A stretch of 36,690 bases of DNA from the NCBI GenBank assembly GCA_012513365.1, contig JAAZCI010000200.1, forward strand, positions 1 to 36,690, given 5' to 3'. A program made the position numbers and the translations under genes. The notes beneath the pieces were generated by a model that saw only the letters and a program-made list of their open reading frames with translations, made no database searches and was not told where the DNA came from. Shown here piece after piece: positions 1 through 36,690 of this stretch. Origin of the DNA: Lysobacteraceae bacterium (lineage in GTDB: Bacteria; Pseudomonadota; Gammaproteobacteria; Cardiobacteriales; Wohlfahrtiimonadaceae). Position 1 is the first letter of the stretch; every line of letters starts with the position of its first letter.

Positions 1-542
1 TCCATAATGGCGATCTGTTTTTCCGTTAAGGGAGAATCCGCCTCATCGGCGCAGGCAAAATGAGTCATCAAAGTGACCGATTTCACGTTTTTTGATGAAC
101 TCACACACTCGTAGATCGCCGGAATATCCGCCGGATTGGCTCCGAGGCGATGCATGCCACTATCGACCTTTAAAAAGACATTGAGCGGTTTTTTAAGCTC
201 CACATCGGTGAGCCATTTGAGCTGTTTTGCATTTGCGACCACCACTGCAAAATTGTATTCAGACGCGGTGTAATACTCCTCTTGCTCAAACACGCCCTCT
301 AAAAGAAGCACCGGCTTTTGCGCCCCAAATTCACGAATCTCAAGCGCCTCTTCAATGATCGCGACCGCCAAATAGTCGATCACAGGATTGCGCTCAAGTT
401 CAGGCAATAATAATGGCACACGGTGCCCGTACGCATTCGCTTTAATCACCGCGACGTGTTGGCTCTCAGGTGAGCACGCGCGCAGCATTTCAAGATTGTG
501 TTTCAGTGCATTGATGGATAAATTTGCTTGTAATGGCCTCAT
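1..542 (-). CDS. alr: alanine racemase, N-terminal part (runs off window)
   Basis: PLP-dependent racemase that interconverts L- and D-alanine and supplies D-Ala for peptidoglycan. The 180 visible codons show the PLP-lysine motif AVIKANAYGH about 30 residues in, KVDSGMHRLG, and MTHFACAD, all hallmarks of the N-terminal TIM barrel of alanine racemase. The rest of the barrel and the C-terminal beta domain with the catalytic tyrosine lie beyond the left edge. The start is the ATG at 542, preceded on the minus strand by a strong GGGGAGGAG ribosome site. Whether this is the housekeeping alr or a dadX-type catabolic copy cannot be told from the fragment. Confidence 0.93.
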   Translation of the reverse strand, partial: MRPLQANLSINALKHNLEMLRACSPESQHVAVIKANAYGHRVPLLLPELERNPVIDYLAVAIIEEALEIREFGAQKPVLLLEGVFEQEEYYTASEYNFAVVVANAKQLKWLTDVELKKPLNVFLKVDSGMHRLGANPADIPAIYECVSSSKNVKSVTLMTHFACADEADSPLTEKQIAIM

Positions 543-718
543 TTAGACTCCTCCCCATAAAGTCATTTTTTGTTGTTATTGCATTACATTTTTCATAAAA
601 ATTTTTGGTTTAAAACGCCTTCATACCACCGTAATCTACGCCGATGTAAAGGTTTGCTAAGCTTAGCAAGTTTTCAAAATTCCTTCAAAAAGATTTCCCG
701 CTAAGATGGCAAGCGCTT

Positions 719-748
719 GCAAAAAAGGAGCTTTCATAAAAGCTCCTT
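719..748 (-). terminator. rho-independent terminator after the GST gene
   Basis: A perfect 10-bp inverted repeat, AAGGAGCTTT / AAAGCTCCTT (725-734 and 739-748) with a 4-nt loop, is followed on the minus strand by a run of T (721-724 complement). It sits 13 bp past the stop of the GST gene and separates it from alr. Confidence 0.85.
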
Positions 749-760
749 CCAATGTGTCAT

Positions 761-1420
761 TTAATTAAAAAAGACGCCGCCATTTTTGGCCATATTTTTA
801 ATGAAATTCTCTTTCCATTCTCGATCAATCATCGGCGCAATAAAGGGCTCATTTAAGAGCGTATCGCGAAGTGCGGCAAGTTTCGGAAAGCCACTTAAAA
901 GATCGCCCGAACGAAGCTCATCGACAATCACAAAGCGAGCAAACATCGGCGCGAGCACCAGATCCACTAATGAAAACTGATCCCGGCTAAAGTAGCGCGT
1001 ATCGGGATTTTTCTCATTTTCTAAAATCGCGAGCGTTGCTTTAAGCGCATCGAAATATTGATCGGCATCCTCTACGGTTTTAGTGCGCATCGACATATAT
1101 TGAGGCCCGTAAAGCTCCCCTGCAACCCCTGCCCACGCGCGATCTTTCGCCCGGGAAATCGGACAGGTTTCATAGAGCGAATGCTCCGGATGCTCTTCTT
1201 CGATAAACTCCACAATCGCGAGCGACTCAAAGAGTACATCGCGTTCACTCACCTTCATGACCGGCACTTTTCCAAGCGGTGACCACGCGTTAAACCAATC
1301 GGGCAACTCGCCATGCGGATCAAGCCACGTCAATTCATGCGCCACTTTTTTATAATTGAGCGCAATCAACACGCGCTGAACAAAAGGACACAACGGATAA
1401 CCCACTAATTGATAACTCAT
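761..1420 (-). CDS. glutathione S-transferase family protein
   Basis: A 219-residue protein with a thioredoxin-fold N-terminal half and an all-helical C-terminal half. The motif YPLCPFVQRV puts a cysteine at about residue 11 where omega- and beta-like GSTs carry their catalytic Cys, and FESLAIVEFIEE holds the Glu-Ser pair used for glutathione binding. Members act in thiol transfer, dehydroascorbate reduction or detoxification; the substrate cannot be named. A GTG at 1426 gives a slightly longer reading frame, but it overlaps the AAGGAG ribosome site, which lies 5 nt before the ATG at 1420, so the ATG is preferred. The gene appears monocistronic, with its own terminator downstream. Confidence 0.88.
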   Translation of the reverse strand: MSYQLVGYPLCPFVQRVLIALNYKKVAHELTWLDPHGELPDWFNAWSPLGKVPVMKVSERDVLFESLAIVEFIEEEHPEHSLYETCPISRAKDRAWAGVAGELYGPQYMSMRTKTVEDADQYFDALKATLAILENEKNPDTRYFSRDQFSLVDLVLAPMFARFVIVDELRSGDLLSGFPKLAALRDTLLNEPFIAPMIDREWKENFIKNMAKNGGVFFN

Positions 1421-1638
1421 CTTCACTCCTTTTAGAGCCTTATTTTAAGCTCTCGGTTAAGCTAAAATATTGGGAATCGCCTCCCTCTTACACCACGGTT
1501 AGATCCGTCAAAAAAGGGAAATATTCCTTCTGTATACTAACACACAACCGCCTGATTCATAGAGTGCTATGCGCTTTTCATCATCCCCCGATCAATCCAT
1601 GTTAAGATAGGAAAATTACGAATAAAAGGAGACTTTAC

Positions 1639-2310
1639 ATGATTGAACTCTCAGCCATTCATCTCACCGGTGCCGATGCGAGCACCTTTATTCAAGGCCA
1701 AATCACCGCCGATATTAATCATCTTAATTTTATTGAGCAAACTGCCGAAAACACGGGGCTTGGGGCGCTTTGTACCCATCAAGGCCGTGTGGTCGTTGTG
1801 ATGTGGATTATCCGTCATGCTGAAGACGATATTGTGCTCTTAATGCCAAGCGATATGGCAGAGCAAATTAAAGCCCATCTCACCAAATTTGTCTTTATCT
1901 CTAAGGTGAAAATTGAGCTTAGAGAGGCGCTAGCGGACGAGCTTGCTACGCTTCCTGAAGATCTATTAATCCCCTGGATTACCAAAGCGACGACGGAAAA
2001 ATTTGTGCCTCATATGTTAAGCCTCGATAAACTAAACGGGATTCACTTTAAAAAAGGGTGCTATACCGGACAAGAGGTGGTGGCGCGGATGGAGTATTTA
2101 GGCGCTCCGAAACGCCGCCTTGCAAAAATTACAGCAAGTAACGTAAAAGAACTTGCCTATGGCGCAGAAATCCTTAATGATGAGGATAAATCAGCGGGAA
2201 CAATTATCTACTTTGAAGGGGATAATGCGCTCGCGGTGATTCAATTGAGCGCGAAAGAATCGGCGCTAAAACTTAATGAACCCATCACGATCGAACATAT
2301 TTGGGAGTAA
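1639..2310 (+). CDS. ygfZ: YgfZ/GcvT-like folate-binding protein
   Basis: Folate-binding protein that supports assembly or repair of a subset of Fe-S enzymes (known for E. coli YgfZ), acting in the cytoplasm. The signature KGCYTGQEVVARMEYLG is present near residues 138-155; its cysteine is the family hallmark. At 223 residues it is clearly shorter than E. coli YgfZ (about 326), mainly by a trimmed N-terminal folate-binding portion and C-terminal barrel. An AAGGAGAC ribosome site precedes the ATG. The phosphofructokinase gene follows after 10 bp, so ygfZ, pfk and ridA probably form one transcript. Confidence 0.88.
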   Translation: MIELSAIHLTGADASTFIQGQITADINHLNFIEQTAENTGLGALCTHQGRVVVVMWIIRHAEDDIVLLMPSDMAEQIKAHLTKFVFISKVKIELREALADELATLPEDLLIPWITKATTEKFVPHMLSLDKLNGIHFKKGCYTGQEVVARMEYLGAPKRRLAKITASNVKELAYGAEILNDEDKSAGTIIYFEGDNALAVIQLSAKESALKLNEPITIEHIWE

Positions 2311-2320
2311 AAACACTATC

Positions 2321-3355
2321 ATGGCGAACGGAAAACATATCGGGATTTTAACCGCAGGCGGTGACTGTCAGGGGCTTAACGCAGCGCTTCGAGGCGTTAC
2401 CTTATCGGCGCTCAAAGAGGGCTGGAAAGTCACCGGGATTAATGACGGATTTGTTGGATTGGCAGAAATGGCGCACACGCCCCTTACCTTTGAAGATGTC
2501 TATCAAATCGCAGGAACCGGTGGCACCATTTTAGGAACCGGCCGTGGCGGTGGACGCGCCCGCAATACCGAAGAAGCGGTCGCGAACTGCGTTGAGAGTT
2601 TTAAAAAATTAGAGCTCGATGCCCTTGTGTGCCTTGGAGGTGATGGAACGCAACGATTTGCCTCCTATCTCCATCAGGCGGGCATTCCGGTCGTCACCCT
2701 TCCGAAAACCATCGATAATGACATTGCGAAAACCGATGTCACCTTTGGCTATGATACGGCGGTTCACGTCTCAGTGATGGCGCTCGATCGCCTTCGCACC
2801 ACGGCCGATTCTCATCACCGCCTAATGATTTTAGAGGTGATGGGGCGCGATGCCGGTTGGTTAGCCGCGGGAGCCGCGCTTGGTGGCTCGGCGGATATCT
2901 GTCTTATTCCTGAGATGCCCTACTCGATGGAATCGCTCGTCAAATATATTAACAAACATATCTATAACAAACGCTCGGCGCTACTTGTGATCGCGGAAGG
3001 CGCAGTCTCGGAAGAGAATCACGCGCTCGGTCTTAAACCAAAAAAACATGCCGAAGCGATTAAGATCGTCGATGCTATTCCAGAACTCACCGGAATGCAA
3101 GCCCGTTTAACAACGCTTGGTTATGTGAGCCGTGGCGGCGTGCCAACGGCAAGTGACCGAATTTTCGCAACCCAATGCGGGACTAAAGCGATCGAGCTCA
3201 TTAAAAAATCACAATACGGTGTGATGGTCGCGCAACAAAATGGTAAACTCACCTCGGTGCCGATCGAGGAAGTGGCCGGGAAACCCCGTCTATTACCGCG
3301 CAATCATAGCCTCATTAAAACGATGCTCGACACCGGCGTCTGCATGGGCATTTAA
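2321..3355 (+). CDS. 6-phosphofructokinase, phosphoryl donor ambiguous (ATP or PPi)
   Basis: Phosphorylates fructose 6-phosphate in glycolysis; reversible if PPi is the donor. The 344-residue protein has the PfkA-type fold: GILTAGGDCQGLNAALRG at the N-terminus, LGGDGTQRF (106-112), LPKTIDNDI with catalytic Asp near 132, and MGRDAGWLA (174-182). The residue after GGD is Gly, as in ATP enzymes, while the one before TIDND is Lys129, as in PPi enzymes. This mixed pattern is known from both ATP- and PPi-using group III enzymes, so the donor is not settled by sequence. The reading frame is open from 2276, but ATG 2321 begins exactly at the family N-terminus. It lies 10 bp after ygfZ. Confidence 0.9.
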   Translation: MANGKHIGILTAGGDCQGLNAALRGVTLSALKEGWKVTGINDGFVGLAEMAHTPLTFEDVYQIAGTGGTILGTGRGGGRARNTEEAVANCVESFKKLELDALVCLGGDGTQRFASYLHQAGIPVVTLPKTIDNDIAKTDVTFGYDTAVHVSVMALDRLRTTADSHHRLMILEVMGRDAGWLAAGAALGGSADICLIPEMPYSMESLVKYINKHIYNKRSALLVIAEGAVSEENHALGLKPKKHAEAIKIVDAIPELTGMQARLTTLGYVSRGGVPTASDRIFATQCGTKAIELIKKSQYGVMVAQQNGKLTSVPIEEVAGKPRLLPRNHSLIKTMLDTGVCMGI

Positions 3356-3397
3356 CCCGAATCACACGCACTATAAAAATACTATCAAGGAGACATC

Positions 3398-3781
3398 ATG
3401 AAAAAAATTATTCATACTGATAACGCACCGAAAGCGGTGGGTCCTTATTCACAAGCGAATGCGCTCGGTAACTTAGTCTTTACCTCAGGCCAAATTCCAC
3501 TCGATCCTGCTACGATGCAAGTGGTCGAGGGCGATGTAAAAGCGCAAGCACGCCAAACACTCCTTAACTTAAAAGCGGTACTTGAAGAGGCGGGAGCGGG
3601 ATTTGATAGCGTACTTAAAACCACCTGTTTCTTAGATGATATTAAAGATTTTGCCGCTTTTAATGAAGTCTATGCAGAGTTCTTTGGCTCTGAAAACACC
3701 CCTGCGCGCTCATGCTTTGAAGTGGGTAAATTACCGATGGGCGTATTAGTGGAAGTGGAAGCGATCGCTTACGTTAAATAA
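3398..3781 (+). CDS. ridA: RidA family reactive intermediate deaminase
   Basis: Hydrolyses reactive enamine/imine intermediates such as 2-aminoacrylate that arise from PLP enzymes, protecting other PLP enzymes. The 127 residues match the family length. Visible motifs are AVGPYSQA near the N-terminus, TSGQIPLDP, and ARSCFEVGKLPMGVLVEVEA near the C-terminus, whose Arg and Glu line the active site of the trimer. An AAGGAGAC ribosome site precedes the ATG. It is the last gene of the ygfZ-pfk-ridA group and ends before a strong terminator. Confidence 0.95.
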   Translation: MKKIIHTDNAPKAVGPYSQANALGNLVFTSGQIPLDPATMQVVEGDVKAQARQTLLNLKAVLEEAGAGFDSVLKTTCFLDDIKDFAAFNEVYAEFFGSENTPARSCFEVGKLPMGVLVEVEAIAYVK

Positions 3782-3822
3782 GTTTACGCCTCCGTTTTAA
3801 TGTCGCTTTATCCAAGCGATAA

Positions 3823-3860
3823 AAAACCGGCTCACAGATAATTCTGGAGTCGGTTTTTGT
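3823..3860. terminator. bidirectional rho-independent terminator between ridA and the RND pump gene
   Basis: Arms AAAACCGGCTC (3823-3833) and GAGTCGGTTTT (3847-3857) pair with a single G-U wobble and a 13-nt loop. A T-rich tail follows on the plus strand, and an A run precedes on the left, giving a T tail on the minus strand. It can serve both convergent transcripts. Confidence 0.85.
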
Positions 3861-3898
3861 TTTTATGGTGTTTCTTTACTTAATCATCGCTACATTCA

Positions 3899-6800
3899 CT
3901 ACACTTTCGTGCGTTTTCCAACGATCAATCTAAAGAAGACCGGAGCGTAGAAGATCACGAGGAAGGTCCCTGCGATCATCCCGCCGACAACGGTTTTACC
4001 CACCACGTTTTGTGCGCCAGAGCCTGCACCGTTTGCCAGCGCAAGAGGCACAACACCAAGACCAAACGCGAGCGAGGTCATCATAATTGGGCGAAGACGT
4101 AAGTGCGCCGCTTCAACCGTTGCAGTAATCACATCTTTTCCTTCACGCATGATGTCACGGGCAAATTCCACGATCAGGATCGCATTTTTCGCTGTGAGCC
4201 CAATCGTCGTCAACATCCCTACTTGGAAGTAGACGTCATTATCAAGGCCTTTGCCTAAATGCGCCGTCAATACCGCCCCGATAATCCCCACCGGAATGGT
4301 GAGAAGGACCGCAATCGGAATGCTCCACGACTCATAAAGCGCCGCTAAACTTAGGAAGATAACAAAGACCGATACCGCAAAGAGTACCGCCTGAATATCG
4401 CCGGTTTGACGCTCTTCATAAGAAGTCCCTGACCATGCCACATCAATCCCTTGAGGGAGTTTGTCACGCACAAGGCGCTCAATCTCCAGCATTGCCTCAC
4501 CGGTACTGCGACCTTGGTTGGCTTCAACGGAGAGTTTAAACGCCGGATTACCATTAAAACGGTCAATCTGAGGAGATCCTGAACTCCATTTACCCGAGGC
4601 AAAGGCACTAAAGGGCACCATTTCACCTTTGGTATTACGCACATACCAACGATTAAAGTCCGATGGCATCATACGGAATTCAGCGTCACCTTGTACCTGA
4701 ACCTTTTTGATTCGGCCACGATCGACGAAGTCGTTAACATACATGCCACCCCACGCTACCGAGAGCGATTGGTTAATCATATCGATCGGTACTTGAAGCG
4801 CTCGCGCACGGTCACGGTCGATGTCGATATAGTATTCCGCTTTATCCATCATACTGCCGTCACGCAAGGTTTGCGCATTGAAGATCGGCGATTGGCTGAT
4901 CTCTTGTTTGAGCATATTCGCCGCTTTTAACAGCTCCTCATGCCCAAGCCCGATCGAGTCTTGCAGATAAAACTCAACCCCGGTTGATACCCCAAGCTCT
5001 GGGATTGCTGGCGGAATAAAGGCAAATCCAAAGGCGTTATGTTTAAGTGCAAAGCCCATCAAATGCTGATTGACTCGGCCAAGCGTCGCTTGGATCGGCT
5101 CTTTACGCTCATCCCACGGTTTCATCATGAGGAAATAGAGCGCCTGGTCACTTCCGCGACCGGTAAAGCTAAAGCCCGCAACGGTCATGATCGACTGCAC
5201 GTTTTCGCTCTCTTCTTCCAAAATATATTGGGTTAAAGAGGCTAACGCTTCTTCGGTGACATTAAGGGAGGCGTTACTTGGGTTAATAATCTGCCCAAGC
5301 GCAAACCCTTGGTCCTCTTCCGGTAAGAAGCTCGTTGGAATCGTTTTAAAGAGAAATCCAACGCCCACAAGCACGATCAAAAGTCCCATCACAAAGCGTT
5401 TTGGACGGGTTACCGCACCGCGAACGCCTTTCTCATAGGCCACGTTCCCACGATCAAAGAGACGGATAAAGCCATCGACTAAAAGATGAATTACTTTGGT
5501 AATCGGCGCAACAAGCGTCAACCAGATTTTCAATAACCCCGTCGGCTCTTTTACTTGATCTTCTTTTGATTTTAAGATCGTCGCACAGAGCGATGGCGTA
5601 AAGATAATCGCAACAAGCACCGAAAGGAGCATCGCGGTAATAATCGTCACCGAGAATTGGCGATAGATAATCCCTGTCGCGCCTGGCATAAAGGCCATCG
5701 GTACGAATACCGCTGAAAGCACCACCCCGATCCCAACGAGCGCCCCAACGATCTGATCCATCGTTTTCTTCGCCGCTTCATAAGGCGTTGCATCCTCTTC
5801 TTCCATAATCCGCTCAACGTTTTCCACCACAACGATCGCATCATCAACAAGCAGCCCGATCGCAAGGACCATCGCAAAGAGGGTTAAGGTATTTAAGATA
5901 AAGCCCATCGCCGCCAAAATCGCCAGCGTCCCACACAATACATAGGGAATCGCAAGGAGCGGAATCAGTGCCGCGCGGAAGCTACGGAGGAAGACATACA
6001 TCACGATAAATACGAGAATGATCGCCTCAATTAAGGTCCCCATTACGTTATTGATCGACACCTCAACAAAGGGCGTTGTATCGTAAGGATACATATATTC
6101 CATCCCTTCCGGGAAATTTAGGCTCGCCGTTTCTAAGAACTCGCGCACCGCTTTTGCCGTATCGAGCGCATTGGCGCCAGAGGCTAAGTTAATCGCCATC
6201 GCTGTTGCGGGTTTACCATTATAGTGCGAGGAGAATTGCTCATTTTCAGGCGATAGTTCCACCCGCGCCACATCGTCTAACAGGACTTTACTTCCATCTT
6301 CATTCACGCGAAGTTGGATCGCTTTAAACTCCGCTTCCGTCTCTAACAGCGATTGTGCATTGATGGTATAGCGTAGCACCTGCTCTTTTTTCGCTGGCAT
6401 TGCCCCTAAGTCACCGAGCGTTGCTTGCGTATTTTGCTCTTTAATTGCCGCAACCACATCGAGCGAGGTCATGCCATATTGATTAAGTTTCATCGGGTCA
6501 AGCCAGATGTTCATCGCATAGCCAGAGCCAAAGAGTTGCGTTTCCCCAATCCCGTAGAGTCGGCTAAGCGGCTCGGAGATATTCGACGCGACATAGTCCC
6601 CTAAGTCCGCATGGGTTAAAGAGCCATCAGGCGAGTAGAATCCGACCACCATCAAGAATGAACTGGATGATTTTTGTACTTGAATCCCTTGCTGCTGTAC
6701 GGCTTGAGGAAGCTGGGTGAGCGCCGTTTGAATTTTGTTCTGTACCTGAACTTGCGCCATATCTGGGTCAGTTCCCTGCTCAAAGGTGATCGCAATCGAG

Positions 6801-7063
6801 ACTACCCCAGTACTTGAACTTTGTGAAGACATATAACGGAATCCATCGAGCCCGGTTAAACTCTGCTCGATCACCTGCGTTACACTCTCTTCAACAGTTT
6901 CTGCGTTCGCACCAGGATAGACGGCCATAACCCGAACTTCTGGTGGCGCAATTTGCGGATATTGCGCAACGGGCAGATTCACCCCGGCAAATATCCCGAT
7001 AGCTATCGTCATAATTGCAAGAACCCATGCAAATATCGGACGATCAATAAAAAAGTGTGCCAT
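3899..7063 (-). CDS. RND multidrug efflux permease (AcrB/MexB type)
   Basis: Inner-membrane proton/drug antiporter of the hydrophobe/amphiphile efflux family and pump of a tripartite exporter. The 1054 residues match AcrB/MexB length. The N-terminus MAHFFIDRPIFAWVLAI is typical. The paired aspartates of proton relay TM4 are in LAIGLLVDDAIVVVEN near residue 405, and the TM10 lysine is in GLTAKNAILIVEF near 940. Two large periplasmic loops and about twelve membrane spans are evident. AAGGAT lies 8 nt before the ATG. It follows the adaptor gene after 44 bp in the marR-adaptor-pump operon; no outer-membrane channel gene follows. The substrate range cannot be read from sequence. Confidence 0.96.
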   Translation of the reverse strand: MAHFFIDRPIFAWVLAIMTIAIGIFAGVNLPVAQYPQIAPPEVRVMAVYPGANAETVEESVTQVIEQSLTGLDGFRYMSSQSSSTGVVSIAITFEQGTDPDMAQVQVQNKIQTALTQLPQAVQQQGIQVQKSSSSFLMVVGFYSPDGSLTHADLGDYVASNISEPLSRLYGIGETQLFGSGYAMNIWLDPMKLNQYGMTSLDVVAAIKEQNTQATLGDLGAMPAKKEQVLRYTINAQSLLETEAEFKAIQLRVNEDGSKVLLDDVARVELSPENEQFSSHYNGKPATAMAINLASGANALDTAKAVREFLETASLNFPEGMEYMYPYDTTPFVEVSINNVMGTLIEAIILVFIVMYVFLRSFRAALIPLLAIPYVLCGTLAILAAMGFILNTLTLFAMVLAIGLLVDDAIVVVENVERIMEEEDATPYEAAKKTMDQIVGALVGIGVVLSAVFVPMAFMPGATGIIYRQFSVTIITAMLLSVLVAIIFTPSLCATILKSKEDQVKEPTGLLKIWLTLVAPITKVIHLLVDGFIRLFDRGNVAYEKGVRGAVTRPKRFVMGLLIVLVGVGFLFKTIPTSFLPEEDQGFALGQIINPSNASLNVTEEALASLTQYILEEESENVQSIMTVAGFSFTGRGSDQALYFLMMKPWDERKEPIQATLGRVNQHLMGFALKHNAFGFAFIPPAIPELGVSTGVEFYLQDSIGLGHEELLKAANMLKQEISQSPIFNAQTLRDGSMMDKAEYYIDIDRDRARALQVPIDMINQSLSVAWGGMYVNDFVDRGRIKKVQVQGDAEFRMMPSDFNRWYVRNTKGEMVPFSAFASGKWSSGSPQIDRFNGNPAFKLSVEANQGRSTGEAMLEIERLVRDKLPQGIDVAWSGTSYEERQTGDIQAVLFAVSVFVIFLSLAALYESWSIPIAVLLTIPVGIIGAVLTAHLGKGLDNDVYFQVGMLTTIGLTAKNAILIVEFARDIMREGKDVITATVEAAHLRLRPIMMTSLAFGLGVVPLALANGAGSGAQNVVGKTVVGGMIAGTFLVIFYAPVFFRLIVGKRTKV

Positions 7064-7107
7064 TTATAATATCCTTTTGTGTTGCCTGCGATTCATCGGT
7101 GAATCGA

Positions 7108-8391
7108 TTATTTCCCTGTACCTTCCAGTATCGCTTTGGTGTAGACATCTTCGGTGAGTACTTCTACTGGAATAATGGGGCTTGGCGAACGTTGAAGCGC
7201 CATTTGAATGAGCTGGAAGCCGCGCGTTACCACAAATTCGCCCTCTTCTAAGCCCGAGGCCAATACCCAATCAGTACTGTGTGAGCGAGAGATCACCACC
7301 GAACGTTCTTGTGCTACCCACTCAACATCCGCGCCCATCTGCTCTTTCATCATCGCTCGCTCTTCTGCATCTGCTTTACGCGCAATAATTACCTTACTTT
7401 TGCCGGATAAATCTTGCGTCAAAATACGTTGAGGAACGGTTACTGCACCAATCTCAATCCCCTGCTCAACCACGGTTTTAACAAACATTCCCGGAAGGAG
7501 TGCACCTTCATCATTATTAAATTCTGCCTGAAGGAGAATTGAACCGGTGGTTAAATCAACGGTCGGGTCTTCAAAGCGAATGTAGCCGGTCTCAGGATAG
7601 AGCGAGCCATCTTCTAAGAAAATACGAACGGGATGATATTTCACCTCTTTCCCATGTTGATCGATACGGGTTTGGCTTTTATAAACGCCCGATTTAATTT
7701 TACGTTGAAGGTCGGAGTACTCCGCCGCTGAATAGGCAATATCAACGCGCATCGGATTGAGCTGTTGAATCACCGCCATCTCAAGTGGCTGGCCTGGTGA
7801 AACGAGCGCCCCTTGGGTAAAGTTAGATTTACCAATTTTTCCGCTAATCGGTGCGAGCATTTTACTGTAATTCACGTTGATCTCAGCATTTTTCACTTGC
7901 GCTTCAGCACCATAGACTTCTGCATTGGCTTGAGCGAGTGCTGCGTTTGCATCATCAACATCCTGCGCACTTACCGCTTTTGAGCCACTGCTACGAAGCG
8001 AGTTCATCCGCTCTGCCCGCATTTTTGCCGCATATTGCGCCGCTTTGGCACGCTCAAGCCCCGCTTTCGCTTGACGGAGATTTGCTTCATAGATCGCCGA
8101 ATCGATCTGATAGAGTGTCTGCCCCTCCTCAACGCTCGATCCCTCTTCGAAATTTTGCGTCAAGATAATGCCGCCAACCTGCGGGCGCACTTCCGCCATC
8201 ACCGATGCGATCGTTCGCCCCGGCAGTTCCGACTCAACAGTAATGTTGCGTTTTTCAACTTGCTCCACTACCACGCTCGGAATCTGCATGCCGGCTTCTT
8301 CCTTTTTCTCGCCACTAAAACAGCCTGTCAATACAAGCGCTGCTACCGATAATGCGAGAAGACTCTGTATCGATTTAACTCTTTTTTTCAT
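7108..8391 (-). CDS. efflux RND transporter periplasmic adaptor lipoprotein (AcrA/MexA type)
   Basis: Membrane-fusion protein that links the RND pump to an outer-membrane channel. The N-terminus has a basic region, a hydrophobic stretch and the lipobox LTGC near residue 23, so it should be a lipoprotein anchored in the inner membrane. Next come the barrel-sandwich/lipoyl strands (RTIASVMAEVRPQVGG), a long alpha hairpin rich in Ala, Glu and Gln (about 100-175), the second lipoyl half (LAPISGKIGKSNFTQGALV) and beta-barrel segments. Its 427 residues are slightly more than AcrA (397). AGGATTGGT precedes the ATG. It sits between marR and the pump gene. Confidence 0.95.
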   Translation of the reverse strand: MKKRVKSIQSLLALSVAALVLTGCFSGEKKEEAGMQIPSVVVEQVEKRNITVESELPGRTIASVMAEVRPQVGGIILTQNFEEGSSVEEGQTLYQIDSAIYEANLRQAKAGLERAKAAQYAAKMRAERMNSLRSSGSKAVSAQDVDDANAALAQANAEVYGAEAQVKNAEINVNYSKMLAPISGKIGKSNFTQGALVSPGQPLEMAVIQQLNPMRVDIAYSAAEYSDLQRKIKSGVYKSQTRIDQHGKEVKYHPVRIFLEDGSLYPETGYIRFEDPTVDLTTGSILLQAEFNNDEGALLPGMFVKTVVEQGIEIGAVTVPQRILTQDLSGKSKVIIARKADAEERAMMKEQMGADVEWVAQERSVVISRSHSTDWVLASGLEEGEFVVTRGFQLIQMALQRSPSPIIPVEVLTEDVYTKAILEGTGK

Positions 8392-8423
8392 ACCAATCCT
8401 ATCTCTTAATTTGGGTTTTTATT

Positions 8424-8867
8424 CTAAAAATGGGTCACTTCATTCAAAACAGTTAATACGCCGCTCAAATCAATATGATCATACTTTTTCACCAGCCCGT
8501 TCATCCATGGGTCAAATACGTCCATAAAAATCGCATCGAGCGTCATTTCACCTTTTTCCGTCAGCACATAAAAAGAGGAACGCTTATGATTCGGGTTTTC
8601 ACACTTTTCAATCAGCCCTTCCTCCATTAACTGCGTTACCTGCCGTTGCACCGCTTGGCGAGAAATCAGATACTTTTCCGCAATTTGTGGCACTGTAATA
8701 TGATTTTCAGAACGACGAATCGACACCATCACCGATAGTGCCGTGCAACCAATGTTGTACTGACTGTTATTGAGGAGCTCTTCTGCGATCCGATTTAACT
8801 TGATCGATGCGGCAAAAACGCCGGAGACTACCTGCTCTAACTGCTCTTTTTTACTAATTTCTTTCAC
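8424..8867 (-). CDS. MarR family transcriptional regulator
   Basis: Winged-helix dimeric repressor of 147 residues. The DNA-binding part includes VPQIAEKYLISRQAVQRQVTQL (recognition helix) and the wing NHKRSSFYVLTEKGE, both typical of MarR proteins. The start is a GTG at 8867, with AGG a few bases upstream; the ATG two bases before it is followed at once by a stop. As first gene of the operon with the efflux adaptor and pump, it most likely represses this operon and is relieved by a pump substrate. A perfect palindrome over the putative promoter supports autoregulation. The ligand is unknown. Confidence 0.92.
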   Translation of the reverse strand: MKEISKKEQLEQVVSGVFAASIKLNRIAEELLNNSQYNIGCTALSVMVSIRRSENHITVPQIAEKYLISRQAVQRQVTQLMEEGLIEKCENPNHKRSSFYVLTEKGEMTLDAIFMDVFDPWMNGLVKKYDHIDLSGVLTVLNEVTHF

Positions 8868-8906
8868 ATTTACCTAGTCATGAATCCTATAGAATAACAA
8901 TGACGT

Positions 8907-8935
8907 AGTTTAAAACTTGACAACCATGTTGTCAA
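8907..8935 (-). promoter_or_regulatory. promoter of the marR-efflux operon
   Basis: On the minus strand a perfect -35 TTGACA (8935-8930) is followed, after exactly 17 bp, by TAAACT (8912-8907; 4 of 6 matches to TATAAT). Transcription would begin near 8900, giving a leader of about 33 nt before the GTG start of marR. Confidence 0.65.
8917..8935. promoter_or_regulatory. 19-bp perfect palindrome, likely MarR operator
   Basis: TTGACAACCATGTTGTCAA is an 8-3-8 perfect inverted repeat. It contains the -35 hexamer of the marR promoter and most of the spacer, so a bound dimer would block RNA polymerase. Size and position fit MarR-family operators; binding is inferred, not shown. Confidence 0.7.
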
Positions 8936-8981
8936 ATAAAGTGAGATTAAAAAATATCATGACGCACCAAATTCCGCGCAT

Positions 8982-9018
8982 AAAAAAACCTAAGTCTTGC
9001 AAAAGAATCTTAGGTTTT
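8982..9018 (-). terminator. rho-independent terminator of the ccm operon
   Basis: A perfect 10-bp stem, AAAACCTAAG (8985-8994) and CTTAGGTTTT (9009-9018), is followed on the minus strand by a T run (complement of 8982-8988). It lies 22 bp after the ccmB stop. Confidence 0.85.
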
Positions 9019-9040
9019 CATTGAGATAACGCAGTAAAAG

Positions 9041-9712
9041 CTACGCTTCGACGCTCATTTTCACCGTGATCGCCGCCACAAGCGGGCAGATCGCAAGCGC
9101 CATTAAATTCGCCGCGATTAAAATTAGAATAAAACTGCTAATCCCGTGGCCAGCCACTAAGACCGAAACAATGTGCACCCCTAAAATCAAAAGCGGAATG
9201 TAGAGCGGTAAAATAATGATGCTAAGTAGCAATCCCGCTTGACGAAGCCCCACCACAATGCCCACACACATCGCACCAATCAGACTAAGGAGCGGCGTTC
9301 CAAGCAGGAGCACCCCTGCAATTTTAAGCGCATCGCTAAAACTAAAATAGAGCATCACCCCTAAAATGGGCGAGAAAAATACGAGCGGCAACGCCGTTAA
9401 CATCCAGTGCGCCACAATTTTCCCTAATACAAGCGGATAGAGCGGTGCCCCGCTAATGATAAATTGCTCAAGCGAGCCATCATCATAATCATTTTTAAAG
9501 AGGCGATCCATCGTCAGCATCGTCGCTAATAACGCTGCCACCCATAAAATGGCTGGCGCGGATGCTTTAATTAGATCCTGCTCCTCAATCCCTAAACCAA
9601 GGGGAAAAAGGCTCACAATAATGAGGAAAAACATAATCGGCATCATCAGCTCAGAGCGCTGGCGCATTCCGATTTTAAGATCCCGCCGAATAATCGCTAA
9701 AAAGGTCTTCAT
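9041..9712 (-). CDS. ccmB: heme exporter protein CcmB
   Basis: Membrane subunit of the CcmAB ABC complex. With CcmC, D and E it powers release of heme-loaded CcmE. The 223 residues hold about six hydrophobic spans (for example MMPIMFFLIIVSLFPLGLG and LSIIILPLYIPLLILGVHIV), and the N-terminus MKTFLAIIRRDLKIGMRQRSE is typical of CcmB. Its ATG overlaps the ccmA stop by 4 bp (ATGA), implying translational coupling. It is the last gene of this operon, not an early one as in the common ccmABCDEFGH order. Confidence 0.94.
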   Translation of the reverse strand: MKTFLAIIRRDLKIGMRQRSELMMPIMFFLIIVSLFPLGLGIEEQDLIKASAPAILWVAALLATMLTMDRLFKNDYDDGSLEQFIISGAPLYPLVLGKIVAHWMLTALPLVFFSPILGVMLYFSFSDALKIAGVLLLGTPLLSLIGAMCVGIVVGLRQAGLLLSIIILPLYIPLLILGVHIVSVLVAGHGISSFILILIAANLMALAICPLVAAITVKMSVEA

Positions 9713-10341
9713 CGTGTTTTCGCCTCCACCGTTAGGGTTTTAGTAAACACGCAATCACTCGGCGCTTGGTGCGAGGTGAAAATAATCATCCCGCCCGTCT
9801 CAATATGCGTTGCCATTTTCGCTTCAAGCAGTTCAATGGAGCCCACATCGAGCGCGGTGAAGGGTTCGTCCAAAATCCAGATAGGACGATCTTCAAACCA
9901 AAGTCTCGAGAGCGCAACACGGCGTTTTTGCCCTGCAGAGAGATAGCGAATCGGCCGATCATGTTGCGGAATATTGAGCGTTTCAAACACCTCGTTACAC
10001 TCTTTTTCACTCAAAGTTTGCCCACGAATTGCTAAGATCGAGGCCAGATTTTCCCGCGCGGAAAGATCATAATTGAGGCTTAACGCATGGCCAACGTAGA
10101 TGATCGAACGCGGATAGTGGTGCAGAAGTTCACGGCGCTCAATCTCATTGAGGAAAATCTTCCCGCGATATTGCTGACTAATCCCCGCAAGGACGCGGAG
10201 CGAGGTGGTTTTCCCCGCACCGTTCGCCCCTTTAAGATAAAGCGATTCGCCGGCACTAAGAGTAAACCCATAAGGCTCAAACACCGGCTGATAATTGCGC
10301 TGGACGGTAAAATCCTCAATGCGAAGGAGCGCGTTCTCCAT
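9709..10341 (-). CDS. ccmA: cytochrome c biogenesis ATP-binding protein CcmA
   Basis: ATPase of the CcmAB complex that uses ATP hydrolysis to free holo-CcmE from CcmCD. The 210-residue protein shows Walker A GANGAGKTTSL (38-48), ABC signature LSAGQKRRVALSRL near 130 and Walker B IWILDEPFTALD near 155. A GGAG motif lies before the ATG, which is 6 bp after the ccmI stop. The ccmB start overlaps its end. Confidence 0.95.
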   Translation of the reverse strand: MENALLRIEDFTVQRNYQPVFEPYGFTLSAGESLYLKGANGAGKTTSLRVLAGISQQYRGKIFLNEIERRELLHHYPRSIIYVGHALSLNYDLSARENLASILAIRGQTLSEKECNEVFETLNIPQHDRPIRYLSAGQKRRVALSRLWFEDRPIWILDEPFTALDVGSIELLEAKMATHIETGGMIIFTSHQAPSDCVFTKTLTVEAKTR

Positions 10342-10347
10342 GCTTTT

Positions 10348-12228
10348 TTACTCCACCATGCGATCTAAAATGAGCGATAACGAATCTTCCTGATCCCCGC
10401 GAATCACCACGATCCCCGTTTCATAATCGCCCGCCCCTGCGACCGGATCACCGGTTTGGCTAATGCGCGCCGATACCGCAATGCCCTTCATCTCAGCAAA
10501 GGGTTTGCCGCCGCCCATTAAGCGATCATTTTCACCAATCGTCACCGTCAACGGCCATGATTGAATCTCTCGGAGAGGAATGCGTTTTGCTGCAAGAGGC
10601 GGACCGCCTGCACTGCCTTCAGGACGCAGATAGACAAATAAAATGCCATTGGGATTGACGGCATCCACATTAAAGTTTGGCGCTAGCGAGAGCTCAACAC
10701 GATAGCCCGATTCAGCCACCGCACTCTCCTCTTTCGCCTCGTTTAACGCATTCGCCTCACTTACTTTACGCGCTTCAAAATCACGAATTACGCTCTCAGT
10801 TGCGGACTTCGCGTTCGGGTCTAAAATCCCCTCTTTGAAACGTTCAAGCTGCGTAATCGCACCATCGTAAAGCCCGTTATTGCCTAAAATCAGACCATAT
10901 TCAAAAAATTGCGTCACATCGTCAGGATAATTACGCACTAGCGCATTAAAGCGATTCACAAGCTCGGGGGTTAAGCGCCCTTTTGCCGCATCGCCTAAGA
11001 GATAGGCCATGGAAAACTCAAGATTTAAGTAGACGCGATCGATGTGATAATTTTCTGGCTCGATCGATTCAAGCGCTTCGAGCACCGGTGGCAAGAGGAA
11101 AAATTCATTGCGTTTTAAGAAGAGATCAAGCAGCACATAGAGGCGTTTTGGATCATCATTCTCAACAGAGGCATTAAAGACTTGAACAATGCGCTTAGCA
11201 CTGTCAGGATTGCTCGTTAAGAGCTGCATAAAATTATCGGGATAGGGCATTTCATCAGTCAGATGACGATTACGGAGCCACTCAATATTTAAGCGATCGG
11301 CCCACTCGGTGAGCTCTACAATAAAGGGCTCTTCTTCCGCCGTTAACGCGATATTGGGTGCTAACGCCGCACGATAATAGAAATGGCGCAGATAGGCATT
11401 GGCTTTTTCCCCTTTATTATGTTTTTGGAGCACATCGACATAATCAAGTAAGAACGCCTCTTCATCGGGATAATTGGTGGCAAGCGTATCAAATAGCCCT
11501 TCAATCCGCGGGGTTAATTCCTCATTACCACGAAGATATTGCAAGCGAACAAGCGAGGACTGCAAGAAGAAACTCGGCTCTTTCTCAACGCTGTAGAGAT
11601 CGACATAAATATCGTATACCGTATCTAAAAATCCCTTCTCATATTGCGCATAGCCTAGATAGAAACTTGCGAGCACGTAGAGGAGTTTGGCATCCTGATG
11701 CTCATCTTTAGTACTTAAATAATTGAGCACACGAAACGCTCCGCGATAGCCCTCTTCACTTGAGATCAAATCATCAGGTGGTGGGAAATCAGCGGGCGTT
11801 GCCCCATTACGAAGCGCCTCAAGATCCATCTCAGCTAACCACGCCTCAACAATCGGCAGATAGTGGTCTCGCTCAAGATCAAAGGTCTTTTCCGCTTCCG
11901 CGTAATCGGTCTTCCAAAAATAGGTGGCCGTTAAACCGGTAACAAATGCGCCAAGCAGTACAAAAAGCGCAAGCGTTGGCATCGAAAATTGACGATCCTC
12001 GCGAGAAACGGCTAAAAGGTCACGGGCAAGCTCGGTTTTCTGATGCTCATATTCCGCTTCCGTCAGTTTTCCCGCGTTAAGAGAGCGTTCGAGCGCTTCG
12101 GTATCGCTGTGATATTTCTCGCGGTACACCTCTTTAAGACGCACTTTTTTAAAGGAACGCTTGAAAAAGAGTGAATAGAGAATCACCCCAAGCGTAATTA
12201 AAATCAGTAAAACTGTGGTAAGAATCAT
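10348..12228 (-). CDS. ccmI: cytochrome c-type biogenesis protein CcmI
   Basis: Apocytochrome c chaperone of the heme ligation complex with CcmF and CcmH. The N-terminus is a membrane segment (MILTTVLLILITLGVILYSL), then a cytoplasmic basic/acidic loop with EAEYEHQKTELARDLL and a second membrane span near 88-107 (TLALFVLLGAFVTGLTATYF). A long periplasmic helical region of TPR type follows. The C-terminal beta domain (about 510-626) has the CcmI-like segments GILFVYLRPEG and PLREIQSWPLTVTI. At 626 residues it is larger than most CcmI proteins (often about 400-ish), by an expanded helical region. Its ATG overlaps the ccmH stop (ATGA). Confidence 0.9.
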   Translation of the reverse strand: MILTTVLLILITLGVILYSLFFKRSFKKVRLKEVYREKYHSDTEALERSLNAGKLTEAEYEHQKTELARDLLAVSREDRQFSMPTLALFVLLGAFVTGLTATYFWKTDYAEAEKTFDLERDHYLPIVEAWLAEMDLEALRNGATPADFPPPDDLISSEEGYRGAFRVLNYLSTKDEHQDAKLLYVLASFYLGYAQYEKGFLDTVYDIYVDLYSVEKEPSFFLQSSLVRLQYLRGNEELTPRIEGLFDTLATNYPDEEAFLLDYVDVLQKHNKGEKANAYLRHFYYRAALAPNIALTAEEEPFIVELTEWADRLNIEWLRNRHLTDEMPYPDNFMQLLTSNPDSAKRIVQVFNASVENDDPKRLYVLLDLFLKRNEFFLLPPVLEALESIEPENYHIDRVYLNLEFSMAYLLGDAAKGRLTPELVNRFNALVRNYPDDVTQFFEYGLILGNNGLYDGAITQLERFKEGILDPNAKSATESVIRDFEARKVSEANALNEAKEESAVAESGYRVELSLAPNFNVDAVNPNGILFVYLRPEGSAGGPPLAAKRIPLREIQSWPLTVTIGENDRLMGGGKPFAEMKGIAVSARISQTGDPVAGAGDYETGIVVIRGDQEDSLSLILDRMVE

Positions 12229-12713
12229 AATGTCTCGTCTTTTTGTAATATCTCGTTCAGGCGGGCGGTTTCATCGGCAGAGAGCTCGCTACCGCTCGGT
12301 ACTTTCGTCTCTTTTGGGCGACGAATAAAGAGTACATACCCTAAAATTAACAATAAAATCACCACCGGGCCAAACCAGAGCACCCAAGTGACCGGCTTCA
12401 CGGGGGGATTATAGGTGGCAAAATCGCCGTAGCGCTCCACCATAAAGCCCACAATCTCCGCATCCGAACGCCCATCAACAATGAGCTCGTAGGTCAAATC
12501 TTTCATGGTTTGTGCCGAGAGCGCATTCGATTCTGCAATGCTTTGGTTTTGACAGGTCGGGCAACGAAGCTCACTAATGAGCGACTGGAAACGGCGCTGA
12601 TCAACCTCATTGTCAAACTCATAGACGTTAATCGCCGCGCTCGCCACATTCAATGTCAGCATCGCCACCAAGATCAGCGAGAGCGTTTTTATCATCTTCA
12701 TTAAATGAATCAT
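12225..12713 (-). CDS. ccmH: cytochrome c-type biogenesis protein CcmH
   Basis: Thiol-disulfide protein that keeps the apocytochrome CXXCH cysteines reduced for heme attachment. From the ATG at 12713 the protein is 162 residues: signal peptide (LSLILVAMLTLNVASA), the conserved LRCPTCQNQSIAESNA with Cys51 and Cys54, and a C-terminal membrane anchor (VLWFGPVVILLLILGYVLFI). The reading frame is open from 12746, but the 12713 start forms a 4-bp ATGA overlap with ccmG and removes a non-signal-like extension. The E. coli-style fusion to a CcmI domain is absent; ccmI is separate. Confidence 0.93.
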   Translation of the reverse strand: MIHLMKMIKTLSLILVAMLTLNVASAAINVYEFDNEVDQRRFQSLISELRCPTCQNQSIAESNALSAQTMKDLTYELIVDGRSDAEIVGFMVERYGDFATYNPPVKPVTWVLWFGPVVILLLILGYVLFIRRPKETKVPSGSELSADETARLNEILQKDETL

Positions 12714-13270
12714 TTTTCCGCTCCTTTGGCTTGAATCTCTGCCCACGATTTACCGTAATACGCTTTGAGCGTGGATTCCCAATTCTCTAAACTCACCTCG
12801 CCGGTATGACGATAGGTAACAATGCCATCGGCATCGATAAAGTAGGTTTCAGGCGCGGCATAGACGCCAAAGTCAAAGCCGATTCGGCCTTTGCGATCTT
12901 CAATGGTTAACAGATAAGGATTGCCTAAATCGTGCAACCATTTATCCGCTTTCACCGGATCATCTTGATAATCGATGCCGTAGATTTTAACCCCGCGGTT
13001 TGAGAGCTCGTTAAGCGCTTCATGCTCCGCTTTACAGGTTGGGCACCAGGTCGCCCAAACGTTAATAAGAGCTGGGCCTTTAAAATCACTATCGGTAATG
13101 ATGGTTTTCACCTCGCCCGGCGCTTTTAATTGATCCGCACTAAACGCAGGCAATCTGTTGCCAATAATCTGCGCTTCAAGTTTTGTCGGATCGTTCCCGA
13201 GCCCGGTAAAGAGGAAGATCATAAAGCCGAGCGTCACAACGACAATGCCGGCAATTACTGCTCGAATCAT
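12710..13270 (-). CDS. ccmG: thiol:disulfide interchange protein CcmG/DsbE
   Basis: Membrane-anchored periplasmic thioredoxin that passes reductant from DsbD/CcdA to the CcmH-apocytochrome pathway. The 186 residues begin with an uncleaved anchor (AVIAGIVVVTLGFMIFLFTG). The active site is WATWCPTCKAEH with Cys76 and Cys79; this is the usual WCxxC of CcmG. GVYAAPETYFID holds the cis-proline region and the family's conserved GxYGxPETF-like motif. GGAG lies before the ATG, 9 bp after ccmF. Confidence 0.95.
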   Translation of the reverse strand: MIRAVIAGIVVVTLGFMIFLFTGLGNDPTKLEAQIIGNRLPAFSADQLKAPGEVKTIITDSDFKGPALINVWATWCPTCKAEHEALNELSNRGVKIYGIDYQDDPVKADKWLHDLGNPYLLTIEDRKGRIGFDFGVYAAPETYFIDADGIVTYRHTGEVSLENWESTLKAYYGKSWAEIQAKGAEK

Positions 13271-13279
13271 CTTATTCTC

Positions 13280-15229
13280 CTAATCATTTTGTGCCAAACT
13301 GCGGCGTGCACGATAACGGCGATCGAAGATCGATAACATGGCTGCAAACGCCATAATTCCGCCCCCAATCCAGATCCAGCGCACAAACGGTTTCACATAA
13401 ATTCGTAATGCCCACACCTCAGCACCCCGCTCTTCAGCCATCGCCACATAAAGATCATCAATCAGCGACGCGCGCAGTGCCACCTCACTCATTGGTGAGC
13501 CGGTCACGGTATAGAGGCGTTTTTCGGGATACATCATCATTAACGGTTTATCGTTTTTATAGACTTGAATGGTGCCTTTATCGCCGATATAGTTCGGGCC
13601 TTGCAGCTTTTCAAGCGCTTTTAATTCAAATCCATATTCACGGATATCGACCCGTTGCCCCACTTTCATCAATTGGTCTTGCTCAATGCTGTAGTGCGAG
13701 GTGAGCGTGATGCCAACGATAGTGACAACCAGTCCTAAATGCCCAAGATTCATGCCCCAGCGTGAAAGACTTTGATTGACCACTGCGCCGGCAAAACTTT
13801 GCCCTTTACGGCGACTGTGATGAATCTCAAAGATCACCCCAAAGACCACCCAGAAGCTTAACGTTAATCCAATCACCACCCACGGATCGAGGCGACCTGC
13901 ATAAAAAAAGCTGGTGCCAACGCCAAGAACAATGGAGCCAGCCGCCATAATGATAAGCTCTTTTTTAATGCGACTTAAGGAATCTTGCTTAAAGCGAAGA
14001 AGCGGGCCAACCCCGAGTGCAAACAAAATCATGCAAGCAAGCGGCACGGCGTATTGATTAAAATACCCCTCCCCAACGGAGATTTTACCCACTTTTAAGA
14101 TATCCACAATAAGCGGGAAGAGCGTTCCGAGCACCACCACAAAGCAGGCGATCGCAAGGAAGATATTATTGAGTAAAATGCCCGACTCTTTCGAGATCAA
14201 TCCAAATGAGGATTCTTGGCGAATTTTTGAGGCTCTAAAGAGAAGAAGCACCATACCAAAGAGGGTAATAATCGCGAGAATTAACAAGATGAAAAGCCCG
14301 CGATCGGGATCTGAAGCAAAGGAGTGAACCGAGGTTAAGATCCCTGAACGCACCAGGAAGGTACCGAGTACACTGAGGGAAAACGTTAAGATCGCCACAA
14401 TCACTGACCAAAGGGTAAAGGCTTTACGTTTTTCGGTCATGGCGAGCGCATGTAGCAGTGCCGCGCCTAAAATCCATGGAATGAGCGACGCGTTTTCAAC
14501 TGGGTCCCAGAACCACCAGCCGCCCCAGCCAAGTTCATAATAAGCCCACCAGCTGCCAATCGTAATCCCAAGGGTTAAAAAGAGCCACGCGCCGAGCGAC
14601 CATGGGCGAATCCAGCGAATGGAAACGCGGTCAATATGCCCGGTCATCAAAAGGGCACAAACAAAGGCAAACGGCACGGCATAGCCCACATAGCCTAAAT
14701 AAAGAAGCGGTGGATGAATGATTAATCCCGGATCTTGCAAGAGCGGATTGAGATCGCGTCCATTATAGAGTGCGCCAAAGAGATTTCGCTCAAAAGGGCT
14801 TGAGGTAAAGATCAAAAAGGCTAAGAAGCCAACGGTAATCCCCCCCAAAATCGCGAGCGTCGTCGAGGAGAGCTCGATCGGCATGTTTTTGGTGAAAATC
14901 ACCACGAGCAGCATCCAGATCGCAAGGGTAAAGACCCAAAGGAGCATCGATCCTTCGTGCCCGCCCCAGATCGCCGTTAATTGGTAGATTCCGGGGAGTT
15001 TCGTATTGGAGTTATTGGCCACATATTGATAGCTAAAATCATTAATCCAAAACGCATAGCCAAGGGCCACAAACGACAGAAGCACCAATAAAAAGAGCCA
15101 AACCGCTAAGGGGCGCGCCGAGTAGATGAGGCGCTGATTGCGAAAATAGATTCCCACAAGCGGCATAATAAAGAGAAGTATAGAGACGCCCAGAGCAATG
15201 TACAGGGCGAGCTGACCAATCGGAAGCAT
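13280..15229 (-). CDS. ccmF: heme lyase CcmF
   Basis: Integral membrane subunit of the heme ligation complex, which transfers heme from CcmE to apocytochrome c. The 649 residues carry many membrane spans and the WWD domain GWGGWWFWDPVENASLIPW near 225-245, flanked by the conserved histidines that bind heme (for example GGHEGSMLLWV and IIHPPLLYLGYVG). Length matches the E. coli protein (647). AGGAAA precedes the ATG, 23 bp after ccmE. Confidence 0.97.
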   Translation of the reverse strand: MLPIGQLALYIALGVSILLFIMPLVGIYFRNQRLIYSARPLAVWLFLLVLLSFVALGYAFWINDFSYQYVANNSNTKLPGIYQLTAIWGGHEGSMLLWVFTLAIWMLLVVIFTKNMPIELSSTTLAILGGITVGFLAFLIFTSSPFERNLFGALYNGRDLNPLLQDPGLIIHPPLLYLGYVGYAVPFAFVCALLMTGHIDRVSIRWIRPWSLGAWLFLTLGITIGSWWAYYELGWGGWWFWDPVENASLIPWILGAALLHALAMTEKRKAFTLWSVIVAILTFSLSVLGTFLVRSGILTSVHSFASDPDRGLFILLILAIITLFGMVLLLFRASKIRQESSFGLISKESGILLNNIFLAIACFVVVLGTLFPLIVDILKVGKISVGEGYFNQYAVPLACMILFALGVGPLLRFKQDSLSRIKKELIIMAAGSIVLGVGTSFFYAGRLDPWVVIGLTLSFWVVFGVIFEIHHSRRKGQSFAGAVVNQSLSRWGMNLGHLGLVVTIVGITLTSHYSIEQDQLMKVGQRVDIREYGFELKALEKLQGPNYIGDKGTIQVYKNDKPLMMMYPEKRLYTVTGSPMSEVALRASLIDDLYVAMAEERGAEVWALRIYVKPFVRWIWIGGGIMAFAAMLSIFDRRYRARRSLAQND

Positions 15230-15252
15230 AACGATTTCCTATCTGTTGCGGG

Positions 15253-15699
15253 TTATTTTTCAGTTAAACTGTGAGATGATTTTTCAATCGCATCGGCCAC
15301 TTCAGGCGGCATATAGGTTTCGTCATGTTTTGCTAAAATCTCATCGGCGATAAAAGTATTGTCATCTTGAAGTTTTCCCTTCGCCACAATGCCCTGCCCC
15401 TCTCTAAAAAGATCGGGCAAGATGCCATCATAAATAATTTTAACCGGCGTTGCGTCCCCCACCGATACGGTGAAATCAACCGCAAGCGTTTCCGTACCGC
15501 GATTGAGCGAGCCTTCATCAACCACCCCACCCACGCGAATGGTTTTATGCAGCGGCGCTGCACCAGCCTGCACATCATCTGGTGAATAGTAGAGACTTAA
15601 ATTATCGCGCGAGGCCCATACCATCAATCCTACCGAGACAAACGACATAAGCGCAATCCCGACCACAATCATTAAGCGTTGTTTACGTTTTGGTGTCAT
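15253..15699 (-). CDS. ccmE: heme chaperone CcmE
   Basis: Periplasmic heme chaperone, anchored by an N-terminal helix (MIVVGIALMSFVSVGLMVWA), that binds heme covalently and delivers it to CcmF. The heme-binding site is ILAKHDETYMPPE with His125 and Tyr129, matching the HxxxY of proteobacterial CcmE. The OB-fold body (about 45-120) includes IRVGGVVDEGSL. The 148-residue length is normal. It starts 2 nt after the ccmD stop and uses AAGGA within the end of ccmD. Confidence 0.96.
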   Translation of the reverse strand: MTPKRKQRLMIVVGIALMSFVSVGLMVWASRDNLSLYYSPDDVQAGAAPLHKTIRVGGVVDEGSLNRGTETLAVDFTVSVGDATPVKIIYDGILPDLFREGQGIVAKGKLQDDNTFIADEILAKHDETYMPPEVADAIEKSSHSLTEK

Positions 15700-15701
15700 T
15701 T

Positions 15702-15869
15702 TTATAATCCTTCCTGTTTGAGTTCTTTTTTAAGCTGTTTACGTTCGATGATTAACGGCACAATGAGCCCTAAGAGACACAATGCAAAAAAGCCGTAACT
15801 TAACCAGACATAAAGTCCATGCTTCCCCATCTGTAAAAATTCAGCAAATGAATTAAACGCAAATTCCAT
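15702..15869 (-). CDS. ccmD: heme exporter protein CcmD (small membrane protein)
   Basis: A 55-residue single-span protein needed to release holo-CcmE from the CcmC complex. The sequence contains GKHGLYVWLSYGFF at residues 15-28, the strongly conserved CcmD motif. A hydrophobic helix (about 20-41) follows, then a basic, charged C-terminal tail (ERKQLKKELKQEGL). The ATG at 15869 lies 3 bp after the ccmC stop, with GAGAGGAT as ribosome site. It fills the gap between ccmC and ccmE, as in other ccm operons. Confidence 0.92.
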   Translation of the reverse strand: MEFAFNSFAEFLQMGKHGLYVWLSYGFFALCLLGLIVPLIIERKQLKKELKQEGL

Positions 15870-15872
15870 GGT

Positions 15873-16619
15873 CTATCCTCTCATATAGTGCTTCATTAGG
15901 CGCTCTTTGTTGATGAGATTTGCGCTCTTAAGGCAGACGTACCCGAGTGAAAAAAAGAGATACGCGCCAAACATATAAAGTGCGGGATAGAGCATGTTTG
16001 AGGTGATGCTCGGACCGCCCTTGGCGAAAAAGGTACTGCCTTGATGAAGACTGGTTGAAAAGTAAATCGAAAACTTCACGATCGGAACGTTGATTAATCC
16101 CACAAGGGCCAATACCGAGATCGCTTTATCGGCGCGCTCGCGCTCTTCGATCGCAAGGTCGAGGGCTATGTAGCCCATATAGAGGAAAAAGAGGATGAGC
16201 TGTGAGGTTAATCTGACATCCCAAACCCACCATGTTCCCCACGTTGGCGCGCCCCAAAGCGCACCGGTGACAAGTGATATAAGGGTAAAGGCTGCGCCTA
16301 AAATCGCGAGCGATCTAGCAATGATGGCAAAGAGTTTAATGCGCCAAATGAGATAGATCCCACTTAAAATCGCCATCGTTGCATAAACGGCCGTCGATAA
16401 AATTGCCGCAGGCACGTGAATATAGAAAATGCGGAAACTATTGCCTTGTTGATAATCCGGCGGCGCCATGGCCAATCCTGATACAAGCCCCGCTACGGCT
16501 AACATCGCACTGATCACAAAGGCCCATGGGGCCACTTTAGTCACAAGTGGGAGATAGTATTTATAGCTTGCGTATTTATAGAAGAAGCTAAGCCAGGTCC
16601 GTCTCTTACGTTTATTCAC
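15873..16619 (-). CDS. ccmC: heme exporter protein CcmC
   Basis: Integral membrane protein that presents heme to CcmE for covalent attachment. Six hydrophobic spans are evident in 248 residues, and the WWD domain WGAPTWGTWWVWDVRLTSQ is near 115-133, with the conserved periplasmic histidines in IFYIHVPAA and near HQGSTFFAKGGPS. The frame starts at a GTG at 16619 with GAGGG about 8 nt upstream; no ATG fits better. It is the first gene of the operon here. Confidence 0.95.
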   Translation of the reverse strand: MNKRKRRTWLSFFYKYASYKYYLPLVTKVAPWAFVISAMLAVAGLVSGLAMAPPDYQQGNSFRIFYIHVPAAILSTAVYATMAILSGIYLIWRIKLFAIIARSLAILGAAFTLISLVTGALWGAPTWGTWWVWDVRLTSQLILFFLYMGYIALDLAIEERERADKAISVLALVGLINVPIVKFSIYFSTSLHQGSTFFAKGGPSITSNMLYPALYMFGAYLFFSLGYVCLKSANLINKERLMKHYMRG

Positions 16620-16690
16620 TAAAATCCCTCACTAAAATCCTAAACCTTATATCCATTCTGACAACCTATTTATTTATATAGGCGCACCAT

Positions 16691-16696
16691 AGTATA
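16691..16696 (-). promoter_or_regulatory. possible -10 element for ccmC
   Basis: TATACT on the minus strand matches 5 of 6 bases of the sigma-70 -10 consensus and lies 72 bp before the ccmC start. No convincing -35 is seen 16-18 bp upstream, so an activator or a different start may be used. Confidence 0.3.
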
Positions 16697-16876
16697 ACGA
16701 AATCCCAAAGCTTTGAGAAATTATAAATTCCCCGTAAAATTGACATTTTTCACCCTTAAAACCGCGTCAATATCGAAATCCGGTTGTATTCAAATTCTCC
16801 TTCTTTTATTCTAGGACAAACGTGCGATAAACTAATCAAGTTCTAATCAACTCAAATTGATATTAGTTTCATCGCG

Positions 16877-16899
16877 AGCATGCGCTTGCATGCTAAAAT
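16877..16899 (+). promoter_or_regulatory. extended -10 promoter of pntAA with overlapping inverted repeat
   Basis: TGCTAAAAT (16891-16899) is a good extended -10 (TGnTATAAT with one mismatch). It is placed to start transcription near 16906, just before the AAGGAG at 16918. The perfect inverted repeat AGCATGC-GCTT-GCATGCT (16877-16894) covers the TG and first base of the -10, where a bound regulator would interfere. Confidence 0.45.
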
Positions 16900-16934
16900 G
16901 GTGCAGTTAGCTTATTGAAGGAGTCCTTATACCT

Positions 16935-18056
16935 ATGAGTAATCGTATTATTGTTTTAAAAGAGGGACATGATGGTGAAAAGCGCGTCGCGCTCGATCCA
17001 AAGATTGCCGCTAAATTTAGCGCCCTCGGCTTTGAGGTTGTCATCGAAACCGGTGCCGGCGATCAAGCCCATTTCCCAAGCGACAGTTATGACAATGTCA
17101 CCGTTGCCGATCCTGAGTTTAAAGATCGCGACATTATTCTCTGCATTCAGCCCCCAACGCTTGAGCAGATCAATTCATTTAAACCCGATAGTTTAGTTGT
17201 CGGTATGCTCGATCCCTATCGTAATTTAGAGACGATCGAAGCCTTCAAAAATGCTCGCATTAGCACCATCGCATTAGAATTCATTCCCCGTATTACCCGT
17301 GCGCAAAGCATGGACGTACTCTCATCTCAAGCATCGATCACCGGCTACCAAGGCGCGCTGATTGGCGCTTCATTAGCACCACGCTTTTTCCCGATGTTAA
17401 CCACCGCTGCCGGAACAATTCGTCCTGCACGCGTTGTAGTGATTGGTGCGGGCGTTGCCGGATTACAAGCGATTGCCACCGCTCGCCGTTTAGGGGCGCA
17501 AGTGGAAGCGTACGACATTCGCGCTGCCGCAAAAGAGCAAGTGGAATCCTTAGGGGCTAAATTGATCGAAACTGGCGTTGATGCCTCAGGTCAAGGCGGT
17601 TACGCTCGTGAATTGACTGAAGAGGAGACAGCCAAACAAGCGCAAGCCCTCTTTGATCACATTGCCAAAGCCCATGTGGTGATTAGTACTGCTGCCGTTC
17701 CCGGTCGCCGTGCACCGTTAATTATTACCCAAGAGATGGTGGAAGCGATGCCGAAAGGCGCGGTCATTGTAGACCTTGCCGCAGATACCGGCGGAAACTG
17801 TGCCCTCACAAAACCAGGCGAAACAATCGTACATAACGATGTCACCGTCACCGGGCCACTTTTAGTGCCAACCCGCTGCGCTGTGCACGCCTCTGAAATG
17901 TACGCCCAAAACATCTTTAACTTACTCTCTCCATTCATTAATGAAGGCAAACTTGAGCTCGATTATGATGAAGAGATTATCCGCGAATGTATGATCACCC
18001 ACGACGGCCAAATCGTCTCTGATCGTATTCGCAAAGCAATGGAGGACAATCAATGA
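16935..18056 (+). CDS. pntAA: NAD(P) transhydrogenase alpha subunit, part 1 (NAD(H)-binding domain I)
   Basis: Soluble NAD(H)-binding component of the proton-translocating transhydrogenase, which makes NADPH from NADH using the proton gradient. The 373 residues resemble alanine dehydrogenase/PNT: KEGHDGEKRVALDP at the N-terminus, the Rossmann motif VIGAGVAGLQAI near 168-180, and the segment EAYDIRAAAKEQVESLGA. The chain stops before the membrane domain that is fused on in E. coli PntA (510 residues); that domain is the next gene. AAGGAG lies 11 nt before the ATG. Confidence 0.95.
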   Translation: MSNRIIVLKEGHDGEKRVALDPKIAAKFSALGFEVVIETGAGDQAHFPSDSYDNVTVADPEFKDRDIILCIQPPTLEQINSFKPDSLVVGMLDPYRNLETIEAFKNARISTIALEFIPRITRAQSMDVLSSQASITGYQGALIGASLAPRFFPMLTTAAGTIRPARVVVIGAGVAGLQAIATARRLGAQVEAYDIRAAAKEQVESLGAKLIETGVDASGQGGYARELTEEETAKQAQALFDHIAKAHVVISTAAVPGRRAPLIITQEMVEAMPKGAVIVDLAADTGGNCALTKPGETIVHNDVTVTGPLLVPTRCAVHASEMYAQNIFNLLSPFINEGKLELDYDEEIIRECMITHDGQIVSDRIRKAMEDNQ

Positions 18057-18343
18057 TTACAGGATTTGCAGCACTCTATATTGTGATGCTTTCAGCGATT
18101 GTAGGGTTTGAGGTCATCTCACGCGTCCCTGCAATTTTACACACGCCCTTAATGTCAGGCTCGAACTTTATCCACGGAATCGTCTTAGTCGGCGCCATGA
18201 TTGCTCTTGGCCACGCTGATGGTTTTTTCCAAACAACGCTTGCGTTTATCGCGGTGGCGTTTGGTGCGGCAAACGCAGTGGGCGGTTACGTGGTAACGGA
18301 CCGAATGTTAGAGATGTTTAAGCCAAGCAACAAGGAGAAATAA
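18053..18343 (+). CDS. pntAB: NAD(P) transhydrogenase alpha subunit, part 2 (membrane domain)
   Basis: A 96-residue membrane protein with three hydrophobic spans that forms part of the proton channel (domain II). FEVISRVPAILHTPLMSGSN near residues 22-41 is the conserved loop of this domain. The ATG overlaps the pntAA stop by 4 bp (ATGA) and is preceded by GGAGGA, implying coupled translation. pntB starts 3 bp after its stop. This is the three-subunit arrangement known from Rhodospirillum rubrum, not the fused E. coli type. Confidence 0.95.
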   Translation: MITGFAALYIVMLSAIVGFEVISRVPAILHTPLMSGSNFIHGIVLVGAMIALGHADGFFQTTLAFIAVAFGAANAVGGYVVTDRMLEMFKPSNKEK

Positions 18344-18346
18344 GAG

Positions 18347-19726
18347 ATGAGTTTTATTGTTGAAGCGGGCTACTTTATTGCCGCGATTACCTTTATTTTT
18401 GCGCTTAAACGCATGAGCCATCCTTCCACTGCTCGTTCGGGCATCAATTGGGCGGGAATGGCGATGCTTTTTGCCACCATCATCACCATTTTCCACCCAG
18501 CAGTGAGTAAACATTATCTATTAATGTTCCTTGCGATCGCGCTTGGCGGCGGTTGGGCACTTCGTTCAGCGAAAAAAGTGGCCATGACCGATATGCCGCA
18601 AATGATTGCGATCTACAACGGCGTTGGGGGCGGTTCGGCTGCTTTAATCGGTGCCATTGCCCTGTTACAAATTGATGCAACGGCGACCGGTTATTCATCA
18701 AGCATTGTCTGGCTTGCGGCGGTGGGCGCGCTCATTGGGGCGATCTCATTTACCGGATCAATCATCGCTTGGGCAAAACTCGATGGCCGTTTAAAAGGCA
18801 CCATTCGTTTTAAAAATCGTAACGCCATTAACGGATTTATCATTGGATTTGCGCTCGTTTTCACCCTGATTATCGCAGGGGATGCAACGCCCAATTACGG
18901 TTTAATCGCACTCTTTTTCATCATGACGTTAGTGTTTGGGGTGTTAATTACGATTCCAATCGGTGGCGCGGATATGCCGGTAGTGATCTCTCTATTTAAC
19001 GCACTGACCGGTTTAGCAGTCGCGTTTGAAGGGATCGCGCTCGATAACGGCGGTCTTATCATTGCCGGTACGGTTGTTGGTGCGGCAGGTACGCTCCTCA
19101 CCCAACTCATGGCGAAAGCGATGAACCGCTCACTTGCGAACGTGCTCTTTTCAAACTTTGGTGAACAACAATCTGAAAATAGCGAAATTGAAGGCTCGAT
19201 GAAACCGATGGATTCCTCTGATGCGGCGATCTCAATGAGCTTTGCTGAGAGCGTGATTATCGTTCCCGGTTATGGTTTAGCTGTCGCGCAAGCGCAACAT
19301 AAAGTCGCTGAACTCACTAAACTTCTTCAAGATCGTGATATCGATGTGAAGTTTGCGATTCACCCGGTTGCAGGGCGTATGCCAGGTCATATGAACGTTC
19401 TCCTTGCGGAAGCGGGCATTCCTTACGATCTCATCTTCGACTTAGATGAAATTAACGAGGAATTTGAGAAGACTGATGCAGTGCTTGTGATTGGTGCAAA
19501 CGACGTGGTAAACCCCGTTGCCCGTACTGATAAATCAAGCCCGATTTACGGCATGCCGATCTTAAACGCAGACCAAGCGAAACAAGTATTCGTAGTTAAA
19601 CGCGGACAAGGTGCCGGCTTCTCAGGCATTGAAAATCACCTCTTCTACCTCGACAATACCAACATGGTCTATGGCGATGCGCAAAAAGTGGTGAGCGATA
19701 TGATCGCTGCGATTAAAACGCTTTAA
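18347..19726 (+). CDS. pntB: NAD(P) transhydrogenase beta subunit
   Basis: Membrane subunit with NADP(H)-binding domain III. The N-terminal two thirds hold about eight to nine membrane spans, including MIAIYNGVGGGSAALIGAIAL. The C-terminal soluble domain has VIIVPGYGLAVAQAQH, FAIHPVAGRMPGHMNVLLAE and VLVIGANDVVNPVAR, the NADP(H)-site signatures. The 459 residues match E. coli PntB (462). AAGGAG precedes the ATG. It is last in the pnt operon. Confidence 0.97.
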   Translation: MSFIVEAGYFIAAITFIFALKRMSHPSTARSGINWAGMAMLFATIITIFHPAVSKHYLLMFLAIALGGGWALRSAKKVAMTDMPQMIAIYNGVGGGSAALIGAIALLQIDATATGYSSSIVWLAAVGALIGAISFTGSIIAWAKLDGRLKGTIRFKNRNAINGFIIGFALVFTLIIAGDATPNYGLIALFFIMTLVFGVLITIPIGGADMPVVISLFNALTGLAVAFEGIALDNGGLIIAGTVVGAAGTLLTQLMAKAMNRSLANVLFSNFGEQQSENSEIEGSMKPMDSSDAAISMSFAESVIIVPGYGLAVAQAQHKVAELTKLLQDRDIDVKFAIHPVAGRMPGHMNVLLAEAGIPYDLIFDLDEINEEFEKTDAVLVIGANDVVNPVARTDKSSPIYGMPILNADQAKQVFVVKRGQGAGFSGIENHLFYLDNTNMVYGDAQKVVSDMIAAIKTL

Positions 19727-19778
19727 TCAGCCCTTTTAATCAACCGTGATTATTGCGTTAATAAGCAGTAATGTATTC

Positions 19779-19811
19779 AAAAGCGTTAAGTCTTTGGCTT
19801 AGCGCTTTTTT
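19779..19811 (+). terminator. rho-independent terminator of the pnt operon
   Basis: AAAAGCGTTAAG (19779-19790) pairs with CTTAGCGCTTTT (19798-19809) through one U-G wobble and a 7-nt loop, ending in a T run. It lies 52 bp after the pntB stop. Confidence 0.85.
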
Positions 19812-19877
19812 GTGCGCTACACTAAACCCCTGAGTCATTTGAATAATTCCAAACCATCCTAAATCTCCGGAGGCCTT

Positions 19878-20621
19878 ATGTCGAATGTATCCAATCTGTC
19901 CAATCTACCTGATCTATCCAATTGTTCTGATTCCTCTACCTTTTCGGTCACGAGTTATCTAGGAAAAATCCAGCCATTTGCCGGCGCAGAACCAAGCGCG
20001 ATTGCCAAAAAGGCCTTTCAAACGCCGGTCTTTCTTACCAAACTCGGGCTCGTCGGCGATGAGCAGGCTGAAAAACGTTTCCATGGCGGACCGGATCGAG
20101 CGCTGTGTCACTATCCGCGCGAGCATTACACCTATTGGCAAACGACCTATCCCGCTCTTGCCGATTATTTTGTCGCACCCGGTTTTGGGGAAAATATCTC
20201 CACGCTCGGCATGACTGAATCGAATACCTTTATAGGCGATATCTACCGTTGGGGCAATGCGATCATTCAGGTAACGCAACCGCGCTCCCCCTGCTATAAA
20301 CTCAATTTCCATCTTAAAATTGATGATTTGTCACTGCAGATGCAACAAACCGGCTTTTGCGGCTGGCTCTATCGCGTCATTTCTGAAGGGGTGGTTTCGC
20401 CAGATGCCCCACTCGAAAGACTCTCGCGCAACAGCAATCTCTCCGTCAAACGCGCCATCGATATCGCATTTAATGAGCCTTTTAATGAAGCCAATACCCG
20501 TTTAGTTCTCCAAAGTGCCGGCCTTTCAGCAAGCTGGTGTCGCACTATGCAAACACGGCTACTCACCGGCGAAATTGAGAGCTTTGAGGGCCGTCTATTT
20601 AACAATCCTCACGCAAAATAA
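19878..20621 (+). CDS. YiiM-like MOSC domain protein
   Basis: MOSC (molybdenum cofactor sulfurase C-terminal) protein; E. coli YiiM uses molybdenum cofactor to reduce N-hydroxylated bases such as 6-N-hydroxylaminopurine. The core is recognisable: RFHGGPDRALCHYPREHY near 70, GFGENISTLGM near 112, IYRWGNAIIQVTQPRSPCYKL with the conserved cysteine near 138, and a C-terminal helical YiiM-type domain (SVKRAIDIAF to the end). The CTCCGGAGG ribosome site fixes the ATG at 19878. The first 20 or so residues are an unusual Ser/Asn/Leu/Asp repeat absent from usual family members. The 247 residues slightly exceed E. coli YiiM (224). Confidence 0.88.
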   Translation: MSNVSNLSNLPDLSNCSDSSTFSVTSYLGKIQPFAGAEPSAIAKKAFQTPVFLTKLGLVGDEQAEKRFHGGPDRALCHYPREHYTYWQTTYPALADYFVAPGFGENISTLGMTESNTFIGDIYRWGNAIIQVTQPRSPCYKLNFHLKIDDLSLQMQQTGFCGWLYRVISEGVVSPDAPLERLSRNSNLSVKRAIDIAFNEPFNEANTRLVLQSAGLSASWCRTMQTRLLTGEIESFEGRLFNNPHAK

Positions 20622-20650
20622 AAACCACTGCAGTTACCCTACAGTGGTTT
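20622..20650 (-). terminator. hairpin terminator between yiiM-like gene and TM2 gene
   Basis: AAACCACTG (20622-20630) and CAGTGGTTT (20642-20650) form a 9-bp stem between convergent genes. The T-rich tail is better on the minus strand (TTTATTTTG), so it mainly ends the TM2/polA transcript. Confidence 0.7.
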
Positions 20651-20676
20651 AGTAAAGACTTAATTAAAGAATCGAA

Positions 20677-20889
20677 TTAATCGGCGAGTAATCGGCCTTC
20701 TTTATCGGTAAATTTACCCACAATGATCATCACTAAATCGATTAACGCCCAGATGCCTAAACCGCCCAGCGTTAAAATCATTAAGATTCCAGTGCCGATT
20801 TTACCGACATAAAATCGGTGAATGCCTAAACCGCCTAAAAAGAGACATAATAAAATTGCGGCTACCTTACTCTTATCGCTATTGCCCAC
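20677..20889 (-). CDS. TM2 domain-containing small membrane protein
   Basis: A 70-residue protein with two membrane helices joined by a short turn. The TM2 signature is clear: LCLFLGGLGIHRFYVGKIGTG followed by MILTLGGLGIWALIDLVMII. The domain is widespread in bacteria but has no settled biochemical role. The start is a GTG at 20889, with AGGA 7 nt upstream. It lies 94 bp after polA on the same strand and may be co-transcribed or have its own promoter. Confidence 0.88.
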   Translation of the reverse strand: MGNSDKSKVAAILLCLFLGGLGIHRFYVGKIGTGILMILTLGGLGIWALIDLVMIIVGKFTDKEGRLLAD

Positions 20890-20983
20890 TCTGCTATCCT
20901 TTGTTAAATAATGAATGACATAAAAAGTATAGCAACGGAGCGTTTATTTTCAATAGCATATATTATAAAATTATAGACCTAGA

Positions 20984-23737
20984 TCAATTTGCAGTGCCAT
21001 CCCAGTTCTTACCGATACCTACATCCACTAAAAGCGGCACTTTAAGCTCAAAAACTTTGGTCATGTCGCGCTCAAGGAGCTCAGTTACGCGCGGTAAATC
21101 CCCATCGCTCACCTCTAAAATCAATTCGTCATGCACTTGAAGTAAGAGATTGGCATTTAGCTTGGGATTATCCGTTAAGGTTTGATCGACTCTGAGCATC
21201 GCAAGTTTAATGATATCGGCGGCCGTTCCTTGAAGGGGCGCATTGATCGCGACCCGTTCCGCTCCCGCTCGCGCGGCACCATTACTGCCGGTAATCTCCG
21301 GTAAATAGAGACGGCGGCCTAACAGCGTTTCCACATAACCTTGATCTTTCGCCTGCTCTTTCGCGCGATCCATATAGGCTAGCACGCCCGGATAACGGCT
21401 AAAGTAGAGGCTAATGTATTCCTGCGCTTGACCGCGAGAAATCCCAAGTTGACGCGCTAAACCAAACGCGCCCATGCCGTAAATTAGCCCGAAGTTGATC
21501 GCTTTTGCCGCCCGGCGTTCATCACTGCTCACCTTATCGAGCGGGGTTTTAAATACCTCTGATGCGGTCGAACTATGAATGTCATGCCCTTTTAAGAACG
21601 CATTTAACAGCGTCTCGTCTTCAGAGAAATGTGCCATCAAACGAAGCTCGATTTGCGAGTAGTCCGCCGAGAGCAATTTAAATCCATCCGGCGCAATAAA
21701 GGCTTCACGAATGCGGCGACCTTCAGCGGTGCGAATTGGAATATTTTGCAGATTTGGTTCACTCGATGAGAGGCGACCGGTACTCGTTAACGCTTGGTTA
21801 AACGAGGTGTGAATCCGTTTCGTATCGGGATTAATCTGCGCAATGAGTGAATCGGTATAGGTTGAGCTCAGTTTTGAAAACTCACGATGCTCTAAAATCA
21901 ATTTAGGGAGCGGATAATCGAGCGCAAGTTCACTTAAGACCGCTTCATTGGTTGAGGGTTTACCACCTGGTGTTTTACGCAATACCGGAAGTCCGAGCTT
22001 ATCAAATAAGATTTCGCCCACCTGTTTTGAGGAGCCTAAATTAAATTCTTCCCCAGCAAGCTCAAAGGCTTTCGCCTCAAGTGCGTCGAGCTTTTCGCCA
22101 AACTCAACTTGCAGATTTTTAAGATGTTCCGCATCGACTAAAATGCCTTGATGCTCCATCTTCGCAAGTACGGGAAGGAGCGGGATTTCCACCTCTTCGT
22201 AGAGTTTATATTGTTTCTCAAAAGATTTTAATTGCGGCACGATTGCATGCTGCAATTGAAGAGTGATATCGGCATCTTCACAGGCGTAAAATTCCGCCGT
22301 TTCGATATCGATCTCATCGAAAGTTTTTTGGGATTTCCCCTTTCCTGCGATCGATTCAAAAGAGGTGGTTTTATGATCTAAAAACAGGTCCGCCAACACA
22401 TCCATATTGTGACGATTTTTGGTGGGATTTAAGATATAGCTCGCAAGCATCGTATCATCTTTGATGCCCTCCATTTTAGCGCCATATCGCGCGAGGACAT
22501 GCCAATCAAATTTGATGTTCTGCCCAACCTTCTCCACAGAGTTATCCACAAGCATTGGAGTTAAAATTTCCACCGCTTTTTCCGGCGTTAATTCCGTTTC
22601 GAGCCCTTCATGTTTAAAGGGAATATAGAACGCTTCCCCCGCTGCCACAGCGATCGAAATTCCAACGAGATTGGCCTGCATGGAATCGAGGCTATCGGTT
22701 TCGGTATCGAGCGCAACGCGATAGACATTTTGGCAACGTTCCACCAGCTCGTGGAGCGCTTTTTCCGTGGTAATACGGTGATAATATTGAAAGTCCGGCT
22801 TACGGGGTTTAATCCACTCTTGCCCGAGCGCCTCATTTTGATGAGTGCCCTGTTGCGGCGGCGGAGCAAAGGTCGCGCCCTCATTGCCATTATCGAGCTC
22901 CATTAAAAGCTGACGAAACCCAAGTTCGGGGTAGATCTCTTTTAGGCGCTGAATTTCACGATCTTTGGGTTTTAAATCCTCAAAGGTGAGATCCACATCG
23001 GCCTCAAGATAGAGAGTTGTGAGCTCTTTTGAAAGGGGCAGTAGATCTAAATTCTCACGTAGACGTTCACCCACTTTTCCTTTAAAACTCTCGGCATTGG
23101 CAATAATATTATCGAGCGAGCCATGCTCATTGAGCCATTTTGCCGCCGTTTTCGGGCCCACACCAGGAATCCCCGGGATATTATCGGCCTTATCGCCCAT
23201 CAGACTTAAATAATCGCGTACCAGTTCAGGATAGACGCCATATTTTTCAAAGACGGTTTCTCGATCGAGCATCTCGTTTTTCATGCCGTCGTACATGGTA
23301 ATGACGCCATCTTCCACAAGTTGCGCTAAATCTTTATCGCTTGAGGCAATAATGGTACGAATCCCTTCAGTTTTTGCACGAACCGCTAAGGTTGCGATCA
23401 CATCATCGGCTTCAATTCCATCAATGATGAGACGGGGATATCCGAGCATATCGATAATGGAATAGAGTGGCGCAATCTGCTCGCGAAGATCATCAGGCAT
23501 TGGCGGACGGTGCGCCTTATAATCGGGATAGAGATCGCTGCGGAAACTTTTCCCTTTTGCGTCAAAGACCACCGCCAAATAATCGGGATTGAACTCATTT
23601 AAGAGACGATTAAACATCGTAATCACGCCACGAATCGCTCCGGTAGGTCGTCCATCTGGACTTTTTAACGGAGGCAACGCATGAAATGCACGAAACAGAA
23701 AATTGGACCCATCGACTACTAGAAATGTTTTCGCCAT
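20984..23737 (-). CDS. polA: DNA polymerase I
   Basis: Repair and Okazaki-fragment-processing polymerase. The 917 residues hold all three domains. The 5' nuclease (1-290) has VVFDAKGKSFR and EADDVIATLA. The 3'-5' exonuclease (about 330-520) keeps its metal ligands in ALDTETDSLD, NIKFDWHVL and YACEDADITL, so proofreading should be active. The polymerase has motif A DYSQIELRLMAHF near 692, motif B RRAAKAINFGLIYG near 745 and motif C QVHDELILEV near 868. Length is close to E. coli PolA (928). The gene follows the TauE-like permease by 54 bp. Confidence 0.98.
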   Translation of the reverse strand: MAKTFLVVDGSNFLFRAFHALPPLKSPDGRPTGAIRGVITMFNRLLNEFNPDYLAVVFDAKGKSFRSDLYPDYKAHRPPMPDDLREQIAPLYSIIDMLGYPRLIIDGIEADDVIATLAVRAKTEGIRTIIASSDKDLAQLVEDGVITMYDGMKNEMLDRETVFEKYGVYPELVRDYLSLMGDKADNIPGIPGVGPKTAAKWLNEHGSLDNIIANAESFKGKVGERLRENLDLLPLSKELTTLYLEADVDLTFEDLKPKDREIQRLKEIYPELGFRQLLMELDNGNEGATFAPPPQQGTHQNEALGQEWIKPRKPDFQYYHRITTEKALHELVERCQNVYRVALDTETDSLDSMQANLVGISIAVAAGEAFYIPFKHEGLETELTPEKAVEILTPMLVDNSVEKVGQNIKFDWHVLARYGAKMEGIKDDTMLASYILNPTKNRHNMDVLADLFLDHKTTSFESIAGKGKSQKTFDEIDIETAEFYACEDADITLQLQHAIVPQLKSFEKQYKLYEEVEIPLLPVLAKMEHQGILVDAEHLKNLQVEFGEKLDALEAKAFELAGEEFNLGSSKQVGEILFDKLGLPVLRKTPGGKPSTNEAVLSELALDYPLPKLILEHREFSKLSSTYTDSLIAQINPDTKRIHTSFNQALTSTGRLSSSEPNLQNIPIRTAEGRRIREAFIAPDGFKLLSADYSQIELRLMAHFSEDETLLNAFLKGHDIHSSTASEVFKTPLDKVSSDERRAAKAINFGLIYGMGAFGLARQLGISRGQAQEYISLYFSRYPGVLAYMDRAKEQAKDQGYVETLLGRRLYLPEITGSNGAARAGAERVAINAPLQGTAADIIKLAMLRVDQTLTDNPKLNANLLLQVHDELILEVSDGDLPRVTELLERDMTKVFELKVPLLVDVGIGKNWDGTAN

Positions 23738-23791
23738 AAACTAACTAACTCTATCCTTTACTTTTTTTGCTCTAAACAACCTATTTATGAG

Positions 23792-24601
23792 CTAACCAGT
23801 ATACATCTTATAGAGGAAGTTAATAAGGATGATGGTGAGAAAAATCGCAAAAATCTGGCGAATGCGCTTCACCGGTAAAATGTACACCAGCTTCGCGCCA
23901 AGCGGTGCAAAGACGATGCTTGAGAGGGATAATCCAATAAATGCCGGGAGATAGACATAGCCAAAGGAGCCATCCGGTAAGTTTGATTCTCCCCAGCCAT
24001 TTGCGATCGCCGCTAGCGCGCCAAAGAAAGCTAAAATTGCGCCAAGAGCGGACGATGAACCGATGGCGTTTTTCATTTTATGACCCACTTTACTTAAAAT
24101 CGGCACCGTTAAGACGCCGCCACCAATCCCGACAAAACTTGCGACAAATCCAATCAGCGCGCCCATACCGGTATAAGGTCCAGGACCCAATTGGATTGGC
24201 TCTGCAGCTTCCGGTTTTGAGGCGGTAAAGATCATATTGGTGATGGTGTAGGCAAGGAAGATACAGAAGATTACTTGAAGGGTGGTATTGGAGAGTTTAC
24301 TGACGATCGCGCCGCCAAGCCCAACGCCAATCGCCGAACCAATCCCCATAAAAAAGACCAATCGCCACATCACCGAGCCCTTTTTATTGTGCGCCACCAC
24401 CGACGACAAACTGGTGACCACAATCGTGGCAAAAGAGGTGCCGAGCGCCATCTTCATAATGAGATCGCTCTCTGCGCCGTAAGCGGTTAAAAAGTAGATC
24501 ATGGTCGGCACCACAATGGTTCCACCGCCAACGCCTAAGAGCCCTGCGATCACCCCGGTGATACAACCAAGCCCCAAAAAGATCAAATATTCAAGTATCA
24601 C
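23792..24601 (-). CDS. TauE/SafE family sulfite exporter-type permease
   Basis: Integral membrane protein of 269 residues with about eight hydrophobic spans. The two halves show the internal repeat of the family: GLLGVGGGTIVVPTMIYF near residue 20 and FVGIGGGVLTVPILSKVG near 155. Family members export sulfite, sulfoacetate or related organic sulfonates, or are uncharacterised; the substrate is unknown. The start is a GTG at 24601 with GAGGAT upstream. No sulfur-metabolism gene is adjacent. Confidence 0.9.
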   Translation of the reverse strand: MILEYLIFLGLGCITGVIAGLLGVGGGTIVVPTMIYFLTAYGAESDLIMKMALGTSFATIVVTSLSSVVAHNKKGSVMWRLVFFMGIGSAIGVGLGGAIVSKLSNTTLQVIFCIFLAYTITNMIFTASKPEAAEPIQLGPGPYTGMGALIGFVASFVGIGGGVLTVPILSKVGHKMKNAIGSSSALGAILAFFGALAAIANGWGESNLPDGSFGYVYLPAFIGLSLSSIVFAPLGAKLVYILPVKRIRQIFAIFLTIILINFLYKMYTG

Positions 24602-24632
24602 GTTTTATCCTCGTCCATCATGGTTATGTAAA

Positions 24633-24655
24633 AGCGCTTAGCGTTAAGCGCTCAT
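24633..24655 (-). terminator. short hairpin, possible weak terminator after the alpha/beta hydrolase gene
   Basis: AGCGCTTA-GCGT-TAAGCGCT (24633-24652) is a perfect 8-bp stem. On the minus strand only TTTTACAT follows, so it would be a weak terminator or attenuator between the hydrolase gene and the TauE-like gene. Confidence 0.45.
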
Positions 24656-24676
24656 TGAGACAATTTTTAATAAAAA

Positions 24677-25474
24677 CTATCCGTTAATTCGGGCAATGAG
24701 TCCTTCGAGCTCATCGATCATCACCACTAAATTCTCAGGTTTTGAGAGACGATGATCGCCCCCTTCCACCGGAACGAGCACGCTATCCTCTCGCCCACAT
24801 TCACGGTAAAGCTTTTCGCCCCAGCTAAAGGGAATCGCCGCATCATCGGTACCGTGGACAATCGTCATCGGTAGATCGACCCGCATGTTTAGGGGGAAAT
24901 AGAGATGCTGTTTCGCCTCTTCTAAGTAAGCGGCATAAATGGGATAACCATCAGCTTCATAGATCGACGGCAAACGCACGACGCCTTTCGTTGCAAGATC
25001 GTTTTTCTGCTCGTCATTTAACCGCGTCATTACAATGTTTTCCGTATAATCCACCGCCGGCGCCATCAGCATGAGGCCAACGGGGGTAATATCGCTGTTA
25101 CGCTCGCGCAAGAGATTGACGAGCAATAGAGTAATCCAACCGCCCATCGAAGAGCCGACAATGATCACTTCACGCCGAGTGTTCTCGATCATCTGTACCA
25201 CCTCAAACGCCTCTTCAAGCCACTGGCCTAAGCGCCCTTCTGGAAAAGTACCGCCGCTCTCACCAAGCCCTGAATTATCAAAGGCGAGCATCTCGTAATT
25301 ATTCGCATCCGCCCACGCTTTAAGGTGCACCACTTTTTCGCCCGATTTATTGGAACGATAGCCATTAAGCCACAGTAGTGCCGGTTTTTGCGGATCACCC
25401 TGACGATGATCAAAGGCAATCTCTCTGCCATATCCCTCAAAATCCACGCGTAAACGACCTTGAATCCAAGCCAT
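24677..25474 (-). CDS. alpha/beta hydrolase
   Basis: Cytoplasmic serine hydrolase of 265 residues. The nucleophile elbow is VGSSMGGW with Ser near 109. Candidate acid and base are in TIVHGTDDAAIP (near 210) and VEGGDHRLS (His near 241), so the triad looks complete. The oxyanion strand LLWLNGYRSNKSG is near 33-45. The layout resembles small acyl-thioesterase/ABHD10-like hydrolases; the substrate is unknown. The frame opens at 25495, but a strong AGGAGG lies 5 nt before the ATG at 25474, which is chosen. A perfect FNR-type box lies about 40 bp upstream. Confidence 0.87.
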   Translation of the reverse strand: MAWIQGRLRVDFEGYGREIAFDHRQGDPQKPALLWLNGYRSNKSGEKVVHLKAWADANNYEMLAFDNSGLGESGGTFPEGRLGQWLEEAFEVVQMIENTRREVIIVGSSMGGWITLLLVNLLRERNSDITPVGLMLMAPAVDYTENIVMTRLNDEQKNDLATKGVVRLPSIYEADGYPIYAAYLEEAKQHLYFPLNMRVDLPMTIVHGTDDAAIPFSWGEKLYRECGREDSVLVPVEGGDHRLSKPENLVVMIDELEGLIARING

Positions 25475-25511
25475 TTTATCCTCCTCTAAAAACATTATAT
25501 TATTTTATATA

Positions 25512-25525
25512 TTGATTAAGATCAA
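25512..25525. promoter_or_regulatory. perfect FNR/Anr-type box
   Basis: TTGATTAAGATCAA matches the FNR consensus TTGAT-N4-ATCAA at all ten specified positions. It lies in the divergent region, 38 bp before the hydrolase start and 139 bp before the fmdB-like gene. A TATAAT on the minus strand at 25499-25494 would put the box centre near -31 for the hydrolase, a repressing rather than activating position. Confidence 0.6.
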
Positions 25526-25587
25526 ATCAAATGCCCTATCATCATACGGCGAGGCTCAATTTTGCGCCACCGCCTCCCGACAATAAG

Positions 25588-25616
25588 CTGAAATTTTTCC
25601 AAAAATATCATATAAT
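25588..25616 (+). promoter_or_regulatory. promoter of the fmdB-like/aspS genes
   Basis: A perfect TATAAT (25611-25616) is preceded, with 17-bp spacing, by CTGAAA (25588-25593; 4 of 6 matches to TTGACA). Transcription would start near 25623, giving a leader of about 40 nt before the fmdB-like ATG. Confidence 0.6.
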
Positions 25617-25663
25617 TTATCTCTTTCGTTTAATAATATTTAGATAAATTAGAGGTAATTGCT

Positions 25664-25876
25664 ATGCCGATTTATGCTTATCGTTGTGAAGAGTGCAATC
25701 ATGAGCTTGAAGCTTTGCAAAAGATGTCAGATGATCCGTTAGTGAAATGCCCTCAATGTCAGAAACCTGCCCTTAAAAAATTGATCTCGGCAGCCTCCTT
25801 TCGTTTAAAAGGCGATGGCTGGTATGAGACCGACTTTAAGAGCGGATCGAAGAAAAATCTTGCCTCATCTGATTAG
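25664..25876 (+). CDS. FmdB family zinc-ribbon protein
   Basis: A 70-residue protein starting MPIYAYRCEECNHELE, with two Cys pairs (Cys8/11 and Cys29/32, as CEEC and CPQC) that should bind one zinc. The tail GDGWYETDFKSG is typical of the family. The name comes from a putative regulator of formamidase; no biochemical role is established. The location directly before aspS is a recurrent arrangement in proteobacteria. AGAGGT precedes the ATG. Confidence 0.9.
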   Translation: MPIYAYRCEECNHELEALQKMSDDPLVKCPQCQKPALKKLISAASFRLKGDGWYETDFKSGSKKNLASSD

Positions 25877-25948
25877 CCCATTTTAGCGGCCTCAGATAGA
25901 ATCAATCGTACATGTACAAAGACAAAGTGATTTAAGGAATTAGTAAAT

Positions 25949-27727
25949 ATGCGAACTCATTATTGTGGATTAGTTAGTGAAGAACTAGTCGGAGAGAGCG
26001 TAACCCTCGCGGGTTGGGTTCATCGTCGCCGTGACCATGGTGGCGTTATCTTTATTGACCTGCGCGACCGTGAAGGCATCGTTCAGGTGGTGATCAATCC
26101 TGAAAGCCCAGACTTTGCTGAAGCTGAAACGATCCGTAATGAATGCGTTGTTCAAATCGAAGGTGAAGTGGTACTTCGCCCCGATGATATGATCAATCCA
26201 AACATCGTATCGGGTAAAATCGAAGTGGTTGCCAACCGCTGTAAGATTTTAAACCGTGCCGAAGCGCTCCCCTTCCAACTGGGTGATGACACGACCTCAG
26301 AAGAAGTTCGCTTAAAATATCGCTATCTCGATCTGCGTAATCCGAAGATGCAAAATCGTCTGATTTTACGCTCTAAAGTGACCCGTTTAATCCGTGAATT
26401 TATGGAAAACAAGGGCTTTTTAGATATCGAAACCCCATTTTTAACCAAAGCAACGCCCGAAGGCGCGCGCGACTACGTAGTGCCTTCAAGAACCCATCAA
26501 GGGGAATTTTTCGCGTTGCCACAAAGCCCGCAGCTCTTCAAACAGCTCTTAATGATGAGCGGCTTTGACCGTTATTATCAGATCGTTCGTTGCTTCCGTG
26601 ACGAAGATTTACGTGCCGACCGTCAGCCTGAATTTACTCAGCTCGACGTAGAAACCTCATTTTTAAGCGCCGAAGAGATCCGTGAGATTGCTGAAAATAT
26701 GATTCGTCATATCTTTAAAGAATCGATCGGCGTTGAACTTACCGCAGAATTCCCACAAATGACCTACGCAGAAGCGATGGGCCGTTTCGGGTCAGATAAG
26801 CCTGACCTTCGTATCCCGCTTGAGTTTACCGATGTTACTGAATTGATGAAGTCGGCAGAATTTAAAGTCTTTAAAGATGCCGCGAATATGGAAAAAGGCC
26901 GCGTTGTAGCGCTCAACATTCCAAATTCATCGGATAAATTCACCCGTAAAAACATCGACGAATATACGGAATTTGTTAGCCGTTACGGTGCGAAAGGCCT
27001 TGCCTACATTCGCGTAAATGATGCGAAAGCCGGTCGTGAAGGCCTCCAATCGCCCATCGTTAAATTCTTAGACGATGCAACGCTTACCGCGCTTTTAGAC
27101 GCCGTAAATGCAAACGATAACGACATCATCTTCTTCGGTGCGGACAAAGCAACCGTTGTTAATGATGCTATCGGCGCACTTCGCGTTAAAATCGGTAAAG
27201 ATCTCGATATGTTAACCTGTCAGTGGGCGCCTTTATGGGTAATCGACTTCCCGATGTTTGAGTATGATGAAGATGAGAAACGCTATGTGGCGGTTCATCA
27301 CCCCTTCACCTCGCCAAAAACCGGCATTGAATCATTGACCGATCCTGAAAATTCACTGGCTAACGCGTATGACATGGTCCTTAACGGAACCGAGCTTGGC
27401 GGTGGATCGATTCGTATCTACAAACCGGACATGCAAGCGAAAGTATTTGAGCTTTTAGGCATCTCAAAAGAAGAAGCGGAAGAGAAATTTGGCTTCCTAC
27501 TCGATGCGCTTAAATACGGAGCACCTCCTCACGGCGGTATCGCATTCGGTCTTGACCGTTTAATCATGCTGATGGCGGGCGCAAGCTCCATCCGTGATGT
27601 GATGGCTTTCCCTAAAACACAATCCGCAGCGTGTCTCTTAACGGACGCACCTGCCGCAATTGGGGATCGTCAGCTCAAAGAGCTCAACATTGCTGTATTG
27701 GAAAAAGAAGAGAAAGCTGAGAAATAG
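25949..27727 (+). CDS. aspS: aspartate--tRNA ligase, probably nondiscriminating (Asp/Asn)
   Basis: Class II synthetase of 592 residues charging tRNA-Asp. The OB-fold anticodon domain (1-105) is followed by the catalytic core with motif 2 [16 protein letters not shown] near 217-232, the bacterial GAD insertion domain (about 285-420) and motif 3 [12 protein letters not shown] near 530. In the anticodon loop region the sequence is [10 protein letters not shown], with His at residue 30. Enzymes that also charge tRNA-Asn (such as that of Pseudomonas aeruginosa) have His here, whereas discriminating ones such as E. coli have Leu (RRRDLGS). AAGGAA precedes the ATG. Confidence 0.97.
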
Positions 27728-27789
27728 AGCCTCGGGTTTTCCCGCTTTCATCTAAAAACACCATAATGCTTGCTATTAAAGAATTAAAC

Positions 27790-27815
27790 GTAGACCCCGA
27801 AATTGGGACTATACT
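27790..27815 (+). promoter_or_regulatory. possible erpA promoter with imperfect palindrome
   Basis: TATACT (27810-27815) is a good -10 element 42 bp before the erpA ATG, with no clear -35. A 25-bp imperfect palindrome (27790-27814; 8 of 12 pairs, core CCCCGAAATTGGG) overlaps it. An Fe-S sensing regulator is conceivable but no published consensus is matched well. Confidence 0.35.
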
Positions 27816-27856
27816 ACTCTGTGATAGTGAGCATTATTTATTTAAGGAGAAATAAT

Positions 27857-28201
27857 ATGAGTACTGAAATGAACGATCCGATCATCTTCACCGATGCGGC
27901 GGCGTTAAAAGTGAAAAGCCTCATTGATGAAGAAGATGTGGATAACTTAATGCTTCGCGTCTATATTCAAGGCGGCGGTTGCTCAGGATTCCAATACGGT
28001 TTTCGCTTTGCAAACGTTGTGGAAGAGGGCGATACCGAGATTGTTAAACAGGGCGTTACCCTACTCGTCGATCCATTAAGCTTCCAATATTTAGCAGGCG
28101 CTGAGATCGATTATGTAAAAGATTTAACCGGTGAGCAATTTGTGATTCGTAACCCGAACGCAACGACAACCTGTGGCTGTGGCAACTCATTTAGCGCCTA
28201 A
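27857..28201 (+). CDS. erpA: iron-sulfur cluster insertion protein ErpA
   Basis: A-type carrier that delivers Fe-S clusters to apoproteins, including isoprenoid-synthesis enzymes. The 114-residue protein has the three conserved cysteines: GGGCSGFQY (Cys42) and CGCGNSF (Cys106, Cys108). The segment [13 protein letters not shown] and the short C-terminal NSFSA fit ErpA better than IscA. The frame opens at 27803, but AAGGAG lies 8 nt before the ATG at 27857, where the family begins. A strong terminator follows, so erpA is probably monocistronic or the end of the aspS transcript. Confidence 0.93.
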
Positions 28202-28246
28202 TGTGATCTAAATGGGATCTTAAATTCCCCATCCATTCAAATGCTT

Positions 28247-28277
28247 AAAAATCGCTCATAATCGGGCGATTTTTTTT
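28247..28277 (+). terminator. rho-independent terminator after erpA
   Basis: AAAAATCGC (28247-28255) and GCGATTTTT (28266-28274) form a perfect stem with a 10-nt loop, running into eight T. It separates erpA from the qmcA operon. Confidence 0.88.
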
Positions 28278-28407
28278 ATATCCACGTGTTTCATCGATAG
28301 ATTTTTCACTCATTTAACGCTAAGATAATCAGTTAGGTAAATTAGATACTATTCCTACGTTCATTCGTAATTTTTTAACGCTTATCACAACCAAACAAGG
28401 GGCGCGC

Positions 28408-29319
28408 ATGTCGTTTGTCTTAATTCTTTTAGTCGGTATCGTCATTTTTGTCAGCTCTGGAATCAAAATGGTTCCCCAAGGGCAAGAATTTACAGTTGAG
28501 CGCTTCGGGCGCTATAAACAGACCCTCACACCGGGCATCTCATTTATCGTGCCTTTCTTCGAGCGCATCGGTAAAAAAATCAACATGATGGAACAGGTGA
28601 TGGACGTTCCTTCACAAGAGGTGATCACCAAAGATAACGCCATGGTGCGCGTGGATGGTGTGGTCTTCTTCCAGATTAACGATGCGGCGCGCGCGGCCTA
28701 TGCAGTCACCGATTTAACGCTCTCGGTATTAAATCTCACCATGACCAATATTCGTACCGTAATGGGAGGAATGGATCTTGATGAACTGCTCTCAAAACGG
28801 GATGATATCAACGCAAAACTTCTATCAGTAGTGGACCACGCAACCGCGCCTTGGGGCGTTAAAGTGACCCGTATCGAAATTAAGGATATCGCGCCACCCC
28901 GTGACCTTGTCGATTCTATGGCAAAACAGATGAAAGCCGAACGTGAGAAACGTGCGTCCATCTTAGAAGCGCAAGGGATTCGTGAAGCGCAAATCCTAAG
29001 AGCGGAAGGGGAAAAACAATCGCGCATTTTAGAAGCGGAAGGGGAAAAACAATCGGCAATCCTAGAAGCGGAAGCGCGCGAACGTTTAGCGGAAGCGGAA
29101 GCAAAAGCCACCTATGTGGTCTCTCAAGCGATTCGCGAAGGGGATGTGCAGGCGATCAACTACTTCGTTGCGCAAAAATACATTGAAGCATTTGGCAACA
29201 TCGCTGAGAGCAAAAACGATAAGATTATTATGATGCCGATGGAAGCCTCAGGCATGGTCGGCTCACTTGCGGGCATGGCAGAATTGCTTAAAAATAGCGG
29301 CCAATCCCAATCAAAATAA
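28408..29319 (+). CDS. qmcA: SPFH/band 7 membrane scaffold protein (QmcA/stomatin-like)
   Basis: A 303-residue inner-membrane protein with one N-terminal hydrophobic anchor ([18 protein letters not shown]), then an SPFH domain (about 25-170: [33 protein letters not shown]) and a long alanine/glutamate coiled coil (about 170-240). Such proteins oligomerise into membrane microdomain cages. The coiled coil holds a near-exact 11-residue repeat, [11 protein letters not shown] / [11 protein letters not shown]. The C-terminal tail has glycine and methionine ([16 protein letters not shown]). AAGGGG precedes the ATG. The NfeD partner gene follows after 99 bp. Confidence 0.92.
29002..29067 (+). repeat. 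33-bp tandem duplication inside qmcA coiled coil
   Basis: The 21-bp segment beginning GCGGAAGGGGAAAAACAATC occurs at 29002 and again exactly 33 bp later at 29035. The duplication encodes two copies of an 11-residue (hendecad) coiled-coil unit, so it lengthens the helix without changing phase. Confidence 0.75.
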
Positions 29320-29418
29320 TCGCGCCGTAATCCATTCATCTGAGCGCTCGATGGCTCGTCTTTGAACGATCGGGCGCTCAAGTCTCTCTTTTTACCCCGT
29401 CACCGGATAAGGATCTCC

Positions 29419-29889
29419 ATGGAACTCTTTAAACTTGCAGCAGATTACGTCAATTGGTTTATTCTCGGCATTTTTTTAGTGAGCGCTGAGCTGTTAATTC
29501 CGGGCGTTTACGTCATCTGGTTTGGCGTTGCGGCGCTTGTGATGGGTGCAATCACCTTTTTAATTCCCATGGGACTTGCTTGGCAGATCGCGCTGTTTGG
29601 CATTTTGTCGCTCATCTCAACAATGATCGGCGTAAAAGTCTACCGTAAAGAGGGACAAGTGGTAAAATCAGGGGTACTCAATACGGTTCGCGGCTCTGAA
29701 TATATTGGGCTGCGCTTTAAGACCGAAACCCCGATTGTAAACGGCATTGGCCGCCTCAATATCGGCGATAGCAACTGGACCATTATGGGCGATGATTGCG
29801 AAATCGGCACAGAGATTGAGATCACCGGCGTTGACCTAAACGCACTCCGTTTTAAAATTATTACCACTGATACCGATGGCAAAGATTGA
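29419..29889 (+). CDS. NfeD family membrane protein (YbbJ-like)
   Basis: A 156-residue short NfeD protein. Three hydrophobic helices (WFILGIFLVSAELLIPGVYV, IWFGVAALVMGAITFLIPMG, WQIALFGILSLISTMIGVKV) are followed by a C-terminal OB-fold (about 85-156). NfeD proteins pair with SPFH proteins and are usually encoded next to them; the OB-fold is thought to bind the SPFH partner. The frame opens at 29362, but the ATG at 29419 with a GGAT-containing leader matches the family start. Its end overlaps the next gene by 14 bp. Confidence 0.9.
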   Translation: MELFKLAADYVNWFILGIFLVSAELLIPGVYVIWFGVAALVMGAITFLIPMGLAWQIALFGILSLISTMIGVKVYRKEGQVVKSGVLNTVRGSEYIGLRFKTETPIVNGIGRLNIGDSNWTIMGDDCEIGTEIEITGVDLNALRFKIITTDTDGKD

Positions 29890-31075
29890 TTCAAACACCA
29901 CCCTCAACCAATTTATGAAGACCCAAATCCCGGTACTAATCGGCGTTTGGGTTCTTTTTTTAATGGCGATCACCTTTTTGGGAAGCCGCTCGCTCCTGCA
30001 AAGTCCGATTCAGCCACTCTATTTAGTGAGCCTGCTGATTCTGCCCTCGCTCCTCTTTTTAGGATTTACCCTCTTTGGCGGCGTATCCCTACTCGCGAAA
30101 CTCTTTACCAATATCGCAACGATTCTGTGGAACCGTCGCCAAAAAAAGGTGGCTGAAACCGCCTCTTCTCAAAATGGGATGCTCGATCAAGGCGGAGCGC
30201 TCATCGATCAGCATCGTCATTTCCGGTACTTTTTTAGTTTTATCGCCCATCTCTCTTGGAGCGTCATTTTTACCGCAACGCTCTTAAGTTTTGCACTTCA
30301 ATTTTCGCTCAAAGCCTACCCTTTTGTCTTAAGCAGCACCCTATTTCCCACCGATGCGCCGCTCTATCATTCGCTTTTAATCGGGATTGATGCCCTGCCC
30401 GCGCTAATCGGCAAACCCTTTGGCGCTATGCCCATCACCGAAACGCTCATTACCGAGAGCCTTAATCAAACCATGCCGGCAGAGCTTACTGCCTTTTGGG
30501 CTCGCTGGGTGCTGAAAATTATTGCTGTATACGGGATTTTACCGCGCGCACTGTTTGCGATCTATCATTACATTCGCTTTAAACGCGCCTTAAATTCCGC
30601 GCTTCATGAAGAGAAACGAATTCAGGCACAAACACCGATCTCCCACATTAAAACGCTCGAAAAAGCGCCGGCAAAACCGGTGGTGAGCCGGGATGAGAAG
30701 AAGACTCGGGAATTGCGTAAAGGGAGCGGATATGCCGCGATTGCCCTTGATATGGATGAAACGTGGACGATCGATCCCCGCATTCAATATCTCAATACGC
30801 TGGAAACCTTTAAAGCCTTTGAAGCGCAGATTCAAAACGCGCCCCTTGAAACGCTTGATCTCTTTATTGATGCGTCGCACACCCCCGATCGGGGTATTTT
30901 ACGGCGCATTACCCGCCTGTTAAATCATACTAAAACGGCTAATCTCTACTGCATTTGCCAAAATCCCGATGAGAGCCGTTTTGCGGAATGGCACCAAAAA
31001 CTCACGCCCCTTTTAGGCGATCGCGAACTCCTCTATAATGATCTAGCGACATTTAATCCGAAGGAGAATTCATGA
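29876..31075 (+). CDS. DUF2868-type multi-pass membrane protein
   Basis: A 399-residue protein I place in the DUF2868 family because of its architecture and its GTPase neighbour. Four hydrophobic segments are visible: IPVLIGVWVLFLMAITFLG, YLVSLLILPSLLFLGFTLFG, HLSWSVIFTATLLSFALQF and the helix around LKIIAVYGILPRALFAIYHY. The C-terminal soluble domain (about 285-399) has an alternating strand/helix pattern, with YAAIALDMDETW, LDLFIDASHTPDRGILRRI and ANLYCICQNPDES. The function is unknown. The ATG lies inside the end of nfeD, with no strong ribosome site, so coupled translation is likely; an internal ATG at 29915 is a less likely start. Confidence 0.75.
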   Translation: MAKIDSNTTLNQFMKTQIPVLIGVWVLFLMAITFLGSRSLLQSPIQPLYLVSLLILPSLLFLGFTLFGGVSLLAKLFTNIATILWNRRQKKVAETASSQNGMLDQGGALIDQHRHFRYFFSFIAHLSWSVIFTATLLSFALQFSLKAYPFVLSSTLFPTDAPLYHSLLIGIDALPALIGKPFGAMPITETLITESLNQTMPAELTAFWARWVLKIIAVYGILPRALFAIYHYIRFKRALNSALHEEKRIQAQTPISHIKTLEKAPAKPVVSRDEKKTRELRKGSGYAAIALDMDETWTIDPRIQYLNTLETFKAFEAQIQNAPLETLDLFIDASHTPDRGILRRITRLLNHTKTANLYCICQNPDESRFAEWHQKLTPLLGDRELLYNDLATFNPKENS

Positions 31076-32463
31076 AATCGATGCGGTTAGCCATTGTCGG
31101 CCATACCAACACCGGCAAAACCTCACTCATTCGTAACCTTGCGCGAGAACGAAACTTTGGCGAGGTACGCGATGAAGCGTCCACCACGATCGATGTGAGC
31201 TCGGTATCACTCAGCTACGAGGCACTCTCCTTTGAATATATCGACACGCCCGGCCTTGAAGATGCCATGGGGATTTTGGAGATTTTAGATGATTCTAAAC
31301 CGCTCCAATCAAAACGAGATGAACTCGCACGCTTGGAAGCGTTTATTGAAAACCCGCGCTATCAGCTCGATTTTGATCAAGAAATTAAGGTACTTAAACA
31401 GATTCTCAAATCGGATCTTATGGTCTATGTGATCGATACGCGCCTCCCGTTTCTGCCCAAATTTAACGATGAGTTAACGCTGATTTTACAAACCCACAAA
31501 CCGATGCTCCCGATCTTAAATTTCTTGCAACAAGGGGAGTATATCGATGAGTGGAAAGAGAACTTAAAGGCGCACGGCATTCATCATTATCTTGAGTACG
31601 ATACCATTGCGCCGCCACAAAAACGCCGGATCTACGAGCAGATCGCCATTATGTTTCCCGAGCAATATCAGGCGATGCGCGCGATTATTGATGCTGAAGA
31701 GAAAGAACAAATTCGTCTCTTTGAGCGGAGTATGGAACTCCTTGCTGACTTCTTTATCAATCTATTAACCTATCAGGTCACTTTTAAAGAAAACAGTGCT
31801 GAGAAAAAGGTGATGGAGCGGCTTGCCAATGATGTGACTGAGCTTGAAGCTCGCACTATTAAGGCGCTACTTGCGCTCTATCGTTTTAACAAAGATGATG
31901 TGGAATATCTCGCGCTTGATATTGAGCAGACTCGCTACGATCCGGACTTTTTAGCCGGGGATCAGCTCTGGGATTTCTCCGTCCATTTTGGAAAAGGGGC
32001 GACGGTGGGAGCTGGGATTTTCGCAGGCGTTGATGCACTCGCAGGCTTTACCACCTTAGGTGCCGCAACCGCAACGGGGGCGATTTTAGGTGGGCTCACC
32101 AACTCCTTTAAGTTTTATGGCAATCATCTGCTCAATAAATTGCAGAGTAAAGAGATTTTCTGTATTAATAATGAAGCGATCATCGCGCTGATGATGCGGA
32201 TGGTGGCGTTGATTGGCCTTTTAAACGGACGATCCCACGCCGAAGTCACGCCCATTATTTTAGATGATTCCAAATCGGTTACCGATGATAAGGAAGCGAT
32301 TGGCTTTTTACGTAATTTTGTCGAGCATGCGCAAAAATTTAGAGCCTATCCCGATTACTGCACTTTAAAAGGGGAGTCTCTCTCTGAATCGCGCAAGAAA
32401 ACGGTGGAAAAACTCGGCAAAGAGCTCAATATGCATTATCAATATAGTCTAATGCAGCGCTAA
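31072..32463 (+). CDS. DUF3482 domain GTPase
   Basis: A 463-residue P-loop GTPase. G1 is GHTNTGKTS (10-18), G3 is DTPG (58-61) and the threonines near 38-39 (EASTTIDV) fit G2. The usual G4 NKxD is replaced by LNFLQQ near 147-152, so guanine recognition may be altered. The C-terminal DUF3482 region (about 210-463) has a glycine-zipper hydrophobic stretch (near 307-346, with GATVGAGIFAGVDALAG), which may dip into or bind membrane. The ATG overlaps the DUF2868 stop by 4 bp and is preceded by AAGGAG. The two genes are a recurrent pair; the role is unknown. Confidence 0.85.
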   Translation: MKSMRLAIVGHTNTGKTSLIRNLARERNFGEVRDEASTTIDVSSVSLSYEALSFEYIDTPGLEDAMGILEILDDSKPLQSKRDELARLEAFIENPRYQLDFDQEIKVLKQILKSDLMVYVIDTRLPFLPKFNDELTLILQTHKPMLPILNFLQQGEYIDEWKENLKAHGIHHYLEYDTIAPPQKRRIYEQIAIMFPEQYQAMRAIIDAEEKEQIRLFERSMELLADFFINLLTYQVTFKENSAEKKVMERLANDVTELEARTIKALLALYRFNKDDVEYLALDIEQTRYDPDFLAGDQLWDFSVHFGKGATVGAGIFAGVDALAGFTTLGAATATGAILGGLTNSFKFYGNHLLNKLQSKEIFCINNEAIIALMMRMVALIGLLNGRSHAEVTPIILDDSKSVTDDKEAIGFLRNFVEHAQKFRAYPDYCTLKGESLSESRKKTVEKLGKELNMHYQYSLMQR

Positions 32464-32475
32464 TTATATGGCATT

Positions 32476-32516
32476 AAAAAACGGTAGCGAATCACTCACT
32501 ACCGTTTTTTATTTTT
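32476..32516. terminator. strong bidirectional terminator
   Basis: A perfect 12-bp stem, AAAAAACGGTAG (32476-32487) and CTACCGTTTTTT (32499-32510), has an 11-nt loop and T-rich tails on both strands. It ends the qmcA-GTPase transcript and the convergent SDR transcript. Confidence 0.92.
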
Positions 32517-32557
32517 GAAGAATCCATCAATAAAACTGAGACTCTCTACGCGACCTT

Positions 32558-33298
32558 CTACGGCGCAGTATAACCGCCATCAACCATTAAACTGCTACCA
32601 TTAACAAATGAGGCATCATCGCTCGCAAGGAACAGAACTGCACGCGCCACCTCTTCAGGTCTACCTAAACGGCCTTGGGGATGCAGCGAAATCAGCTCAT
32701 TTTTAAATGCATCATCAAATACATCGAGAAGCGGCGTATCAATATAGGCCGGACAGACCGCATTAATGCGAATATTATCCTTGGCATAATCGATCGCAAG
32801 GGTCTGCGTTAAGAGTTTTACGCCCCCTTTTGCTGCGGAATAAGCCGTCAACCCCGTGCGCCCAACATGACTATGGATCGAGCCACAATTCACCACAACG
32901 CCGCCGCCCTGCTTAAGCATCACCGGCAACACATATTTATTAGAGAGAAAAACGCCGGTTAGATTGATATCAATGGTTTTTTGCCACGCATCAAGCGAGA
33001 GTTCAGTTAAGTGATTATCCCGCGCAATGCCCGCGTTCGCAAAGAGAATATCGATGCGCCCGTAGGTGCTAAGCGTTTCGTCGACCATGCGTTTTGTATC
33101 GGCTTCGCTCGCCACATCGACTTTAATGAAATGCGCTGTTCCGCCGGCTTTTTCAATGGCGCTCACCACCTCTTTGCCACGCTCTGAAAAGTCCGCTACC
33201 ACCACTTTTGCGCCCTCTTTGGCAAACTCAAGCGCCGTTGCTTCGCCAATGCCGCTCGCACCACCGGTGACAATCGCTACTTTATCGGTAAATCTCAT
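32558..33298 (-). CDS. SDR family NAD(P)-dependent oxidoreductase
   Basis: Classical short-chain dehydrogenase of 246 residues. The nucleotide motif is TGGASGIG (11-18), followed by FANAGIA near 88 and the catalytic Ser, Tyr and Lys in CGSIHSHVGRTGLTAYSAAK (about 137-156). C-terminal SFVNGSSLMVDGGYTAP is typical. The family includes 3-oxoacyl-ACP reductases and polyol or hydroxysteroid dehydrogenases; the substrate is not evident and no fatty-acid genes are adjacent. Acidic DFSERG after the second strand suggests NAD preference. The frame opens at 33346, but AAGGAG lies 7 nt before the ATG at 33298. Confidence 0.92.
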   Translation of the reverse strand: MRFTDKVAIVTGGASGIGEATALEFAKEGAKVVVADFSERGKEVVSAIEKAGGTAHFIKVDVASEADTKRMVDETLSTYGRIDILFANAGIARDNHLTELSLDAWQKTIDINLTGVFLSNKYVLPVMLKQGGGVVVNCGSIHSHVGRTGLTAYSAAKGGVKLLTQTLAIDYAKDNIRINAVCPAYIDTPLLDVFDDAFKNELISLHPQGRLGRPEEVARAVLFLASDDASFVNGSSLMVDGGYTAP

Positions 33299-33318
33299 AC
33301 AGGTCTCCTTCGTGTTTA

Positions 33319-33324
33319 TTATAG
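33319..33324 (-). promoter_or_regulatory. possible -10 element of the SDR gene
   Basis: A perfect TATAAT on the minus strand (33324-33319) would start transcription about 14 nt before the SDR ATG, just ahead of its ribosome site. No good -35 is seen, so the gene may also be read from prfA-cpdB upstream. Confidence 0.35.
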
Positions 33325-33426
33325 GGATACCTTCAGCATAGCGCATTTTTGTTACATCTTTCTAATCAATGTTTTATTTTTATTTTCAATTAAAAGATAA
33401 GTGCGTCGGATTGGCGTTTAACGGCG

Positions 33427-35361
33427 TTAATTACCCGGATCGAGCGTAAACTCAAAGAGATTAAAGCCTTCCGGATCAACGCCCACATGCGTTGCCGGAT
33501 AGATCGCCTCTTCTGCAATATAATCATGGACGCGCGGATGATTGCTCGTCTCCATCACGGCGCTAATGTTGCCGAGTTTTGTCAGATCAAAGTGCCAGTT
33601 TTTCGCAACGATCGTTTCAACCACCCCTGTTTCAGCGATCTCATGCTCAATAAATTGGCGGATCACATCGGGGATTTCAATGGTGGTAATGAGCACCGCA
33701 TTTTCTTTTCCTGCTCCGGGGAAACGGTCAACCAGCGCGCGGTAACTATTGGTGGCGAGCATAAATTCCATCTCATCGGTAACCGGTTTTCCTTCATAGG
33801 TGAGATCGGAAATTCGGTGCGCTTCTGCGTTGATAAATTTAAGATCTCCATCGTAACGCGGCGGCGCGGAGAGATCGACGTGATACTCAACGCCCTTCAT
33901 AATATCCACATTATAGGAGCGATATTCTTCCCAATTGATGAGCTCTTGCCCTGCTTGATTGGGGGTTAGCGTGTGATAAATACTGACGCAACATTCGAGC
34001 CATTCACGCAGATTTTTGCCCGATAATTTAAGCACCACCAATTGATTGGGATAGACATAGAGATCGGCAATGTCTTTAAAACTGATGGGGCCTTGCGGAA
34101 TCTCAGTAAAATAGGTGGGATCATCTTTCCGGCTGCCAACTTTAAAGAGTGGAACGGCAGAGATCATCGGTAGATTCTGATATTCAGGCGCAAGGCGCGC
34201 TTTCGCCGCGTAAATCTGCGCATCAGCTACAATCTGTACGCAGCTATCATCTTGTAAGAGCGTTAAATAACTAAAATAGTGGCTTGTCGCTTCCCCAATT
34301 GGCACGTTCATAATATCTCGGGCTGCTTCATGAGCACCGGATAAAACCTCAAGATAGCGGGGATTGATCGGCTTGTCCGGATCGCGCACCTCATCTAAAT
34401 GCCAAAGCGCTGCCTTTTTCTCTGTAATGAGCCAACGAGAGCCCGATTCAGTCGGCTGCTGTCGTGGGGTCAGCGTCAGATCAATCACGCCTAAATATCG
34501 GCTCCAACTGCCCGCCATCACCGAAGCTGTGCCATTAATCAGTCCGCGCTCAAGATCAAATCCGTGGGCGCGATAGTGCGGCGTTTCAAAATCATGGGAG
34601 GGAAAACGGCGATGATTATGCCCGGCGATCACCACATCAATCCCCTCAAGCGTCGTTAGATGATAGGCGCAATTTTCTTTGTCCACCTCATAAGGATCGG
34701 TATCGTAGCCCGTATGCGCGAGCACCATAATGATGTCCGCCCCTTTTGCTTTTAGCTCCGGCAGATAACGCTGAACGGCGGCGATAATATCGATCGTGGT
34801 GAGCTTTTCACCGGCATCACTTCCGGAATATTCATCAAAATGATTTTTATCCCATTTGGTAATTTGTGGTGGCAGAACGCCGATCACGCCGATATTTATC
34901 GGATGAGAGTTACCCTTTCGATCAGTGCAATTACGCTCTAAAATCGTATAAGGGGTAATCCACGGCACGCCCTTATGATTGACTAAATTGGCGCAAAGAT
35001 AGGGGAAATTCGCCTGCGGGAGAATCGTTTTTAAAAAAGGGAGGCCAAAATTAAACTCGTGATTGCCGAGCGTTGCCGCATCGTAGCCGAGTTGGTTCAT
35101 CAAAAGATAGACAGGATGGCCCGTTTCTAAGGCATAATCTCGCATATAATCCCCAAGGGGATTGCCTTGAATGAGATCGCCATTATCAAATAAAAAGGTG
35201 TTCGGCACTTCAGAACGCGCCGCTTCAATCACATCCGCGAGAGCCACGAGGCCAAAATTGGGCACGGTCTCATCGCGGTAGTAATCAAAATTCATTAAAT
35301 GAGCATGAAGATCCGTGGTGGCCAGTAATCGAATATCCAAAGGTATCATCGCGTCCGTCAT
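33427..35361 (-). CDS. cpdB: CpdB-like 2',3'-cyclic-nucleotide phosphodiesterase/3'-nucleotidase, no signal peptide
   Basis: Metallophosphoesterase plus 5'-nucleotidase C-terminal domain, 644 residues, closely resembling CpdB. Metal ligands are in TTDLHAH (Asp17, His19), DNGDLIQGNP (Asp62), LGNHEFNFG (Asn100, His101), LAHTGYDTD and IAGHNHRRFP. The C-terminal domain carries LATNSYRALVDRFPG, with the substrate-stacking aromatic region. E. coli CpdB is exported, but this protein starts MTDAMIPLDIRLLATTDLH with no hydrophobic leader. The ATG at 35361 has AAGGAG 5 nt upstream; the longer start at 35385 has no ribosome site and adds no leader either. It follows prfA by 42 bp. Confidence 0.9.
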   Translation of the reverse strand: MTDAMIPLDIRLLATTDLHAHLMNFDYYRDETVPNFGLVALADVIEAARSEVPNTFLFDNGDLIQGNPLGDYMRDYALETGHPVYLLMNQLGYDAATLGNHEFNFGLPFLKTILPQANFPYLCANLVNHKGVPWITPYTILERNCTDRKGNSHPINIGVIGVLPPQITKWDKNHFDEYSGSDAGEKLTTIDIIAAVQRYLPELKAKGADIIMVLAHTGYDTDPYEVDKENCAYHLTTLEGIDVVIAGHNHRRFPSHDFETPHYRAHGFDLERGLINGTASVMAGSWSRYLGVIDLTLTPRQQPTESGSRWLITEKKAALWHLDEVRDPDKPINPRYLEVLSGAHEAARDIMNVPIGEATSHYFSYLTLLQDDSCVQIVADAQIYAAKARLAPEYQNLPMISAVPLFKVGSRKDDPTYFTEIPQGPISFKDIADLYVYPNQLVVLKLSGKNLREWLECCVSIYHTLTPNQAGQELINWEEYRSYNVDIMKGVEYHVDLSAPPRYDGDLKFINAEAHRISDLTYEGKPVTDEMEFMLATNSYRALVDRFPGAGKENAVLITTIEIPDVIRQFIEHEIAETGVVETIVAKNWHFDLTKLGNISAVMETSNHPRVHDYIAEEAIYPATHVGVDPEGFNLFEFTLDPGN

Positions 35362-35403
35362 CACAGCTCCTTTGCTAACGCTCATTTATATACATCTAAC
35401 AGT

Positions 35404-36492
35404 TTAGTGATTATCCCCAAGCTCGGCAAGCAGGTCCGCCTGATGCTCATGAATGAGCGGTGCAATCACCTGATCAAGATCGCCGTTAATGATCTCTTCA
35501 AGCTTATAGAGCGTCAAATTGATGCGGTGATCGGTAATGCGCCCTTGCGGATAGTTGTAGGTACGAATTCGTTCAGAACGGTCGCCTGATCCCACAAGAT
35601 TACGACGAGATTCACTCATCTCACGGGCTTCACGCTCACGCTCGGCCTCTAAAAGTCGTGATGCAAGCAGGCTCATCGCTTTCGCGCGGTTTTTATGCTG
35701 AGAACGCTCATCTTGACACTCAACCACAACGCCGGTGGGAAGATGCGTAATTCGAATCGCCGAGTCCGTTTTGTTAACGTGCTGACCCCCAGCGCCCGAG
35801 GCTCTAAAGGTATCGACTTTTAGATCGGCAGGATTGATATCAACCATCTCCGTTTCCGGAATTTCTGGCAAAATCGCCACCGTTGCCGGCGAGGTATGAA
35901 CGCGCCCTTGCGATTCCGTTTCAGGCACCCGTTGAACCCTGTGAGCGCCCGATTCGAACTTAAGACGCGAATACGCCCCGTGCCCGCTAATCAGCGCAAT
36001 CACCTCGCGGTAACCGCCGTGCTCACCTTCATGTTCACTAATAATCTCAACGCCCCAGCCTTTATTTTCGGCATAGCGCATATACATACGCAAAAGATCG
36101 CCGGCAAAAATCGCCGCTTCGTCACCACCGGTTCCGGCGCGCACTTCTAAGAAGATATTGTTATTATCGTGAGGATCCGTTGGAAGCAGTAAAATGCTCA
36201 AAGAGTGGCTAAGCTCTTCGCGCTTCTCTTCCAAAATCGGAAGCTCTTCCTGGGCAAGTGCCTTCATTTCAGGATCAGAACTTTCGAGAAGCTCAAACAC
36301 ATCACTTAATGCACTCTCATTCTCTTTCCACGCGTCAAATTCTTCGACAACGGGCGAGAGCTGAGCATACTCCTGCGAGAGTGTACGGAAACGATCGTTA
36401 TCGCCAATCACTTCAGGATCGGATAACAATATCGCAACCTCGTGATGGCGCTCAGTCAATTCATCTAATTTTGCAATTATACTATCTTTCAT
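35404..36492 (-). CDS. prfA: peptide chain release factor 1
   Basis: Recognises UAA and UAG stop codons and triggers peptide release. The 362 residues match E. coli RF1 (360). The codon-reading tripeptide is PET (190-192, in [14 protein letters not shown]), and the catalytic GGQ is at 235-237 ([18 protein letters not shown]), the site methylated by PrmC. The frame opens at a TTG at 36513, but the family start [12 protein letters not shown] corresponds to the ATG at 36492. No strong ribosome site is seen before either. ftsB is divergent. Confidence 0.97.
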
Positions 36493-36577
36493 ATGTTTTA
36501 TAATGTTGTACAATAAATATATAAAGGTAACATTATCGCAAATTTAAGACGCTTCGTATATCGGGGAATGAGGAATT

Positions 36578-36690
36578 ATGAATTTAATGCAACTGCTCTC
36601 CGCGGTACTTCTCTTGGTACTCGGCTTGCTCATCAATAACTTATGGTTCAATGAATCGACCGGGGTTAAGCGCCTCGCCGAGCTCGAAAA
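36578..36690 (+). CDS. ftsB: cell division protein FtsB, N-terminal part (runs off window)
   Basis: The 37 visible codons begin MNLMQLLSAVLLLVLGLLIN, a single membrane helix, followed by NLWFNESTGVKRLAELEK, the start of a coiled coil. This matches the small bitopic divisome protein FtsB (LWFG-like motif after the helix), which works with FtsL and FtsQ. GAGGAAT precedes the ATG at 36578. With only the N-terminus visible, another DivIC/FtsB-family protein cannot be fully excluded. Confidence 0.78.
   Translation, partial: MNLMQLLSAVLLLVLGLLINNLWFNESTGVKRLAELE

Follow-up and report, generated by a model that had tools for sequence, protein, structure and literature searches.

The window, which is the whole stretch of 36,690 nucleotides that was analysed, contains a 189-base divergent spacer (25475-25663) from which a hydrolase gene runs leftward and the fmdB-aspS pair runs rightward. 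The leftward gene (24677-25474, minus strand) codes for an alpha/beta hydrolase of 265 aa that matches the Pfam family Hydrolase_4 (6.9e-16). Compared with the PDB, its product matched 3llc (9e-38), 8trf (4.7e-37) and 6ny9 (4.7e-22, over residues 29-262 of 265). We take 6ny9 to be ABHD10, a mycophenolic acid acyl-glucuronide esterase, and refer to the gene, which is the repression target proposed in this work, as ABHD10-like. A mechanical list of open reading frames put its start at ATG 25495. This was replaced by ATG 25474, which has a Shine-Dalgarno sequence that can be read five bases before it (AGAGGAGG, 25480-25487 on the minus strand). On the plus strand lie a gene for a zinc ribbon protein of the fmdB family (25664-25876, 70 aa; TIGR02605 7.9e-23, PF09723 8.5e-19) and an open reading frame (25949-27727) that has relatives with 72-74% identity in six Wohlfahrtiimonas records. 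From its sequence we assume the latter to be aspS, encoding aspartyl-tRNA synthetase.

Within this spacer, positions 25512 to 25525 read TTGATTAAGATCAA on the plus strand, without mismatch to the FNR consensus TTGATNNNNATCAA. All ten specified bases of TTGAT-N4-ATCAA are present, with TAAG between the half-sites, and the element, to which no strand is assigned, is centred at 25518.5. The exact match over ten bases had been claimed in an earlier note on this DNA, and it was confirmed by reading and by a pattern scan of the window, where it is the only perfect match. The chance expectation of about 0.03 per window that had been quoted with it is too low: with the dinucleotides of the window itself about 0.10 perfect matches are expected, and 0.012 in its 3,445 spacer bases. 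Four more matches carry one mismatch. The five matches with at most one mismatch compare to 2.64 +/- 1.34 in shuffled sequences, and since at least five were reached in 9 of 100 shuffles, one-mismatch boxes were dropped as evidence and given no weight.

The earlier note had proposed to look for an fnr/anr gene, and an FNR orthologue was indeed found in the genome. It has a Crp-type helix-turn-helix (PF13545, 66.6 bits, cut-off 27), it scores above the cut-off of the FNR subfamily (NCBIfam NF008365, 256.3 versus 228 bits), and its nearest solved relatives are FNR regulators (1.8e-64). In an alignment with the solved FNR regulators 9qll and 5cvr its residues C9, C12, C18 and C111 fall on cysteines, and its VETVSRLL stands opposite VETISRLL of solved FNR regulators, so that the E-xx-SR motif is present. 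We take the four cysteines to be the ligands of a 4Fe-4S cluster and E-xx-SR to be the part of the recognition helix that reads TTGAT. Of the 18 genomes that represent the family, 17 yielded an FNR. The assembly of the window has a completeness of 97.04% and a contamination of 6.91%. FNR and the hydrolase each have a 100% identical counterpart in G057, the second assembly of the species, and neither is therefore a contaminant of the window's assembly. No other Crp-family binder was found over the HTH_Crp_2 cut-off, which one of three matches passes, in this genome that is 97% complete and may thus miss a gene. The two weaker matches to HTH_Crp_2, which by eye look AsnC-type and GntR-type, stayed below the cut-off and were rejected as Crp-family binders.

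Perfect matches were collected from both assemblies of the species. There are 10 in the window's genome and 13 in G057, and eight 14-mers are common to both. A Markov expectation, about 6.1 perfect boxes per genome, served as the main control, and the excess over the whole genome is modest (10 and 13 versus about 6). The reversed pattern occurs 0 times in both assemblies and 0-4 times across the 18 genomes of the family; since fewer matches are expected for it (0.9 versus 6.1 per genome), it was not made the main control. In the window's genome, seven of the ten boxes stand in spacers upstream of genes; of the other three, two fall within genes (presumably rplC- and hsdM-like) and one is just past the end of an open reading frame. 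The 13 boxes of G057 comprise eight that are clearly in spacers, one doubtful case, three in open reading frames and one in a CRISPR array, with spacer status judged from open reading frames of at least 80-90 aa. From the spacer composition of the window 0.73 spacer boxes per genome are expected, compared to 8-9 in G057; this spacer model is rough, being drawn from a single window (3,445 spacer bases, spacer share 9.4%). The Poisson probability is about 1e-6 for at least eight spacer boxes and about 1e-5 for at least seven, while about five boxes inside genes are expected by chance per genome. By this rough model perfect boxes are concentrated in spacers. The ratio of 0.73 expected to 8-9 seen implies that about one spacer box in ten arises by chance, and a spacer box in the window's genome would be genuine about nine times in ten.

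Among the eight clear spacer boxes of G057 is the one before the hydrolase. Another lies between an SCP2 (ubiT-like) gene and a peptidase U32 (ubiU-like) gene (L063 1988-2001, corresponding to G057:C1:206087-206100; G000:C224:3016-3029), where FNR is likely to control oxygen-independent ubiquinone synthesis. Perfect boxes also precede the genes of a ferredoxin-reductase-like enzyme, of an FAD oxidoreductase and of a SoxA/TsdA-like cytochrome c (L070 2050-2063; G000:C268:6171-6184), the last being a candidate FNR target. One box lies between another gene and a gene that we assume to be htpG-like, and a luciferase-like monooxygenase gene has one on either side, of which the second is also upstream of a DUF454 gene (L072 2002-2015 and 3234-3247; G000:C22:2633 and 1401). 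The doubtful spacer box is found beside a beta-lactamase-fold gene. The boxes in open reading frames of G057 fall into the N-terminal codons of a presumably permease-like frame, into a presumably parC-like frame and into rplC (by the 14-mer alone). The CRISPR array of G057 (L067 about 1703-3710, G057:C2 about 708500-710500) has the repeat GTTACCCGCCGAATAGGCGGCTTAGAAA, which to our mind resembles type I-F repeats, with a period of 60 bases, and holds one perfect FNR-like box.

In E. coli, sites in FNR-repressed promoters range from upstream of the -35 region to the transcriptional start, while in FNR-activated promoters with known start 19 of 23 sites are located at -41.5 +/- 4, with a further one at -60.5 (according to the available part of PMC3688515). 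On the hydrolase side, a candidate -10 hexamer TATAAT was recognised by eye (25494-25499, minus strand). As the earlier note had stated, its use would place the box near -31, with transcription starting at about 25487 and the box centre at about -31.5. A good -35 hexamer is missing 17 bases upstream of it, and a promoter scan did not return it. The scan, applied to a 301-base stretch, returned an alternative sigma-70-like promoter for the hydrolase (TTGATT-17-TAAAAT, 25502-25530, minus strand, 9/12), with the box in the promoter spacer and its centre at about -23.5, and a candidate promoter for fmdB-aspS (CTGAAA-17-TATAAT, 25588-25616, plus strand, 10/12). These are two sites versus 1.6 from shuffles, so the scan speaks weakly for either promoter. 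The box overlaps both candidate hydrolase promoters and, by their putative starts as placed from the sequence, falls for both into the interval given above for FNR-repressed promoters of E. coli. If the Shine-Dalgarno sequence 25487-25480 is used, transcription can begin no farther downstream than about 25487, which would put the centre of the box no farther upstream than about -31. A -10 hexamer at the spacing of a class II activator site (20-24 bases past the box) reached at best 3/6 toward the hydrolase and 2/6 toward fmdB. This test separates poorly and is weak, since among the other spacer boxes that were examined 8 of 16 sides reach 4/6. As judged from these distances, repression of the hydrolase appears to be a better fit to the position of the box than class II activation on either side.

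G057 carries the box unchanged. Its copy of the 189-base spacer departs from that of the window at 1 base, outside the box, and the 1,000 bases before fmdB show 9 differences. With a single difference in the whole spacer, identity of the box within the species says little. Outside the species, the search before orthologues that the earlier note had suggested gave a negative result: no box was found within 200 bases upstream of the hydrolase homologue in six Wohlfahrtiimonas genomes (up to 2 mismatches), and none within 300 bases upstream of fmdB in seven related genomes (0-1 mismatch). At the fmdB loci, L035 and L036 have a match with 2 mismatches at -151, and one-mismatch matches occur at +7 inside fmdB (L038, L039) and at -640 (L039). 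The neighbours of both genes differ in these relatives. In the six Wohlfahrtiimonas genomes the hydrolase homologue, which is 35-40% identical, stands directly behind a gene that we take to be nitronate-monooxygenase-like. Upstream of fmdB, six of the seven relatives have what are presumably rpsA- and ihfB-like genes and one has other sequence. The neighbourhood of the hydrolase thus differs within the family, and fmdB, too, is found with other neighbours in relatives. The hydrolase itself was found in 11 of 32 genomes of the order, namely in both assemblies of the species and in six genomes of Wohlfahrtiimonas, with weaker matches in three others (G019, G015, G011); it had no match in G002, the one genome of a third genus. 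A search for closer hydrolase relatives in a collection of genome contigs gave 49 stretches that matched the pattern, none of which was confirmed. The genus of the window is represented in the collection by this one species with its two assemblies. Neither the box nor the neighbourhood in which it lies is conserved outside the species, with one species to stand for the genus.

FNR is active in the absence of oxygen as a 4Fe-4S dimer. Without oxygen it would bind the palindrome over the core promoter of the divergent hydrolase gene; bound FNR would hinder RNA polymerase, and the hydrolase would be made mainly in air. Binding, the start of transcription, and direction and size of the effect are what we infer from the sequence. 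The palindrome is probably an FNR operator, a real site of an ordinary and well-known type, and both the regulator and the placing of boxes across the genome lend good support to reading the box as an FNR site. Repression of the hydrolase appears likely from the geometry. Taken as a whole, we consider an ordinary FNR operator that lowers expression of the ABHD10-like hydrolase without oxygen to be the best account of the locus, with a probability somewhat better than even. The earlier proposal that FNR/Anr could repress the hydrolase is upheld in part: the FNR orthologue, the intact box in G057, the concentration of boxes in spacers and the geometry speak for it, while the absence of the box before the orthologues of relatives speaks against it. 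A lineage-specific rearrangement may have brought the ABHD10-like hydrolase beside fmdB-aspS; by acquiring a promoter of its own and an FNR operator there, the gene would have come under oxygen control in the lineage of the window (one species so far). We regard this history as conceivable, with the balance tilted slightly against it. The Wohlfahrtiimonas counterpart is a gene without a box, directly behind another gene.

Other explanations have to be considered. A palindrome that arose by chance in an AT-rich spacer, and is either unbound or without effect, would agree with the roughly 0.10 perfect matches expected in a window of such composition, with the other perfect boxes of the genome that sit inside the rplC- and hsdM-like genes, and with the failure to find the box outside the species. 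We nevertheless consider this unlikely, as only 0.012 matches are expected in the spacers of the window, the spacers of the whole genome hold 8-9 boxes versus 0.73 expected, and the box overlaps the candidate core promoters of the hydrolase.

FNR bound to the box could also serve fmdB-aspS, either from afar or by an unmapped upstream promoter. Of the two promoter matches that were found, that of this pair comes closer to the consensus, and the distance of about -104 given in the earlier note is right when counted from the TATAAT at 25611-25616. So remote a position disagrees with the distances of activating sites in E. coli given above, and the seven relatives lack a box with 0-1 mismatch before fmdB, which makes this explanation rather improbable. 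Least credible is activation of the hydrolase from the box, to which we give little weight. The box centre is situated about 44 bases before the start codon, but a class II start at about 25477 would fall after the Shine-Dalgarno sequence, which speaks against class II activation and is in keeping with a repression geometry; moreover, the best -10 hexamer at class II spacing reaches 3/6.

Repression of the hydrolase by FNR would give a genus related to Wohlfahrtiimonas one likely direct target, next to several further candidates, and leaves the general picture of FNR unchanged. A narrow search limited to open-licence papers found no work on FNR in Wohlfahrtiimonas or Ignatzschineria, and no literature linking ABHD10 with FNR was found. 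The hydrolase of the window is homologous to ABHD10 (6ny9) and to the bacterial hydrolases 3llc and 8trf, the latter two being closer by score. The predicted arrangement resembles E. coli promoters that are repressed by FNR, such as that of ndh (PMC3688515, available part), in having a consensus box over core promoter elements and an FNR orthologue in the genome. It differs from ndh-type promoters in its target, an ABHD10-like hydrolase rather than a respiratory enzyme, and repression is a prediction here. The divergent spacer between ubiT and ubiUV of E. coli is likewise under control of FNR, which activates there (PMC10470549, as far as the available part goes). Both are divergent spacers with an FNR box, and in the genome of the window the ubiT/ubiU-like spacer, too, contains a perfect box. 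Toward the ubiU-like gene of that spacer, TATCTT is present at class II spacing (gap 22, 4/6), whereas the hydrolase side reaches 3/6 at best.
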